Assembly: GCA_030526195.1 (NCBI GenBank)
Contig: JAUNDG010000006.1
Coordinates: 62,001-126,000, forward strand
From: Lachnospiraceae bacterium
GTDB taxonomy: Bacteria; Bacillota; Clostridia; Lachnospirales; Lachnospiraceae
DNA length: 64,000 nucleotides
Direction: 5' to 3'
Part shown: piece after piece, positions 1-64,000 of the stretch
Layout of the letters: each line of letters begins with the position of its first letter
How positions within the stretch are numbered: the stretch's first letter is position 1
The notes under the pieces: model-generated
Seen by the model: the letters and a program-made list of their open reading frames with translations, nothing else
Told to the model about the DNA's origin: nothing
Database searches by the model: none
Made by a program: the position numbers and the translations under genes

Positions 1-655
1 CGGAAGCCTCCGGTGTCCGGATGGGCTTATCGCTGATGAAATCAAGACCGTAGGAGCTGACATGGATACCGGAAATGATGATTTCCTTCACCCCGTTGGC
101 GCCCAGGGTTTCCACCTCTTTCATGACCTCCTCCGGCCGTCGGCTGCGCACACGACCCCGGGCGAAGGGAATGAGGCAATAGCTGCAGAACTGATTGCAG
201 CCGTCCTGAATTTTCACAAAGGCCCGGGTCCGATCCAGCGGGCGCTCCAGCTGCATATCCTCATAAAGACGTTCATGATCGATATCCGGCACAAAATCCC
301 GATTGTTATCCGGCATCAAAAGAAAGCTTTTGAGTATCTCCGGCAGACGACTCTTTTCGTTGTTGCCGATGGCGATATCCACCGTCCCGTCGGCCAGCAG
401 CTGATCCTTGGCCTCCTGCACATAGCAGCCGGCGGCCACGATCACCGCTTCCGGATTCTTCTGACGAGCCTTGTGCAGCATCTGGCGGGACTTGCGGTCC
501 GCGATCTGCGTGACGGTACAGGTGTTGACCACGTAAACATCCGCCGGCTCATCGAAGGGCACCACGTTGTAACCCTCCTCCAGCAGAAGCTGTTTCATGG
601 CCTCTGTCTCATATTCATTTACCTTACACCCCAGATTGTGAAATGCTGCTCTCAT
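1..655 (-). CDS. mtaB: tRNA t6A37 methylthiotransferase MtaB (N-terminal part, cut by window edge)
   Basis: Radical SAM enzyme that converts N6-threonylcarbamoyladenosine-37 of ANN-decoding tRNAs to its 2-methylthio form. I translated the minus strand from an ATG at 655; the frame stays open to base 1, so the C-terminal half is outside the window. The UPF0004 domain shows its three cluster cysteines in LGCKVN (C10), NTCTVT (C46) and AAGCY (C77). A second block, DGCNQFCSYCLIPFARG, carries the radical SAM CX3CX2C cluster motif. GAGG eight bases upstream supports the start. It is divergent from the HPr-like gene across a 130-base gap. MtaB rather than MiaB is chosen from the short N terminus and the CKVNEYE form of the first motif. 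Confident. Confidence 0.93.
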   Translation of the reverse strand, partial: MRAAFHNLGCKVNEYETEAMKQLLLEEGYNVVPFDEPADVYVVNTCTVTQIADRKSRQMLHKARQKNPEAVIVAAGCYVQEAKDQLLADGTVDIAIGNNEKSRLPEILKSFLLMPDNNRDFVPDIDHERLYEDMQLERPLDRTRAFVKIQDGCNQFCSYCLIPFARGRVRSRRPEEVMKEVETLGANGVKEIIISGIHVSSYGLDFISDKPIRTPEAS

Positions 656-713
656 GTTATGCCTCAAAAATGTTTTCTCTCTGATACAAAGTATGCTCTC
701 AGTGTTCCAAGTC

Positions 714-741
714 TTGATTCCTTCCTATTCTGTGATAAACT
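714..741 (+). promoter_or_regulatory. Likely sigma-A promoter of the HPr-like gene
   Basis: TTGATT at 714-719 and TAAACT at 736-741 with a 16-base spacer, about 45 bases before the start codon at 786. AGGAGGA at 771-777 is the ribosome binding site. Seen by eye only. Confidence 0.45.
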
Positions 742-785
742 AAAGACATAAAAACCGTCTTTACTCAACGAGGAGGATTTCGACC

Positions 786-1022
786 ATGAAAACTGTCAAT
801 GTCTCATTAAATTCAATCGATAAAGTTAAAAAATTCGTCAATGATATCAACCGTTTCGACTGCGATTTCGACCTGATCTCCGGCCGTTACGTTATCGATG
901 CCAAATCCATTATGGGTATCTTCTCCCTGGATCTTTCCAAACCCATCGAACTCAATGTTCATGCTGACGGCGACGATCTCGCCGAAGTGATGGCCGTTCT
1001 TGAACGCTACATTGTCGAATAA
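786..1022 (+). CDS. HPr/Crh-like protein lacking the phosphotransfer histidine
   Basis: A 78-residue protein with the HPr fold signature in its second half: the stretch around KSIMGIFSL (residues 40-48) matches the regulatory Ser46 region of HPr and Crh, and the tail GDDLAEVMAVLERYI matches the last helix. The N-terminal GIHARPA motif with the PTS-phosphorylated His15 is absent; an alignment by eye puts Asp12 there, in NSIDKVKKF. It therefore cannot take part in PEP-dependent phosphotransfer. The serine equivalent to Ser46 (S41) is kept, so a Crh-like regulatory role is possible. That role is inference. It is monocistronic, with its own promoter and terminator. The family assignment is good; the function is unknown. 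Confidence 0.8.
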   Translation: MKTVNVSLNSIDKVKKFVNDINRFDCDFDLISGRYVIDAKSIMGIFSLDLSKPIELNVHADGDDLAEVMAVLERYIVE

Positions 1023-1051
1023 TCATCGCTGATTCATTTTTTAAAAATGTT

Positions 1052-1092
1052 GCCGCAGCCTTTCCACCACGGATCGGCTGCGGTTTCTTTTT
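1052..1092 (+). terminator. Intrinsic terminator, probably bidirectional
   Basis: CCGCAGCC (1053-1060) pairs with GGCTGCGG (1076-1083), followed by a T-rich run to 1094. On the minus strand the stem is followed by CAACATTTTT, so it may also end the thiI transcript. Confidence 0.85.
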
Positions 1093-1095
1093 TTA

Positions 1096-2274
1096 TCAGC
1101 GGACGTAGATCACCTCAGTTGTGTCGATGGCTTCCTTAAAGAGGTCATCGATTTTTTCTTTGAGATGCATCTCGGAATGCTCGATGGTCTTTAAGTTCGG
1201 CTTTGTGACCGGATGCTTGGCCACGAAGATGGTGCAGCAATCTTCATAGGGCAGAATGGAGGTTTCGTAAGTGCCGATCTCCTTAGCCTTGGCCACAATG
1301 TCATTTTTATCAAAGGCGATCAGCGGCCGGTAAACCGGCAGAGTGCAGACCGCATTGGTGGTCATGAGAGACTGCATGGTCTGGGATGCCACCTGGCCGA
1401 TGCTTTCACCGGTGACAAGACCCATGGAATGATTTTCCTTAGCGAAATGTTCGGCGATACGCATCATGTAACGACGCATGATGATGGTCAGCTCTTCATG
1501 GGGACAGGTGTCATAGATGTAAAGCTGAATATCGGTGAAGTTGACGATGTGCAGCTTGATGGGACCTGTGTATACCGCGATTTCCTTAGCCAGATCCACC
1601 ACCTTCTGCTTGGCGCGTTCGGAGGTGTAGGGCGGCGCATGGAAATAAACCGCATCCAGGGTGACACCTCTCTTGGCCACCATCCAGCCGGCCACCGGAG
1701 AATCGATACCGCCGGACAGGAGCAGTGTGGCAGAACCGCCGGTGCCCACCGGCATACCGCCCGGGCCCGGAATGATCTTGGAATAGACGTAAATAAATTC
1801 ACGAATCTCAATATCGATAAGAATGTCCGGGTTGTGCACATCCACGTGCATGCTCGGATAAGCTTCCAGGATAGCGCCGCCAAGTTCGGCATCGATCTCC
1901 ATGGATTTCATTTCAAAGCTCTTGTTGACACGGCGGGCCTTTACCTTGAAGGAGGCTGTGCTGTTGGGATACTCTTCGCCGATGTAGGCCACCACGCCTT
2001 CGCGCAGAGCCTCAAAGTTGGAAGCCTCCAGCACCACCACCGGGCAGATACCCACGATACCGAAAACCCGGGACAGACGTGTCACGGTTTCATCGTAATG
2101 CCAGTCGCCTGAGCAATTGACATAGATGCGGCCTCTTTCCTTTTTGATATCGAATTCACCATCCAGCGGCTTTAAAGCTTCGCGGATACGACGGCAAAGG
2201 GCATCCTCAAAGACATGACGGTTGTTGCCTTTGATGCCGATTTCGCCGTATTTGATCAGAAATGAACTGTACAT
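1096..2274 (-). CDS. thiI: tRNA 4-thiouridine / thiamine sulfur transferase ThiI (no rhodanese domain)
   Basis: Adenylates U8 of tRNA and transfers sulfur to it; also supplies sulfur for thiazole in thiamine synthesis. The 392 residues comprise an N-terminal ferredoxin-like part, a THUMP domain (about 60-165) and a PP-loop ATPase with LLLSGGIDSPVAGW (about 185). The C-terminal rhodanese domain of the enterobacterial protein is missing, as is usual in Firmicutes, where a dedicated NifS-type desulfurase hands over the sulfur. That partner is the gene immediately upstream in the same operon, 89 bases away. Strong assignment. Confidence 0.95.
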   Translation of the reverse strand: MYSSFLIKYGEIGIKGNNRHVFEDALCRRIREALKPLDGEFDIKKERGRIYVNCSGDWHYDETVTRLSRVFGIVGICPVVVLEASNFEALREGVVAYIGEEYPNSTASFKVKARRVNKSFEMKSMEIDAELGGAILEAYPSMHVDVHNPDILIDIEIREFIYVYSKIIPGPGGMPVGTGGSATLLLSGGIDSPVAGWMVAKRGVTLDAVYFHAPPYTSERAKQKVVDLAKEIAVYTGPIKLHIVNFTDIQLYIYDTCPHEELTIIMRRYMMRIAEHFAKENHSMGLVTGESIGQVASQTMQSLMTTNAVCTLPVYRPLIAFDKNDIVAKAKEIGTYETSILPYEDCCTIFVAKHPVTKPNLKTIEHSEMHLKEKIDDLFKEAIDTTEVIYVR

Positions 2275-2363
2275 ACTGGTCCTCTTTTCTCTGTTATTCT
2301 TGGGTCTTAATTATTCTTAGATTTCTATTGTTTTTGCCACGGCGTGAAGCACCAGCACATACC

Positions 2364-3521
2364 TTAATGCGCGCGATACCGCCGCAGCATGGGCAGCAGC
2401 TTGTTAAGCACCGCCACCGCTTCGTCGATTTCCTCTTTTGTGTTGGTCTCGCTGAAGGAGAACCGCACGCTGGAGCTTAAATCATCCCGGTCCACATGCA
2501 GGGCGGACAGGGTGGGGCTGGGGGCCCGTTTATGGGTGGAGCAGGCGGATCCGGCGGAAATGTAAATGCCGTTGTCCTCCAGGGAGTGAAGCAGAACCTC
2601 GGAACCCACGCCGATGAAGGCGGCATTCACAATGTGCGGAGCCTGCTGCTCCTCCGCGCCGCCGTGGACCACCACGTTATCCATTTCCGACAGACGGTCA
2701 ATAAGATAACGGCGGAGGCTGCGCAGATGCTCATTTTTGGCTTCAAAGTCACGATAGGATTCCTCGGCAGCCACGCCCATACCGGCCACACCGGGCACAT
2801 TATCGGTGCCGGAACGCATGGCCATCTGCTGACCGCCGCCCATGATGAGGGGGCGGATCTTCACATGCTCTTCGATATACAGGAAGCCCACGCCCTTGGG
2901 GCCGTGGAACTTGTGGGCGCTGGCGGTGAGCAGATCCACCTTCAGTTCCTTCGGGTAAATGCGATAGTGCCCGAAGGCCTGGGTGGCGTCCACATGGAAA
3001 AGAGCCCCCGGCGCCTTTGCCTTGATGAGGGTCCCGATCTCCTTCACCGGTGTCACGGTGCCCACTTCGTTATTGACATACATAATGGACACCAGGATCA
3101 CGTCCTCATTTAAGGCCGCCTCCAGCTTGTCCATAGCCAGAGCCCCGGTTTTGTCCAGGGGGATCTCCACGATGTTGAACCCCTGATCCTTCAGATATTT
3201 GAGGGGCTCGGATACGGCCGGGTGTTCCATGGGGCTGGTGATAATGGTCTTGCCGGCCCGCTGATTGGCCAGAGCCGCCCCCACCAGGGCCCAGTTGTTG
3301 GATTCCGTGCCGCCGGATGTGAAAAAGATCTCCTTTTCCCGCACCTTCATCAGGCCGGCCAGGATCTTTGCCGCATCCTTTACATACTTTTCGGCCTCGA
3401 CCCCCTTCTGATGCATGGAGGAGGGATTGCCGTAATCCTCCGTCATGGTGCGGACCACCATGTCCACAACCGCCGGATAGGGCTTTGTGGTGGAGGAATT
3501 GTCAAAATAAATCTCTTTCAT
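2364..3521 (-). CDS. Cysteine desulfurase (NifS/IscS family), ThiI partner
   Basis: PLP enzyme that releases sulfur from cysteine as an enzyme-bound persulfide. Of the 385 residues, the N terminus IYFDNSSTTKPYP, the PLP-lysine block SAHKFHGPKGVGFLY (about 205) and the persulfide cysteine in SAGSACST (about 327) are all visible. Its ATG overlaps the truA stop by one base (TGATG at 3519-3523), so translation is coupled, and thiI follows. This order is like the nifZ-thiI pair of Bacillus and suggests it serves tRNA thiolation rather than Fe-S assembly. The family is certain; the exact physiological partner is inferred from position. Confidence 0.93.
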   Translation of the reverse strand: MKEIYFDNSSTTKPYPAVVDMVVRTMTEDYGNPSSMHQKGVEAEKYVKDAAKILAGLMKVREKEIFFTSGGTESNNWALVGAALANQRAGKTIITSPMEHPAVSEPLKYLKDQGFNIVEIPLDKTGALAMDKLEAALNEDVILVSIMYVNNEVGTVTPVKEIGTLIKAKAPGALFHVDATQAFGHYRIYPKELKVDLLTASAHKFHGPKGVGFLYIEEHVKIRPLIMGGGQQMAMRSGTDNVPGVAGMGVAAEESYRDFEAKNEHLRSLRRYLIDRLSEMDNVVVHGGAEEQQAPHIVNAAFIGVGSEVLLHSLEDNGIYISAGSACSTHKRAPSPTLSALHVDRDDLSSSVRFSFSETNTKEEIDEAVAVLNKLLPMLRRYRAH

Positions 3522-4267
3522 CAGTTATAATCAACCTTTTCTAAAATGAGTCCCTGGGCCGGCGCCGTGGGACCGGCCATCCGTCTGTCCCGCGCCTCCA
3601 GCAGGGCATCCATGGAGCGGGGATCCCGCTTGCCTTCGCCCACTTCGATGAGGGTGCCCACCAGAATGCGGACCATGTACTGAAGGAAGCCCTCCCCGAT
3701 AAAGGTCAGGGTGATCTCATCCTCCGTCTCATCGATGCGGATGGTGTAAATATTGCGCACGGTACTTTTGCGCATACGGGGGTTGCCACAGAAGCTCTTG
3801 AAATCATGCTCGCCGCGGAGCTGAATGGTGGCCATTTTCATGGCATTGACATCCAGCTTCCCGTCATATTCGTAGACATATTTCCGCTCAAAGACATGAG
3901 CGGCTTTATTTTTGCTGATGCGGTACACATAGGTCTTCCGGGAGGCGTTATACCGGCTGTGGAAACGGGGACCGGCCTCCGCCACGGAGAGCACACCGAT
4001 GTCCTCCGGCAGATAGCGATTGAGATAGTCCCGGATCTCATCCGGTTCACGGTAATTCACCAGACGGAACTGGGCCACCTGGCCTCTGGCATGCACCCCG
4101 GCATCGGTCCGGCCGGCGCCGTGCACGTCCACCTTCTCCCCGGTCATCCGGCATAAAATGGTTTCCAGGCGGGTCTGGATGGTGTTATCCGTATCCCCCT
4201 GTTTCTGCCAGCCGTTATAGCGGGTGCCGTCGTACTGAACGACCATGCGGTAATTGGTATTTGTCAT
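3521..4267 (-). CDS. truA: tRNA pseudouridine(38-40) synthase TruA
   Basis: Converts uridines 38-40 in the anticodon arm of tRNAs to pseudouridine. 248 residues, normal family length. The catalytic motif GAGRTDAGVHARGQVAQF contains the nucleophilic Asp. The start has GAGGTGAGAAC directly before ATG. It is followed without a gap by the cysteine desulfurase and lies 70 bases after rsmE, so one RNA-modification operon is likely. Confidence 0.96.
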   Translation of the reverse strand: MTNTNYRMVVQYDGTRYNGWQKQGDTDNTIQTRLETILCRMTGEKVDVHGAGRTDAGVHARGQVAQFRLVNYREPDEIRDYLNRYLPEDIGVLSVAEAGPRFHSRYNASRKTYVYRISKNKAAHVFERKYVYEYDGKLDVNAMKMATIQLRGEHDFKSFCGNPRMRKSTVRNIYTIRIDETEDEITLTFIGEGFLQYMVRILVGTLIEVGEGKRDPRSMDALLEARDRRMAGPTAPAQGLILEKVDYN

Positions 4268-4337
4268 GTTCTCACCTCATCCGTCCCGGCGAAAATAACC
4301 GGTGGCGGGGAAAGCCTGAAACCGCGGTTTGCGGTCT

Positions 4338-5075
4338 TTATGTTGTCAGTGCATACATCAGAATCGACAATGTGGTGATGGCCGCTGTTTCGCAGCGCAA
4401 AATGCGGGGGCCCAGCGTGATGCTCTTAGCCCCGATCGCCAGAGCTTCCTCCACCTCGGAGAGCTCAAAGCCACCCTCAGGACCGATGAAAACCGCCACA
4501 CTCTCACCATTTTTGACAGAAGCAATGGCGGCGCGGCTCTCTTCGATGCCCTCCGCCTTTTCGTAGGGGATGAGCACATGATCCATGGTGGCGGCCAGAG
4601 CCAACGCTTCCTTATAAGACATCACATTTTCGACAGGAGGAATGAGACTCCGCTTGCTCTGCTTGGCGGCAGACTCCGCAATGCCCTGCCAGCGCTGCTG
4701 CTTGGAGGCAGCCCGCTTTTCGTCCAGCTTGACCACGCAGCGGGCGGTCTTCACCGGCACAACGGCGGCAACGCCCAGCTCAACAGCCTTCTGGATGATG
4801 AGTTCCATTTTCTCAAACTTAGGCAGCCCCATGAAAAGCACGATGCGGTTTGGCAGCTCCGCATCGGAGGGCTCGGTGAACAGCACCTTTGCCGTCACCT
4901 GATTCTTGTCCAACGTGTCGATGCGACAGGTGTAGACAAGGCCATTTTCATCCACGGCCTCAAAATCCTCACCCGGCCGCATGCGCAGCACGTTGCGGAT
5001 ATGATTCACATCCGATCCTTCCACGTAGAGCGTCTCGCCCACAGCCTGATCGGAGGATATAAAAAATCGATGCAT
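4338..5075 (-). CDS. rsmE: 16S rRNA (uracil1498-N3)-methyltransferase RsmE
   Basis: SPOUT-class methyltransferase acting on U1498 of 16S rRNA. 245 residues. The N-terminal PUA-like part has HIRNVLRMRPGE; the C-terminal trefoil-knot SAM site has FIGPEGGFELSE and LGPRILRCETAAI. GGGAGTACAAGT precedes the ATG. In Clostridia this gene often follows prmA; here a DUF6273 gene and a 323-base gap with a terminator separate them. Confidence 0.95.
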   Translation of the reverse strand: MHRFFISSDQAVGETLYVEGSDVNHIRNVLRMRPGEDFEAVDENGLVYTCRIDTLDKNQVTAKVLFTEPSDAELPNRIVLFMGLPKFEKMELIIQKAVELGVAAVVPVKTARCVVKLDEKRAASKQQRWQGIAESAAKQSKRSLIPPVENVMSYKEALALAATMDHVLIPYEKAEGIEESRAAIASVKNGESVAVFIGPEGGFELSEVEEALAIGAKSITLGPRILRCETAAITTLSILMYALTT

Positions 5076-5398
5076 ACTTGTACTCCCGGTATCCTCCCTC
5101 GCCGGTCACGCCGTCGTTTTTCCGGCATTTCCACCATCGGCGCTTTCGGCCGTTGATTCCCGGCATTTTCGCCGTCAGCGCTTGCGGCCGATCGTTCCGG
5201 CGGTTCGGTTCTTGTTCATAGAAAACAGTCCCGCACAACGGGACTCTTTGCTATGGTTAAGTGTAGTGCAGGGGCAGCGGATTTGTCAAGAAACCGCACC
5301 CACGGACAGGGTCCATGGCCGTTGCCCGCTGCCGTCAGCAGACAGTCGGCATGGTCTCTGACCTGTCAGCCGTCATCTGTGTTCTCGTTGCGTCGGAT
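5076..5398. other. Gap of 323 bases between rsmE and the DUF6273 gene
   Basis: No gene seen. It contains the terminator at 5226-5250 and, between 5110 and 5210, a GC-rich stretch with loosely repeated TTCCGGCATTT-like and TTTCGGCCG-like words. A promoter for rsmE is expected here, but I could not pick one with confidence. Confidence 0.4.
5220..5246 (-). terminator. Intrinsic terminator after the DUF6273 gene
   Basis: On the minus strand AGTCCCG (5245-5239) pairs with CGGGACT (5233-5227) across TTGTG, followed by GTTTTC. It would separate the DUF6273 transcript from rsmE. Confidence 0.7.
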
Positions 5399-6532
5399 TC
5401 ACGCCATGGTCAGGTCGATCCGCAGCATGGGTCGCACGACCCGGCTGTGCAGGGATGCCGCGAGACCATACTCGATGGGCCGCCCCTTATCATCAATACA
5501 GACCACACTTTCACGGATTTTACCCGGTGTCCGCAGCCACCAGTACAACTGATCCTCATGCAGCATGTTGCCGCTTAAGCTCTCGGCCACTTCCACGGCC
5601 CCGAGCCCGACGCGGTCCTTAAAATATTCATACTCCGGATAGGACATCAGGAACAGCTTGTCCACGGTGTCATTGCCCGTCTCCGTGTTAAACTCCGGAT
5701 TCTTTTCCGCCAGCACCTTCGTATCGGCGATGATGCTGCGTTCCTCATGGTCAAAAGCCTCTTCCAGGAAATGGCCGTTGAGCCAGGCTCTCAGATCCGA
5801 TTCCTCCCAACTGATGGGCTCTTCACTGAAATGGTACTTCCGCACGGCCACACCTTTTTCTGCCAGAAGCAGAAGGCTCGTCTCCGTCTGCTGCAGCACC
5901 AGCCAACTCAGAACCTCAGGGCCGGCGCCCACATCATAATGGCCAAACAGCACACGACCGTGGTCCGCCTGACGATTCAAAAATGCCCCGTGGCACAGCC
6001 GGGCCTTGCGGATATAGGCCGCATCTTCCCAAAGCTCGCCCGCCCGGGTGCCTTCCCGGTAGATTTCCTTCAGATAAGTGCAGGCTCTCTCATAAGCCGC
6101 CTCGTCCGGACGGACCATTTCCGTCCGGAAGCGCTTCTCCGCATCAGCGATCCGCTCCTGAAGTTCCCGCTTTTCCCGACCTTTAAACAGCCCAAGGCCG
6201 GCCAGCGCTTGGCGATCCGCCTCTGTCTGCCGACGAAGAGCCCGGAGATCCTCCCGCTCCGCCGCAAACATAACGTCTGCCTCTGCTGTCACATTTTCGA
6301 AAATGGATTCTATGCGGGCCTTTGATTCTTCCGGCGAGTCGGCATCCTGTGAAGCGCTCGCCTCCACAGGATCCGGCGGGAACAGGGTTTTGATCACGTC
6401 CCCCAGGCCCCGGGCCAGCTCATAATCTTCAGTTTCACGAAGGCGGCGGGCCGCTGCCTCCAGCTTGTCATACATTTCCTGATCAAGTGCGGGCAGGTTG
6501 GCGCCGCAGGATTGACATGTCATGACTGTCAT
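5399..6532 (-). CDS. DUF6273-domain protein with N-terminal zinc-ribbon-like motif
   Basis: About 377 residues, function unknown. The start at 6532 is chosen because TTAAGGAG lies just upstream; a longer reading to 6586 has no such site. The N terminus has CQSCGANLP, one half of a zinc ribbon. A charged helical middle (about 60-190) looks coiled coil. The C-terminal 190 residues carry the DUF6273 pattern: SWLVLQQTETSLLLLAEKG, then WEESDLRAWLNGHFLEEAF, KLFLMSYPEYEYF, YWWLRTPG and VRPMLRIDL. This domain occurs in Clostridia in surface and phage-like settings. Here it is inserted between prmA and rsmE, which are both RNA or ribosome methyltransferases. No membrane segment is seen. A sensor or scaffold role is only a guess. 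Confidence 0.8.
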   Translation of the reverse strand: MTVMTCQSCGANLPALDQEMYDKLEAAARRLRETEDYELARGLGDVIKTLFPPDPVEASASQDADSPEESKARIESIFENVTAEADVMFAAEREDLRALRRQTEADRQALAGLGLFKGREKRELQERIADAEKRFRTEMVRPDEAAYERACTYLKEIYREGTRAGELWEDAAYIRKARLCHGAFLNRQADHGRVLFGHYDVGAGPEVLSWLVLQQTETSLLLLAEKGVAVRKYHFSEEPISWEESDLRAWLNGHFLEEAFDHEERSIIADTKVLAEKNPEFNTETGNDTVDKLFLMSYPEYEYFKDRVGLGAVEVAESLSGNMLHEDQLYWWLRTPGKIRESVVCIDDKGRPIEYGLAASLHSRVVRPMLRIDLTMA

Positions 6533-6645
6533 TTTCTGATTCTCCTTAAGTGGTCGGCACGCTGCCGACCGGTTGTTTGCGGACATGCGCTATCCTCACA
6601 GGGCATGCGCTTGTCCTTATCCGGCCACCGAGCCGGTTGATGGCA

Positions 6646-7608
6646 TCAGGCCTTCCGGGCGACGTAGGAATACCAGTCACCCATGCGGGTCCGTTCCACG
6701 ATGGCCATGCCGGCTTTTTCGAGGGCTTCTTCCAGGACACCTTCATGGCCGTCCAGGATACCTGAGGTGATGAAGATGCCGCCGGGCTTAAGCTGTTCGA
6801 AGGCCGCCGGGGTGATGTCCTTCAGGATTTCCGCGATGATGTTGGCGGTGCAGATGTCGTAGCCTTCCGGGCTGATCATGCGGGCCGCTGCCTTGGTGTC
6901 CTCATCGTCGATGATGTTGCCGATGACGTAGGGGAATGTGACGGGGTCGATGTCATTTTTACGGAAATTGTCTTCGATGGCGGTCAGGATGTTGGTGTCG
7001 ATGTCTGTACCAAACACTTTGCCGGCACCGCTCTTTAAGGCCACGATACCTAAAATGCCGCTGCCGGTGCCGATGTCGAGGACGGCATCGCCGGCTTTGA
7101 TGTATTTACGCAGGGCGCGGATGGCCAGCTGGGTGGTGTCATGTTTGCCGGTACCGAAGGCTGTGCCCGGATCGATGCGCAGCACCATGGCCGCATCATT
7201 TTCGGGTTCCACTTCTTCCCAGGAGGGGATGATAAGGATGTCGTCTACGGTGAACTGGTGGAAGTACTGTTTCCAGTTGTTGACCCAGTCTTCATCTTCT
7301 GTTACGGAGGTGACGATGGTGCCTTCGCCGATGTCGATGAATTCACGCAGGCCTTCCAGGGCGGCGGTGACTTTGGCGATGACGGTTTCGGTGTCTTCGG
7401 TGTCTTCTGTATAGAAGGAGATGTCGGCCAGGTGGTCGTCTTCCGGCATTTCCGGCACGACGTCGCCGAAGAGCCCGGTTTGTTCTTCAAAGGAGATGGG
7501 GGCTTTGTCTTCGATTTCGACGCTGTCGTAGCCCAGGACGCTCAGGGCGTCTGTGACCAGATCTTCGGCTTCTTCGGTGGTATGGATGGTGTATTTGATC
7601 CACTGCAT
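6646..7608 (-). CDS. prmA: Ribosomal protein L11 methyltransferase PrmA
   Basis: SAM-dependent methyltransferase that trimethylates ribosomal protein L11. The start MQWIKYTIHTTEEAEDLV at 7608 is chosen because AAGGAGCACC precedes it; the frame runs 23 codons further upstream without a site. About 320 residues. The SAM-binding motif LDIGTGSGILGI and the post-I acid in FGTDIDTN are visible, as is the PrmA-specific NIIAEILKDI block. First gene of the run leading to the DUF6273 gene. Confidence 0.95.
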   Translation of the reverse strand: MQWIKYTIHTTEEAEDLVTDALSVLGYDSVEIEDKAPISFEEQTGLFGDVVPEMPEDDHLADISFYTEDTEDTETVIAKVTAALEGLREFIDIGEGTIVTSVTEDEDWVNNWKQYFHQFTVDDILIIPSWEEVEPENDAAMVLRIDPGTAFGTGKHDTTQLAIRALRKYIKAGDAVLDIGTGSGILGIVALKSGAGKVFGTDIDTNILTAIEDNFRKNDIDPVTFPYVIGNIIDDEDTKAAARMISPEGYDICTANIIAEILKDITPAAFEQLKPGGIFITSGILDGHEGVLEEALEKAGMAIVERTRMGDWYSYVARKA

Positions 7609-7680
7609 AGTGTAGGTGCTCCTTTTGTCTATTTTGTGAATTGTACGGTTACAATATGAAATGCCTGTTGGTTTCATGGC

Positions 7681-7906
7681 CTGGGCGCTGCGTACCGTTC
7701 GGGTTCGATGCGTTTGAGTTCGATACGTTTGGGCCTGGGCGTTGCGTACCGTTCGGGCACGCGCGTCGTCCCCTTCAGCCCTTCGGTCTTCAGGCTCCTT
7801 TGGCGAAGTGTGCCCTCACCGGCAACGCAGCGCCGGCGGCCCGAGGGGATTCAAGACCTCCTTGACAAAGGTGTCTTCACCGGCAACGCAGCACCGGCGG
7901 CCCGAG
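7681..7906. repeat. Cluster of short direct repeats upstream of prmA
   Basis: Three repeat pairs: a 20-odd base word containing TGCGTACCGTTCGGG at about 7689 and 7743 (period 54); GTTCGATNCGTTTG twice in tandem at about 7704-7732; and a roughly 30-base word containing CCGGCAACGCAGC at about 7818 and 7878 (period near 60). The last is very GC-rich. No coding frame with a ribosome binding site crosses them. Confidence 0.6.
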
Positions 7907-8130
7907 GTCTCAAAGCAATTATCTTATCATGGACATAGTTAGGTTAATAATAACACAGGCCGGCGGGCAATCGCAATGTAGGCGAGGCTACTCAATTTCT
8001 CACTCTCACCTCTCTCTCACCTCCCAGCTCGTGCCCCTCCAGTCCCTTGCTTCCCGAAACGCACCCTCCGGCTCTCAAATCTCCCACTTTCTCTCTTCCC
8101 ACCACTGGATCGGCACCGGGACCCTTCGAT

Positions 8131-8480
8131 TAAGCAAGACCGCAGGGCCCACAGGCCCTGCACAATTCTTTCTCTGCCTTCGCGGGCACCGGCCACTTCC
8201 CTTTTAGCAAGACCGCAGGGCCCATTGGCCCTGCACAATTATTTCTCTGCCCAATAGGGCACCGGAAACCGGCCGTTGAGCAAGGCAGTATCGACTTTTT
8301 TACTGTCCAAAATTGAGGCCAACACCGCTCAGAGGCAAAAACAGCTCCCAGCAGGGTACTTTTAGCTGTTTCCAAGCGTAAGTGGGCACTGCTGGAAGCC
8401 TGTTTCGGGACATTCCAGGGTTAGCGGGCAAAATCAGGGCTATTTTTGACACTGCTACCAGCCTTTTACGGCGCCTTCCA
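8131..8480 (+). repeat. Long degenerate non-coding element R3, copy 1
   Basis: The left part is two tandem units of 73 bases (starting near 8133 and 8206). Each begins AGCAAGACC, contains the palindrome GCAGGGCCC-N3-GGCCCTGC (8142-8161 and 8215-8234), and ends near GGGCACCGG. The right part (about 8280-8480) holds a unique-looking core with GTACTTTTAGCTGTTTCC and AAGTGGGCACTG. The whole arrangement recurs inverted at 48.85-49.35 kb, where the core reads CAGTGCCCACTTCCGC. There is no open frame of note. Nature unknown: a decayed mobile element, MITE-like unit or structured RNA are all possible. Confidence 0.65.
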
Positions 8481-8493
8481 GGGTCGGCCGTAA

Positions 8494-8547
8494 CCCCCGC
8501 TTAAGACTCTGCGTCTTTGAAGTGGGGGAATGCTTGCTGCAGTTCAA
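8494..8547 (+). repeat. Palindromic repeat R1
   Basis: A hairpin in which CCCCGCTTAAGAC pairs with GTCTTTGAAGTGGGG around TCTGC, followed by a conserved tail GAATGCTTGCTGCAGTTCAA. Other copies are at 14936-14984 (inverted), 40366-40420 and 62168-62216, with a degenerate one near 44950. The layout of hairpin plus short conserved tail resembles subterminal ends of IS200/IS605-like elements, but no transposase is present. Confidence 0.75.
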
Positions 8548-8654
8548 ATCGAACAAAAACAAGCCGGAAGCGACACCTTATCGATGGCGATCCCACCAAT
8601 CCGCATTTATTGACGCGAAGTATATGCCGGCGGACAATCGCAATCGGGCAGGCG

Positions 8655-8683
8655 TGAAAGAACCCCGGCAGGTGCCGGGGTTC
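8655..8683 (-). terminator. Intrinsic terminator of the AEC transporter gene
   Basis: Perfect 11-base stem: on the minus strand GAACCCCGGCA (8683-8673) pairs with TGCCGGGGTTC (8670-8660), followed by TTTCACG. It lies 20 bases beyond the transporter stop codon. Confidence 0.88.
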
Positions 8684-8702
8684 TGGGTTTGTTTACATGT
8701 GT

Positions 8703-9629
8703 TTACATGGCCACAATGAGACAGATGGTCATGGTCAAAACGGTGAGGACCGTTGAGAAGACGGTGCATTCTGTCAGGGTCTTCATGTTGCAGCCGTTGG
8801 TGGCCGCCACCATGGAGGGAGCATTACCAACCGGAACAGACAGGCCGATGGCCAGAGCACCCAGCACGATGGGATCGCTGATGATGAAGTTCTTCAGGAT
8901 CAGGATCATGGCGATGGGGAAGAGCATCTGGCGGATCAGAATGAAGAGGTAATGGCTCTTATTGGTGATGATGGCCCGGAAGTTTGTATCAGCCAGGTTG
9001 GTGCCGATGACAAACAGGGACAGGAAGAGCACGGCATTTCCGCTGTACAGAGTGGCATCGTTGATAACGGCCGGGAGACGGATCTCCAGGAAGAGCACGA
9101 CGATGGCGATGATAGAGCAGATAAAGCCGGGATTCATCATTTCCTTGAAGCTGAACTTGACGGCTGTGTCATTGTCTTTCCGCAGAAGGATATACCCATA
9201 GGTATAGAACAGCGGGTTGTAGACCAGGTTGAATAAAATGAGGTACGGCAGGGCTGCCGGGCCGATGATGGCCTCGCACAGCGGCAGGCCGATGAAGCCC
9301 ACATTTCCGAAAACGGACATGGCGTTGTAGAAGCGCCATTCTGATTTTTCAGCCCGGATAATAGGGCCGATGACACGACCCAGGGCCACCATCAGCATGT
9401 AAAGAATGAAGACGATGAGCAGGCCCTTGAGCATTTCCGTCCGACCCGGCAGCGCGTCCGCGTTGAAAATAGCGGAGAGGCACTGAAGGGGGCCACAGAT
9501 GTTGACGACCAGCCAGGACATACCCCTGGTCTGTTCGCGATTGACGAATCCTTTTTTCCTGGAGAAGAAACCGATGGCCAGGAAAATAATGATGACCCCC
9601 ATCTGGGTCAGAATAACCGGCAGTGTCAT
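8703..9629 (-). CDS. AEC (auxin efflux carrier) family transporter
   Basis: 308 residues, strongly hydrophobic, with about ten predicted membrane segments in two five-helix halves. The family's conserved GFIGLPLCEAIIG segment and the VPVGNAPSMVAA segment near the C terminus are visible. Bacterial AEC proteins export or exchange small organic acids such as malate or malonate; no substrate can be read from this sequence. AGGAAAG precedes the ATG. It has its own terminator and lies between dnaJ and prmA, which are more often directly adjacent in related genomes. It is probably an insertion into a conserved gene order; that last point is inference. Confidence 0.88.
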   Translation of the reverse strand: MTLPVILTQMGVIIIFLAIGFFSRKKGFVNREQTRGMSWLVVNICGPLQCLSAIFNADALPGRTEMLKGLLIVFILYMLMVALGRVIGPIIRAEKSEWRFYNAMSVFGNVGFIGLPLCEAIIGPAALPYLILFNLVYNPLFYTYGYILLRKDNDTAVKFSFKEMMNPGFICSIIAIVVLFLEIRLPAVINDATLYSGNAVLFLSLFVIGTNLADTNFRAIITNKSHYLFILIRQMLFPIAMILILKNFIISDPIVLGALAIGLSVPVGNAPSMVAATNGCNMKTLTECTVFSTVLTVLTMTICLIVAM

Positions 9630-9804
9630 ATTTGTATCTTTCCTATCTTTTCTTTCATATCGCCCGAATCATACTCAACAAACCACCATGCGCCAGACAT
9701 GGTTGATGAAGCGCCATGGTCTGCAGGTACACATCAGACATCCGACCCTGTTGCTTTATTCAGCAGAAACAGTCTCAGCATTTTCCGTCTTTGAGAACTG
9801 ACGA

Positions 9805-10902
9805 TTAATCCTCGTCATCCTCAAATTCTTCCTTGGATGCCGCAGCGAAGGCCTTCAGGGCATTCTTCTGCTTGCGGTTGAGGCGTGTGGGCACTTCGAC
9901 CACCAGGGTCACATAATGATCGCCGCGTCTGTCGCGGTTCTTGATGGACGGCACACCCATGCCTTTCAGGCGAATCTGGGTATCGGTCTGGGTACCGGCT
10001 TTGATCTCATGCTCGATCTCGCCGTCCACGGTTTTGATCTTGATCTTACCACCCATGGCGGCTTTCACGAAGCTGATGGGGGTAACGGAGAAGAGGTTCA
10101 TATCCTGGCGCTCGAAATCGCGGGAGCCCATGACGCGGATTTCCACCATCAGGTCGCCGCGCGGACCGCCGTTGATGCCCGGTTCACCCTTTTCACGGAT
10201 GCGAACACTCATACCATTATCGATACCCGCCGGAACGGACACACTGATGTTGGCCTTGCGGGACACATAACCCACGCCCCGGCATTCCGGACATTTTTCT
10301 TTGATGATCTTACCGGTCCCGCGGCAGTCACCGCAGTCGGTTTCGGTCTGCATCATGCCAAACAGGCTCTGCTGACGGATCATCACACGGCCACGACCGC
10401 CGCAGCGTGTACAGGTTTCCGGTGATGTGCCGGCCTTGGCACCGCTGCCGCCGCAGGCTTCGCAGGTATCCTTCTGATTGATGGTGATTTCTTTTTCACA
10501 GCCGAACACCGCTTCCTCAAAGGAAATGGTGATGCTTGTCCGGATATTGGCACCGCGCATGGGGCCGTTTCGTGAGGCCCGTGAGCCACGACCGCCGAAG
10601 AAGTCACCGAAGAATTCACCGAAAATGTCGCCCATGTCGAAACCGCCGGCGCCGGGACCGCCGCCCTGTTCAAAGGCTGCGAAACCGAACTGATCGTACT
10701 GACGACGCTTGTCGGCATCCGACAGGATCTGATAGGCCTCGGAGGCCTCTTTGAATTTCTCAGCCGCCTCCTCGTCACCGGGATTCATATCCGGGTGATA
10801 TTTTTTGGCCAGCTGGCGATAGGCTTTTTTGATCTCGCCGTCCGTGGCTGTTTTGTCAACGCCAAGGACCTCGTAATAATCTCTTTTTTCTTTGTCTGCC
10901 AT
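9805..10902 (-). CDS. dnaJ: Chaperone DnaJ (Hsp40)
   Basis: Co-chaperone that delivers substrates to DnaK and stimulates its ATPase. 365 residues, complete type I layout: J domain with the HPD tripeptide ([11 protein letters not shown], about 35), Gly/Phe-rich linker (about 75-110), and four zinc repeats ([32 protein letters not shown]; about 145-220). The C-terminal substrate domain follows. AGGGAAG precedes ATG. Last gene of the hrcA-grpE-dnaK-dnaJ operon. Confidence 0.97.
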
Positions 10903-10924
10903 AGCACTTCCCTAACATTGATAG

Positions 10925-10958
10925 GCGGTAACGGTGATCTTACGATCACCCTTACCGC
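10925..10958 (-). promoter_or_regulatory. Stable hairpin between dnaK and dnaJ
   Basis: GCGGTAACGGTGATC and GATCACCCTTACCGC pair with a single mismatch around TTAC. No T-run follows on the minus strand, so it is more likely an mRNA processing or stability element than a terminator. It would let dnaK and dnaJ be expressed at different levels. Function inferred. Confidence 0.55.
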
Positions 10959-11021
10959 GTAAAATAACTTATGTGAGTTGTTGAGCCGTTTCGTTATACC
11001 GAAAACCGGCCTGTGTCTATC

Positions 11022-12977
<1,956 letters not shown>

Positions 12978-12985
12978 TTATTTTC

Positions 12986-13621
12986 TTAATTGGCTACTTT
13001 CACCATACTGTGACGGATCACGCTGTCGCCGTAAATGTAGCCCTTCTGGAATTCTTCCACGACGATGTTCTCGCCGACGGATTCATCCTCTGTGTGCATC
13101 ACCGCGTTGTGCAGGTTCGGATCGAACTCATTGCCGACGGCCTCGATGGGTTTGACGCCCATCCCGTCAAGCACGGTCATGAACTGCTTGTAAACGGCCG
13201 TCATGCCGGTCACAAAAGCATCCTCCTGCTTGTCTTCCGGCACTGTGGCCAGACCTCTTTCGAAGTTGTCCACCACCGGCAGGATTTTTTCCACCACATC
13301 CTTCAGACCCATGCCGTACATGGCGGCTTTTTCCTTGTCTGTTCTCTTGCGGTAGTTGTCAAATTCAGCCATGGAACGTTTCAGACGGTCTGTCAGATCG
13401 GCGATCTGATCATCCTTCTTGGCCATCGCTTTCTTATCCCGACGGCTTAACGGTTCCTCAGCTTCGTCAGCAGCTTCATTTTCGTCGGCTGCATTTACCT
13501 CTTCCTGAACCTCACCCTCAGCCTGAGCGGCTTCCGGCGCTTCATTTTCTTCAGTTTCGCAGGATGCCTCGACCGTTTCCTCTGTCATCTCGTCGAGTGT
13601 CTTTTCATCAGCCACTGTCAT
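12986..13621 (-). CDS. grpE: Nucleotide exchange factor GrpE
   Basis: Releases ADP from DnaK. 211 residues: a long acidic, low-complexity N terminus (about 1-65, rich in Glu/Ala), then a coiled-coil dimer helix with AEFDNYRKRTDKEK, and a C-terminal beta domain ending YGDSVIRHSMVKVAN. Its ATG overlaps the hrcA stop (TGATG at 13619-13623). A 110-base gap leads to dnaK. Confidence 0.96.
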   Translation of the reverse strand: MTVADEKTLDEMTEETVEASCETEENEAPEAAQAEGEVQEEVNAADENEAADEAEEPLSRRDKKAMAKKDDQIADLTDRLKRSMAEFDNYRKRTDKEKAAMYGMGLKDVVEKILPVVDNFERGLATVPEDKQEDAFVTGMTAVYKQFMTVLDGMGVKPIEAVGNEFDPNLHNAVMHTEDESVGENIVVEEFQKGYIYGDSVIRHSMVKVAN

Positions 13622-14688
13622 CAGCCTCCTTGTTCTTCGTTATTGTCATCAGGATGCTTGAAGGCATCACTGAGTGATTGTTTAAATACGTTCAGGCTGC
13701 TCATAACCCGTTCGTAGTCCATACGCTTCGGCCCGATAATGCCGATCGTGCCCTGCAGACCATCGCCCAGCTCGTAGGTGGCGGTGACAACGGAGCAGTC
13801 CTTCATGGATTCCACCGGGCTTTCCTCGCCGATGTAAACCTGAATGCCCGTCCCCGGACCTTCGTTCTCGGACAGCTTCACCAGATCCGCCAGCCCGGAT
13901 TTATCTTCCAGTGTGGAAATGAGGCGTGCGGCGCTCTGTGAATCTGCCAGCTCCGGATATTTGAAAATGTTATTCGCGCCGGAGGTGTAGATCTGCATGT
14001 TTTCATCTGTCTCTGCCCGGATCACATCGGCCACCGTATCCAGCACATCGTTGACGATATTGCCGTGGCTGCCGGCCTCTTCCTTGATGTTGGAAATGAG
14101 TCCCAGGTTGATGTCCGCCAGGGTCAGGCCGTTGAGCCGTGTGTTCAGCAGCAGGTTAAGCTTCAGCACCGTTTCATCGGTGATATCCTCATCAAGATCA
14201 ATGATGTGATTCTTGACGATGTTGCCGTCGATGACGACCACATCCAGAAGCTGTCGGTCCGTCAGCTTGGACAGCTGAATGAACTTGATCTTATTGCGCT
14301 TCACGGATGGAGCCGAGATCATGGTGGTGTAGTTGGTGTTGTTGGCCAGCATACGGACCACCTGTTTGAGGATCTCTTCCATGCGGTTTGTCTTGGCGAT
14401 CATGAGAGAATTCATGGCCGTGACCTGCTCGGTCTTTTCCTTGACCAGAGAGTCCACATAGAAGCGATAGGCTTTATCCGACGGGATCCGGCCGGCTGAG
14501 GTGTGAGGCTGAATCAGGAAGCCCATCTCCTCAAGGTCGGACATCTCGTTGCGGATGGTTGCCGAGCTTAACTTCAGATCCGAGTATTTGGAAATTGTTC
14601 GGGAGCCCACCGGTTCACCGGTTTCAAGATACGTCCGGATAACGGCATTCAAAATGGTGAGTTTTCTGTCGTCCAGTCTATCGGTCAC
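13621..14688 (-). CDS. hrcA: Heat-shock repressor HrcA
   Basis: Winged-helix repressor that binds the CIRCE operator upstream of this operon and is kept active by GroEL. About 355 residues with a GTG start at 14688 (VTDRLDDRKLTILNAVI), chosen because AAAGGGGACACATC precedes it. The frame extends upstream to 14820 but would run through CIRCE and the promoter. The DNA-binding domain contains GSRTISKYSDLKLSSATIRNEM; the GAF-like and dimerisation parts follow. Confidence 0.96.
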   Translation of the reverse strand: MTDRLDDRKLTILNAVIRTYLETGEPVGSRTISKYSDLKLSSATIRNEMSDLEEMGFLIQPHTSAGRIPSDKAYRFYVDSLVKEKTEQVTAMNSLMIAKTNRMEEILKQVVRMLANNTNYTTMISAPSVKRNKIKFIQLSKLTDRQLLDVVVIDGNIVKNHIIDLDEDITDETVLKLNLLLNTRLNGLTLADINLGLISNIKEEAGSHGNIVNDVLDTVADVIRAETDENMQIYTSGANNIFKYPELADSQSAARLISTLEDKSGLADLVKLSENEGPGTGIQVYIGEESPVESMKDCSVVTATYELGDGLQGTIGIIGPKRMDYERVMSSLNVFKQSLSDAFKHPDDNNEEQGG

Positions 14689-14720
14689 GATGTGTCCCCT
14701 TTCAAGATTTCTTTTCGTGA

Positions 14721-14747
14721 TTAGCACTCGATTTATATGAGTGCTAA
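14721..14747 (-). promoter_or_regulatory. CIRCE operator
   Basis: A perfect inverted repeat TTAGCACTC-N9-GAGTGCTAA, identical to the consensus HrcA binding site. It lies between the promoter and the hrcA start, so HrcA represses its own operon (hrcA-grpE-dnaK-dnaJ). Confidence 0.97.
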
Positions 14748-14758
14748 CATCTACATGT

Positions 14759-14787
14759 AATATACTCTCCGCTCGAAAAGATGTCAA
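14759..14787 (-). promoter_or_regulatory. Sigma-A promoter of the hrcA-grpE-dnaK-dnaJ operon
   Basis: On the minus strand TTGACA (14787-14782), a 17-base spacer and TATATT (14764-14759). CIRCE begins 11 bases after the -10 box, so it covers the transcription start. Almost perfect consensus. Confidence 0.9.
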
Positions 14788-14845
14788 GCACCCGACCGAA
14801 GATTTTGTGGACCTCAACAAGAGATTTCACAGGGTTTTCACAATT

Positions 14846-15046
14846 GAACCGCAGCTACCGAAGGTAGCTGCGGTTCACGAGCAAGGAGCAAAGCGTACAT
14901 CGTGCCCTGCGGGTATTGCGAGTGTCCGCCTTACCTGCAGCGAGCATCCCCCCGCTTCAAAGACGCAGAGTCTTAAGCGGGGTTCACGAGCACGGAACGA
15001 AGCGGACACCGTGCCCTGCGGGTATTGCGCGTGTCCGCTTCGCCTT
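14846..15046 (-). repeat. Composite repeat block R2-R1-R2
   Basis: It begins with a perfect 14-base inverted repeat (GAACCGCAGCTACC / GGTAGCTGCGGTTC at 14846-14876). Then come an inverted R2 copy (to about 14930), an inverted R1 hairpin (14936-14984) and a second inverted R2 copy (14982-15046). R2 is an imperfect palindrome with arms AGCGGACA and TGTCCGCT around CCCGCAGGGCAC. R2 also occurs at 23286, 26577 and, in part, 24938, 40257 and 62153. The block fills the space upstream of the heat-shock promoter. Confidence 0.75.
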
Positions 15047-15065
15047 ATGACGGATTTCTGCTTAT

Positions 15066-15104
15066 AAAATACCGGGCCGGCACAACAACTGCACCCACCC
15101 GGTT
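15066..15104 (-). terminator. Possible terminator after the Cys-rich mini-protein gene
   Basis: On the minus strand ACCGGG...GTGC and GCCGGCCCGGT can pair imperfectly, followed by ATTTTATAAG. Weak. Confidence 0.4.
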
Positions 15105-15109
15105 TTCCT

Positions 15110-15283
15110 TTACATCTGATGCCGCACCACCGCGTATTCATCACCGTTGCGGTAGAACGGACAGCCGTTTCGTTTATCTGTCAGGAAGCGATAGTAATCA
15201 TCCTCATCCATGTCCGCCTGACAGACATAGTCTTCCTCATCTTCATCGTATGCGTTGTAAGCGCAATTATCGCACATAGCCAT
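15110..15283 (-). CDS. DUF6472-like cysteine-rich mini-protein
   Basis: 57 residues from MAMCDNCAYN to VVRHQM. The start at 15283 is set by AGGAGGATGTATT immediately upstream; the longer reading has no site. Four cysteines (CDNC, then VCQAD, then GCPFY) in an acidic protein look like a small metal site. The pattern CxNC-Y-Y-DE...C...MDEDDY...CPFYR..DEY matches a small family of unknown function that I recall from Clostridia. It sits downstream of uvrB in the same direction. Function unknown. Confidence 0.75.
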   Translation of the reverse strand: MAMCDNCAYNAYDEDEEDYVCQADMDEDDYYRFLTDKRNGCPFYRNGDEYAVVRHQM

Positions 15284-15429
15284 AATACATCCTCCTGTCA
15301 GGCAGACACGCGCCACCCCCCACAAAGGGTGCGCTGCCCGCTTCGCCATTTTCTCAAAAATCACCACTCAGACGAGGGCGCGGGCCGGTCACCGCACGGC
15401 AATCCCGGTCCTGATGCTTCCTATCATCA

Positions 15430-17520
15430 CTACATCCGGCCGCCCCGGTTCTGATGCTTCTTGCTGTTGTAAGCGACGGCGCTTTCCTTTTTCGGCGCGC
15501 TCTTCCGGCGGGACCGAATGCGGATCTCCCGGGCCGCTTCACCGGCTTCCTCCAGATTCTGCTTCAGGTCCACCATCTTATCACGCAGCTCGGCCGCCAT
15601 CTCGAAATTGAGTTCTGCCGCTGCCGCCCGCATCTGCTTCTCCACCTTGGCAATGAGATCGATAAGCTCCTCCCGGTTCATGGATTCCGGATCCTTGCCC
15701 AGCGCCTTCTCTGTCTTCGCCACTTCCTTCGATATGGAAATGAGTTCGCGGACGCTCTTTCGGATCGTGGTGGGTGTAATGCCATGTTCCTCATTGTAGG
15801 CCTGCTGGATCCGGCGGCGGCGCTTCGTTTCTTCGATCGCCCGCTTCATGGAATCCGTCATGTTATCGGCATACATAATGACGTGGCCGTCTGCATTTCG
15901 GGCCGCACGGCCGATGGTCTGGATCAGTGAGGTCTCGGAACGGAGGAACCCTTCCTTGTCCGCATCCAGGATCGCCACCAGGGTGATCTCCGGAATATCG
16001 AGACCTTCACGGAGCAGATTGATGCCGATCAGAACATCGAACACATCAAGCCGCATATCCCGAATGATCTCCATACGCTCCATGGTGTCGATATCGGAAT
16101 GGAGATACCGCACCCGGATGCCCAGATCCTTCATATAAGTGGTGAGGTCCTCCGCCATCCGCTTGGTCAGGGTGGTGATCATCACCTTGTTGTGGGCCGC
16201 GGCCTCCTTCTTCACCTCGCCCACCAGATCGTCGATCTGGCCGTCGATGGGCCGCACCTCCACATCGGGATCCAGAAGCCCGGTGGGACGGATGACCTGC
16301 TCAGTCCGTAACAGCTCGTGTTCAGCCTCATATTTGCCCGGTGTGGCCGACACAAACATGACCTGATCGAGTCGTTCTTCAAATTCCTCGAAATTAAGAG
16401 GCCGGTTATCCTTGGCTGACGGCAGACGGAACCCATAGTCCACCAGGGTCTTTTTCCGATTCCGGTCCCCGTGATACATGGCCCCGATCTGGGGCACCGT
16501 CATATGGGATTCATCCACGATGAGCAGAAACTCTGTGGGGAAGTAATCGATAAGGGTGTACGGCGGCTGTCCCTCCTCACGGCCGGTCAGATGACGGGAA
16601 TAGTTCTCAATACCGGAACAGAAACCTGTTTCCCGCAACATTTCCACATCAAAGCCGGTGCGCTCCTCGATACGCTGAGCCTCCAGCAGTTTTTCTTCAC
16701 TCTTAAAATATGCCACCTGCTCAGCCAGCTCATTTTCGATGGCCACACAGGCCGCATTGATCTTGTCCTGGGGGACCACATAAAAGGATGCCGGATAAAG
16801 AGCCGCGTGGTTGAGTTCGGCCTTCATTTCCCCTGTCAGAGGATCCACCTGGGACACCCGGTCGATCTCATCTCCGAAAAACTCCACCCGGATCACGTAG
16901 TCGCTGTTATCCGCCGGGATCACCTCCACCGTATCTCCCTTCACCCGGAAGGTGCCGCGGTGGAAATCAATCTCGTTGCGTTCATATTGCATGTCGATGA
17001 GTTCGTGGATCAGCTGATCCCGATCCTTCATCATGCCCGGCCGCACAGAGGTCATCATATTCATGTAATCGTCCGGGGCGCCAATGCCGTAAATACAGGA
17101 CACGGATGACACAATGATCACATCCCGTCGTTCGGCCAATGAGGAAATGGCGGATAAGCGCAGCTTGTCGATTTCATCATTCACCGATGAGTCCTTGGCG
17201 ATATAGGTATCAGAGGAAGGCACATAAGCCTCCGGCTGATAGTAATCGTAGTAAGAAACGTAGTACTCCACCGCATTTTCGGGGAAAAATTCCTTAAACT
17301 CGCTGTAGAGCTGCGCCGCCAGGGTTTTGTTGTGGGCAATGATCAGCGTGGGCTTATTCAGACCCGCGATGACATTGGCCATGGTAAAGGTCTTACCCGA
17401 ACCGGTGACGCCCAGCAGTGTCTGCATCTGGTTGCCGGCCTTGAAACCCTCCACCAGTTCGGCGATGGCCGCGGGCTGATCCCCGGTGGGGCTGTATTCC
17501 GAATGTAACTTAAAATCCAT
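15430..17520 (-). CDS. uvrB: Excinuclease ABC subunit B (UvrB)
   Basis: Damage-verification helicase of nucleotide excision repair, which loads UvrC. 696 residues. It has a Walker A motif [14 protein letters not shown] (about 35-50), the beta-hairpin region [12 protein letters not shown] (about 93), DESH helicase motif II in [13 protein letters not shown], and a C-terminal UVR domain (about 620-660, [15 protein letters not shown]). The basic tail is typical. It follows the S41 peptidase gene by 138 bases in the same direction and so probably shares the SOS-type promoter at 19248-19276. Confidence 0.97.
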
Positions 17521-17658
17521 GTGTTCTCCTTTTTCCGGCGAGGTATTTATCGCCGCAGATACCGCTGCCGATGCATCATCACATCGGACAGGTCTGATCC
17601 AGGACTCGGTTTCTTAGAAGAGGCGCATACCGGGCAGCGTAAACTGCGGAATCCTGTC

Positions 17659-19077
17659 CTATGACAGGCCCGCCTGCTCGCGCACCAGGCGCAGAGCCTC
17701 CTGATACTGAGTATCCTCCTCGGACATGGCCTCGATGGTGTCGGTGCCCTCCGGCACTTCAATTTCCACCGGATAATCCGGTTCAAGACCCACGCCGTTG
17801 ATATCATCACCGTTGGGTGTGTAATAGTGGGCTGTGGTCAGCTTCACGCTGCTGCCGTCATCCAGTTTCACCGTGGTCTGGATGATGCCCTTACCAAAGG
17901 TGGGCTGACCCACCAGCACAGCGCCCAGTCTGTCACGGCAGGCGCCGGCAAAAATCTCCGAGGAGCTGGCGGTCCGACCGTTCACCAGAATGGCCAGAGG
18001 CACCTCCAGCGGCGCCGTCCCTTCACAGACATAGTCCTTCCGCGTGCCGTCCTTTGTCTGGGTATAGACCATAAGGCCTTCCGGCAAAATGTGATTCAGG
18101 CACTCCCGTGTGATATCCACCAGACCGCCCGTATTGTCCCGCAGGTCGATGATAAGCCCCTTGAGGCCCTGTTCCTTCAGTTCGGTCAGTGCTTCGCCAA
18201 ACTGCTCTGCCGTCAGCTTATTAAACTTTTCGATTCGAATGAAGCCGATGCCATCCTCTGTCATGGAAGAGAACACCCGGGGCACCACCACCTCACCGGG
18301 AGTGATGGCAAATGTCAGTGTTTCCTCACCTCGTTTCACGGTCAGGACCACATTGTCGCCCATTTCCGCGATCAGGGTCAAAACCTCTGTGAGGGTCCAG
18401 CCCTCATCCGCATTCTCGTCATCCACATAGGTGTCATTATGGACGGAGGTGTCACCCACCATTTCCACAATATCGCCCGCCATCACGCCGGCCTTCTCAG
18501 CCGGGGAATCGGGGTAGACACCGCCCACCACAAAGCTGCCGTCAACCTCACCCACCAGGATGATGCCGAGGCCCTCATAGGTGCCGCTGCGCTTGTCGGT
18601 GTTGTCGGTGGTTTCTTCTGCTGTAAAATACCCGGCATAGGGATCCTCAAGAGCCGCCACCATGCCTTTGTACTTGCCCTCGTTAAGCGCAGCATCCGGC
18701 GCATCGGTGACCGCCGTGGTATGAATGAGGCGGCGGATCAGTTTCTCCTTCGGGTCACCGCCCAGGAACATGAACATAAGACTCGCCACCAGAGCGCCGA
18801 TGATCACCCCCGCCAGGAGTGGCAGGAGCACCCTTTTCAGACCGCCGCAGCATTTCCGTTTGCCGGTTGCCGAAACAACGGATGCGCCTGAAGCTGCGCC
18901 ATTTTCTGAAAATGTCTGATCGGCGGCAGGCTCTGCCGGGTTGTCTGTTGCGTTGTCAACCGGCGTTTCTGAGATCGCCGGTGCTTCTGAAGTTATCGGT
19001 GTTTCTGAAGTTATCGGTGCTTCTGAAGGTACGGGTACTTCTGAAAGTACCGATGTTTCTTCTTTTAATTCTGTCAT
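17659..19077 (-). CDS. S41 carboxyl-terminal processing peptidase (CtpA-like), membrane-anchored
   Basis: Extracytoplasmic serine protease of about 472 residues. AAGAGGCAACACC before ATG 19077 sets the start. An N-terminal cytoplasmic tail of near-repeats (SEAPITSETP and similar, residues about 15-45) is encoded by repeated DNA at 18955-19070. Then follow one membrane segment (LLPLLAGVIIGALVASLMFMF, about 90), a PDZ domain (about 135-220) and the catalytic core. The nucleophile lies in TASSSEIF (about S373) and the general-base Lys in GKGIIQT (about K396). The neighbouring ftsEX genes regulate wall hydrolysis, so a role in envelope protein processing fits. The unusually long, repeat-built cytoplasmic tail is odd. 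Confidence 0.92.
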   Translation of the reverse strand: MTELKEETSVLSEVPVPSEAPITSETPITSEAPAISETPVDNATDNPAEPAADQTFSENGAASGASVVSATGKRKCCGGLKRVLLPLLAGVIIGALVASLMFMFLGGDPKEKLIRRLIHTTAVTDAPDAALNEGKYKGMVAALEDPYAGYFTAEETTDNTDKRSGTYEGLGIILVGEVDGSFVVGGVYPDSPAEKAGVMAGDIVEMVGDTSVHNDTYVDDENADEGWTLTEVLTLIAEMGDNVVLTVKRGEETLTFAITPGEVVVPRVFSSMTEDGIGFIRIEKFNKLTAEQFGEALTELKEQGLKGLIIDLRDNTGGLVDITRECLNHILPEGLMVYTQTKDGTRKDYVCEGTAPLEVPLAILVNGRTASSSEIFAGACRDRLGAVLVGQPTFGKGIIQTTVKLDDGSSVKLTTAHYYTPNGDDINGVGLEPDYPVEIEVPEGTDTIEAMSEEDTQYQEALRLVREQAGLS

Positions 19078-19247
19078 GGTGTTGCCTCTTTTCTTGCGCC
19101 CTTTATTCACCAGAACCAGTATGACTGTCGGGCACAATCGTGATAGGAAGAATGTTCTGTTTTGTTTTCATTCTTAACATATTTATGATAGCAGTCATCT
19201 CGTCCCTGTAAATACCTGATTTACAACGAACAAGAACCCACACCGCC

Positions 19248-19276
19248 ATTATATCGAACATTTGTTCTGCATTCAA
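19248..19276 (-). promoter_or_regulatory. Sigma-A promoter of the S41 peptidase-uvrB operon
   Basis: TTGAAT (19276-19271), a 17-base spacer and TATAAT (19253-19248) on the minus strand, about 170 bases upstream of the peptidase start. Confidence 0.82.
19255..19268. promoter_or_regulatory. LexA-type SOS box inside the promoter spacer
   Basis: CGAAC-ATTT-GTTCT matches the Gram-positive LexA (DinR) operator CGAAC-N4-GTTCG at all but the last base. It lies exactly between the -35 and -10 hexamers, where bound LexA would block RNA polymerase. uvrB is a classic SOS gene in Bacillus, which supports the reading. Confidence 0.75.
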
Positions 19277-19291
19277 GACCGATCCATTCGG

Positions 19292-19325
19292 ATAAAGAAA
19301 AAACCGCCCCCGGGATACCGGGAGC
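19292..19325 (-). terminator. Intrinsic terminator after ftsX
   Basis: Minus strand CCGCTCCCGG pairs with CCGGGGGCGG around TAT, followed by TTTTTTC. It separates the ftsEX transcript from the peptidase promoter. Confidence 0.9.
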
Positions 19326-19350
19326 GGCTGTTGATATCTGTTGAATCTCT

Positions 19351-20256
19351 TTAGACGTTCAGATGACGACGAACCGTGATGATGGAGCCTAAGAGACCGA
19401 TGCCCACACCAAGGATCAGTGAGATCGGGATCAGATAAGCAAAAATCTCATTGACTGTCATGAAGACAGAGGACAGAGAACTCAGATATTTTTCAATGAT
19501 GCTGCCCACAAGGCCATTGTAGGTGAAGTACAGGATGACCAGCGGGATGATGGCACCGATGAGGCCGATGAGCACACCTTCCACCAGGAAGGGGGCACGG
19601 ACGAAACCATCTGTGGCGCCGATAAGCTTCATGATGCTGATCTCATTCTTTCTGACGGAGATACCAACGTTTACCGTCATGGAAATGAGGATAACGGCCA
19701 CGATCAGAAGGATGGCTGTGATACCCACGGACACCACTGTCAGGATCGTGTTGAATTTTGTCAGGGCCTTGACCACATCGTCGGAGCGGTTAACGGTACG
19801 GACGCCATCGATGCCTGTGATGTATTTCTCAACAGCTGTCTGCTCTTCGATGGAAGTGGTCTTGACGGAATAGCTGGCGGAATTCACCAGCGGGTTGTCG
19901 GTGCCGAAGCTGGCAGCCGCTTCCGGATCCCCTTCAAAATAAGTTTCCTGGAATTCCTTCCAGGCTTCATCTGCGGAAATGAAATCGATGGAGGCCACGC
20001 CTTCACATTTCTGAATCTCCTGACCGATTTCCTGAATGCGTTCTTCGGAAATGCCTTCGTCAAAGAGAACGGTGATGCCGACTTCCTGCTCGTAGTATTT
20101 CGCCGCTGTGTTGACGTTGAGGACCACGGACAGCAGTGTACCGAAAAGGAACACGCAGGTGGTCATGGTGATCAGGGATGCCAGTGTGAACATCCGGTTA
20201 CGCCAGATATTCTTGATACCCTGTTTGATGTTGTAACCCAGAGAACTAATCGCCAT
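19351..20256 (-). CDS. ftsX: Cell division membrane protein FtsX
   Basis: Permease-like partner of FtsE; the complex activates peptidoglycan hydrolases at the division site or side wall. About 301 residues beginning MAISSLGYNIKQGIKNIWRNR. The start at 20256 lies within the last codons of ftsE (11-base overlap) with GGAAGGTGG upstream. Four membrane segments: one near residue 25-45, then, after a large extracellular loop, three between about 165 and 295. The motif LIGATDGFVRAPF is typical. Confidence 0.95.
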   Translation of the reverse strand: MAISSLGYNIKQGIKNIWRNRMFTLASLITMTTCVFLFGTLLSVVLNVNTAAKYYEQEVGITVLFDEGISEERIQEIGQEIQKCEGVASIDFISADEAWKEFQETYFEGDPEAAASFGTDNPLVNSASYSVKTTSIEEQTAVEKYITGIDGVRTVNRSDDVVKALTKFNTILTVVSVGITAILLIVAVILISMTVNVGISVRKNEISIMKLIGATDGFVRAPFLVEGVLIGLIGAIIPLVILYFTYNGLVGSIIEKYLSSLSSVFMTVNEIFAYLIPISLILGVGIGLLGSIITVRRHLNV

Positions 20257-20929
20257 TGTAACCACCTTCCTCGATGTCATTCGCGATGACACCACGTCTC
20301 ATCGTGATAACACGTTTTCTGAAGCTGTTGACGAGTTCCTGATTGTGGGTAACAACCAGCACGGTGGTGCCGCGCTCGTTGATCTGCTCAAGCAGTTTCA
20401 TAATCTCGTATGAGTTATGCGGATCGAGGTTACCGGTGGGCTCGTCGCACAGAAGGATTTCCGGACGATTGACGAGGGCACGGGCAACGGCAACTCTCTG
20501 CTGCTCACCGCCGGATAACTGACGGGGCAGAGATTTGTATTTTTCGGCCAGGCCGACCATTTTCAGCACCTCCGGCACATTCTTGCGAATGAGTCGGTTG
20601 GGGCAGCCCACAACGTGCTGGGCAAAAGCGACATTTTCGTAAACATTTCTGTCCTTTAACAGACGGAAATCCTGGAACACACAGCCGATCTCACGGCGGT
20701 AAGCCGCAACCTTCTTGTGTTTCATGGTGTTTAGGACATGGCCGTTGACGGTGATGATGCCGCTGGTCGGTTCAAGCTCCTTCAGAAGCAGCTTGATCAG
20801 TGTGGACTTACCTGAGCCGGAATCACCGACGACGAATACAAATTCACCTTTATCCACATGTAGAGAGATTTCATCAACCGCTGACTGGCCTTTTTCGTAC
20901 GTCTTCGTGACGCAGTCAAGATCGATCAT
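20246..20929 (-). CDS. ftsE: Cell division ATP-binding protein FtsE
   Basis: ABC-type ATPase of the FtsEX complex, 227 residues. Walker A VVGDSGSGKSTLIKLLL (about 32-48), signature LSGGEQQRVAVARAL (about 137), Walker B ILLCDEPTGNLDP (about 158) and the switch His in VVTHNQELV are all present. Its stop codon is TAG, which matters for the split Cna-B gene: TAG is used as an ordinary stop in this genome. Confidence 0.97.
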   Translation of the reverse strand: MIDLDCVTKTYEKGQSAVDEISLHVDKGEFVFVVGDSGSGKSTLIKLLLKELEPTSGIITVNGHVLNTMKHKKVAAYRREIGCVFQDFRLLKDRNVYENVAFAQHVVGCPNRLIRKNVPEVLKMVGLAEKYKSLPRQLSGGEQQRVAVARALVNRPEILLCDEPTGNLDPHNSYEIMKLLEQINERGTTVLVVTHNQELVNSFRKRVITMRRGVIANDIEEGGYNGD

Positions 20930-20946
20930 GATAGACCTCCTTTAAA

Positions 20947-22035
20947 TCAATATTCAAGAGTTTCCATATATTCCATATACTGAACGACCATCAGCGCGAT
21001 CTTGAGTGTCATGGCATCATCAAAGACACGCAGGTCAAGACCAGTGCTCTTTTCCAGCTTATCCAGACGGTAAACCAGTGTGTTGCGGTGAACAAACAGC
21101 TGTCTGGAGGTCTCGGATACGTTCAGTGAATTTTCGAAGAATTTGTTAATGGTCTCAAATGTTTCCGGTTCGAAATCTTCCAGGTTCTTGTCGCCGAAGA
21201 TCTCGCGGATGAACATTTTGCACAGCGGAATGGGCAGCTGGTAAATGAGACGGCCGATGCCCAGCTGGCTGTAGGCGATCATATTCTGATCACCGAAGAA
21301 GATCTTACCCACATCAAGCGCCATACGGGCTTCCTTGTAGGAGCGGGAAACATCCTTCAGTTCGTTGATCACATTGCCGTAAGCCACATGGAGTCTTTCT
21401 TCTTCGCCGCGACCGGCAGCCGCCACGATGGACTGACCGATGGCCTTAAGTTCTTCGGTGCCGTCCTTCTCATCCAGTTCCTTGATGACGATAATGCTGC
21501 GTTCATCAATGGCTGTGATAAAGTCGTTCTTCGATTTGCTGAAGACCTCTTTGACGGCCTCCAGTGTGCTGTAATCCTTGCTCTGCTCGGATTCCAGAAT
21601 AAAGACAACACGACGAGCAGTGGGCTGGATGTGCAGCTTTTTGGCTCTGTTGTAGATGTCCACCAGGAGCAGGTTGTCAAGAAGCAGGTTCTTGATAAAG
21701 TTCTCCCGATTGTAGTGCTCTCTGTAGGCCACCAGAAGACTTTCGATCTGAAGTGTGGCCATCTTGCCGATGAGCATGGCATTTTCACCATCGGCTTCAA
21801 GCATGATGATGTATTCTTCCTGATATTCTTCCTTCGCCTTCAGGAACAGGCGCCCCTTCATTTCCTGGACATCCGCTTCGGATTCTGTGAAGCTTCTGAT
21901 CTCGCGGGGGTTCACACTGACGGAATCCAGTGTGGTAGCCACCACTTTACCTTCCGGATCGAGAAGTGTCAAATCCGTTTTTGAAACAGCCTTGATGCTG
22001 TTCAGCGTATCCATTAAAACCACGTTCGATATCAT
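20947..22035 (-). CDS. PucR/CdaR-type transcriptional regulator with C-terminal HTH
   Basis: 362 residues. The N-terminal 100 residues look like the sugar-diacid recognition fold of CdaR (TDLTLLDPEGKVVATT). The middle is a GGDEF-like PucR spacer. The C-terminal HTH_30-type domain (about 295-350) reads FFENSLNVSETSRQLFVHRNTLVYRLDKL. In relatives such proteins sense small metabolites. This gene is 17 bases upstream of ftsE and in the same direction, so it is the first gene of an ftsE-ftsX operon. Whether it regulates them is not shown by sequence. GAGGG precedes the start. Confidence 0.85.
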   Translation of the reverse strand: MISNVVLMDTLNSIKAVSKTDLTLLDPEGKVVATTLDSVSVNPREIRSFTESEADVQEMKGRLFLKAKEEYQEEYIIMLEADGENAMLIGKMATLQIESLLVAYREHYNRENFIKNLLLDNLLLVDIYNRAKKLHIQPTARRVVFILESEQSKDYSTLEAVKEVFSKSKNDFITAIDERSIIVIKELDEKDGTEELKAIGQSIVAAAGRGEEERLHVAYGNVINELKDVSRSYKEARMALDVGKIFFGDQNMIAYSQLGIGRLIYQLPIPLCKMFIREIFGDKNLEDFEPETFETINKFFENSLNVSETSRQLFVHRNTLVYRLDKLEKSTGLDLRVFDDAMTLKIALMVVQYMEYMETLEY

Positions 22036-22170
22036 ATTTAACCCTCACCAAAAACCTACAAGTTTTTTTGTGAAAAAATGACTATACTTACGAGTAATAC
22101 TACACCAAAATAACCAAAAAGAAAAGTGAAATATTTACAAATTTTGTCACGAGCATCAACAAAGCAAAAT

Positions 22171-22220
22171 GCAAAGGCCGAAAACCCTTGATTTTACTTG
22201 ATTTTCGGCCGAAAAAAGTT
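22171..22220 (-). terminator. Hairpin, probable terminator after the lipid kinase gene
   Basis: GGCCGAAAA (22175-22183 region) pairs with TTTTCGGCC about 17 bases on. T-tracts flanking it are short on both strands. It lies between the lipid kinase stop at 22250 and the regulator start at 22035. Confidence 0.5.
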
Positions 22221-22249
22221 TATAAAAATTTTTCAATTGTAACCTGTTT

Positions 22250-23218
22250 TCATGCCTCATTTTGCTCGATTTTACCCATTTTGGTGTCCTCATCCTCCTG
22301 AAGGACTGCCTCCTCAACAGCCGTCTTCAGTTCCCATTTTCCCAACATGAGAGGCATATGGTTGTGCAGATTGTCGATGCGGCACTCCTGCAGGCGGCCG
22401 CCGAATTCACCGTCCAGTGTCCACTCAACCTCATTTTCGGAATGGAACACGATATGCTTTGTCTTAAACTTCCGGACAAACAAGGAGGGTTCGTCCGTCA
22501 TCAGCGCCCGGATCACATCCTGCCATTCCATCAACGTCTCCGGTTCGTGAATGAGCATGACCTCGAAAAGCCCGTCATTGAGCGTGATGTCCCGCCCCAT
22601 GATAAACCGGACACCGCCCACAGACAGGGAGTTTGTCACCATCCCGAAAATGAATTTGCCTTCCAGCACGCCATCATCGGTTTCAACGGTCATGGCCTCC
22701 GATTTGATCTCGTTGAGCTGACGGCCGGCTTCGGCCAGATACGCCAGTCTTCCGAAAATGTTTTTCATGTCCTGACTGGTCTTATAGGCCACCGATGTGA
22801 AGACGCCGAAGGCTGCCACATAAAGGAAATGGGCTTCGTTGAAGCGCCCGATATCGATGGTCACCACTTCGCCGCCCACGATCTCCCGGGCCGCCTCCAC
22901 CGGATCTCCCGGCATGCCCAGGGACTGGGCAAAGTCATTGGTGGACCCCACGGGAATGAAACCGATGGGCACAAAGTTGCCGGAACGGCAAAGCCCTGAG
23001 ATCACCTCATCCATGGCACCGTCGCCGCCGGCAGCCACAACCAGATCAAATTCCCCGGCCAGCGCCTCCGCTGTTTCGCCGCCGTCGCCGGCATGCTGTG
23101 TGGGATGAACCTCCACGCGATAGCCCGCCGACACAAAGACATCCACCACATCGGACAGGTGTTCCGGGAAGACCCCCTTGCCGGCTTTCGGATTGTAGAT
23201 CAGTAAGACACGTTTCAT
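22250..23218 (-). CDS. Diacylglycerol/lipid kinase family protein (DgkB/YegS-like)
   Basis: ATP-dependent lipid kinase with the DAG-kinase catalytic fold, about 322 residues beginning MKRVLLIYNPKAGKG. TGGAGATAAAC before ATG 23218 sets the start; the longer frame would run into a repeat. The glycine-rich nucleotide loop VVAAGGDGAMDEVISGL, the GSTNDFA motif and the late GEFGG motif are in place. In Gram-positives DgkB recycles diacylglycerol released by lipoteichoic acid synthesis, but YegS-like members have other lipid substrates. The substrate is not decided. An acidic C-terminal tail of about 25 residues is extra. Confidence 0.9.
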   Translation of the reverse strand: MKRVLLIYNPKAGKGVFPEHLSDVVDVFVSAGYRVEVHPTQHAGDGGETAEALAGEFDLVVAAGGDGAMDEVISGLCRSGNFVPIGFIPVGSTNDFAQSLGMPGDPVEAAREIVGGEVVTIDIGRFNEAHFLYVAAFGVFTSVAYKTSQDMKNIFGRLAYLAEAGRQLNEIKSEAMTVETDDGVLEGKFIFGMVTNSLSVGGVRFIMGRDITLNDGLFEVMLIHEPETLMEWQDVIRALMTDEPSLFVRKFKTKHIVFHSENEVEWTLDGEFGGRLQECRIDNLHNHMPLMLGKWELKTAVEEAVLQEDEDTKMGKIEQNEA

Positions 23219-23285
23219 GTTTATCTCCATTGGCAGCCAGACGGGCCGGATCTCCGGGCATGGTGTCTGCTGCGCTGTTTGTTCG

Positions 23286-23345
23286 TAAAGCGGACACTCG
23301 CCATACCCACAGGGCACGATGTCCGCTTCGCTACTTGCTCTTCAA
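23286..23345 (+). repeat. Palindromic repeat R2
   Basis: AAGCGGACA...TGTCCGCTT palindrome with loop containing CCCACAGGGCACGA, followed by CGCTACTTGCTCTTCA. Almost the same sequence stands at 26577-26634, also just upstream of a minus-strand gene (lipid kinase here, EamA transporter there). Confidence 0.8.
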
Positions 23346-23683
23346 AAAAGTACACTTATTATACTCTTTCTCACGAAAGAATGCGAGAATATCTCAAGCA
23401 CGTAAAATGAGGATGTGTGCGACAATGCCGTGGTAAACCGGGCAAGGCAAGCGAAAAGAAAAGCGGGCTATTTTGAAGTTCGCACGATATTCTATTGTTC
23501 ATTTTGTTTGACGGGTGTATGCTTGTCTGTGGTTTTTGTCACGACCGAGACAACCCTTGACGAATCCGTCGTCGAGGCCCGGCTTCGGCCGAAACCTCAC
23601 CGATCCCGCGCCGAAAGGACAGCTCTTTCCCGCGTGGGAGCTATCTCTAACACGAAAATGAAACCGACAGGAGATTTATATAG
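23346..23683. other. Gene-free leader between two divergent genes
   Basis: 338 bases between the lipid kinase and aminotransferase genes. Apart from the R2 copy at its left edge I see no coding frame with a ribosome binding site and no clear riboswitch. Promoters for both neighbours should lie here; no hexamer pair stands out. Confidence 0.4.
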
Positions 23684-24853
23684 ATGAAACCTCTTTCAGA
23701 ACGCACCAAAACCTTTACGGATTCTGTGATCCGTCGTATGACCCGCATTTCCCTGCAGTACGATGCGGTGAATCTGTCTCAGGGCTTCCCGGATTTTGAT
23801 CCGCCCAAAGCCCTGCTGGAGGCTCTGGCCAAAACCACCACCCAGGATGTCCATCAGTATGCCATCACCTGGGGTGCCCCGAATTTCTGCGAAGCCCTGG
23901 CGGAGAAGCAGAGCCATTTCATGCAGCATCCCATCGATCCGAAAACCGAGATCGTGGTGACCTGCGGCAGCACCGAAGCCATGACGTGCGCCATGATGAC
24001 CGTCACCAATCCGGGCGACAAGGTGGTCATTTTCTCACCCTTCTATGAAAATTACGGCGCCGACACCATTCTGTCCGGAGCAGAGCCCATCTATGTGCCG
24101 CTGAACCCGCCGAACTTCACATTTAATAAGGAAGATTTAGAAGCGGCTTTCGCTCAGCACCCGAAGGCGCTCATTCTGTGCAACCCCTCTAACCCCTGTG
24201 GCAAGGTCTTTACCCGGGAGGAGTTGCTGTACATTGCGTCTCTGGCGGAGAAATATGACACCTACGTTATCACCGACGAGGTCTACGAGCATCTGGTGTA
24301 CGCCCCCCACGAGCATGTGTATTTTGCCACACTGCCGGGCATGTGGGAACGGACACTCTCCTGCTCATCTCTGTCCAAGACCTATTCCATCACAGGCTGG
24401 CGTCTTGGCTACATCATCGCACCGCCCAACATCATCGAAACCGCCCGAAAGGTTCACGATTTCCTGACCGTGGGCGCTGCCGCTCCGCTTCAGGAGGCTG
24501 CCGTGACAGCGCTGCGCTTCCCGCAGGCCTATTACGATGAGTTGCTGGACCTGTATACAAAGAAACGCGATTTCTTCTGCGGCGCTCTGACTGACCTTGG
24601 CATCGGCCACACCACACCGGAGGGTGCCTACTATGTGCTCCTGGATGTGAGTGACTTCGCCTTCGACAGCGACCTTGAGTTCTGTGAGGTGCTGGCCCGC
24701 GACGTCGGTGTCGGGGCTGTACCCGGCTCCAGCTTTTTCAAGGAAGACATTAACAGCTATATCCGGCTCCATTTTGCCAAGCAGGAGGACACCCTGAAGC
24801 GTGCCCTTGACCGGCTGGATGGCTGGAAGAAAAAGATTCCGGCAAGACGATAA
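23684..24853 (+). CDS. PLP-dependent aminotransferase, class I/II fold type I
   Basis: 389 residues. The PLP lysine is in SSLSKTYSITGWRLGY (about 229). NPSNPCGKVFTREEL, DEVYEHLVY and the C-terminal substrate Arg in YIRLHFAK are also present. N-terminal VNLSQGFPDFDPP is typical of the kynurenine/glutamine or methionine aminotransferase (YbdL/CCBL-like) branch. That branch takes aromatic and sulfur amino acids, so those are likely substrates, but this cannot be proved here. CAGGAG precedes the ATG by about 10 bases. The only gene on the plus strand for many kb, monocistronic with its own terminator. Confidence 0.9.
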   Translation: MKPLSERTKTFTDSVIRRMTRISLQYDAVNLSQGFPDFDPPKALLEALAKTTTQDVHQYAITWGAPNFCEALAEKQSHFMQHPIDPKTEIVVTCGSTEAMTCAMMTVTNPGDKVVIFSPFYENYGADTILSGAEPIYVPLNPPNFTFNKEDLEAAFAQHPKALILCNPSNPCGKVFTREELLYIASLAEKYDTYVITDEVYEHLVYAPHEHVYFATLPGMWERTLSCSSLSKTYSITGWRLGYIIAPPNIIETARKVHDFLTVGAAAPLQEAAVTALRFPQAYYDELLDLYTKKRDFFCGALTDLGIGHTTPEGAYYVLLDVSDFAFDSDLEFCEVLARDVGVGAVPGSSFFKEDINSYIRLHFAKQEDTLKRALDRLDGWKKKIPARR

Positions 24854-24856
24854 GGC

Positions 24857-24903
24857 AAAAGCACTCTTGATCAGTCTGACTGATGCAAGAGTGCTTTTTT
24901 CTG
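24857..24903 (+). terminator. Intrinsic terminator of the aminotransferase gene
   Basis: AAGCACTCTTG pairs perfectly with CAAGAGTGCTT around a 16-base loop that itself contains CAGTC-TGACTG. It is followed by TTTTTTC. Confidence 0.95.
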
Positions 24904-24937
24904 TGATTGATTATTTAATGCGTTGGTCTGTTTGGTG

Positions 24938-24975
24938 TCGTAAAGCGGACACTCGCAATATGCTGCGGTTCACGC
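24938..24975 (+). repeat. Truncated R2/R1 repeat overlapping the end of the ECF gene
   Basis: The first part AAAGCGGACACTCGC is the left arm of R2; the rest GCTGCGGTTCA is the right tail of R1. The palindrome between them is missing, as if deleted. The TGA stop of the ECF gene (24972-24970) is read from this repeat. Confidence 0.65.
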
Positions 24976-25491
24976 GGCGGAGCGAATGCCCTTCAGAGCT
25001 TTGTGGAGAACCGGATAGAGAACCACAGCCAGGATCAGGCCGGACACACCCTGAATGATGTTCGGGATGATGGAAGCCGCCGCAGCTGCTGTGCCGTAAA
25101 GACCGCATTCAGGCAGGAAATAGCCCACGGCAACGATGATGATGTCGATGACACCGCCGATCACAACCGCCAGATAACGGGACATACCGCTCTCGGTCGC
25201 TTTCTGATAAACCAGACCGGCCAGCAGAGCCACCAGGCCTTTCACCACAAAGGTGATCGGGATGTAAATGAAATAGCCGCCGAGAAGATCCGCTAGAGCA
25301 GAACCGATACCGGCTGCCAGGAGGCCCGGCACAGATCCTAAAAAAATGCCGCATAGGATAACCAGGGCATCACCGGGATGCACATAACCACCGGTGCCCG
25401 GCACCGGAATGCGGATGATCATGGTGGCCACGCAAGTCAAGGCCGCAAACAAAGCCGCCAGTACAATACGTTTAACAGATTTATCGTTCAT
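24970..25491 (-). CDS. ECF transporter substrate-binding (S) component
   Basis: 173 residues with six hydrophobic segments, starting MNDKSVKRIVLAAL; GGAGGATATAAAT precedes ATG 25491. The N-terminal AALFAALTC(V)ATM followed by GGYVHPGDALVILCGIFLG is typical of energy-coupling factor S proteins for vitamins. The GGYVHPGD motif is shared by a subgroup of uncertain substrate. No ATPase or T component is nearby, so it must use a shared (group II) module. No riboswitch is seen upstream, so the ligand cannot be named. Its last codons end inside a repeat. Confidence 0.82.
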   Translation of the reverse strand: MNDKSVKRIVLAALFAALTCVATMIIRIPVPGTGGYVHPGDALVILCGIFLGSVPGLLAAGIGSALADLLGGYFIYIPITFVVKGLVALLAGLVYQKATESGMSRYLAVVIGGVIDIIIVAVGYFLPECGLYGTAAAAASIIPNIIQGVSGLILAVVLYPVLHKALKGIRSAA

Positions 25492-25696
25492 ATTTATATC
25501 CTCCAACCTCACGAGCCTCTTCCGCGCTTTTCATGAATTATGTGCGGTGTGTCGTTCAGTCGCCAACAGGCTCTGAATGGACCATACCCTGATCGGGTTA
25601 TGCACAGAATCGACTATGCTCGACGAGCCTTATGATACGGGATATCTGGCCTATCCAAAATGGCCAAAATCATTATTTTTTATATGCCCAGTTTTA

Positions 25697-26554
25697 TCAT
25701 ACTTTATTCTTGTTATAGACGAACCGGATGATCGCAGCGCCCAGAATGACGAAATAGCCGATCACACTGAAGACGTCCGGCACCTGTCCAAAGAGCATGA
25801 AGCCCCAGATGGCCGCAAAGAGAATCTGGGTATAATCGTAGATCGAGATCTCTTTTGCCGGTGCAAAGGTGTAGGCTGCCGTGATGGCGAACTGGCCGCC
25901 GGCTGCGGCGATACCGGCCATGAGCAGCATGCTCACCTGGAAAAGGCTCATGGGTTTGTAACCGGCGATGAAAAACGGCAGGGACGCCAGTGTGGAAAAT
26001 GTCGAGAAAAACATAACGATCACAGGTCCCTTGACGCCCCGAGTGCCCATTTTCCGGACGATGGTGTAGGCCAGGCCTGCGCCAAAACCACCCATCAGGC
26101 CCGCAAAGCCCGGAATGGCCGCCATGGAAAAGCCCGGTTTGATGACCAGGAGAGCCCCCGCAAAGGCGATGGCTACCGCGGCCCACTCCCACTTGGATAC
26201 CTTCTCCTTAAGGATCACCAGACTCATCAGGATGGCAAAGAAGGGTGAGAGCTTGTTGAGCATATTGGCATCTGACAGCGCCAGATGGTCAATGGCATAG
26301 AAGTTGAGAATGATCCCGGAGAACCCGAAGATCGAACGCAGCAGAAGATCCCGCAAATCGCACTTGCTGATGACGATCTTCTCCCGACTTTTGATCAGCA
26401 TACCCCAGGCAATGACACTGGCCACCAGGTTGCGGAACAACACCTTCTGCATGGTGGGCAGATCACCGGCCATTTTCACCCCCACCGTCATGAGGGAGAA
26501 GAAAAAGGCCGCCAGGAGAATGCACAATATACCTTTATTTCTTTGTGACAACAT
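25697..26554 (-). CDS. EamA/DMT family transporter
   Basis: About 285 residues and ten predicted membrane helices in two EamA halves, starting MLSQRNKGILCILLAAFFFSLM. Motifs FGFSGIILNFYAI, LSPFFAILMSLVILKE and the second-half ISIYDYTQILFAAIWGF are typical. Members export amino acids, nucleotides or other metabolites; substrate unknown. The ribosome binding site is weak (AGAAAGAG). An R2 repeat lies directly upstream. Confidence 0.88.
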   Translation of the reverse strand: MLSQRNKGILCILLAAFFFSLMTVGVKMAGDLPTMQKVLFRNLVASVIAWGMLIKSREKIVISKCDLRDLLLRSIFGFSGIILNFYAIDHLALSDANMLNKLSPFFAILMSLVILKEKVSKWEWAAVAIAFAGALLVIKPGFSMAAIPGFAGLMGGFGAGLAYTIVRKMGTRGVKGPVIVMFFSTFSTLASLPFFIAGYKPMSLFQVSMLLMAGIAAAGGQFAITAAYTFAPAKEISIYDYTQILFAAIWGFMLFGQVPDVFSVIGYFVILGAAIIRFVYNKNKV

Positions 26555-26576
26555 AGTTTTTCTCTTTCTGTTTTCA

Positions 26577-26634
26577 AAGCGGACACGCGCCATACCCGCA
26601 GGGCACGATGTCCGCTTCGCTATTTGCTCTTCAC
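26577..26634 (+). repeat. Palindromic repeat R2
   Basis: Near-identical to the copy at 23286-23345: AAGCGGACA and TGTCCGCTT arms, then CGCTATTTGCTCTTCA. It lies between the radical SAM gene end and the EamA gene start. Confidence 0.8.
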
Positions 26635-26748
26635 ACTAAAGGGCCACTGCTATACAGCGGCAGCCCTGTCAGATCTGTCTTGTGAGCCGACACCCCATTT
26701 TCTAAAAATGAGTATGCGGATATCGGCAAAAGTGCTTGCGTGAAGCGA

Positions 26749-28200
26749 TCAGTTTTCCGGCTTCTCGAAAGCAGCCAGTTCCGGATGTTCCTGTTTTTCC
26801 TTTGAGTAAGCCATGTAAGTCGGTGTCTTGTGAGTCTGGCTATCCCAGATTTCCTTGGCCACCGGAGCCCATTCTGCGGCGTAATCGTCGCACTTGCCAC
26901 AAAGTTCTTCAACCTCTTCCGGAGATTCCTGGTTGGTCTGATGAGCGCCTGTTTCGGCGACCATCTGACGCAGAGCCTTCGGGTTCTCAAGCATCGGGCA
27001 GGGACGCAGGTGGTTACGGTTGAAGGGCTGGCCTTCATGATACTTCATGAACAGCGGAGACTGCAGCATTTCCAGGATAGACTTATCGCGGATGTTGGAG
27101 TCTGAGAAGTGGATGAAGACGCAGGGTTCGGCATCACCGTTGGAGTTGATGTGGAAGTAGTTACGACCACCGGCAATGCAGCCGCCGACGAATTCGCCGT
27201 CGTTCTGGAAGTCCATCGGGAAGAACTCGATGTCGCATTCATCGGAACGGATGTAGCGGATCCGGTCAACCATGACACGTCTCTGTTCAACAGTGGGCAT
27301 CAGCTGCGGCGCAGCATTGGTGCCGACCGGCATGTAATGGAAGTAGAAGCCGAAACGAGCGCCCTTGGAAGCGATGAAACGCAGGAACTCGTCGCTTGTG
27401 ACAGCTTCGATATTTTCGCGTGTGTAGCAGATGGATGTACCGAAGACGATACCGTGCTTCTTAAGCAGATCCATGGCGTTCATGCAGGCGGCATAGTGGC
27501 CGTCACCACGACGGGCATCGTTTGTTTCCGGTGTACCCTCGATGGACAGCATGAAGGTCAGGTTGCCCAGGTCTTCAACCTGCTGGCACAGTTCTTCGTC
27601 GATCAGTGTTGAGTTTGTGTAAGCCGCGAAGAAGCAGTCATTGTGCTTTTCGCAAAGACGGAGTACGTCTTTCTTGCGGACCATCGGTTCGCCGCCGGTC
27701 ATCATGTAAAGGTAGGCACCCAGTTCCTTACCCTGTGTGACGATCTTATCCATTTCCTCAAAGGTCAGGTTGCTCTTGTGGCCGTATGTACCGGACCAGC
27801 AGCCGACGCAGTGCAGGTTGCAGGCGGATGTGGGATCAAAAAGGATCAGCCACGGGATGTTGCAGCCGTATTTTTCACGGTTGGCGCGGATCATCTTTGT
27901 GCCGCGGAAGAAAGCTTCGTAACCGAGGTTCAGAAGCATCTTCTTAGCGTACTTCGGATTGGCCTCGTCGATAACCTTATTGATGAATTTGACCCAGCGA
28001 TTGTTCGGGTCCTTAAGGGCAGCTCTCACAGCGTCCAGCTTTTCAGCCTTAGCGCCCTTACCATAGAATTTTGCAGCGTAATCAACGATAGAAAGATAGG
28101 TTTCTGTTCTGTCTTCGCTGTTTGCGATATTATTATAAAATTTGTTGATCAGCAGTTCGAATGTTTTGCGTTCTGCCGCATGCTTCAGATCTAAAGCCAT
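26749..28200 (-). CDS. Radical SAM protein with extra C-terminal cysteines, function unknown
   Basis: 483 residues. The SAM cluster motif is CNLHCVGC (C127, C131, C134), followed by GGEP (about 170). An unusually long N-terminal helical region (about 1-110) precedes it. The C-terminal third has further cysteines (GGCIAGG, EPCVFIHFSD, RPCPMLENP, CGKCDDY) that look like a SPASM or twitch-type auxiliary cluster site. It is related to the peptide- and lipid-modifying radical SAM families, but no precursor peptide or substrate gene is adjacent. TTTGGAGGATAAG precedes the ATG. Monocistronic. I can give the enzyme class but not the reaction. Confidence 0.85.
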   Translation of the reverse strand: MALDLKHAAERKTFELLINKFYNNIANSEDRTETYLSIVDYAAKFYGKGAKAEKLDAVRAALKDPNNRWVKFINKVIDEANPKYAKKMLLNLGYEAFFRGTKMIRANREKYGCNIPWLILFDPTSACNLHCVGCWSGTYGHKSNLTFEEMDKIVTQGKELGAYLYMMTGGEPMVRKKDVLRLCEKHNDCFFAAYTNSTLIDEELCQQVEDLGNLTFMLSIEGTPETNDARRGDGHYAACMNAMDLLKKHGIVFGTSICYTRENIEAVTSDEFLRFIASKGARFGFYFHYMPVGTNAAPQLMPTVEQRRVMVDRIRYIRSDECDIEFFPMDFQNDGEFVGGCIAGGRNYFHINSNGDAEPCVFIHFSDSNIRDKSILEMLQSPLFMKYHEGQPFNRNHLRPCPMLENPKALRQMVAETGAHQTNQESPEEVEELCGKCDDYAAEWAPVAKEIWDSQTHKTPTYMAYSKEKQEHPELAAFEKPEN

Positions 28201-28372
28201 GTTGTCTTATCCTCCAAATTAAATCCATAGCAACTTTACACATTATATAGCCTTGATATTTGGTTGTCATGCTACAATACATCGTTTTTGTTGCCCTATC
28301 AAGCGTTATCGAGCAAATAATCAGATTTTCAGGCCACATTTTTGGCCGATCAAGGCTCTCGGGCTGTCAGAT

Positions 28373-28819
28373 CTATCCCTTAACAGCCGTATCAAACAGC
28401 AATGTCACCGGTCCGTCATTGACGGAAGCCACCTGCATATCAGCACCAAACTCCCCGTGAGCCACCCGGAAGCCCCGGCTTTCACAGGCCTTCATGAAGT
28501 ATTCGTAGAGGGGCTTGGCCACATCCGGTCCCGCCGCCCTGGTGAATCCGGGCCGACGGCTCTTCAGATCCGCAAACAGGGTGAACTGGGATACTACCAG
28601 AAGTTCCCCGCCCACAGCCTCAAGATTGAGGTTCATCTTACCATTTTCGTCTTCAAAGACGCGGACACCGCAGACCTTGTCCGCCAGCTTGTCCGCTTCT
28701 GCTTCTGTATCCTCCGGCCCCACGCCCAGAAGCACCAGAAATCCTTTACCGATGGCACCGTTCACCTGACCGTCGATGGTGACGGAAGCCTCGGATACCC
28801 GTGTCACAACTGCTCTCAT
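28373..28819 (-). CDS. dtd: D-aminoacyl-tRNA deacylase
   Basis: Hydrolyses D-aminoacyl-tRNAs and mischarged Gly-tRNA(Ala). 148 residues from MRAVVTRVSEASVTIDG, the canonical length; GGAGACAACAT sets the start at 28819. The two cross-subunit motifs are present: LLVVSQFTLFAD (SQxT) and GFRVAHGEFGADMQV followed by VNDGPVTLLFDT (the NxGPxT proofreading motif). Confidence 0.96.
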   Translation of the reverse strand: MRAVVTRVSEASVTIDGQVNGAIGKGFLVLLGVGPEDTEAEADKLADKVCGVRVFEDENGKMNLNLEAVGGELLVVSQFTLFADLKSRRPGFTRAAGPDVAKPLYEYFMKACESRGFRVAHGEFGADMQVASVNDGPVTLLFDTAVKG

Positions 28820-29010
28820 ATGTTGTCTCCTCGTTCTTATTCTTAACAAAGTTTTCGTCTGTTTCCATCTGAAAAATCTGTTTCTCTTGTTACTATCTGT
28901 TATATGACCCTGCTGTTTTTCAGGGCTAATCCGTCTGATTATCTCACAAAACCGGCGGGATTTCAAAATACCAGAAACGAATTAACTTGCCACCTCGTCA
29001 GACCCTCAAG

Positions 29011-29060
29011 CCACCTCGATTCCGCTTGGCTTCATCTCGGTGATTACGTTTCGCCAAATG
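29011..29060 (+). repeat. Repeat R4, single partial copy
   Basis: CCACCTCGATTCCGCTT then TCTCGGTGATTACGTTTCGCC: the same sequence, with a few changes, occurs at about 46733-46780. It adjoins the terminator of the permease gene. Confidence 0.65.
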
Positions 29061-29093
29061 TAAAAGGTGCTGCCGCAGACAGCGACAGCACCC
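29061..29093 (-). terminator. Intrinsic terminator after the permease gene
   Basis: Minus strand GGTGCTG-T-CGC and GCG-G-CAGCACC pair around TGTCT and are followed by TTTTAC. Confidence 0.85.
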
Positions 29094-29145
29094 AGTCATT
29101 TGCTTCAATTCAGATTTAAAATGATATTTCGGAACAACCGTCCTT

Positions 29146-30510
29146 TTATTTGATGGTCGGTGTGTTGTCCGGGCTGATAACCGGCTTATCCCAGACAGCC
29201 GGATTCTTCTTACGCATGATACGGGCATACAGCCAGAACGGCACACCCAGTACGATGTAGATCAGAAGAACGATCCAGGCGCCAAGGTCCATGGTTGTCA
29301 GTGTCACGTAGATAACGTAGATACAGAACAGGAAACCGACGACACCACAGATAACTGTTGCCGGGCCGTTCAGCTTGTACGGACGTTCCCACTGCGGTTT
29401 GGACTTTCTCAACTTGATGAAGGACAGAACAACCAGGAGATAAACAACACCGGCTGTCAGACCATAGATGGTGTAAATGTAGTTAACCCAGGCATCCGGA
29501 GCAAATACAGTGAAGTAGATGGACAGGATACCAACGATGATGTTAGCCAGAACCGGCTGACCATGCTTGTTGAGCTTAGCCAGCTTCATGGTGAACTGAC
29601 CCTGCTTGGCAGCGCCGAACAGTGTACGGGAAGCGCACATCCAGAAACCGCTCAGTGTTGTGAGGCAAGTACCGGTACCCATGATAACGATAATGACGCC
29701 CAGCCAGTGCAGGTCGATCATATCGGCCACACGCGGGTCAACGATGTCAGTCTGCAGAACCCAATCCTGGGAAATGATACCGCCGACACCAAAGACGGCC
29801 AGACCATAGATCAGGATTGTGAGGCCCAGAGAACCAACGAAGGCCATCCACAGTTTTTTCTTCGGGAAGTTGGATTCCTCAGACAGCTGCGGAATGAGGT
29901 CGAAACCGATAAACTTCATGATGAGCAGCGCGATGGCAGCCATGAAGCCCTTGCCGCCGTTCGGAAGCAGGTTGCCTGTGAAGTTTGAGAAATGCCAGGA
30001 ACCGCTGAACACAAAGATAAGTGAAGCGATCAGTGACACAACCAGTGTGGCCCAGAACAGGATGCTCTGCAGCTTGGCGATGAACTTGATCTCGAAGTTT
30101 GTCAGGAAGAACCAGCCCACCAGGATCAGAGCAGCCACCAGTTTAACAGTGGCATCGCTGACCGGTGTCAGGTAACCTAACATACTGGCGATACCGTAAG
30201 CAACTGTCGGCATGGCCATGACGTACATCAGAAGCACGAACCAACAGCAGATCCAGCCGGCATCCCAGCCGAATGCGTTGGAGACCCAGATGTTCTCACC
30301 GCCGGCATACGGCATGGTGGAAGTCATCTCAGCGTAAATGAAGCAAAGCGGCAGAACCAGAAGGCCGCAAACAATAAGTGCAAACAGAGCACCTGTACCG
30401 GTCAGTTCGAACCAGTACTGGATCTCGACCATCCAGGCCGCGATCATACCGCCGGCAGCCAGCGCAATCATCTGCGGCAGCTTAAGGCTTTTCTTTAAAC
30501 CATTTTCCAT
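29146..30510 (-). CDS. APC-superfamily amino acid permease
   Basis: 454 residues with twelve predicted membrane helices. The N-terminal LPQMIALAAGGMIAAWM corresponds to the unwound first helix (GxG substrate motif) of APC transporters. The family's PYAGGENIWVSNAFG segment and EESNFPKKKLW loop are visible. AGGAGAGGGG precedes the ATG. It lies 54 bases downstream of an isochorismatase-like hydrolase in the same direction, so permease and hydrolase probably import and cleave the same amide or amino-acid-like compound. Substrate unknown. Confidence 0.88.
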   Translation of the reverse strand: MENGLKKSLKLPQMIALAAGGMIAAWMVEIQYWFELTGTGALFALIVCGLLVLPLCFIYAEMTSTMPYAGGENIWVSNAFGWDAGWICCWFVLLMYVMAMPTVAYGIASMLGYLTPVSDATVKLVAALILVGWFFLTNFEIKFIAKLQSILFWATLVVSLIASLIFVFSGSWHFSNFTGNLLPNGGKGFMAAIALLIMKFIGFDLIPQLSEESNFPKKKLWMAFVGSLGLTILIYGLAVFGVGGIISQDWVLQTDIVDPRVADMIDLHWLGVIIVIMGTGTCLTTLSGFWMCASRTLFGAAKQGQFTMKLAKLNKHGQPVLANIIVGILSIYFTVFAPDAWVNYIYTIYGLTAGVVYLLVVLSFIKLRKSKPQWERPYKLNGPATVICGVVGFLFCIYVIYVTLTTMDLGAWIVLLIYIVLGVPFWLYARIMRKKNPAVWDKPVISPDNTPTIK

Positions 30511-30564
30511 AGTGTTAAATCCCCTCTCCTGAAAGTATATCTTTTGAAGCTTAAATGGCTTTAT

Positions 30565-31266
30565 TTACTTTTTATTAGCTTCCAGCACCTCGATGGTCTC
30601 ATCGGATGACAGAACGTTGCAGTAAATGATGTTCATGATCTTCAGCTCGGCATCATGCAGAGTGATGTCGGCAGCTGCACAACCATCTTCAACAACGATA
30701 ACCTGGAAACCTTCGTCAGCCAGGTCGCGGACTGTACCGGCGACGCACTGGTCTGTGACGATACCGCACACAACAACAGTCTCAACGCCCATGTTGCGAA
30801 GCAGACGGACATAGTTGGTACCGGTGACAACGGAGTCTGTTGTCTTGTTGACAACGATCTCATTTTCCATCGGTGTCAGTTCGTCGATCATCTGTGCTGC
30901 ATAGGAATTGATCGGCAGCAGCATACCGTTCCAGCCTTCTGACTTCTGGACCGGGCTTCTGTCTTCGCCGGATTCCATCAGGCAGGCAATACGACCGAAA
31001 GTGACGAACATTTTATTTTCACGGAAATAGTCCAGCATCTTCTTGCAGGCCGGGATGGTGACATCATCCAGTCTGTCGTGGAACGGGATCCAACGTTCCC
31101 ATTCGCCCATTTCCTTGTACTGCTTGGCTTCACCGAAGTCTCTCAGAATGAATTCGTTCTGCATATCGATGATGCAAAGCGCTGTCTTATCACGGTCAAG
31201 CACGATGTCCGGGAATTCTTTTGTTGTTTCATAGTAGAATGATAAGTATTTAGGATTCGGTTTCAT
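30565..31266 (-). CDS. Isochorismatase-family cysteine hydrolase
   Basis: 233 residues. The catalytic triad is visible: Asp in LCIIDMQNEF (D34), Lys in VVNKTTDSVV and the nucleophilic Cys in GIVTDQCVAGTVRDL (about 175). With Cys and no C-terminal carrier domain it belongs with nicotinamidase, N-carbamoylsarcosine and biuret-type amidohydrolases. It may hydrolyse an amide or ureido compound taken up by the downstream permease. AAGGAGATAGCG precedes ATG. First gene of a two-gene operon with the promoter at 31349-31377. Confidence 0.88.
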   Translation of the reverse strand: MKPNPKYLSFYYETTKEFPDIVLDRDKTALCIIDMQNEFILRDFGEAKQYKEMGEWERWIPFHDRLDDVTIPACKKMLDYFRENKMFVTFGRIACLMESGEDRSPVQKSEGWNGMLLPINSYAAQMIDELTPMENEIVVNKTTDSVVTGTNYVRLLRNMGVETVVVCGIVTDQCVAGTVRDLADEGFQVIVVEDGCAAADITLHDAELKIMNIIYCNVLSSDETIEVLEANKK

Positions 31267-31348
31267 CGCTATCTCCTTTATATAAAAATGATGAATGTCT
31301 GGTCTTTCTCATGTCGTCGGACTGCAATAAAACTCCGACAATGGAGAA

Positions 31349-31377
31349 AGGATAGCACATAATTTATAAAGATTCAA
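31349..31377 (-). promoter_or_regulatory. Promoter of the hydrolase-permease operon
   Basis: TTGAAT (31377-31372), 17-base spacer, TATCCT (31354-31349) on the minus strand, 83 bases upstream of the hydrolase start. Confidence 0.6.
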
Positions 31378-31597
31378 GAAAAACTTATAAAAAATGCATA
31401 TTATACAATTTTCTGCATATTTTATGTATGAAGAGGCTATCAAAGCGCTCATAGGGCCTGAGCTGAAAGAGCTGAGTGCCTGAAGCCGTCTCATTTTTGA
31501 AAAAAAACATGACAATTCTAACACACCTTCACAGATTATGCACATGAAAATGGTTTTTTCGACAATCTTAGGCATTGTGACAAGAAAAAATCATTTG

Positions 31598-31627
31598 TTG
31601 AGTCCGACACTGTAACGGTTGTATAAT
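31598..31627 (+). promoter_or_regulatory. Promoter of the TM1266-family gene and hydG
   Basis: TTGAGT (31598-31603), 18-base spacer, perfect TATAAT (31622-31627), about 120 bases upstream of the regulator start at 31748. Confidence 0.65.
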
Positions 31628-31747
31628 AAAGATTACCTATTATTGATGACCCCACCGCCCGGGATTTGCGTTTTTATCTCAAAAAATGCTGCGAAAACCG
31701 GCGGTCCGATGGAGAGCCACAACTCTCCGGCCAGAAAGGAGCCCACT

Positions 31748-31993
31748 ATGGAAACACGCGTAGCCAGCATCAGCATTATCGTAGAAAATAAAGAATCCAC
31801 CGAAGCTTTAAACACTCTGCTTCACAAATACGGCGATGCCATCATCGGCCGCATGGGCATCCCCTATCCGGCCAAGGGCATCAACATCATTTCCATCGTC
31901 ATCGATGCACCACTGGATGACATCAATGCCCTGACCGGTGCGCTGGGCAACATTGAGGGTATCACCGCCAAGGCCACAACCTCACGCATCTGA
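31748..31993 (+). CDS. TM1266-family putative [FeFe]-hydrogenase system regulator
   Basis: 81 residues starting METRVASISIIVENKEST; AAAGGAG six bases upstream sets the start. It has a single ferredoxin-like alpha/beta fold of the ACT/NikR-C type, with GIPYPAKGINIISIVIDAP and LGNIEGITAKA. Small proteins of this family lie beside [FeFe]-hydrogenase maturation genes in many anaerobes and are annotated as regulators from that context; the biochemical role is not settled. Here hydG follows after 135 bases, which supports the assignment. Confidence 0.85.
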   Translation: METRVASISIIVENKESTEALNTLLHKYGDAIIGRMGIPYPAKGINIISIVIDAPLDDINALTGALGNIEGITAKATTSRI

Positions 31994-32128
31994 AAAAATG
32001 CTGACGCGTTTCTTCTATATATAGATGACACGCCCACACCATTTGAATCAAAACCAAAAATAATATCTAAGGGGAAAGATGCCGGCACCGCCGGTTCTGA
32101 CCTTAAAGAAAGGCAGGTATAAACCACT

Positions 32129-33544
32129 ATGTACGACGTAAAATCCATGAACGCAGTTGAATTCATCGACCACGATGAGATCCTGGCCACGCTGGCCTAT
32201 GCCGACGAGCATTGCCGGGACGGGGCGCTGATCGATGAGATCCTGGCTAAGGCCGAGCTTCGCAAGGGGCTGACTCACCGGGAAGCCTCCGTGCTGCTGG
32301 CCTGTGAGGACCCGGAACGACTGGAGCGGGTCTACAAACTGGCGGAACAGATCAAGAAGGACTTCTACGGCAACCGCATCGTCATGTTTGCCCCCCTCTA
32401 TCTGTCCAACTACTGCGTGAATGGCTGCACCTATTGTCCGTATCATGCCATCAACCGCACCATTCCCCGGAAGAAGCTCACACAGGATGAGATCCGGGCC
32501 GAGGTTATGGCGCTGCAGGATATGGGCCACAAGCGACTGGCGCTGGAGGCCGGCGAGGATCCGGTGAACAATCCGCTGGAATACATCCTGGAATCCATCA
32601 AAACCATTTACTCCATTAAGCACAAAAATGGGGCCATTCGCCGCGTCAATGTCAACATTGCCGCCACCACCGTTGAAAACTATCGCCGTCTGAAGGACGC
32701 CGGCATCGGCACCTACATCCTCTTCCAGGAAACCTATCACAAGGAATCCTACGAAGAGCTCCATCCCTGGGGACCGAAGCACGATTACTGCTATCACACC
32801 GAGGCCATGGACCGCGCCATGCAGGGCGGCATCGATGATGTGGGGCTCGGGGTTCTCTTTGGCCTGGACAAATACCGCTATGAGCTGGCCGGTCTGCTGA
32901 TGCATGCCGAACACCTCGAAGCCGTTTTTGGCGTGGGCCCGCACACCATTTCCGTGCCCCGTATCTGCCCGGCGGACGACATCGATCCGACGAAGTTCAC
33001 CAACGCCATCGACGACGATACCTTTGCCAAGATCGTGGCGGTCATCCGCATCGCCGTGCCGTACACCGGCATGATCATTTCCACAAGAGAAAGCCAGAAG
33101 ACCCGCGAACGTCTCCTGCACCTGGGCATTTCCCAGATCTCCGGCGGCTCCCGCACCTCCGTGGGCGGTTACACCGAAGAAGAACGGCCGGAGGACACCT
33201 CTCAGTTTGATGTCTCCGACCGCCGCACGTTGGACGAAGTGGTCCGTTGGCTGATGGAAATGGATTATATTCCGTCCTTCTGTACCGCCTGCTACCGGGA
33301 AGGCCGCACCGGCGACCGGTTCATGTCTCTGTGCAAATCCGGCCAGATTCAGAACTGCTGTCTGCCCAACGCCATCATGACCCTGCAGGAGTATCTTGAG
33401 GATTACGCCTCACCCGAAACTCAGGCCGTGGGCCGCGCCATTATCGAGCGCCGCGTTGACGACATCCCCAACGAAAAGGTTAAGGGCATCGTCAAGGAAC
33501 GCCTTGAGAAGATTGTGGCCGGCGAACGGGATTTCCGATTCTGA
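32129..33544 (+). CDS. hydG: [FeFe] hydrogenase H-cluster maturase HydG
   Basis: Radical SAM tyrosine lyase that makes the CO and cyanide ligands of the H-cluster as an Fe(CO)2CN synthon. 471 residues, full length. The N-terminal SAM cluster is CX3CX2C in YCVNGCTYCPY (C96, C100, C103). The HydG-specific C-terminal auxiliary cluster is CX2CX22C (C385, C388, C411), which separates it from ThiH. hydF follows on the same strand, but a terminator lies between them. Confidence 0.96.
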   Translation: MYDVKSMNAVEFIDHDEILATLAYADEHCRDGALIDEILAKAELRKGLTHREASVLLACEDPERLERVYKLAEQIKKDFYGNRIVMFAPLYLSNYCVNGCTYCPYHAINRTIPRKKLTQDEIRAEVMALQDMGHKRLALEAGEDPVNNPLEYILESIKTIYSIKHKNGAIRRVNVNIAATTVENYRRLKDAGIGTYILFQETYHKESYEELHPWGPKHDYCYHTEAMDRAMQGGIDDVGLGVLFGLDKYRYELAGLLMHAEHLEAVFGVGPHTISVPRICPADDIDPTKFTNAIDDDTFAKIVAVIRIAVPYTGMIISTRESQKTRERLLHLGISQISGGSRTSVGGYTEEERPEDTSQFDVSDRRTLDEVVRWLMEMDYIPSFCTACYREGRTGDRFMSLCKSGQIQNCCLPNAIMTLQEYLEDYASPETQAVGRAIIERRVDDIPNEKVKGIVKERLEKIVAGERDFRF

Positions 33545-33563
33545 AACACCCACTCAATCATAA

Positions 33564-33600
33564 GCAGGGCTGTCACGATCGACAGCCCTGTTTTCCAGTT
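33564..33600 (+). terminator. Intrinsic terminator between hydG and hydF
   Basis: CAGGGCTGTC (33565-33574) pairs with GACAGCCCTG (33581-33590) around ACGATC, followed by TTTTCC and a second T-run. hydF must rely on readthrough or on a promoter within the 80 bases that follow. Confidence 0.88.
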
Positions 33601-33678
33601 TTTCCGCAGCCGGCCTTCAGAAAAACCTGAATGCCGGCGGTCTGTTTGCATACCTTCAGCGTTCTTCAGGAGGTTTCC

Positions 33679-35004
33679 ATGAGCAATTTAAATACTGCCG
33701 CCGGCGCCGACCGGCTTCACATCGGTTTTTTCGGTTGCCGGAATGCCGGCAAATCAAGTCTTGTTAATGCCGTGACCGGTCAGCCCATGTCCGTGGTGTC
33801 GGATGTCAAAGGCACCACCACCGACCCGGTGACCAAATCCATGGAACTGTTGCCCCTGGGCCCGGTGGTCATCATCGACACCCCGGGCTTTGACGATTCC
33901 GGTGCTTTGGGGGATCTCCGGGTCCTCCGCTCCCGCCGTCTCATCAACCGGGTGGACATCGCCGTGCTGGCGGTTGATCACACCGTGGGACTTTCGGCCT
34001 ACGACGAAGAGCTCCTTAAGCTGTTTCAGGAGAAGAAGATCCCCGCTCTCATCGCCCTGACCAAGTGCGATAACGGCGAGGTGGCACGGGAGGCGGTGCC
34101 CGGGCTTGCCGGTTTCGCCGGTTTTGCCGGTCTCGCCGGATCGGATGCCTCAGGCCAAAACGCCGCCGGAACGCCGGCTATCGACTATGCCTCGGCATCC
34201 GAAAAACAGCCGTCCATCCCCGTCATCTGTGTCAGCGCCGAGACGGGTTATCACTTAACCGAGTTCAAAGAACTGCTGGGCCATATCCGGCCGGAGGAAA
34301 ATCCGCTCCGTCTTGTGGGGGATCTCATTGCTCCGGGCGACACGGTGGTGCTGGTTTGCCCCATCGATGCTTCCGCACCGAAAGGCCGTCTCATCCTGCC
34401 CCAGGTCAAAGCCATCCGGGATATCCTGGATGCCGGCGCCGTCTGTCTCACCTGCCGGGAAACGGAACTTCAGCGCACACTGGATGCCCTCAAAGAACCG
34501 CCCCGGCTTGTCATCACCGACAGCCAGGCGCTGGGCGTTGTGGCCCCCATTGTGCCGGCGGATGTGCCGCTTACCACATTTTCGATTCTGATGGCCCGGT
34601 ATAAAGGCTTCCTTGAGTGTGCTATCCGGGGCATCGCAGCCGCCACTGCTCTGCCCGATCAGGCCCGTATCCTCATGGCCGAGGGCTGCACTCATCATCG
34701 CCAGTGCGAAGACATCGGCACTGTCAAGATCCCGAAAATGCTGCAGGCGCTCTGCGGCAAAACCTTCTGCTTTGAAACCTCCTCCGGACAGGGCTTCCCG
34801 GAAGATCTGTCCGGCTATGACCTCATCATCCATTGCGGGGCCTGTATGCTCAATGACCGGGAGGTCCGCTTCCGCATGACCTGCGCCGAGGATCAGGGGA
34901 TTCCTTTTACAAACTACGGCATCACCCTGGCCCGCTGCACCGGCACCCTGAAACGGACGCTGGAGATTTTCCCGGAACTGGCCGCCCTGCTGCCGGAGGA
35001 CTGA
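33679..35004 (+). CDS. hydF: [FeFe] hydrogenase H-cluster maturation GTPase HydF
   Basis: Scaffold and GTPase that assembles the 2Fe subcluster and delivers it to the hydrogenase. About 441 residues; AGGAGGTTTCC sets the start at 33679. GTPase motifs: G1 GCRNAGKSS, G2 GTTTDPV, G3 DTPGFDD, G4 TKCD. The C-terminal cluster site has CTHHRQCED and, later, HCGACM, fitting the family CxH...CxxC ligands. Between G4 and G5 (residues about 141-178) is a low-complexity insert of GLAG/GFAG repeats encoded by repeated 9-base units at 34100-34145. I do not expect it in most HydF proteins. Confidence 0.95.
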   Translation: MSNLNTAAGADRLHIGFFGCRNAGKSSLVNAVTGQPMSVVSDVKGTTTDPVTKSMELLPLGPVVIIDTPGFDDSGALGDLRVLRSRRLINRVDIAVLAVDHTVGLSAYDEELLKLFQEKKIPALIALTKCDNGEVAREAVPGLAGFAGFAGLAGSDASGQNAAGTPAIDYASASEKQPSIPVICVSAETGYHLTEFKELLGHIRPEENPLRLVGDLIAPGDTVVLVCPIDASAPKGRLILPQVKAIRDILDAGAVCLTCRETELQRTLDALKEPPRLVITDSQALGVVAPIVPADVPLTTFSILMARYKGFLECAIRGIAAATALPDQARILMAEGCTHHRQCEDIGTVKIPKMLQALCGKTFCFETSSGQGFPEDLSGYDLIIHCGACMLNDREVRFRMTCAEDQGIPFTNYGITLARCTGTLKRTLEIFPELAALLPED

Positions 35005-35126
35005 CGTCGGCGGGAGACCCATTTTCAACCCCAAAAGCGACGCCTGAACAGCCTCATAATTAAAGGCCCGCCGTCGACCTCGGCTGAAAACCGGAACATT
35101 TTCCGAATAAAAATTCCAAAAGAAAA

Positions 35127-35174
35127 AGCGTGATCCGCCACAACATAATGCTGTGACGCATCACGCTATTTTTT
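35127..35174. terminator. Bidirectional terminator between hydF and the dehydrogenase fusion
   Basis: AGCGTGATCCG-CCACA pairs with TGTG-ACGCATCACGCT. ATTTTTTT follows on the plus strand and TTTTTCTTTT on the minus strand, so it can end both convergent transcripts. Nearby (35199-35243) is a triplicated word ATACCGTCAT or close variants, with no known role. Confidence 0.9.
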
Positions 35175-35275
35175 TCGCTTGTGGAGGTAAATCCCCGTTT
35201 ATACCGTCATCTATACCGATAGTTATACCGTCATTTGCACCGTCGTTGATGACGAAAATGGGGCTCCGCTTCCCC

Positions 35276-37855
35276 TCACTTCAGGAACAGCCGCAGCAGT
35301 TTATTCCGGAATTCCGTGTAGGGTGCGTAGCGCACCGGCATATCCATCCAGGTGTATTTTTTGACGATGCTCTTTTCATGGCTGAAGGTGTCAAAGCTCT
35401 TCTTGCCGTGGTAGCTGCCCATGCCGCTGCCACCCACACCGCCGAAGCCCATTTCCGATGTGGCCAGGTGGATGATGGTGTCATTGATGCAGCCGCCGCC
35501 GAAGGTCACCTCCCGGAGGAACCGCTTTTCCAGGGCTTTATCCTGTGTGAAAAGATAGGCCGCCAGGGGATGGGGCCGACTCTTGATGAACGCGAAGACC
35601 TCTTCGATATTGTCGTAGGTCATCACCGGCAGCACCGGTCCGAAAATTTCCTCCTGCATCACCGCATCCTCCGGCACCACGTGCTGCAGGATGGTGGGCT
35701 GGATCCGCAGGGTTGCCCGGTCGCCCTTGCCGCCGCAGTAAACCTTCGCCGGGTCAATGAGCCCCATCACACGATCAAAATGCTTCTCGTTGATCATGTG
35801 GACATAATCATCATTTTTGAAAGGATCCGCCCCGACCATGGCCTGAATCTGATCCTTCAGGTAGCCGAGAAACTCATTTTCGACACGCTTATCGATCAGG
35901 AGGTAATCCGGCGCCACGCAGGTCTGGCCACAGTTGAGCACCTTACCGAAGGCCAGGCGCTTCGCCGCCAGCTTGAGGTTGGCCGAATCCGTCACCACGC
36001 AGGGGCTCTTGCCCCCCAGCTCCAATGTGAGCGGTGTCAGATGCTCCGCGGCATGCCGCATCACTTCCTTGCCCGCCGTCACACCGCCGGTGAAGAAAAT
36101 GTAATCAAAGGTCTGATCCAGCAGCGCTTTATTTTCCTCGCGGCCACCTTCCACCACCGTGACAAATTCCGGCGGGAAACATTCGGAGATAATCCGGCCC
36201 ATCACCGCCGAGGTGGCGGGGGAATAGGCCGAGGGCTTCACCACGCAGCAGTTGCCGCAGGCGATGGCTCCGATGAGCGGCTCCATGGTGAGTAAAAACG
36301 GATAATTCCAGGGGGACATGATGAGCACAACGCCATAAGGATCCCGCACCGTAAAGCTCGAGGCGTGGAACTGGGCCAGAGGCGTGGCCACCCGATGGGG
36401 GCGGGACCATTTTTTAAGGTGTCGCTCCATGTAGCCAAGCTCCGACAGGGTAAGGCCCACCTCGCACATGTAGCTTTCCATGGTGCTCTTCCCCAGGTCC
36501 GCCGCCAGAGCCGCATTGATCTCAGCCTCATGACTCTTGATGGACGCCTTCAATTTACGCAGGGCGCGGCGTCTTTCTTCTATCGAAAATGTGGCGCCGG
36601 TCCCGAAATACGTTCTCTGGGCCGCCACGATCTTTTCCACGGAGGTTTCCTTCTCTTTTACCATCAGCTGATGATAGACCGGCTCCAGTTCTTTGGCATT
36701 AAAGAGCATGGGCACGGGATAAAGCGGATTGCTCTCCTTCGCCGCATGAGCCGCCATGACCGGAATGTCTGCTTCCTCAATCTCGGGAAAGCCATTCGGC
36801 AGATCAAATTCACGGTTGAGATCATAGATCCAGTCGATAAATCGGCGGGCTGTCTTCTCATCGGACAGGCCCTCTTCCACCACACCGGCCTTGCGGGCCA
36901 GCTTCGCCAGCTTCTTTTCACAGGCCTTGCCGTATCGATCCAGGAAACGGGGCAGGATCACCGCATTGGCCAGACCGTGGGCAATGCCATACTGGCCACC
37001 CAGGGAATGGGCCACACCGTGAATGTACCCCACATAGGACCGGGTGAAGGCCACACCGGCACAATAAGCAGCCCGGAGCATACCCGCCCGGGCTGTTTCA
37101 TTTTCACCATTGTGATAGGCTTCCTTAAGATGACGGTGGATCAGGGTCACCGCCTCCTCGCTCATGGCCCGGGTCAGTCTGGTGGTGGAACGACCGATGT
37201 AGGCCTCCACCGCGTGGGTCAGCGCATCAAGACCGGTTGTGGCCGTGATAAACGGCGGCAGTTTCCGAGTGATCTTGGGCTCCAGTACCGCATAATCCGG
37301 GATAAGCGGAAAGTCATTGATGGGATATTTATGTTTGGTTTTGGCATCCGTGATGACCGCTGCCAGCGTGGCTTCTGAGCCGGTGCCGGCGGTGGTGGGC
37401 ACCGCGATGAGGAGCGGTGTCTTCTTAAGGATCTTCAGGATACCCTTCATTTTCGAAATCGGCTGACGGGGTTTGGCGATGCGAGCCCCCGCGGCCTTGG
37501 CACAATCCATGGCAGACCCGCCGCCCATGGCGATGATGGCCTGCGCCCCGGCGGAGAGATAAACCTCCCGGGCATGCTCCACATCATCAATGGTGGGATT
37601 CGGTGTGTTCTGCTCATGCAACGCCACTGTGATGCCCTGCTCCTTCAGCAGGTTTTCAAGAAAGGCTGTCAGACCGAGACGGCGCACACCGCCGTCGGCC
37701 ACCAGGAGAACGGTCGATACCTGCTTTTCCTTCAGAAGTCCGGGAATGGCCCGCGTGCCGTTGAGCTGCTGAGGATTGCGATAGGGCAGCACCGGCAGGG
37801 CGATTCTCAGACACAACTGAAAAGCCCGGCAATAGATCTTCTCAATGGGATTCAT
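35276..37855 (-). CDS. Fused iron-type alcohol dehydrogenase-aldehyde dehydrogenase (reverse order to AdhE)
   Basis: 859 residues with two enzymes in one chain. Residues 1-390 are a group III (iron-type) alcohol dehydrogenase: GGGSAMDCAKAAG for NAD, GTGSEATLAAVI, and metal ligands in GLDALTHAVEAY and HGVAHSLGGQYGIAHGLANA. Residues 410-859 are a class 3-like aldehyde dehydrogenase with GPWNYP-like MSPWNYPF, LELGGKSP (Glu), CGQTCVAPDY (nucleophilic Cys) and EEIFGPVLPV, ending in a hydrophobic NKLLRLFLK tail as in fatty-aldehyde dehydrogenases. AdhE has the opposite order and a CoA-acylating ALDH; this ALDH resembles the hydrolytic kind, giving acid rather than acyl-CoA. The chain could oxidise an alcohol to acid or detoxify aldehydes. 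The start overlaps the marR stop (ATGA). Confidence 0.9.
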   Translation of the reverse strand: MNPIEKIYCRAFQLCLRIALPVLPYRNPQQLNGTRAIPGLLKEKQVSTVLLVADGGVRRLGLTAFLENLLKEQGITVALHEQNTPNPTIDDVEHAREVYLSAGAQAIIAMGGGSAMDCAKAAGARIAKPRQPISKMKGILKILKKTPLLIAVPTTAGTGSEATLAAVITDAKTKHKYPINDFPLIPDYAVLEPKITRKLPPFITATTGLDALTHAVEAYIGRSTTRLTRAMSEEAVTLIHRHLKEAYHNGENETARAGMLRAAYCAGVAFTRSYVGYIHGVAHSLGGQYGIAHGLANAVILPRFLDRYGKACEKKLAKLARKAGVVEEGLSDEKTARRFIDWIYDLNREFDLPNGFPEIEEADIPVMAAHAAKESNPLYPVPMLFNAKELEPVYHQLMVKEKETSVEKIVAAQRTYFGTGATFSIEERRRALRKLKASIKSHEAEINAALAADLGKSTMESYMCEVGLTLSELGYMERHLKKWSRPHRVATPLAQFHASSFTVRDPYGVVLIMSPWNYPFLLTMEPLIGAIACGNCCVVKPSAYSPATSAVMGRIISECFPPEFVTVVEGGREENKALLDQTFDYIFFTGGVTAGKEVMRHAAEHLTPLTLELGGKSPCVVTDSANLKLAAKRLAFGKVLNCGQTCVAPDYLLIDKRVENEFLGYLKDQIQAMVGADPFKNDDYVHMINEKHFDRVMGLIDPAKVYCGGKGDRATLRIQPTILQHVVPEDAVMQEEIFGPVLPVMTYDNIEEVFAFIKSRPHPLAAYLFTQDKALEKRFLREVTFGGGCINDTIIHLATSEMGFGGVGGSGMGSYHGKKSFDTFSHEKSIVKKYTWMDMPVRYAPYTEFRNKLLRLFLK

Positions 37856-38355
37856 GCACGACCCTCCTCAGAGGCCTTGCCATGAGCCATCTCCGGTGCT
37901 TCAACAGCCGGGAAACCACTCTGGCTCAGGGTCCGCATGTTATCGGTGATCTGGTCCAGGACTTTATAGAAGGTTTCCCGTTCTTCATCATCCAGATGAC
38001 CGCCCACATGGAAGACAGCGGTTTCGGCCCGTTTGATCACAGTGTCGGCCACTTTACGGCCTTCCTCTGTGAGAAGAATGCGGGTTCTGTATTTGGCATT
38101 GACACCCTGGATACGCTTCATCAGCCCCTTGGCCACAAGCGCTGCCACATCACGTGAGATGTCAGCCTTATCACGGCCACAGGTCTTGGACAGTTCCAGC
38201 GCTGTCAGACCATCGGAAAACTTGTGCAGCATGGTGAAGTAAACCACGTAATTGCCCTTCAGACCATGCTCCTTCATAACGTTTGCAGCCAGTCTATGCC
38301 AGTAAAGATCGATTTCTGTAATGTTATAGACAAACTTCTCAAACCTGTTCAACAT
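37852..38355 (-). CDS. MarR-family transcriptional regulator
   Basis: About 167 residues starting MLNRFEKFVYNITEIDLYWHR; GGAGGGAAAT sets the start at 38355. The winged helix is clear: DGLTALELSKTCGRDKADISRDVAALVAKGLMKRI, then the wing YRTRILLTEEGRKVADTV. Its stop overlaps the dehydrogenase fusion start by four bases, so the two are translationally coupled. A palindrome downstream of the promoter is a likely operator. An aldehyde, alcohol or phenolic ligand would fit; this is inference. Confidence 0.9.
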   Translation of the reverse strand: MLNRFEKFVYNITEIDLYWHRLAANVMKEHGLKGNYVVYFTMLHKFSDGLTALELSKTCGRDKADISRDVAALVAKGLMKRIQGVNAKYRTRILLTEEGRKVADTVIKRAETAVFHVGGHLDDEERETFYKVLDQITDNMRTLSQSGFPAVEAPEMAHGKASEEGRA

Positions 38356-38426
38356 ATTTCCCTCCATATAAGTCATACCTCCTGCATGCCGCCCCCGCGG
38401 CTATTTCCTTTCAATCAATTTGTGTA

Positions 38427-38445
38427 GCAAATTCCAGCAATTTGC
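38427..38445. promoter_or_regulatory. Putative MarR operator
   Basis: GCAAATT-CCAGC-AATTTGC, perfect 7-base arms with a 5-base spacer, between the promoter and the marR start. Its size and place suit MarR autorepression. Confidence 0.6.
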
Positions 38446-38477
38446 ATTTCGTCCATATTTTACTCCGCTTTACCAAC

Positions 38478-38507
38478 ATTCTACCCACCGGTTGATGATT
38501 TGTCCAA
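38478..38507 (-). promoter_or_regulatory. Promoter of the marR-dehydrogenase operon
   Basis: TTGGAC (38507-38502), 18-base spacer, TAGAAT (38483-38478) on the minus strand. The rest of the AT-rich gap from 38508 to 38732 shows nothing further that I can name. Confidence 0.5.
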
Positions 38508-38732
38508 ATAATTCGCCTTGAATCCTCAACAATAATTTCACTCATTTCTTAACTATTTTGCACGATGTTATTTATTTGTCACACATTTCAGCCATATATA
38601 AACCAAAAAGCGGTACAATCGAGCAATTATGTCTATTTTAGCAGGAGTTTTTTCGCCATTTGTCCCTTTCAACAAATACGAGGCTTGATTTTCCTTTGTT
38701 CCGATGCCATCTTGACAGAAAGCTTCGACAAC

Positions 38733-38778
38733 GCAAAACCCTCGCATAACAGCCTGTCCGGCCATCATGCGAGGGTTT
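38733..38778 (-). terminator. Intrinsic terminator after azlD
   Basis: AAACCCTCGCAT and ATGCGAGGGTTT are perfect 12-base arms separated by 19 bases; TTTTGCG lies on the minus-strand exit side. Confidence 0.75.
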
Positions 38779-38900
38779 ATAGAAATCGAATATAATCTGA
38801 TAAAACAAAGCAAGATTTCCCCTAAGGCCATGCCTTAAGTTCTACTTCAATAAATCAGGGAAATAGTTGCTGTTCTGCAATGACATCCTGAATGCACCGC

Positions 38901-39221
38901 TCAGAACACCACCTGCACCAGCACCATATAAATGGCGGTGCCGCCGAGGATACTCAGAACCGCATTCCGGCGCCAGACCTGCAGCAGGGCCACCGCCGCA
39001 GCGGCGAGGATTTCCGGCAAACCAAAAGGGGCCACCCTGGGGCTGATATCCTTCAGGCAATAAATCACCAGCATGCCGATGACTGCCTGGGGCAGAACCT
39101 TGCCCAGATAGATAATATAGGCCGGTGTCTTCCGATCCTTTGTGAAAATAAGAAACGGCAGGGCTCTCAAAGCAATGGTGATGAGGGCCATGATCAGAAT
39201 CAGGATGAACGTATAACTCAT
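38901..39221 (-). CDS. azlD: Branched-chain amino acid exporter small subunit AzlD
   Basis: 106 residues, four hydrophobic segments, typical AzlD layout with RALPFLIFTKDRKTPAYIIYLGKVLPQAVIGMLVIYCL. AzlD works with AzlC to export branched-chain amino acids. Its ATG overlaps the azlC stop (ATGA at 39218-39221). Confidence 0.92.
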   Translation of the reverse strand: MSYTFILILIMALITIALRALPFLIFTKDRKTPAYIIYLGKVLPQAVIGMLVIYCLKDISPRVAPFGLPEILAAAAVALLQVWRRNAVLSILGGTAIYMVLVQVVF

Positions 39222-40123
39222 TTCACAGCCTCCTCTCTCATCACATCAGATGCATTGTCATACAGCATCTTTCCTGCATCTGTCGCACTACTATTCTCCT
39301 GCGGCATACCGTCAACGATCGCCTGCAATTTCTCACTATCCGCGGCTGTCTTCACTTTATCTTCGGCACACGAGGTGCTTTCGACCGCAGCGCTTTCGGC
39401 TGCCGTATCCTGGGTTGCTTCACTGTCATAAGTCAGATGCTCCCGGTGTTCCATCGGCCCCCGCAGAACGGTGAGCACAAAGGTAATGACGATCATGGAC
39501 GGGATCAGGAATTTTTCCGGTCCGAAAAGCAGCAGGCAGGCCAGGGTGGAAATGATGCCGGTGAGGGCCGGCACGTGATTTTTGGTGCTGATCCACTGCT
39601 CGGTCAAGGATGCCACAAAAAGGGCTGTCATGGAATATGAAATGCCCTGTGTGCTGAAGGGCAGCACATTGCCAAGGCCATTGCCCAGAAGACCGCCGAT
39701 GATCCAGTAACACTGACAGAACAGGCAGACCCAGAAACGATACTCATGAGGATCAACCCCCTCCGGTGTTTTGCCGTTTGACAGCAGAGAATAGGTCTCG
39801 TCCGTGACGGACAGCACCAGATAAGGCTTGAATTTCCCGGCATCCTTATACAGGGTGATCATGGAAATGGCATAGAACAGCTGCCGGGCATTGATCATCA
39901 AGGATGTCAGAATCGTGGAAATGATGGATGCGGGGCCCGCAATGAGACTGACCCCCACATACTGGATGGTGCCGCCATAGATCACAAGGCTCATCAAAAA
40001 TGCCCAGGGCAACCCATACCCGGCATTTCTGAGCAAAATGCCGAAGCCCATCCCCAGGGCGATATAACCGGCCAGAATCGGGATTGAGGCCGTAAATGAT
40101 TTTTTTATCGTCGATGTATGCAT
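39218..40123 (-). CDS. azlC: Branched-chain amino acid exporter large subunit AzlC with long hydrophilic tail
   Basis: About 301 residues starting MHTSTIKKSFTASIPILAGYIALGMGFG; GAGGAAGAATGTT precedes ATG 40123. A TTG five codons earlier is less likely. Residues 1-220 are a normal AzlC with GGTIQYVGVSLIAG, MINARQLFYAISM and LSVTDETYSLL. The final 80 residues are an acidic, low-complexity, non-membrane tail (SEATQDTAAESAAVES...) that ordinary AzlC proteins lack. The role of the tail is unknown. Confidence 0.9.
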   Translation of the reverse strand: MHTSTIKKSFTASIPILAGYIALGMGFGILLRNAGYGLPWAFLMSLVIYGGTIQYVGVSLIAGPASIISTILTSLMINARQLFYAISMITLYKDAGKFKPYLVLSVTDETYSLLSNGKTPEGVDPHEYRFWVCLFCQCYWIIGGLLGNGLGNVLPFSTQGISYSMTALFVASLTEQWISTKNHVPALTGIISTLACLLLFGPEKFLIPSMIVITFVLTVLRGPMEHREHLTYDSEATQDTAAESAAVESTSCAEDKVKTAADSEKLQAIVDGMPQENSSATDAGKMLYDNASDVMREEAVK

Positions 40124-40256
40124 AACATTCTTCCTCAAGTGGTGAGCATCAAAGGCTCACAACCGGAACATTTTAGCAAATTATTCATTTTTATGCCATA
40201 CCATCATATTGAAATCATATGATTTTTTTCGTTTTTCCATCATTTTCTCCTCTGTC

Positions 40257-40420
40257 GATACCGCGGGCCGCGATGTCCGCTTTGCTACTTGCTCGTGAAC
40301 CGCAGCTACCTTCGGTAGCCCATCAGCAGGGGCTTTTACCCCTGCTGATGCGAGCTTCCCCCGCACCCCACTTAAAACTCTACGTCTTTGAAGCGGGGGA
40401 ATGCTCGCTGCGGTTCAAAA
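40257..40420 (+). repeat. Composite repeat block: half R2, two hairpins, R1
   Basis: The right half of R2 (GATGTCCGCTTTGCTACTTGCTC) is followed by CTACC-TTC-GGTAG. Next is a perfect hairpin CATCAGCAGGGG-N6-CCCCTGCTGATG (40321-40350), then an R1 copy (40366-40420) ending GCTGCGGTTCAAAA. Same order of parts as at 14846-15046 but opposite orientation. Confidence 0.72.
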
Positions 40421-40466
40421 CCGGCCGCCATGCGAGTGTCTGACACTCAGCATCGACGGCCGGTTT
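40418..40466 (-). terminator. Long terminator hairpin after the DHHW gene
   Basis: AAACCGGCCG pairs with CGGCCGGTTT, with inner complementarity GAGTGTC-TGA-CACTC. On the minus strand TTTTG follows. Its base overlaps the end of the adjacent R1 repeat. Confidence 0.75.
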
Positions 40467-40485
40467 CGGCATAATCATCAATCAT

Positions 40486-41622
40486 TCACTTAAGGATCTG
40501 CCCCACACTGTTGTTGAGCACCGAGGTGCTGTAGAGGAAAAGCACATCCGCATTTTCAAAATCAATGAAGCGGTCCAGGATGGACGGGCTGATGTAGCGA
40601 ATGTCCACCACCGTCACCTGCCGGTACCCCTCCAGAAGAAGCGGCGCCAGGCTGCTGCCGAAGGAATCCCGGAAAAGCACCAGATGTCCCTCGGGCGCCG
40701 CAGGATTTTCCATGGTGATGAGCCCCTTTGACCCGGACAGGAAAAACTCATAAGGATCCGCCCCAGCCAGCTTGTCCGTGTTGTAAAGCGGCATGGCCAC
40801 AGGCTTCCCGCTGTCATGATCCCATACCGACACATTTTCCATGCCGTCCCAGGTCAGATAGTTGAGGGTATCCGCTGCAAGCGGCAACGCCGCCTGCCCA
40901 TAGTAAACACCGCGGAAATCATCGGCCGCCCGTTCGCACCGGTACGCCGTGGCGCCCGCCGGACGCCCCATTTCCGAAAGGAGTCTTGCGGCGATCTCCG
41001 GCAACATGTCCTGCTTCCAGTGAGAATCCGTCCGATAAAAATGGTCCTTCGTAAGCTGTCCTTTGAGATCGACAAAGCTCACCCGGTCCCCGAGCCGCTC
41101 CTCAAAATACCCTTCGAAAGCCGTCATATCAAGAGCCGGCGCCCCCATTTCCGGGGCCAGATAATAATTCTTGTCGGGAATGATGGCCATGGTGGCCCGG
41201 TCGCTGCCGTACTTATCAAGGATCGCCCCGATCCGGTCCGCCGCCCAGACCATATCCGCCTCGTGGCAGCCATCCTCCAGCTTCGCGATGAACCCGTCCG
41301 TCACGTAAAGGTCGTTAATTTCCTGCCGCCCCAGCCCATAGCGCCCGCTCAGAGCATGCAGGGTGCGGAACCCCTCCCGCATCGGGAACTGGTCCTTGGC
41401 GTAAACCTCAAATTCGTCCATAAACGAACTGCCGCCTTTTTTTCCGAAAATGGTTTCCACGCTGGCCTCGGGCATGGTTTTCAGCGGCCGCCGCTCGCTG
41501 AGGGACACCGCGTCATCGGGCTTCACCACAAAGAAAATGAAAAGGCCCAGGAAAATGACTACCGCCAGCGCGATATTCAATTTATCTCCAATCGATCGTT
41601 TCATATCTCTCATACGCTCCAT
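40486..41622 (-). CDS. DHHW-family (AlgJ/AlgX-like) acetylation accessory protein
   Basis: 378 residues. One N-terminal membrane anchor (LNIALAVVIFLGLFIFFVV, about 16-34), then an extracytoplasmic SGNH-like fold. The signature LTKDHFYRTDSHWKQDMLPEI gives the D-H...S-H-W motif, and LVLFRDSFGSSLAPLL resembles the catalytic Ser block of AlgX/AlgJ. The gene follows an AlgI-like MBOAT protein, the usual setting for O-acylation of a surface polymer. The exact start is uncertain: Met1, Met4 (GGAGCGT close) or Met7 are all possible. Polymer and acyl group are unknown. Confidence 0.88.
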   Translation of the reverse strand: MERMRDMKRSIGDKLNIALAVVIFLGLFIFFVVKPDDAVSLSERRPLKTMPEASVETIFGKKGGSSFMDEFEVYAKDQFPMREGFRTLHALSGRYGLGRQEINDLYVTDGFIAKLEDGCHEADMVWAADRIGAILDKYGSDRATMAIIPDKNYYLAPEMGAPALDMTAFEGYFEERLGDRVSFVDLKGQLTKDHFYRTDSHWKQDMLPEIAARLLSEMGRPAGATAYRCERAADDFRGVYYGQAALPLAADTLNYLTWDGMENVSVWDHDSGKPVAMPLYNTDKLAGADPYEFFLSGSKGLITMENPAAPEGHLVLFRDSFGSSLAPLLLEGYRQVTVVDIRYISPSILDRFIDFENADVLFLYSTSVLNNSVGQILK

Positions 41623-41665
41623 TCAAGAGAACATCTCTCAACCGTCAGAACATATCTATTCATTT

Positions 41666-43060
41666 TCAGAACCGGAAATACAGGAAGGGGTTAAAGGACC
41701 CGTTCACAATAAAGGCCGTGGCCAGCAGAATGAGCGCCGCGTTGAAAAATGGCGTTACGATCGCCACCGCGCCTTCGTGCCGGGTTTTCAGCTTCTGCAC
41801 CAGCATCAGCGGCAGCCGGGTGGCCCCCAGCACCGCGATGAGAAGGATTATCCCGAAATCCTTCAGATAAAACAGGGTTTCCGCCGATGAAAATGGGATG
41901 CCCCCGGCCCCGAAGAGACTGCCGATACGGGCCAGTCCCATTGCCAGGACATCATTATCAAAAATGATGAAGCTGATGCCCACCGTGAGAATCAGGTAAA
42001 AGTGGCTGAGCACACGCCATTTTCCAAGGTGTTTTAACAGGCCGTACTTTTCAATGATGAGGAGCACCGCAAAAAAGAGCCCCCAGATGATGAAATTCCA
42101 GCCGGCGCCGTGCCAGAAGCCGGTGGCCATCCAGACCACGAAAATGTTTAAGATATGGCGCCACGGAGCCACTCGGTTGCCGCCCAGGGGGATATAGAGA
42201 TAATCCCGGAACCAGCTGCCCAGGGTGATGTGCCAGCGCCGCCAGAAATCCGTGACACTCCCCGCCGTCAAAGGATGACGGAAGTTTTCCGGAAATGAAA
42301 AGCCCAGCACCCGGCCAAGACCGATGGCCATATCGCTGTAGCCGGAAAAATCAAAATAAATCTGCAAGGTTACCGCCGCCGCATAGAGCCAGGTGAACAG
42401 CACGGTGGGTTCAGAAATTCCCCGATAGACGGCGCACAGCTCACCCAGGGTGTTGGCAATGAGCACCTTTTTACCGAGACCGATGGCAAACCGGGTGATG
42501 CCCTCCGACACCGCCGGTGCCGTGATCTGCCGATCCGTCAGGGCCGCCTTCACATCGGTGTAACGGACAATGGGTCCTGCGATAAGCTGCGGGAACATGG
42601 CGATATACACCGCCAGGGTCAGCGGATTTTTCTGCGCCTCCGTCCGGCCCCGGTACACATCCGCCATGTAGCTGATGACCTGGAACATATAGAAGCTGAT
42701 GCCGATGGGCAGCGCCAGCTTCAAAAGCGGCAGGGCACCGCCGAAGGCCTGATTGAAGCTGCTGATGAAAAAGTCTGCGTATTTAAAGATGCCCAGAATC
42801 CCCAGACACAGCAAAACGGCCGCTGCCAGCACAAGTTTGCCGGCACGGCGACCGCTCATTTTTTCGATCAGGAGGCCGGCCACGTAGCCAAGGGCGATGG
42901 CCCCCACCATCAACAGCAGGTAGCGAATCTCACCCCAGGCATAGAAAAACAGGCTGGCCAGCAGCAACACGATATTTTTGCCCCGCCCCGGCACCAACAT
43001 ATAAAGCAGGATCACCACAGGCAGGAATACATATAAGAAGCTGATACTTGAAAACAGCAT
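41666..43060 (-). CDS. MBOAT-family membrane O-acyltransferase (AlgI-like)
   Basis: 464 residues, about eleven membrane segments. It moves acyl groups across the membrane for transfer to an extracellular polysaccharide or teichoic acid. Family motifs: PIGISFYMFQVISYMADVYRG, FPQLIAGPIVRY, FWRRWHITLGSWFRDYLYIPLGGNR and the catalytic His in GFWHGAGWNFIIWG. GGGAGTGGCAACGC precedes ATG. It sits between the DUF4358 lipoprotein gene and the DHHW gene. Confidence 0.95.
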   Translation of the reverse strand: MLFSSISFLYVFLPVVILLYMLVPGRGKNIVLLLASLFFYAWGEIRYLLLMVGAIALGYVAGLLIEKMSGRRAGKLVLAAAVLLCLGILGIFKYADFFISSFNQAFGGALPLLKLALPIGISFYMFQVISYMADVYRGRTEAQKNPLTLAVYIAMFPQLIAGPIVRYTDVKAALTDRQITAPAVSEGITRFAIGLGKKVLIANTLGELCAVYRGISEPTVLFTWLYAAAVTLQIYFDFSGYSDMAIGLGRVLGFSFPENFRHPLTAGSVTDFWRRWHITLGSWFRDYLYIPLGGNRVAPWRHILNIFVVWMATGFWHGAGWNFIIWGLFFAVLLIIEKYGLLKHLGKWRVLSHFYLILTVGISFIIFDNDVLAMGLARIGSLFGAGGIPFSSAETLFYLKDFGIILLIAVLGATRLPLMLVQKLKTRHEGAVAIVTPFFNAALILLATAFIVNGSFNPFLYFRF

Positions 43061-43081
43061 GCGTTGCCACTCCCGTTTGAT

Positions 43082-43654
43082 TTACATATAGTTTTCTTCC
43101 ACCACCAGCTTGGCGCCTTCCAGTTTTTCGGCGGCAGCTTTCACCTCATCGATGTTAACGGCAAGGCCATAGGCATACACAAGACCGGTGCCCACGGTGT
43201 AAATGACGATTTTTTCCGGAGCCCCGCACATGAACTGATTGGCCAGGAAAGCCTCTTTCAGCTTTGTGGCGGCTTCATCGGCGCTCATACCGTCCAGAAT
43301 AAGGGCAGCGCCGGTGAACATGTTGGTGTTCATCATGTGGAATACGGTAGCCGCATCTTTCACCTTCGCCTGCACATCCTCCGGGATGAGCAACATGGCA
43401 GTCATGGTATCGGTATCGCTGATGGGCAGCGCCCCCGGTGCGTTGTCCACGCTGGATTCAAAGTTGCCGCCCACGGCCGGGAATTCCCAGTTGCCGTTGT
43501 CCCAGACCACATTTAACATATCCACAGCGGTATCATAGGGGCAGTCCGCGCTTTCGGAACCGCCATTGCCTTTGCCGCAGCCGGCTAACATGGCCATTGT
43601 GAGAAGGGCGGCCAAAAAAAGAGCCGTGATGCGTGTCAGAGTCATTTTCTTCAT
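43082..43654 (-). CDS. DUF4358-family lipoprotein
   Basis: About 190 residues starting MKKMTLTRITALFL, with AAGGAAC upstream of ATG 43654. The signal peptide ends in a lipobox, MAMLAGCGKG, so the mature protein is anchored by Cys23 or so. The rest is a small alpha/beta domain (PEDVQAKVKDAATVFHMMNTNMF, EKIVIYTVGTGLVYAYG). DUF4358 proteins often sit beside MBOAT/DHHW pairs, which suggests a third part of the acylation machine, but none has a known function that I can cite. Confidence 0.82.
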   Translation of the reverse strand: MKKMTLTRITALFLAALLTMAMLAGCGKGNGGSESADCPYDTAVDMLNVVWDNGNWEFPAVGGNFESSVDNAPGALPISDTDTMTAMLLIPEDVQAKVKDAATVFHMMNTNMFTGAALILDGMSADEAATKLKEAFLANQFMCGAPEKIVIYTVGTGLVYAYGLAVNIDEVKAAAEKLEGAKLVVEENYM

Positions 43655-43750
43655 AAATACTTGTTCCTTTCTACTACAAGGCTCCGTCGTGTCATTTTCA
43701 GGAGCTGTTTTTTCTTTTGTGAGCACCCCTCAGGCTGGGGCTTTAGATGA

Positions 43751-43795
43751 TAAAAGCCATCCGATGTCTCTATCATAACATCAAATGGCTTTTTG
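43751..43795 (-). terminator. Terminator after the antiporter gene
   Basis: AAAGCCAT..GATGT pairs with ACATC..ATGGCTTT across about 10 bases; T-rich on both exits (TTTTATC on the minus strand). Confidence 0.75.
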
Positions 43796-43931
43796 TCTCA
43801 TGAATTATTTGTGAAACCTGCAGATTATCATCATCCGACAGGCGGACCGGACGGCTGACACCCCAAACGAAGCGGGAGAAACTCAGCCGGGCCGGTGGGG
43901 TCGACCTGTCGGCCTCTTCTTTCACATCCCC

Positions 43932-44897
43932 CTACAGGTAAAGGAAAAGCACATAGGAGGCCACGATGCCCACAAGGGACAGCACCCGCACCGCTTTGTT
44001 CTTCACCTTCAGCGCCAGATACATCAGCACCGTGGACACAATGCCGGTATACATCAGGTTGACGGTCTTGGGATCCGTGAAGTCGTAGACACTGCCGCCC
44101 ACATAGATGATGTCCACCACACCCAGGATCGCCAGATTGAAAATATTGCTGCCGATGATATTGCCCACCGCAATGTCATAATTCTTCTTGCGGAACAGCG
44201 CGATGGAGGATGCCACCTCCGGCAGGGATGTGGCCACGCCCATAAAGAGGGCCCCGGCAATACCCTTGCCCAGACTGAACCGGTCGGAAATCGCATCTGT
44301 CACATAGGAAATGAGGATGCTGAGGGCGATAATGCCGATGCTGACGATCACAAACCGGATGATGATCTGCTTGAGTGTCAGCGGTACGTCATCCTCCGAT
44401 TCGTCGGCAGCCCCATTTTCATCAGATAAATGACGCACACTGATGATGTACCCGGCGATGATCAGCACCGATGTCACGGAAATGGTCAGTACCTCAAAGG
44501 TGAGAATGCCCCACATATTAAGGGCAATGGCCAGGTAAGACACCAGGACCATCACCAGCACAACGCGGTGACTGTCGGCGATGTGGGCCTGTGAAAAGCC
44601 TTTGTAGAAAACAAGGATCAAAAGGGCGATCACCATGATATTGAAAAGATCGCTCCCCAGTATGTTCCCGATACACAGCCCCGGCTGATCCAGCATAAGG
44701 GTTGAGGACAGGCTGGTGAAAAGCTCCGGCAGGGAGGTCACCGCCGACAGCATGATGCCGCCGATGAAAGCCCCGGACAGGCTGGTCTTCTTGTCGATCC
44801 AGTCGACGTAATCCGCCGCCTTGATGGACAGGAAGGTGACGCCGGCCGCCACAACGAGGTAGGCTGCGAGCAGAATAAGGTTATTAGAAAGAATCAT
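43932..44897 (-). CDS. Calcium/sodium antiporter (CaCA family, YrbG-like)
   Basis: 321 residues, ten membrane helices in two inverted halves. Each half has the alpha-repeat pair: AVTSLPELFTSLSS with GNILGSDLFNIM, and GVATSLPEVASSIA with GNIIGSNIFNLA. These carry the ion-binding acidic residues. An acidic cytoplasmic loop (SDENGAADESEDD) joins the halves. AAGGAGTTATC precedes ATG. Probably exports Ca2+ in exchange for Na+ or H+. Confidence 0.93.
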   Translation of the reverse strand: MILSNNLILLAAYLVVAAGVTFLSIKAADYVDWIDKKTSLSGAFIGGIMLSAVTSLPELFTSLSSTLMLDQPGLCIGNILGSDLFNIMVIALLILVFYKGFSQAHIADSHRVVLVMVLVSYLAIALNMWGILTFEVLTISVTSVLIIAGYIISVRHLSDENGAADESEDDVPLTLKQIIIRFVIVSIGIIALSILISYVTDAISDRFSLGKGIAGALFMGVATSLPEVASSIALFRKKNYDIAVGNIIGSNIFNLAILGVVDIIYVGGSVYDFTDPKTVNLMYTGIVSTVLMYLALKVKNKAVRVLSLVGIVASYVLFLYL

Positions 44898-44925
44898 ATG
44901 ATAACTCCTTGATGGTGCCTCGCGT

Positions 44926-45000
44926 GTCAGACGGACACGTGCACACCGTTAAGACTTGGCATCTTTGATACGCGGAAATGCCTGCTGTTTTCAGTCCGCA
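44926..45000 (+). repeat. Degenerate R2/R1 repeat
   Basis: Weak matches to both families: ACGGACACGTGC, then GTTAAGACTTGGCATCTTTGA and GGAAATGCCTGCTG. Probably an eroded copy. Confidence 0.45.
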
Positions 45001-45118
45001 GATGCGATGACTTTTAGTATGTTATCACTTCCGCCCTTCTCATGCAACAGCCCCTCTAAAATCATTTTCTAAAAAAACGGACACCTCCCGCAAATTGAAA
45101 GCCAGGCAGGCGATCTTT

Positions 45119-46453
45119 TTACTTCCACCTGAAGGTCACCAGCCCATAGACATAGATGACCAGAATAAGCCCCGGCACCACAAAGCGGAACACCGGCTTC
45201 ATCCAGCGGGCCACCTTCAAACCGGTACCGGTATTGGCTTCCTGCAGGAATTTGTCCCAGCCCCAGCCGATCTTATTACAGCAGAACAGAGCCAGCACCA
45301 GAGAGCCCAGCGGCAGGATATTGGTAGACACGATAAAGTCCCAGAAATCAAGCCAGGTGGTCCCTTCCGCAAAGGGTTGGAAATGGAGCACACTAAAACC
45401 CAGAGCCGTGGTCAGACCCAGCACAAAGACACCGATCCCGCAGATAACACTGCCTTTGGCGCGTGACCAGCCGGTCAGTTCCCGAACCATGGCCAGGATA
45501 TTTTCGCAAACACCAAACACCGTGGACAGGGCCGCAAAGATCATAAAGAGGAAGAACAGCGCGCCCCAGAGGCGACCGCCGGCCATGTTGTTGAAAACGG
45601 TGGCCATGGTGTCGAAAAGGAGGCTCGGCCCGGCATTCACTTCAAGACCATAGGTAAAGCAGGATGGGAAAATGATGACGCCGGCCAGCACTGCCACCAA
45701 TGTATCCAGAGCCACCACGTTGACAGCCTCGCCCATCAGTGAACGCTTTTTGTCAATATAGCTGCCGAAAATGGCCATGCCGCCCATACCGGCAGACAAT
45801 GTGAAGAAGGCCTGGTTCATGGCCCCCACAATGACGGACCCGTCGATTTTTGAAAAGTCCGGTTTCAGATAGAAGGTCATGCCTTCAGCCGCACCGGCCA
45901 GCATAAGGCTGCGGCCTGCCAGCACCAGCATCAGAAGCATGAGCAGGATCATCATGATCTTTGTCACGCGCTCAAGACCGCTTTGAATGTTGAAGGACAA
46001 CACCACAAAGGCGATCACCACGGTAACCAGGAGGAAGAAAACATTGACTTCCGGCCTGGCGATCATCATGGCAAAGCCAAAGCCCTGATTCTGCCCCGTC
46101 ACAAATCTGTAGAAAAAATAAATGAGCCAGCCGCAGACCACGGCGTAGAAGGCCATGAGGGCAATATTGCCGATGAGGCATATCCACCCGAAAGCACCCC
46201 ACTTTTGTCCGGGCTTTTGGAGTTTTCGGTACATATAAAGGGGGCTGGTCTGCGCAGCCCGGCCGATAGCAAATTCCATGACCAGTACCGGGATACCCAG
46301 CAGAATCAGGCAGATAAAGTACACCAGCATAAAACTGCCGCCACCGTTCTGACCGCACATCCGCGGGAATTTCCAGACATTACCGCAGCCGATGGCACAG
46401 CCCACGGATAACATGATAAAGCCCAGGCGACTTCCCAGACGTTCTCGCTTCAT
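45119..46453 (-). CDS. Neurotransmitter:sodium symporter (SNF) family transporter
   Basis: 444 residues, about eleven to twelve membrane helices, starting MKRERLGSRLGFIMLSVGCAIGCGNVWKFPRM. GGGAGAACAACTT sets the start at 46453. Helix 1 GCAIGCGNVWKFP holds the sodium and substrate site of LeuT-like proteins; NGGGSFMLVYFICLILLGIP is helix 2. Bacterial members carry amino acids such as tyrosine, tryptophan or leucine with Na+. Monocistronic. Confidence 0.94.
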   Translation of the reverse strand: MKRERLGSRLGFIMLSVGCAIGCGNVWKFPRMCGQNGGGSFMLVYFICLILLGIPVLVMEFAIGRAAQTSPLYMYRKLQKPGQKWGAFGWICLIGNIALMAFYAVVCGWLIYFFYRFVTGQNQGFGFAMMIARPEVNVFFLLVTVVIAFVVLSFNIQSGLERVTKIMMILLMLLMLVLAGRSLMLAGAAEGMTFYLKPDFSKIDGSVIVGAMNQAFFTLSAGMGGMAIFGSYIDKKRSLMGEAVNVVALDTLVAVLAGVIIFPSCFTYGLEVNAGPSLLFDTMATVFNNMAGGRLWGALFFLFMIFAALSTVFGVCENILAMVRELTGWSRAKGSVICGIGVFVLGLTTALGFSVLHFQPFAEGTTWLDFWDFIVSTNILPLGSLVLALFCCNKIGWGWDKFLQEANTGTGLKVARWMKPVFRFVVPGLILVIYVYGLVTFRWK

Positions 46454-46640
46454 AAGTTGTTCTCCCTCATTCCGCCCCGGCATGCTGATGGCATGCGCAC
46501 GGGACTTGTTGTTGGTTTTTCACATTTTTTGTTATGTGAAACGAAATCACATTAGTCAATATTATAGGGGATGCCCCGGCTTTTGTAAATCAAATCACAC
46601 CATAAGCATCAAACTCCGCGTCTTTGTTTGCCAACCTTTG

Positions 46641-46827
46641 TTCGCCAAATGAATCCTTCCATGCAAGCATGAGGATTCACTTGGCTCATCGGGGCAGGAG
46701 CAAAACCTTCTCCTGCCTTTATCCCTCCGGTAACACCTCGATTCCGCTTCGCTTCTTCTCGGTGATTACCGTTCGCCAAATGAATCCTTCCATGCAAGCA
46801 TGGGGATTCACTTGGCTCATCGGGATA
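46641..46827 (+). repeat. Tandem hairpin repeat R4
   Basis: Two copies of a 53-base unit at 46641-46693 and 46772-46824. Each is a hairpin in which GCCAA-TGAATCC pairs with GGATTCA-TTGGC around CATGCAAGCATG. Between them are a perfect GGCAGGAG/CTCCTGCC hairpin (46694-46718) and the sequence CACCTCGATTCCGCTT...CTCGGTGATTACC, shared with 29011-29060. No coding content. Confidence 0.75.
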
Positions 46828-46829
46828 TA

Positions 46830-46857
46830 CAAAACGAGGCAGCCGCAGCTGCCTCGT
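46830..46857 (-). terminator. Intrinsic terminator after the SulP gene
   Basis: Minus strand ACGAGGCAGC pairs perfectly with GCTGCCTCGT, followed by TTTTG. About 110 bases beyond the gene. Confidence 0.8.
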
Positions 46858-46970
46858 CTATCAATACTAACTTATATAACACCAACCACAGAAACCATTT
46901 ACCGCAATGGAATCCGACGAACACTATCAAATGTTCCGGTGTTGTTTTTGAGGGGTTCAGCCTCTCAACC

Positions 46971-48635
46971 TTACGCCCTTTTGCTCACCAGTTCTTCTGC
47001 GCGCTTCAGAGCCTCATCGATATGGGGCTGGAAGTTCTCAGCGCCAAGGCTGTCGACAAAACCGGCCTTTTCCATGGATTTCATAGGCTGCTCATTGACA
47101 TGGGACAGCACCATGTGGATCTTCTTCTGCTTACATTCCTTGTAAAGCTCTTCCAGTGCATGGATGGCTGTGGCGTCAATGGAGTTGACACTTCTCATAC
47201 GCAGCACCAGACACTTGTCATGCATCCGGAGCGTGATGTCCATGATCTTGTCAGTCACACCAAAGAACAGCGGACCGCTGATTTCATAGACCAGCACGCC
47301 CTTCGGCACGGTGCGCAGTGTGATGCTGTCCGGATCGTGATCCGCATCATCCACATATTTCCAACCGGAAACTTCTGTCTCTTCGCTCATACGCTTCATG
47401 AAGAGCACAACCGCCAGCAGCATACCGAACTCGATGGCCACAACCAGGTCGAACAGGACTGTCAGGATAAAGGTCACCACCAGCACGATGATATCGCTCT
47501 TGGGTGAGGTGCGGACCAGATACACAAACTTCCGCCATTCGCACATGTTGTAAGCGACGATAAACAGGATGGCAGCGATGGCCGGCATCGGAATAAGCGC
47601 CGCATAGGGCATCAGCAGCACCAGGATGAGCAGCAGGGTCACGCTGTGAATCATACCTGAAACCGGTGTGCGGCCGCCGTTTTTCACGTTGGCGGCAGTA
47701 CGGGCGATGGCGCCTGTGGCCGGGATACCACCGAACAGGGCGGAGGCAATATTACCGGCACCCTGAGCCACCAGTTCCATGTTGGAATTGTGGCGATCGT
47801 TCACCATACTGTCGGCCACAACGCAGGACAGCAGGGATTCGATAGCTGCCAGAATGGCAATGGTAAAGGCATCCGGCAGCAATGCCCCGATGGTGGATAA
47901 GGAAATGCCCGGAAGCTGAATGCTGGGCAGGCTGCTGGAAATCTCATAAAGATCACCGATGGTGTTGACGTTCATGTGGAAGCCCTTCACCATAATAATG
48001 CCCACCACAACAGCGGCCAGTGAACCGGGGATCTTCTTCAGCACGCCCGGCAGCATCGGGAAAATGATCAGGACCGCCAGACACACCACGCCGACGATCA
48101 CCGCCTGCATGTTGATGGTGCTGAAGTTCTTGACCACCGCAGACAGCTTTTCTGTGGTTTCAATAAGCGGTTCCTCCGTCACAATGGTCAGACCGAAGAA
48201 ATCCTTCAGCTGGCCCACCACAATGGTCAGGGCAATACCGGCGGTAAAGCCTGTGGTAATGGTGTACGGAATAAACTTAATGAGACTGCCCAAACGCAGA
48301 AGCCCCATCACAATCAGAATAATACCGGCCATGATCGTGGCGATGATCAACCCCGACATACCGTTCCGGGCCACAATGCCGGCAACGATAGTGGCAAAAG
48401 CCGCCGTCGGACCGGCGATCTGCACCAGTGAACCTCCGAGGAAGGAGATCACGAAGCCGGCGGCAATAGCCGTGTAAAGACCCTGCTCCGGTGAAACCCC
48501 GGAAGCCAGAGCCAAAGCGATCGACAGCGGTAAGGCAATGATCGCGACGATAATACCCGCCGTGATATCCTTAATGAACTGCTGCCGGGTGTAACTCTTC
48601 AGTATCGTGAAAAATTTCGGTACCAGTTTTCCCAT
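46971..48635 (-). CDS. SulP-family anion transporter with C-terminal STAS domain
   Basis: 554 residues. The membrane domain (about 1-410, 12-14 helices) has the SulP signature region ASGVSPEQGLYTAIAAGFVISFLGGS and PTAAFATIVAGIV. The STAS domain (about 440-550) includes ISGPLFFGVTDKI and LRMRSVNSIDATAIHALEEL. Such proteins take up sulfate, bicarbonate or dicarboxylates; the substrate is undecided. GGAAAGAGGATAC lies before the start. Confidence 0.94.
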   Translation of the reverse strand: MGKLVPKFFTILKSYTRQQFIKDITAGIIVAIIALPLSIALALASGVSPEQGLYTAIAAGFVISFLGGSLVQIAGPTAAFATIVAGIVARNGMSGLIIATIMAGIILIVMGLLRLGSLIKFIPYTITTGFTAGIALTIVVGQLKDFFGLTIVTEEPLIETTEKLSAVVKNFSTINMQAVIVGVVCLAVLIIFPMLPGVLKKIPGSLAAVVVGIIMVKGFHMNVNTIGDLYEISSSLPSIQLPGISLSTIGALLPDAFTIAILAAIESLLSCVVADSMVNDRHNSNMELVAQGAGNIASALFGGIPATGAIARTAANVKNGGRTPVSGMIHSVTLLLILVLLMPYAALIPMPAIAAILFIVAYNMCEWRKFVYLVRTSPKSDIIVLVVTFILTVLFDLVVAIEFGMLLAVVLFMKRMSEETEVSGWKYVDDADHDPDSITLRTVPKGVLVYEISGPLFFGVTDKIMDITLRMHDKCLVLRMRSVNSIDATAIHALEELYKECKQKKIHMVLSHVNEQPMKSMEKAGFVDSLGAENFQPHIDEALKRAEELVSKRA

Positions 48636-48849
48636 AGTGTTTTGTATCCTCTTTCCGTTCCTTTATATGCTGAACTTTTCATTTTTGCGCAAAATATCAG
48701 ATATTATTCCATCACCCGCTCTGATTTCACCCTGTTTTTTGCGCACATTTCACAAAGTCGCGTAATGTATACATTGTCCTATTTGGCGATTTAACTGTCA
48801 ACTCCTTTCATGTTTTGTATGTTATTTCGTGCAAGCCACACGGGGGTGT

Positions 48850-49345
48850 ATCTCATTTTAGCCCGCAAAACAGTCGACACTCCCGTTCTCACCCTAATGG
48901 TTTTGGTGTCCAACCGGCCTGAATAATAATTGAGCAGGGCCCACTGGCCCTGCTCGCTTGCTTTTCTCATCATCCCGGTGCCGAAAACCTCTCCGACCCT
49001 GGAATCTTGCTTTCAGCACGGTTATCAGTGTCAATTTCAGGCCGTTTTGAGACCTCTAACCCTGCGCAGACAAAAAGCATGCTTCCATCAGTGCCCACTT
49101 CCGCTTGAAAACAGCCAAAAGTACACTGCTACTACGTATATTTTGAGCTTATCAGGGCCGAGCCTGATTTTTGCCCTCGAAACAGTCGATACTCCTGTTC
49201 TCAACCTAATGGTTTTGGTGCCCGAATGGCCTGCGAAACAATTGAGCAGGGCCCGCCGGCCCTGCTATCTTGCTTTCACTATCGGTTTTGGTGCCCGAAC
49301 GGCTTGAGAAATAATTGGGCAGGGCCCGCAGGCCCAGAAATACCC
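48850..49345 (-). repeat. Long degenerate non-coding element R3, copy 2 (inverted, partly duplicated)
   Basis: Three palindromes of the type GCAGGGCCC-N-GGCCCTGC (about 48934, 49247, 49321) each follow a GGTTTTGGTG(T/C)CC word. The first two words are 312 bases apart and the last two 73 bases apart, the same period as at 8.1 kb. Between them (48985-49180) lies the core with CAGTGCCCACTTCCGC, ACAGCCAAAAGTAC and TAACCCTG, which matches the reverse complement of 8330-8480. No supported gene lies in the whole gap 48636-49485. Confidence 0.68.
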
Positions 49346-49406
49346 CAGCGTGCCGGTGACAAATTAGTCTTCCGGGGCCTCCTCCGAAAAAGTAATTCTC
49401 GCCAGC

Positions 49407-49442
49407 AATAAAAGGAGCAGACCCAATCGAATCTGCTCCTTT
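49407..49442 (-). terminator. Intrinsic terminator after the Cna-B gene
   Basis: AAAGGAGCAGA pairs perfectly with TCTGCTCCTTT around a 10-base loop; on the minus strand TTTTATTG follows. Confidence 0.92.
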
Positions 49443-49485
49443 ATCTGTCGGTTTTCAGTACACATCATGCCGTTAAGCCAAAACC

Positions 49486-52400
49486 TTATTTAGTTTTTCT
49501 CTTCCTGAATACCACTGCCATACCCAGCGCACTCACCAGCAGCATAGCGCCCCAAAGGAACGGCAGGCTGGCATCCCCGGTATTGGGGGTGCGATGCGTC
49601 GCATCACCCGGTGTGGGATTGGACGGCCCGTCTGTCGGTGTGGGCACCGGCGGATTCGGATTCGGCGTCGGTGTGGGCATCGGCGGATTCGGACCAGGTG
49701 TCGGTTCCGGTGTCGGCGGATTCGGGCCCGGCGTTGGTGTCGGCTCCGGTGTCGGAGTCGGTTCCGGTGTCGGGGTCGTTTGCGGTGTTGGCGTCGGTGT
49801 CGGTGTCGGGATGAGCGCCATATTAACGGCTGTCAGTTCCCAGGTATAGGGTGTGAATGATGTTTCATACATGACCTCATACCCCTCCGGCACCACATTT
49901 TCCCTTAAGGCGTAGATGTAAGGCAGACCATTTTCATCAAACCGGTCAAAACCTGTCAGGGTCTGAGTCCAACCATTTTCTTCAGAAAGCATCACCTCTT
50001 CATTAAGCGCCTCATCATTTCTTAAAATGGTCATGGTCACCGGCGCATGCTCTGTCTCTTCGGTATCATCCCATTCCTTCACAACACGCAGGTCAACGGT
50101 TTCCTTAAGATTTGTCTTGGTATTGGTCACCGTGAACCCGTCATAGGTTGTGGCATAACCGGCCACCGGCTGCTCCAGAATGTTGTAGGCGATGGTGTTT
50201 CCGGCCGCATTCTTGATCGGCACCGTCTTTGTGAGACTCCAGCTGTTTTCTTCACTGAGGGTAATTTCCTCAGAAATCTCGCCGTCGGCCAGGAGATACA
50301 CCGTCACAGACTCAGGTCTGGCATCAAGCGCTTTCTCATCGCCTGCCCAGGTCTTGGCAATGGTGATGTCCTGTGTCTCCGGTTCTACAGGCTGAACGTC
50401 CCGTTTGTTGGCAATGGTCAGCACCCAAAGCTTCTCATCAGCATCATAGGTGGCGCCGTAGGTAGCGGTGTAGCCGTCGATCGGTTCGATGGAGGCGCTG
50501 TAGCTGTAGGGATTGCCGTCGGCATCTTTTGCGGGGAACTGACCCGCATTTTTTTCCAGCCGATCCGGTGTCTCTAAATCGGTCAGCGTTGTCTCCATGG
50601 TTTCCGCAGCCGAACTCTGCTGAATATTGACATTCACCTTCTCCGGACGACCCTCATAACTATCATCGTCCCAGGTCACGATCAGCTGAACATCCACGTT
50701 TTCCTCTTCCGGTGTGCCCACGTAGGTGTTGGTGACATTCAAGCCGTCATAGGTGGTGGTGTATCCGGTCACGGCCTTTTCGACAACACTGTAGGAAATG
50801 GCCTCGCCGGATGCTGAGTATTTCGGCATCTGCAATTCTGACCAGCTCCAGTTATTGCCTGCATTTAAGACCACTGTCTGAATTGTGTCATTGTCAGCCT
50901 TCAGATCAACCTGAACAGACTCCGGTCTTGCGCCGGCAGCATCGTCACTATCCACCCAGGTCTTTGACACGTACAGATCGACCGTTTCCGGTTCATCCTC
51001 CTCAGCGGTATTGGTGATGGCCAGCGTCCAGGTGCGGCTTTCCGCATCAACCGCCGTTTCATAAGAGGCGGTGTAACCATCCGGCACCTCTTCGGTTACA
51101 GAATAGCTGTAAGCATTGCCCTCTCCGTCTCTCACCGGGTAGTCATTCAGCGTGGCCTCCCAGTTGTTGTCCGCCGACAGCGTCAGCGGATCGTCGATCG
51201 CCTTGGCATTTTGCCACAGCTGAACGGTGACAGCCTCATGTGAATCTTTCTTATCGACCCAGGTCTTCTTAATCTTGATGACCGCCTTATTGTCTGGCTT
51301 GCCGATATACGTATTGGTCACATCAAGCCCTTTATAAGAGGTGAGATAACCTTCGACCGGATCTTCCGTCACTGTATACGTGATGGTGTCGCCTGCGGCA
51401 TCCCGCTTGGGATATTCACCGCTCCAGCTCCAGTTATTGTCTTCCGAAAGCTCATAGACTTCCACGTCCTCATTGTTGGCTTTCAGATGCACGGTGACCT
51501 TTTCAGGTCTGGCCTCCGTCTTGTCGTCATCACCCACCCAGGTCTTCTTGCCTGAGAGTGTCTGCTCATTGTCATTGATCTTCTTGTTGACAGCCTCCAG
51601 CTCCCAGCCATCCGGAACTGATGTGACGGATGTGGTGACTTTGTAGCCCTCCGGCACATTATCTTCCCTCAGGGCGAAGGTATAAGCCTTATTGTTTTTA
51701 TCCTGCAGCTTACAGTGTGTCAGATTCGCTGCCCAATCGTTTTCCTTTGACAGTGTGACTTTCTGATAGGGCACATCATTTCTGAGAACTGTCAGGGTGA
51801 CGGCCTCATGATCGACCGGAGAGGACCAGGCCTCTTCTTTCCAGGTCTTTTTAATATGAAGTGTGCCTTCTTCAGTGCCGGTATAAGCATTGGTGATGTC
51901 ATAACCGTCGACAGACCCGTCATAGGCCGCCACCGGATCCTCGGTGATGGTATAGGTCTTGGTCAGGTCAACACCCTTATCCTCCGGACCGGCCCAGAAC
52001 CACTCCCATTCCGTCTCTGCGGAAATGTCGAGCTTGGCCACCTCATCGTCACCATCCCATATATGGATCGTGACCTTTTCGGGTCTTTCGCCGGCTTCAT
52101 TGTTATTGTCATCCCAGATGACTTTACCGCTGATCATCGCCGCCGTTGTCTTCACGGCATTGGTGACTTCCAGCGTTGCCCCGTCACTGTTGTTTGAAAT
52201 CCAGGCTGCACTCTTATTGTCATGAATCTCGATGCTTTCGGCACCGGGCGCTTTGACCGCCCATTCTGTTTCCGTCTTGCCATCAGCTGTCTTCAGGCAA
52301 TAGGTGACATCGTAGTCGGATTCATAGGTATCGGATGTCTCTTCAATAGCTGCATAGATATAGCCCGGCACAAGGTTCATCGCCTGCTGCCAGCCATTTT

Positions 52401-54051
52401 CTTCATTAAGAACGGCCACGAAGGCGGCGCGCTGCACATCTTTATCATCCAACCGGAGCGGCGCCATATTATCATCCATCAGGCTCTTGCCGCTGTAAAG
52501 CGGAATGAACTCAACAGAAACCTCGCTTCTCTGATCAGCCGGCACGCTCTCGTCCCAGATTTTCTTAACCGTCAGGGCCAGTGAACCGGTAGCGGTATTA
52601 TGAAGACTGTAAACCCCTGCGCTGTTCGCGGATTCCCGGACCTCGCGGGCATTATCCATAACCCGGGTCACCTTGCCGCCGCTGACCGTGACACTCCAGT
52701 TACCACCGGTATAACCTTCCGGTGTAACGGTTTCGGTCAGTGTCCAGACACCGTCTTCCATACCCTTGGCGGTGAACAGGCCGGTGCCCTTATCATAGGT
52801 CACAGCGACGGATTTGCCGCCTTTTTCCATGGTGAACTGTGCCCCGTCTTCACCGCCGGCGAAGAGTTCGAGGCCATTGTACAGATAGAAATCAAATTCG
52901 GATTCCTGAAGCACGATCTTAACCGTGATCTTCTTGCCGTTTGTGCTGCCATTTCTGAAATCGGAAATGCGGTTCGTCCGGCTCTTCTGGACGACACCGT
53001 CCACGGTCCAGATATAGGACGCCTGATAATGGTTGTCGCTGCCATCGGCTGTCAGCGTGTAGTTGATGGCATAGGTATCATCCTTAACCGGGAACAGGTT
53101 CCGGCTCTTCCAGCCATTTTCGGCGCAGAGAAGCCCCGTTGTGTTCTCAGACAATGACGCACCGCCGTCCTTCATCTCATACGTGATGGTTTCGATATCT
53201 TCAGGAAGGACGGTCACATCACCATTTTCATTATGATACTCGACCGTGACGTTGATCTCATCGCTGGCGGCACCGATATTATCCATGACGTAGCGATTTT
53301 TACCGTCGATCAGACCTTCGTAAATGATATTGCCGGCCTGACCGCTACGGCTCACGACTTCAAGAACGCCCTCGCCGTTGAGCTTCACATCCCAGGACGC
53401 CTGGATTTCCCGTAAGGCTTTCTGAGCAGACCCCACATCCGAACCAAAGACCTCTCTGACAAGACTTGTGAACGGGGTATTTCTTGACCCGTATTCCTTA
53501 TCCTGGATCAGAAGACCCTTCGTCTCATTGATGGTGTAAACGGCATTGAGGATAAACGGTTCACCGGTATAAACCAGCTCACCCGCTTCGTTAGCCTTGA
53601 TCGTCCCGACCTCGGTTTTGTTTCTGGTAACGGAGAATTCCGGATAATCTGTCAGATCATCAAACTTTGTCGTCCCGACACCATTGGGCAGAACGCCATA
53701 TACCGATTTGGCAAAGACCCAACTTTCGGAAAGCGTATCCGGCGTGATATAAAGATCGGCATAAATATTGCCCTTTTTCATCGTGACGCGAGACTGCTGC
53801 TGATAGGTATACCCTTCATCCGCATCATTGACTTTGATCTTCTGCGCCGTACAGAACAGACCAAACACACCGGTAGCGCCCACCGGCGGCACCATTTCCA
53901 CGGTGTCATTCGTCGGCAGGGTCAGCTGACGCGGTTCAGCCCCTTCCTGATAAGACACGGAAACCGGAATGCTGGCCGGGATCTTCGCCATATCAAAGCC
54001 TTCCGGCCAATGCACTGTGGCATAGAACTTACCGGGTGTATCAAGCGTCAT
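49486..54051 (-). CDS. Cna-B repeat surface protein, C-terminal part, with sorting signal (split gene)
   Basis: 1521 residues from the first ATG after an in-frame TAG. No signal peptide and no ribosome binding site precede this ATG, while the frame is continuous with the gene at 54082-55059. Residues 1-480 are beta-rich, with a SpaA-like domain near 375-470. Nine Cna-B domains follow, at about 487, 634, 728, 829, 922, 1023, 1117, 1226 and 1317. Each has a KKTW-like first strand with the isopeptide Lys, a TEDPV-like Glu strand and a TNTY-like Asn strand. A Pro/Thr-rich wall spacer (1411-1480; TPTPTP, PEPTP) leads to an LPxTG-type signal TPNTGD, a membrane helix and the tail RKRKTK. A stalk-like adhesin displayed by sortase is likely. 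It is functional only if the TAG is bypassed. Confidence 0.88.
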   Translation of the reverse strand: MTLDTPGKFYATVHWPEGFDMAKIPASIPVSVSYQEGAEPRQLTLPTNDTVEMVPPVGATGVFGLFCTAQKIKVNDADEGYTYQQQSRVTMKKGNIYADLYITPDTLSESWVFAKSVYGVLPNGVGTTKFDDLTDYPEFSVTRNKTEVGTIKANEAGELVYTGEPFILNAVYTINETKGLLIQDKEYGSRNTPFTSLVREVFGSDVGSAQKALREIQASWDVKLNGEGVLEVVSRSGQAGNIIYEGLIDGKNRYVMDNIGAASDEINVTVEYHNENGDVTVLPEDIETITYEMKDGGASLSENTTGLLCAENGWKSRNLFPVKDDTYAINYTLTADGSDNHYQASYIWTVDGVVQKSRTNRISDFRNGSTNGKKITVKIVLQESEFDFYLYNGLELFAGGEDGAQFTMEKGGKSVAVTYDKGTGLFTAKGMEDGVWTLTETVTPEGYTGGNWSVTVSGGKVTRVMDNAREVRESANSAGVYSLHNTATGSLALTVKKIWDESVPADQRSEVSVEFIPLYSGKSLMDDNMAPLRLDDKDVQRAAFVAVLNEENGWQQAMNLVPGYIYAAIEETSDTYESDYDVTYCLKTADGKTETEWAVKAPGAESIEIHDNKSAAWISNNSDGATLEVTNAVKTTAAMISGKVIWDDNNNEAGERPEKVTIHIWDGDDEVAKLDISAETEWEWFWAGPEDKGVDLTKTYTITEDPVAAYDGSVDGYDITNAYTGTEEGTLHIKKTWKEEAWSSPVDHEAVTLTVLRNDVPYQKVTLSKENDWAANLTHCKLQDKNNKAYTFALREDNVPEGYKVTTSVTSVPDGWELEAVNKKINDNEQTLSGKKTWVGDDDKTEARPEKVTVHLKANNEDVEVYELSEDNNWSWSGEYPKRDAAGDTITYTVTEDPVEGYLTSYKGLDVTNTYIGKPDNKAVIKIKKTWVDKKDSHEAVTVQLWQNAKAIDDPLTLSADNNWEATLNDYPVRDGEGNAYSYSVTEEVPDGYTASYETAVDAESRTWTLAITNTAEEDEPETVDLYVSKTWVDSDDAAGARPESVQVDLKADNDTIQTVVLNAGNNWSWSELQMPKYSASGEAISYSVVEKAVTGYTTTYDGLNVTNTYVGTPEEENVDVQLIVTWDDDSYEGRPEKVNVNIQQSSAAETMETTLTDLETPDRLEKNAGQFPAKDADGNPYSYSASIEPIDGYTATYGATYDADEKLWVLTIANKRDVQPVEPETQDITIAKTWAGDEKALDARPESVTVYLLADGEISEEITLSEENSWSLTKTVPIKNAAGNTIAYNILEQPVAGYATTYDGFTVTNTKTNLKETVDLRVVKEWDDTEETEHAPVTMTILRNDEALNEEVMLSEENGWTQTLTGFDRFDENGLPYIYALRENVVPEGYEVMYETSFTPYTWELTAVNMALIPTPTPTPTPQTTPTPEPTPTPEPTPTPGPNPPTPEPTPGPNPPMPTPTPNPNPPVPTPTDGPSNPTPGDATHRTPNTGDASLPFLWGAMLLVSALGMAVVFRKRKTK

Positions 54052-54081
54052 GGCGATCAGATGGTTATCCGTGGCAGAATA

Positions 54082-54084
54082 CTA
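54082..54084 (-). other. In-frame TAG splitting the Cna-B surface protein
   Basis: The minus strand reads ...CTG AAA AGT TAG TAT TCT GCC..., and the next 1531 codons are open in the same frame. The protein reading is KLKS-stop-YSATDNHL. TAG also ends ftsE and the NRPS reductase gene, so it is a normal stop in this genome. A nonsense mutation, sequencing error, programmed readthrough or two separate genes are the options. Confidence 0.85.
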
Positions 54085-55059
54085 ACTTTTCAGTTTCAGT
54101 GTTTTGCCGTAAGCCGCCGCGATCTGAACCCGTGTCTGATCATTGGTGGCAGAATCCCTGGTTTCGTCATTTGACTGCCGCTCATTCGGCACACCGGTCA
54201 GAATAAACTCCGGTTCTGCGCCGGCCTGCATCGCCCCGATAATCTGATAATTACCGGTCGGGATTCTCATGCCGGGATTGTAGCGATAAGCGCCTTCCGC
54301 CCCTGATTCGGCATAAAGCGGAAAGGTTTGCTTTGTGTCCTTATTATAAAGGGACATCTCCATCTGATAGTACGGAGCCTCGATCGTCACATTGGCGGTT
54401 TTTCTGTCAAGACGATTCTCGATGTAATAGAACGTATCGCCGGGTGAATACCAGGAAAACTCTTCCGTGCGGAATTCAAAGGACTTGTCCTTTTCCTTAA
54501 CAACCGGCACACCACTCTTGACAAATTCGCCGGCCACCGTGAAGGCCTGGCCCCCCGGAATAAAAGACACACCAAAAAGAATGACTTTCATGCAGCGGCT
54601 CAGCCATTTCGGGGCACCGGCAAAATCACGGTCTATGTCGAGCACCAGATGTCTGGAGCCGTACATATTGTAATCATCCGGCACAAACTTGGCCCGGGCG
54701 TCAAAATAAGCCGACGGCACAGGCGTATACGAGACATGCGGAAATGTCGTGACACCATACTGGTTCGTCGTCTGGGTTTTGTCATAATTGCTGGCCATCA
54801 TATTATAACGATAGCCACGATACGTGACCCCCTGAATCGGTTCCCCCGTGATGCTGTCGATCGCCAGCACGTTAATGTTATAGTGGAAAGAATCCGTCGC
54901 TTTCGGTGACCATCTTTCCATGTGCTGCGTATAACTTGATGCGAAAACAGCCACAGAATTGAACATAAAGCAGACGACCAGCAAAATAGCGATCATCGAC
55001 TTCATCAATCTGCGTCTTCTTCCGCGCAGGTTCTGACGTTTTGAATCACACGTCTTCAT
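54082..55059 (-). CDS. Cna-B surface protein, N-terminal part, with signal peptide (split gene)
   Basis: 325 residues with GGGAGATTTACT before the ATG. A basic N region (RGRRRRLMK) and a hydrophobic stretch (SMIAILLVVCFMFNSVAVFA, about 20-41) form a signal peptide. The mature part has a prealbumin-like module (VLAIDSITGEPIQGVTYRG...TTNQYGVTTFPHVSY) and a second beta module (VTIEAPYYQMEMSLYNKDTKQTFPLYAES...PTGNYQIIG). It has no wall anchor of its own. It ends in a TAG that is in frame with the 1521-residue C-terminal part. Together they would make a secreted, sorted protein of about 1857 residues. As read here it would be released as a soluble fragment. Confidence 0.85.
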   Translation of the reverse strand: MKTCDSKRQNLRGRRRRLMKSMIAILLVVCFMFNSVAVFASSYTQHMERWSPKATDSFHYNINVLAIDSITGEPIQGVTYRGYRYNMMASNYDKTQTTNQYGVTTFPHVSYTPVPSAYFDARAKFVPDDYNMYGSRHLVLDIDRDFAGAPKWLSRCMKVILFGVSFIPGGQAFTVAGEFVKSGVPVVKEKDKSFEFRTEEFSWYSPGDTFYYIENRLDRKTANVTIEAPYYQMEMSLYNKDTKQTFPLYAESGAEGAYRYNPGMRIPTGNYQIIGAMQAGAEPEFILTGVPNERQSNDETRDSATNDQTRVQIAAAYGKTLKLKS

Positions 55060-55312
55060 AGTAAATCTCCCTCTGTTTCCCCTTTTTTAGAAAATGAGGC
55101 TGTCTCTGTCCCATTTCCTTGATAAAGCAAATTCAGCGTCACCGTTCCCGCATGGGTCTGGTGCGCCGAGGATAACCTAATATAGTCAGTGTAAATGACA
55201 GGAGGGGAACTAAAGGGGAATCATTTCTTCGCAGCTAACTCATGTCAGCTTATGTTGCAGAATATGATCTCACAATCTGAAACACATGCGCCCATGATAC
55301 TTTACCGCCAGA

Positions 55313-55591
55313 CTATTTCTTAGCTTCATCTATTACCTCTTGTATTGATGCATACTCTTTGCTGCTGAATAACAGATCCAGGTTGTCCACTTCCCCCAAA
55401 ACATCCGCTATTTTTATCAACGAAACAAAGGAGATTTCCCCCGTCTGTTCAAAACGTTTCAAGGATGCCAGGCTGATGCCGGCTCGAGCACTGAGCTCAG
55501 CCTGCGTCAGTTTTCTTTTTTTTCTTTTCTCTTTCTCCCGGCAGGCAATATCTTTAGCGATCTCCTTCGGGAAGCGCATCTGATCAAACAT
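55313..55591 (-). CDS. XRE-family regulator resembling HipB-type antitoxins, without HipA partner
   Basis: 92 residues. Basic N-terminal helix (REKEKRKKRKLTQAELSARAG), then HTH with ISLASLKRFEQTGEISFVSLIKIADVLGEVDNLDLLF. This form of HTH is common in HipB-like antitoxins that precede hipA kinase genes. No hipA follows; downstream is the leader of the Cna-B gene. GGAGAAAACGG sets the start. Two AT-rich palindromes upstream look like its own operators. It could be a relic of a toxin-antitoxin pair or a regulator of the surface protein gene. Confidence 0.82.
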   Translation of the reverse strand: MFDQMRFPKEIAKDIACREKEKRKKRKLTQAELSARAGISLASLKRFEQTGEISFVSLIKIADVLGEVDNLDLLFSSKEYASIQEVIDEAKK

Positions 55592-55607
55592 CCGTTTTCT
55601 CCTTGGC

Positions 55608-55659
55608 TAATATATTATTCTTTTTCCCCATTTTCCCTTCTTTTAGATAATATATTATC
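55608..55659. promoter_or_regulatory. Two AT-rich palindromes upstream of the XRE gene
   Basis: TAATATATTA at 55608-55617 and GATAATATATTATC at 55646-55659, centres 40 bases apart, at 17 and 55 bases before the start codon. Paired sites on the same side of the helix suit autorepression by the HTH protein. Confidence 0.55.
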
Positions 55660-55829
55660 CCTATTATATCAGTGCACATATGTGTCGTAAAGAGTCCCTA
55701 AAGCCGCATTGACTTCTATCGACTACTTATCTAACATGTCAGTCAAAACGCTTTCTGCCGTCTTCCCGCTTTCATTCTCTCGATAAGCTATAGCGTCAGT
55801 TGCCGGAATCGCTACACAAGATGCCAGAT

Positions 55830-56354
55830 TTACGCACCCCCTGTTTTGATCACATATACATCAACAGGCTCGCCGTCTAACTCAAATGTTCTTTCATAGA
55901 CTCCACCATTTGCAATAATTGTCTTAACGGAAGCTTTATTATGTCTTTCTACCGACAATTGCAGTTGGTCCATTCCTGAAGCATAAGCCACATTCAAAAT
56001 GAGTTTGAGCATTTCTGTTGCATAACCTTGTCTTCTCTGTGTTGGTCTGACACTATACCCACAATGCCCAAAATCCAAAAGGAAACCTTTCAGCTCATGA
56101 CGCAAGTCAACAATTCCGACGATTGTATCCAAATCATCTACTGCAAAAAAAGTATCCGTCAACACCCACTCCGGATTCACCGTTTCAGAGTGTGCATTAT
56201 TCGTCACCGCAGTCAGCCATTCCTCGTATTCTTCCATCTGATCCAGCAGTTCACTTCCGTTAATGACGCTTTCTCCATTAACAATAAATTCCTGTTTGAA
56301 ATCCAATGCACTTTCTTTATGTTCTATTGTAGGCACTACCAATCTTATACTCAT
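55830..56354 (-). CDS. GNAT-family N-acetyltransferase
   Basis: 174 residues. The acetyl-CoA loop is VRPTQRRQGYATEMLKLIL (R/QxxGxA, about 105-123), preceded by DFGHCGYSV and followed by VERHNKASVKTIIANGGVYE, as in the RimJ/RimL and YjaB-like branches. GAGAGGG precedes ATG. The acceptor (amino acid, antibiotic, protein N terminus) cannot be told. The base composition here is clearly more AT-rich than the rest of the window. Confidence 0.85.
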   Translation of the reverse strand: MSIRLVVPTIEHKESALDFKQEFIVNGESVINGSELLDQMEEYEEWLTAVTNNAHSETVNPEWVLTDTFFAVDDLDTIVGIVDLRHELKGFLLDFGHCGYSVRPTQRRQGYATEMLKLILNVAYASGMDQLQLSVERHNKASVKTIIANGGVYERTFELDGEPVDVYVIKTGGA

Positions 56355-56530
56355 ATCCTTAACCCTCTCTCGTTTTATTTTTCTACTAATCCTTATTTAT
56401 AAGCATCCATTTTTAATAACATAATTCTGTTTTCTTCCATTGTGACGCCCCTCATGTATCAAAAGTGAATCTGAATTCACCCATATTATAGTGAACCCAA
56501 AGTCACCTTTCAACAATATTCTATATAATT

Positions 56531-56570
56531 GAAAAAACCCGAAAACCATTGGTTTACGGGTTTTTTCTTT
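56531..56570 (-). terminator. Strong terminator after the NRPS/partner-switch operon, probably bidirectional
   Basis: AAAAAACCCG-A-AAACC pairs with GGTTT-A-CGGGTTTTTT around ATT; T-runs on both exits. Confidence 0.9.
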
Positions 56571-56586
56571 CGGAATTATTATAACA

Positions 56587-56645
56587 CTATCGGCAATATA
56601 TAACACCATTTCGTCATTCGGAATGATATTATATATTGCCGATAG
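56587..56645. repeat. 17-base perfect inverted repeat
   Basis: CTATCGGCAATATATAA at 56587-56603 and its exact reverse complement at 56629-56645, 25 bases apart. It lies just downstream of the STAS gene and upstream of the terminator. No similar sequence was noticed elsewhere in the window. Confidence 0.75.
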
Positions 56646-56760
56646 AATAATAACTGCAGCCTCCTTCAGATTCCATCGAACCTGCTCCGCTTTGCCTTTT
56701 TCTGTTTTGTATGTTTCCGTTATATTTACGCCCGGTTTATCGGACAAACAGTTTATGTCT

Positions 56761-57051
56761 TTATGAAATGCTGATCTTTTTATCCAGTCCTATCATCTCA
56801 AAGACCGACTTGATTGACGGACTGACATTGATGATAGAAAATGTCCCTTCCGGCTGTCTTAAAACCACGGAAACAATCTCACGTATACCGGATGATGATA
56901 TATACTCCAGATTCTGAAAATCCATCACCAGCTTTTCCTGAACAGGAATCTCGCTCATAAACGCCGCAAATTCCTTGTTTGACTGGATATCAAGCCACCC
57001 CTCCACCTTCACGATCATTGTCTTGTCTGTCAACTCTTTTGTCACTTTCAT
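56761..57051 (-). CDS. STAS-domain anti-sigma factor antagonist (SpoIIAA/RsbV-like)
   Basis: 96 residues, single STAS domain: MIVKVEGWLDIQSNKEFAAFM, then LVMDFQNLEYISSSGIREIVSVV with the serine that is phosphorylated in SpoIIAA and RsbV (within ISSSG, about S57-59). The C-terminal FSIINVSPSIKSVFEMIGLDK is typical. Its start overlaps the end of the phosphatase gene (ATGA), so the two are made together. It should be phosphorylated by an RsbW-like ATPase and dephosphorylated by the PP2C domain next door. The downstream partner is not a visible sigma factor. Confidence 0.9.
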   Translation of the reverse strand: MKVTKELTDKTMIVKVEGWLDIQSNKEFAAFMSEIPVQEKLVMDFQNLEYISSSGIREIVSVVLRQPEGTFSIINVSPSIKSVFEMIGLDKKISIS

Positions 57052-58967
57052 GATTGGTTCCTTTCAGCCGCATCAAAGCTTTTTTCGATGCGGAAAATGT
57101 TTTTGCCATCGTGATGATCATAATGAATCTTATCCGCTATGCCGGATATAAGGATCCGTCCTGCCCCGCCTATCTGAGCCGTCGGGTCGTAACCGATTTT
57201 ATAGTCAGAGGACACCGCCTGATTATAGGGCTTCCCGCTGTCGATAAATGTAATCTGACACTTATTATCGTCTGATTCAATATCAACTTCAACCATATTG
57301 TCATCAGAAGGCGTATCTTCATAGGCATAAGACACGATATTGACCATGATTTCTTCCGCTGCAAGGCACAACCCCAGCTTTTCTGTCGTCTCTATCCATG
57401 GGATGCCATAAATGTATGAACGTACCGTCTCCCAGCTTTCGATCTTTGCCGGAAGGCTGAAAACCTTTCTGTTTTCAAAAGTCATCGTCAGGAGCGTCAC
57501 ATCATCTGTAACCTCTTTTCCGGCTAAAAACTCTTTAAGATCTGAAGAGATCTGATTGATAACAGCCGGACCATTTCTATGACTTAACAGGCAGGCCTTC
57601 AGACGTTCTTCGCCATACATGTCTTTATTTTCATTGAAGGCCTCTGTCAGTCCGTCGGTATACAGAACCAACGTATCCCCCGGCGAAAGGCTGACCGTTT
57701 CACTTGTGTACACCTCTCCCGGAAAGATACCAAGCAAAAGCCCTCCGGCTCCATTAAGTGCTTTTAATTCTTTTCCGATCAAAAATGGCTTGTTATGACC
57801 CCCGTTTGCATAGGTTAAGACGCCGGTCTTTTTGTTAAAAACCGCTGCAAACAGTGTCACAAAGAGTCTTTCAGGATTGATGCCCGCCAGGTCATTATTG
57901 ACCTCTGCCAGAACTCTGGCGGGGTCCTTGTACCACATAGCATTATTTCTCAGGGAAATACAGGCACTCGACATAAGCATCGCGGCTGATACCCCGTGAC
58001 CGGACACATCGCCCACCGCCAGAAATACCCGGTCATCATCAATATCAAAATACTGATAAAGATCTCCCCCGACCGCATCCATCATTTTCAGACTGGCCTT
58101 GATCGTGACATAGGCTCCGGTGTACGCCGGAGGCGGCAGCATACCGTTCTGGATTTTTCTGGCAATATCCAGCTCAGCCTCCCGGGCCGTACTGTTTCGG
58201 GTTATGTTTTCAACATCAGAGATGCCCTGTGCCAGCTCCGGTGAGAACTCTCCGATACTCCCTGTCACCGTTGTCATCGCCTTTTCACTTATGGCGCCCT
58301 TTTCTTTAATACCGGCCAGCAGCTGACCGGCCCTTCTCACAGGAGAGACGACCTTTAAGTAAAACATCACACTGATCAGTATGGCAAATATGACAAGGGC
58401 TTCAAAGATCCTTATGACATACTTGGCAATCTCACTCAGCATGGCCCTCATGTACAGATTTTGTTTTACCTGTATTTCCACGAGACCAACCCAGTTGTCA
58501 TCTGACAGGGGCACAAGATAGGCATAAGCCTCATTCTTATCATTTACAGAAAATGGCATTGTCACAGCCTCGCCGTTTACCAGTGCCGCCTCTTCTTTCA
58601 ACAGATTGGCGAAGGACTCGCTATCGGTTTGGTCGACCGTGTTGCGATTCACCTTTAACACGTATATATTGTCCGGTTTGTTTTTATTGACATACTTGAT
58701 CTGTATTTCATCAACACTGGACTCGCAGAGCTTACGCAGATAATTGACGCTGTTGAGAAGATTGGTTTCCACCAATTCTCCTGATGGCGTATTGAAAAAA
58801 GCCCGGCAGTACTCTGAAAGGACCTCCACGGTGAATTCAACATCCTCCTGGATCTTTGCCCTCATATCATCCCACTCGCGAAAAGACAGATAGGCTGTGA
58901 TTCCGATGATAATGATCAGCAAAACGACCACCATCTGTCCGATCATATTCTTAAAAAGCTTTTTCAT
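57048..58967 (-). CDS. Membrane SpoIIE-type PP2C phosphatase fused to RsbW-like ATPase domain
   Basis: 639 residues. Membrane helix about 9-27, extracytoplasmic sensor region about 28-180, second helix about 185-210. The linker is followed by a PP2C/SpoIIE domain (about 290-490) with GGDLYQYF, AVGDVSGHGVSAAMLMS and LVLYTDGLTEAFNE. The C terminus (about 505-630) is a GHKL ATPase of the RsbW/SpoIIAB kind with LCLAAEEIMVNIVSYAYED (N box) and GGAGRILISG. Both the kinase-like and the phosphatase activities that act on STAS proteins are thus in one chain. It starts 4 bases after the NRPS stop and overlaps the STAS gene, so it belongs to the NRPS operon. It likely turns an outside signal into the STAS phosphorylation state. 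Confidence 0.92.
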   Translation of the reverse strand: MKKLFKNMIGQMVVVLLIIIIGITAYLSFREWDDMRAKIQEDVEFTVEVLSEYCRAFFNTPSGELVETNLLNSVNYLRKLCESSVDEIQIKYVNKNKPDNIYVLKVNRNTVDQTDSESFANLLKEEAALVNGEAVTMPFSVNDKNEAYAYLVPLSDDNWVGLVEIQVKQNLYMRAMLSEIAKYVIRIFEALVIFAILISVMFYLKVVSPVRRAGQLLAGIKEKGAISEKAMTTVTGSIGEFSPELAQGISDVENITRNSTAREAELDIARKIQNGMLPPPAYTGAYVTIKASLKMMDAVGGDLYQYFDIDDDRVFLAVGDVSGHGVSAAMLMSSACISLRNNAMWYKDPARVLAEVNNDLAGINPERLFVTLFAAVFNKKTGVLTYANGGHNKPFLIGKELKALNGAGGLLLGIFPGEVYTSETVSLSPGDTLVLYTDGLTEAFNENKDMYGEERLKACLLSHRNGPAVINQISSDLKEFLAGKEVTDDVTLLTMTFENRKVFSLPAKIESWETVRSYIYGIPWIETTEKLGLCLAAEEIMVNIVSYAYEDTPSDDNMVEVDIESDDNKCQITFIDSGKPYNQAVSSDYKIGYDPTAQIGGAGRILISGIADKIHYDHHDGKNIFRIEKSFDAAERNQS

Positions 58968-58971
58968 ATCT

Positions 58972-61900
58972 TTACAGGAACTCCGTCAGTTTTGGCACGA
59001 TGATATCAAGGGACTCGCTATCCATCATGAGGTCATGTTCATGAGGGGTCATGACGATCGTCAGCTTATCCGCATCGATAAAGTTCTCATATCCGCCGGC
59101 TTTTTTCGCCAGAATGGCTTCCTGATAGGCAAGAGCAGCTCCTGATGCCCCCTCCGGCACAACCTTGGGTTTAAAGTAAAGCACCCTGCCATGATAGTGT
59201 GACGGTGTGTAATCCACCACGTCCATGGCTAAATGGGTGTAATTTGAGATAAGGGTCTCAAGCATACCCTTAACGCGCATATCCTCAAATAAAGGACTTG
59301 TCTCGAAGTACTCACGCTTCACCGTCTGCTGATTATCGTAGGACAGTTTTTTCATGTGCTCGCCTACAGCAGCCTGGGAGTCTAAAAGAACAAGGCTCTC
59401 TACCGCCTCGCCCTCCTGCTCTAAAAGACAGGCCATCTCATAGGCCAGCATACCGCCATAACACCAGCCCCCCAGTCTATAGGGGCCTTCCGGCTGGTAC
59501 TCCCGTAATATCTCCAGGTACTTTTTCGCAAGATTCTTTATGCCATAGACCTCGTGGCCCGGGTGATAAATATTGTACTGCTCCATAACGGCAAATGAGT
59601 ATGTGGACTCAATCTGCTTTGCCAGATTATAGTAAGCCTCACTGCCTGTATTGGCCGTGTGGACAAATATCAGTTTTTTGCCGCCTTCCACATCTGAGTA
59701 AGTAAAGATCGGAGCCTCCGGGGCATCTTGTCTTTCTCTGAGTTTCCCCAGGTATGACCCGTCAGCTTCTTTGGTCCGAAGAACCCGGTCCTCTTCCCCT
59801 ATCCCCATCGACAGAAGTTCTATCCATGTTGGAATCTCAAGGGAATCCGGGTAATCATTCAAAAGTTCTGTAAACAGTTCCGAGATATACCATCTGAGTC
59901 TGATATTATCGAGAAGCAGACGTCTGACACTGGTGAGAATCAGGCATTTTCCGTCATCAATATTAATACAGGCCACCCGGAGCTGTGCTTCCGTTTGAAG
60001 ATCAAAGCTAAAGGCACTGTTTTTCTGTCTGAACGCCAGAGCCAAAGCCTGCGCCTCATCGTGATCTGCCGCCCGGCAAACCTGAAGGGGTATCTGTCGA
60101 TCTGTCACCACCTGCTGGATCGCACTGACACCTTTGTAAATGACGGAAGCTCGCAGGCACTCGAATCTTTGGCTCACCTTATCAAGAGCCTTGCGGACAT
60201 CCCGCTCCCTGACATGACAATCAATAAGGAAAGAATGAGCCTGCACCTGCCCCGGGTCATCCGGGTAAAGCAGCTGATTCATCAGCATCATTTCCTGATC
60301 ACCGGTAAGGGGCAGGACCTTCAGGATCTTCTCACCTCTGGCAGAAAAACTATCCTGAAGCCGTTGCCACTCATCGTCTTCCCAGATCTTTTCATACTCA
60401 ACACTTGCCCTTTGACAAAGCTCTGCCACATTTTTCGTCTGAAGGATATCACTGCTGGAAATAATGATCCCTCTTTGTCTCAGTCTTGATGACAAAGACA
60501 TGGCCGACAGAGAGTCTCCCCCCATATTTAAAAAGCTGTCATTAAGACCGATTCTTTCTATCTTAAGAAGTTCTTCAAGGTTCTTAACGATCATGGCCTG
60601 GACATCGTTTGCCGGCGCCACGTAGTCCGTTTGCTCAATGTCAGGTACCGGAAGCTCACGTCTGACAATCTTGCCATTTGCATTTCTGGGCAGGGCATCA
60701 ATGGCAATCCAAAGATCCGGCATCATGTAATGAGCCAGTTCTTTTGAAATCTTTGCTTTTATACCTTCCGCGTCAAAGCTCTGCCCATTTTCATAAAAAC
60801 AGCACAGCTTATCGGCTCCGCGCACCTTTCTGACCACGCAGGCAAAGTTTTTTCCGCCGGCCTTTGCTATGCAGCTCTCCACCTCTCCCAGTTCAACGCG
60901 AAAGCCACGCAGCTTGACCATGTCATCAGCGCGGCCCACATAACGGAACAGGCCGTCTTCATCCTCGCGCATACGGTCACCGGTTTTATAGTAGCGTTTA
61001 CCGTTGAGGCTTATCCATTTTTTACGGGTTTCCTCCGGCAGGTGAAGATAGCCTTTAGCCATAAAACCTGAGCTGTATAAAAGCTCCCCGATTTCACCGC
61101 ATTTTACCTGTTCCAGATTCTCATCAACAAGAAGAACCTCTGTGCCGGGAGTCGGATGACCAATCGGAATATCCTCTTCACCGCCGCTTAGCTTATAGCC
61201 AAATACGTTAACACCTTCTGTGCTTCCATAAACATTCATAATATGGGGACGGCCTATGGCCTTGACAGGCCTCATCTTTTCACCGCCAAAGAGCAGCGTC
61301 ACATCGCCGATATCATAGCGCTCAAGCAGCAATACCCCAAGGGAGGGCGGCAGGAAAAGGTGGCTGATCTTCTCCTTTTTCAGTGTTCGGTACAGGCCAT
61401 CCAGGTCAGTTCTTAGCATTTCTGAAATGATATGGCTGCTACCGCCTTCAAATACCGGTGTCAGCAGACAAAGCGCACTGGCGATAAAGGTAAAGCCGGA
61501 AAAGACAGCAAATCGACACCCTTCAGAAGCCGGGGGCATAGTAACCGGAAATGAACGCGTCATCGCGCTGATCGACCCGTGGGTGTGGATAACCCCCTTC
61601 GGTTTACCCGTTGTGCCTGACGTATAAAGGAGCATGGCATGGCTGTCAGCCTTTATCGCCTCTTCTGCCGCAAGGAGTCCACCTTTGCCCTCGTCCGGCA
61701 AAGCATCCGCTGCCAAAGCATCTGCGGCTGCTTCATCCAAAAATACAACCTCGCCCTTAAAGCCCGGTACAGGTTTTTTCTCCCAAAGCTTTGACACGGT
61801 CAGAATAAAGCCGCAGTCAGCATCCTCTATGATGTAGAGTATCCGATCATCCGGATACTCTGCATCGATCGGGATATAAGCACCGCCTGCTTTTAAAACA

Positions 61901-62112
61901 GAAAGAGCCCCTGCCAGAATGTCATAGGTTCTTGGCACATAGACAGCAGCAAAGTCTTCTGCCTTTAAGCCTTTTTGAAGTAAATGCCATGCCACCTTGT
62001 CAGTTATGCGATCCAGTTCACCGTAACTTATAACGGTATCCTTATCGGACACGGCTGTTTCAAAAGGTATCTCTTTTGACCATTTTCTAAAAACACTGAC
62101 AATGTTACTCAT
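58972..62112 (-). CDS. NRPS: adenylation-PCP-degenerate condensation-thioesterase
   Basis: 1046 residues, no starter C domain. The adenylation domain (1-500) has LLYTSGTTGKPKGV (A3), NVYGSTEG (A5), YKTGDR (A7), GRADDMVKLRGFRVELGE (A8) and NGKIVRREL (A10 Lys). In the A4 region the Asp that binds the alpha-amino group is replaced: GFTFIAS instead of the usual FDxS type. So the substrate may not be a standard alpha-amino acid. PCP about 515-590 (FLNMGGDSLSAM, phosphopantetheine Ser). Condensation-like domain about 600-790, whose HHxxxDG site reads RRLLLDN, so it is probably not catalytic. Thioesterase about 810-1046 with GWCYGG (Cys in the nucleophile position) and a C-terminal His in PHEHDLM. 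It follows the reductase NRPS and precedes the phosphatase by 4 bases. Confidence 0.9.
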   Translation of the reverse strand: MSNIVSVFRKWSKEIPFETAVSDKDTVISYGELDRITDKVAWHLLQKGLKAEDFAAVYVPRTYDILAGALSVLKAGGAYIPIDAEYPDDRILYIIEDADCGFILTVSKLWEKKPVPGFKGEVVFLDEAAADALAADALPDEGKGGLLAAEEAIKADSHAMLLYTSGTTGKPKGVIHTHGSISAMTRSFPVTMPPASEGCRFAVFSGFTFIASALCLLTPVFEGGSSHIISEMLRTDLDGLYRTLKKEKISHLFLPPSLGVLLLERYDIGDVTLLFGGEKMRPVKAIGRPHIMNVYGSTEGVNVFGYKLSGGEEDIPIGHPTPGTEVLLVDENLEQVKCGEIGELLYSSGFMAKGYLHLPEETRKKWISLNGKRYYKTGDRMREDEDGLFRYVGRADDMVKLRGFRVELGEVESCIAKAGGKNFACVVRKVRGADKLCCFYENGQSFDAEGIKAKISKELAHYMMPDLWIAIDALPRNANGKIVRRELPVPDIEQTDYVAPANDVQAMIVKNLEELLKIERIGLNDSFLNMGGDSLSAMSLSSRLRQRGIIISSSDILQTKNVAELCQRASVEYEKIWEDDEWQRLQDSFSARGEKILKVLPLTGDQEMMLMNQLLYPDDPGQVQAHSFLIDCHVRERDVRKALDKVSQRFECLRASVIYKGVSAIQQVVTDRQIPLQVCRAADHDEAQALALAFRQKNSAFSFDLQTEAQLRVACINIDDGKCLILTSVRRLLLDNIRLRWYISELFTELLNDYPDSLEIPTWIELLSMGIGEEDRVLRTKEADGSYLGKLRERQDAPEAPIFTYSDVEGGKKLIFVHTANTGSEAYYNLAKQIESTYSFAVMEQYNIYHPGHEVYGIKNLAKKYLEILREYQPEGPYRLGGWCYGGMLAYEMACLLEQEGEAVESLVLLDSQAAVGEHMKKLSYDNQQTVKREYFETSPLFEDMRVKGMLETLISNYTHLAMDVVDYTPSHYHGRVLYFKPKVVPEGASGAALAYQEAILAKKAGGYENFIDADKLTIVMTPHEHDLMMDSESLDIIVPKLTEFL

Positions 62113-62152
62113 CGCATTTACTCTCTTCTCTATTATTTCTTAGTTTCTGTCA

Positions 62153-62218
62153 GGAAAGCGGACACTCGCTTAAGACTCTGCGTCTTTGAAGCGGGGGAAT
62201 GCTTGCTACGGTTCAAAA
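62153..62218 (+). repeat. R2/R1 repeat between the two NRPS genes
   Basis: R2 left arm AAAGCGGACACTCGC joined to a full R1 hairpin and tail (CTTAAGACTCTGCGTCTTTG...GCTACGGTTCAAA). The TAG stop of the upstream NRPS gene (62208-62206) lies in the R1 tail, so the repeat supplies its last codons. Confidence 0.75.
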
Positions 62219-64000
62219 AATCCAAGTTTTTTCAGTTTTTCTGCAAAGCATGTCACATAGTCATCGCCTGTGGTCAGCCATCTGAAGCCCATGCTGTAAA
62301 GGGCCTGTGTCGTGAGGCTGTTATCGATACTATCCGGGCCAAGAAGTCTTATATTGGAGCTTCCCGGATTGTACATCACAAGCTCGCTGGCATATTTCAT
62401 CAGCTCGGGATCCTTCTGGGCTTCTTTGATTCTTGCGGCAAATGCCTCTGACGATACCACCCCGATCGGGTTGTCGTCATCAGCAAGAGCCATCACTATG
62501 TCACCATATCTCACCAGCCTGTTATTGGATGCTGCAAAGCAGACACATGCCTTTGGCATCTTAGCCAGCAGATAGACCGCATGAGCCACATCCTCGATAG
62601 GTGAAAACTCAACCAGACCATCCATCGTCAGGTACGGCAGAATGCCAAGTTTCTCAGACGGATCATACGGGATCACGCCCAACTTACGATAAGACTTCAG
62701 GCAGTTCATAAAGCTGTTTGTCGCGTAGTTCAACTGGAACTGACCGTCACGTCTCGGTGCCAGGTTACCCACACGGATAACACGGCCATTGAGACCTCTA
62801 TCCAGAATCGCCTCGTAGATTGCTCTTTCCGCCAGGAATTTCGATCTGGTATACCGATTGCTTTCATAATCCTGACCGACATAAAGGACATTTTCTGTAA
62901 ATGAGAAGCTTGCCGGCGGGACCTGACCCACGGCGTTACCCATGACACTCTCCGTTGATATATGGACCAGCCGTGAATCGTGCGCCAGACACCAGTCGAT
63001 CATGTCCAGAACGGCATCATAGTTGGCCTTCTCGATATCATTTGTTCTTGAGAAATGCTTAACGTTTGCTGAGCAGTTGATAACGGTCAGACCATTTTCG
63101 GTAATCTGGCCAAGGGCCGCTTTATCGATCTCACTGCAAGCGTAAACCTCTACACGGCCTTCAAAAGCCGCTTTGGCATCGGTATAGAAGTACTTTTGAT
63201 AATAGTCTTCCAGACGCTCTTTGGCCGACATATCCTTGCCGGGTCTTACAAGGCATGTGATTTTCCCTGTGCCGCTTGTCAGAAGCTCACGCAGCATATG
63301 GATGCCTAAGTATCCTGTGGCACCAAAGAGGAGCACATCGCCCACATCCTGAGCCTCCCCGTTCTTTATGACATCAAGGGTATTCTGCCGAAGCAGGGCA
63401 TTGATCCTTGTGTAATCATAGCCGTCGCGATCGATTTCCACTGTGTGCGGCCCATAATATGACCCGTCACAGGCTGCTCCGTCTGATGCTTCACCAGCCG
63501 GATCTGTTTCACCTTCACCTGAGAACATAGCGGCCAGCTCTGTCGGTACCGGATGATCAAAGAGATTCTGGTAAACAATATGGTAGCCCAGATTTTCAGC
63601 TTCAGTCACGACCTTCATGGCCGCAATAGAGCTGCCGCCAATGTCAAAGAAGTTATCCTCGGCACTGACCTTTTCTAAATCCAGAACCTCGCCAAATATC
63701 TGACAGAAGTCCTGTTCTGCCTTTGTTTTCGGCTCAACATAGCCCTTCTTCTTTGCCTCAGGCTTTGGCAGAGCCTTTCTGTCAACCTTCTGATTGACGG
63801 TAAGCGGGATAGCCTCCAGCTGCATGATCACAGCCGGCACCATGTAGGCCGGTTTGCGAGACTTGATAAAGTCTGCCAGTTCTTCTGCCGAAAGCTCACC
63901 ATCATATACCACAAATGCAGCCAGATACTTGCCGCCGCTTTCATAGTCATAGGGCTGTACGGTGGTGTCCCTGACACCGGGGAAGTCTCTGATCACAGTC
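62206..64000 (-). CDS. NRPS with terminal thioester reductase domain (N-terminal part outside window)
   Basis: About 598 codons in the window; the frame stays open to the edge, so adenylation and any condensation domains lie beyond it. Visible order: end of an adenylation domain with the A10 motif NQKVDRKALP, a PCP (DNFFDIGGSSIAAMKVV, about 120), and a reductase domain (about 215-596) with NAD(P)H motif LLFGATGYLGIHMLREL. The catalytic Tyr/Lys of the SDR type are in NRYTRSKFLAER. Such R domains release the peptide as an aldehyde or alcohol. In gut Clostridia, NRPSs of this kind make dipeptide aldehydes and pyrazinones. The stop codon TAG is supplied by a repeat. Confidence 0.92.
   Translation of the reverse strand, partial: TVIRDFPGVRDTTVQPYDYESGGKYLAAFVVYDGELSAEELADFIKSRKPAYMVPAVIMQLEAIPLTVNQKVDRKALPKPEAKKKGYVEPKTKAEQDFCQIFGEVLDLEKVSAEDNFFDIGGSSIAAMKVVTEAENLGYHIVYQNLFDHPVPTELAAMFSGEGETDPAGEASDGAACDGSYYGPHTVEIDRDGYDYTRINALLRQNTLDVIKNGEAQDVGDVLLFGATGYLGIHMLRELLTSGTGKITCLVRPGKDMSAKERLEDYYQKYFYTDAKAAFEGRVEVYACSEIDKAALGQITENGLTVINCSANVKHFSRTNDIEKANYDAVLDMIDWCLAHDSRLVHISTESVMGNAVGQVPPASFSFTENVLYVGQDYESNRYTRSKFLAERAIYEAILDRGLNGRVIRVGNLAPRRDGQFQLNYATNSFMNCLKSYRKLGVIPYDPSEKLGILPYLTMDGLVEFSPIEDVAHAVYLLAKMPKACVCFAASNNRLVRYGDIVMALADDDNPIGVVSSEAFAARIKEAQKDPELMKYASELVMYNPGSSNIRLLGPDSIDNSLTTQALYSMGFRWLTTGDDYVTCFAEKLKKLGFFEP

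Follow-up and report, generated by a model that had tools for sequence, protein, structure and literature searches.

The best-known role of partner switches is the control of sigma factors. The underlying reaction, in which a SpoIIE-type phosphatase acts on a STAS protein, is described in the available part of PMC11418112, and according to the corresponding portion of PMC8457831 the SiaABCD system of Pseudomonas aeruginosa has a diguanylate cyclase under the direct control of a STAS-like protein. As far as the accessible sections of two further papers go, NRPS clusters for peptide aldehydes are a common feature of Lachnospiraceae (PMC11170972) and have also been described from Ruminococcus bromii (PMC12327764). 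Here, we describe an operon from a 64-kb stretch of Lachnospiraceae DNA (hereafter, the window) in which NRPS genes stand together with the parts of a partner switch. We put the probability at about one half that this switch acts, without a sigma factor, on the synthesis or the export of the peptide.

Layout and limits of the operon

All four genes of the operon within the window lie on one strand, and the spacing given for them in the initial annotation was confirmed: 93 bases between NRPS1 and NRPS2, 4 bases between NRPS2 and the SpoIIE gene, and an overlap of 4 bases between the SpoIIE and STAS genes (Table 1). The terminator at which the operon had been proposed to end was likewise found, both in the sequence and by folding, as a hairpin about 190 bases past the STAS stop codon. 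It adjoins a palindrome, and its T-run is part of the terminator stem; the 141-base piece that holds the palindrome and the terminator hairpins has a fold z of -9.25. The pattern scan did not list this hairpin, and Rfam gave no match within the window. In the pattern scan, no minus-strand promoter-like site appeared between positions 58967 and 62112; overall, the scan reported 15 promoter-like sites, a number not clearly higher than the 10.6 (sd 3.0) obtained in shuffles.

Table 1. Positions of the operon's features within the window.
Feature	Position	Strand	Description and basis
End of NRPS1	62206-64000	-	Runs off the window; within it, end of the A domain, carrier and thioester-reductase domain
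NRPS2, 1046 aa	58972-62112	-	A-T-truncated C-TE (AMP-binding, carrier, partial condensation, thioesterase)
Membrane SpoIIE/PP2C phosphatase with C-terminal RsbW-like HATPase_c_2 (kinase) domain, 639 aa	57048-58967	-	Pfam, motifs, fold match
Single-domain STAS protein, 96 aa	56761-57051	-	Serine at the phosphoacceptor position (ISSSG)
Near-perfect palindrome, 24-bp stem, in the 3' untranslated region	56587-56645	-	Fold
Hairpin terminator of the operon	56531-56567	-	Read from the sequence, and fold

The contig extends 6.6 kb beyond the window and carries, upstream of NRPS1 and overlapping it by 4 bases, a PPTase gene. Upstream of this gene there is a terminator-like site and, 332 bases from the gene's start, the end of the contig. 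Read over its full length on the contig, NRPS1 has the domain order C-A-T-C-A-T-R. An NRPS that ends in a reductase domain probably yields an aldehyde or an alcohol. Since NRPS1 has such a domain at its C-terminus (PF07993, 94.5 and 91.1 bits), which places it among the reductase-ending peptide NRPSs, its predicted product is probably one of the two. The first C domain of NRPS1 holds an in-frame TAA in this assembly, at a position outside the window; elsewhere in the operon the frames are open, and their domains were matched. Were this stop real, the locus might be decaying, with NRPS1 a pseudogene and a switch that has no current function here. We consider such decay highly improbable, given those open frames and a single stop that may be an assembly error or may leave a shorter start.

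Switch proteins and sigma genes

Domains and motifs bear out the earlier proposal that the partner-switching module is complete, comprising a phosphatase, a kinase domain and a STAS protein with its serine. The SpoIIE domain of the membrane protein matched PF07228 with 162 bits, in keeping with the phosphatase of an RsbU/RsbW/RsbV-type module; its HATPase domain matched PF13581 with 53 bits and, by alignment, has the N-box, G1 and G2 of the kinase. A model predicts an N-terminal membrane helix and an outside region for this protein. Its best fold match was Rv1364c RsbU-RsbW (3ke6), and RssB, SiaA and SpoIIE were also matched. The column of the STAS phosphoacceptor was serine in 85 of 85 distinct aligned STAS domains, as it is in the STAS protein of the operon; a loose pattern had given S in 51 of 75, which we took to reflect a mis-set position and replaced by the alignment count. 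Used as a single query, the SpoIIE protein retrieved no relative from the genome contigs, and from plasmid records it retrieved phosphatases alone, all less than 60% identical and with less than 80% of the query covered.

All three parts match the RsbU/RsbW/RsbV families, and the genome has a further operon of a SpoIIE gene, a free HATPase and a STAS gene on another contig (C26). Both findings would suit a classical switch in which STAS releases a sigma factor whose gene lies elsewhere, so that the switch governs transcription, be it of the operon or of other genes. This is unlikely in our view. One Pfam search (E 0.001) of the 96% complete assembly found just two sigma-70 region-2 genes, a frame of 395 aa (RpoD-size) and one of 223 aa with region 2 and region 4 matches, which we take to be SigH-like. 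Both lie on contigs other than that of the operon, on which no sigma-70 region-2 gene was found; this agrees with the absence stated in the initial annotation. Moreover, a classical switch does not account for the link to NRPS genes or for the fusions of switch parts with MATE, PPTase and A domains that are described below.

Switch genes and fusions at other NRPS loci

A neighborhood search revealed that switch and NRPS genes are also associated in other genomes, belonging to several genera and with differing gene orders. The survey comprised 65 NRPS loci from 49 genomes of the same family, the window locus included, defined by condensation-domain frames of at least 900 aa among the matches listed; shorter single-domain condensation frames, mostly of 460-505 aa, were left out. 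Among these matches, a STAS gene occurred within 10 kb at 8 of the 65 loci (7 of 64 without our own locus) against 1.1 expected, a Pfam-based count that does not depend on the custom profiles, which were trained on some of the surveyed loci. A STAS, SpoIIE or HATPase part was present at 14 of the 65 loci among the matches listed and absent from 51. The reductase NRPS loci account for most of these (13 of 30, versus 1 of 35 other loci; own locus included, matches listed, Fisher P 1.1e-4). At nine of the 65 loci, again among the matches listed, a MATE exporter was fused to an RsbW-like HATPase. The association of STAS and other switch genes with NRPS genes exceeds chance, and the pattern is recurrent. 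It could still be a matter of neighborhood only, with an accidentally co-transcribed switch that regulates something unrelated, such as a second-messenger enzyme (compare SiaC). The 51 loci devoid of switch parts would fit this, as would the action of SiaABCD on a diguanylate cyclase, described in the available part of PMC8457831, but recurrence in several genera with differing gene orders makes it very unlikely.

In the closest relative, which belongs to another genus (G121), the order SpoIIE-PPTase-NRPS1-NRPS2 is kept, and the NRPS2 relative (58.65% identical) adjoins that of NRPS1. The SpoIIE protein of this genome is without a HATPase domain. A single STAS gene was detected there, on a different contig and next to a free HATPase; no STAS gene was seen beside the NRPS genes, on a contig that stops 26 bases past the NRPS2 match. 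At a locus from the same genus as the source genome (L071), an NRPS2 relative, a STAS gene and a condensation domain are consecutive, which puts the STAS gene between two NRPS genes, and the scan of named genomes found STAS genes directly after an NRPS gene at other loci.

Seven MatE+HATPase_c_2 proteins encoded beside NRPS genes were scanned with Pfam, and the HATPase domain was above cut-off in six. The named-genome scan employed a profile from a 4-row MATE-HATPase alignment, an 11-row version being too diverse for the collection. Of the 38 MATE-HATPase loci that it detected, 36 have NRPS and 23 have STAS genes (32 and 21 of 34, respectively, without the four seeds); its NRPS share is biased because the profile was built on NRPS-linked proteins and the seed contigs are among the 38 loci, and the counts of the 65-locus survey are the less biased figures. 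All measurable pairs (29 of 29) were on the same strand. MATE-HATPases also occur without NRPS genes nearby. A structure model of one MATE-HATPase combines the MATE fold with a separate alpha/beta C-terminal domain. The G2 motif GGxG is present in 30 of 30 SpoIIE-fused and 25 of 35 other HATPases but in none of 70 MATE-fused ones; having lost this box of active kinases, the MATE-fused domain looks like a docking domain for STAS.

Other fusions were found as well: PPTase-STAS and adenylation-HATPase, each at one locus and beside a SpoIIE gene, the latter with a HATPase below the Pfam cut-off, and furthermore STAS-APH and STAS-APH-HATPase. The fusions are facts of the sequence, and the wiring read from them is our interpretation. 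A further reading, which we consider unlikely, is that the biosynthetic enzymes themselves (PPTase, an adenylation or a condensation domain) are the targets of the STAS protein, which would switch the assembly line instead of an exporter. The PPTase and adenylation fusions, the STAS genes lying between or directly after NRPS genes, and an operon without a MATE gene point in this direction; against it stand the single loci and the sub-threshold HATPase of these fusions, and the far greater number of MATE-HATPase fusions.

The source genome itself encodes five MATE-HATPases, all outside the operon. One is followed by a STAS gene, and three had no switch gene in the flanking stretch examined. From the operon to the end of its contig there is no MATE-HATPase gene, which sets it apart from the MATE-HATPase-linked NRPS clusters. 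The idea that contig C29 continues into the MATE-HATPase with which contig C11 begins was dropped, given the terminator-like site upstream of the PPTase gene and a C29 end that shares no end word of at least 16 bases with the C11 stretch.

Possible wiring and known systems

The earlier suggestion that the pathway or its export, and not a sigma factor, is the target of the switch gained indirect support from the recurring association, the fusions of kinase-type domains to MATE exporters near the NRPS genes of relatives, and the finding of two sigma-70 region-2 genes. From the observed gene content and order, recurrence, fusions, motif loss and small number of sigma factors, we infer the following phosphorylation chemistry, STAS binding and export control. 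The operon would make a small peptide and carry its own sigma-free partner switch. A single membrane chain, in which a SpoIIE-type phosphatase and an RsbW-like kinase domain are joined to an outward region, would determine whether the STAS serine is phosphorylated, and unphosphorylated STAS would bind a second partner of the pathway, either HATPase-type or an enzyme. In sister clusters, the likely receiver would be the HATPase-like domain fused to the MATE exporter encoded beside the NRPS, serving as the docking domain through which STAS gates export. The receiver in the source genome may be one of the five MATE-HATPases encoded elsewhere, or the NRPS or PPTase itself.

More tentatively, such sigma-free switching could be widespread in Clostridia: the STAS receiver would be a pseudo-kinase HATPase attached to a MATE exporter or, rarely, to an adenylation enzyme, and the phosphorylation of one serine would gate the synthesis or the export of peptides made by NRPSs. 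The operon described here would then be a variant with the kinase on the phosphatase. Partner-switch parts do recur with, and fused to, peptide natural-product enzymes and exporters in Clostridia. If the wiring holds true, release of NRPS peptides would be set by a fast phosphorylation switch.

A literature search that largely covered papers outside subscription returned, among the matches listed, no paper on NRPS with SpoIIE or STAS and none on MATE-HATPase fusions. The MATE exporters ClbM, WgkD and SolL, linked to their products by name, resemble the MATE-HATPases by MATE fold or model match, but the matches listed name no HATPase domain in any of the three. The Rv1364c chain also holds PAS and STAS domains. 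It unites phosphatase and kinase domain in one chain (PDB 3ke6), as does the window protein, which differs in being membrane-bound and in having a separate STAS protein. With SiaABCD, the window operon shares a SiaA-type phosphatase (SiaA-PP2C is among its fold matches, and the NCBIfam SiaA model is far below cut-off); the kinase SiaB is a separate protein, and the available part of PMC8457831 mentions neither an NRPS nor an exporter. Similarly, the accessible sections on gut reductase-ending NRPS clusters (dipeptide aldehydes, ruminopeptin) make no mention of a partner switch (PMC11170972, PMC12327764). RsbU-RsbW-RsbV and SpoIIE-SpoIIAB-SpoIIAA consist of the same three parts as the module in the window. 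In contrast to these systems, the window module has no adjoining sigma gene, its kinase is fused to the phosphatase, it shares its operon with NRPS and PPTase genes, and the relatives of this operon possess exporter-fused HATPases.

Organization of the NRPS and partner-switch operon

The operon lies on a contig of 132,603 bases (genome size 2.54 Mb) and reads on the minus strand, 5' to 3', as a PPTase gene, NRPS1, NRPS2, a SpoIIE-HATPase_c_2 gene and a STAS gene. NRPS1 starts with GTG, in a four-base overlap with the PPTase stop codon. The gene spacing given in the initial annotation proved exact, and its claim that the operon ends at a terminator was borne out by a hairpin terminator, which was not among the sites from our pattern scan and which lies downstream of a palindrome with a 24-bp stem. 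This near-perfect palindrome follows the STAS gene and precedes the terminator, has a fold stability far above that of shuffled sequences, and is possibly a small mobile element or an RNA end. In this assembly, an in-frame TAA falls within the first C domain of NRPS1; it represents either an assembly error or a real interruption. In our reading of the sequence, HHxxxDG, the motif of such domains, is lost from the remnant C domain of NRPS2. Elsewhere in the window lie genes for a surface protein of 1521 aa, in which Cna_B was matched eight times, and for a neighbour of 325 aa without a Pfam match.

Positions of the operon genes and other features (L004, stretch of the window's own contig, C29; other L numbers, further stretches of DNA analysed)
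Feature	Position	Strand	Remarks
PPTase gene	L004 15639-16271	-	first in operon; outside window
NRPS1		-	C-A-T-C-A-T-R; mostly outside window
In-frame TAA of NRPS1	C29 131373-131375 (L004 15373-15375)		outside window
NRPS2		-	A-T-truncated C-TE
SpoIIE phosphatase		-	membrane protein; HATPase_c_2 domain at C-terminus
STAS protein		-	last gene of operon
Palindrome	window 56577-56654		
Surface protein and neighbour	window 49486-55059		
Tandem SpoIIE locus	L128 4279-14855	one strand	
Cas-like sequences	L182 1227-2201 and 2907-4650		own contig C5
STAS-APH-type fusions	L162, L163, L164, L165, L170, L042, L240		HATPase also in L042, L240

Switch genes at other NRPS loci

A separate survey seeded by condensation domains, for which we took every frame of at least 900 aa among the matches listed, comprised 65 loci from 49 genomes, the window's own locus counted. 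Of the 126 Pfam STAS positions in these genomes, some fell within 10 kb of 8 of the 65 NRPS loci, compared with 1.1 loci expected (simulated P 1.5e-5); leaving out the own locus gives 7 of 64. Using local profiles, STAS, SpoIIE or HATPase parts were detected at 13 of 30 reductase-containing loci versus 1 of 35 others (Fisher P 1.1e-4), the latter being L063, which is cut by a contig end, and none of these parts at 51 of the 65 loci. The association noted initially for a single operon recurs in other genomes.

Relatives of the SpoIIE protein (E 1e-10) were present in 99 of 299 genomes searched from the same family. This family is very probably Lachnospiraceae, since some contigs of its genomes have sequence in common with named Lachnospiraceae records (L198 with G056:C38, L194 with G157:C92, L218 with G168:C18). 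Outside the own genome, the top match comes from a genome of another genus (G121); its gene lies immediately 5' of PPTase-NRPS1-NRPS2, whose NRPSs are 58-59% identical, and the protein is without a HATPase domain. The single STAS gene found in G121 adjoins a free HATPase gene on a different contig; the NRPS contig stops 26 bases past the NRPS2 match. Among 42 genomes of the window's own genus, one locus (L071) carries an NRPS2 relative followed by a STAS gene and a condensation-domain frame, and three (L088, L089, L090) combine HATPase or SpoIIE parts with NRPS genes. On one strand of L128 we observed two tandem SpoIIE genes, a PPTase gene, an A-C-A-R NRPS gene and a gene for a free RsbW-like kinase.

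Fusion of switch domains to exporters and enzymes

Beside these NRPS genes, at 9 of the 65 surveyed loci, lie genes for proteins of about 590 aa that combine a MATE exporter with a HATPase_c_2 domain at the C-terminus. Seven were scanned with Pfam, and the HATPase exceeded the cut-off in six; no NCBIfam model reached a cut-off in the three proteins scanned. An AlphaFold model of one (mean pLDDT 83) shows a helical part resembling MATE and, apart from it, an alpha/beta domain at the C-terminus. Its 50 fold matches listed were all MATE and related flippase folds, and the HATPase assignment therefore rests on Pfam. At six loci (L127, L130, L133, L143, L145, L147), MATE proteins (567-598 aa) encoded close to NRPS genes carry a C-terminal extension missed by the HATPase profile, perhaps a further eroded form of the domain.

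A named-genome scan with four MATE-HATPase seeds, biased since the seeds were NRPS-linked, yielded 38 loci, with NRPS domains at 36, STAS at 23, SpoIIE at 8 and PPTase at 10; without the four seed contigs, NRPS domains remained at 32 of 34 and STAS at 21 of 34. Fusion and NRPS genes share a strand in all 29 measurable loci. Full-length MATE-HATPases also occur in further families of the class. At 12 of 14 loci from other genomes (three of the same family), the stretch examined contained genes for SpoIIE, STAS or a separate HATPase, at two of these 12 about 5 kb away; NRPS genes were found at two of the 14. Five MATE-HATPase genes are present in the own genome. A STAS gene comes after one of them, a second SpoIIE-HATPase-STAS operon is found about 4.5 kb from another, and the stretches examined around the remaining three contained no switch gene. 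Upstream of the MATE-HATPase-STAS locus, an adenine-deaminase-like start runs into what we take to be Cas9-like HNH sequence, followed by a presumed Cas2-like gene and a repeat array, possibly through misassembly or rearrangement.

Switch domains are joined to other proteins as well. A PPTase-STAS fusion (L069) and an adenylation-HATPase fusion (L055; HATPase at 21.0 bits, below the cut-off of 27.4) both adjoin SpoIIE genes. Seven proteins join STAS to an APH-type kinase domain, one of them continuing into a HATPase, and L240 encodes a STAS-APH-HATPase protein; several of these genes adjoin SpoIIE or MATE-HATPase genes. These fusions show that switch domains are attached to enzymes, not to sigma factors.

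Kinase motifs and the proposed target of the switch

The AlphaFold model of the window's SpoIIE-HATPase (mean pLDDT 71) is fairly confident in its PP2C and HATPase parts and poor in its membrane/sensor part; its best fold match is Rv1364c. SpoIIE-fused HATPases, the window protein among them, keep the N, G1 and G2 boxes. The N-box was found in 46 and G1 in 47 of 56 MATE-fused domains. The G2 GGxG motif is absent from all 70 MATE-fused domains, in which the pre-G2 segment is also shorter, and present in 30/30 SpoIIE-fused and 25/35 other HATPases. All 85 distinct STAS domains aligned have a serine in the phosphoacceptor column, placed on the assumption that the site corresponds to that of SpoIIAA. 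The motif pattern, together with this serine, suggests that HATPases on the phosphatase or free would be the active kinases, and the exporter-fused domain a docking type.

A search at E 0.001 gave only two genes with sigma-70 region 2 in the own genome; their frames measure 395 and 223 aa, and the 223-aa frame matches region 4 as well. The initial observation of NRPS genes joined to a partner switch is confirmed, and the association extends to fused exporters; the best-supported reading of these sequences is that the switch would act on peptide synthesis or export. None of the papers listed in the literature searches described NRPS genes with a SpoIIE/STAS switch or a MATE-HATPase fusion. Clusters for dipeptide aldehydes rank among the most abundant of those known from Lachnospiraceae (PMC11170972). 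Switches free of sigma factors are known: in SiaABCD, a diguanylate cyclase is the direct target of the STAS-like protein (PMC8457831).
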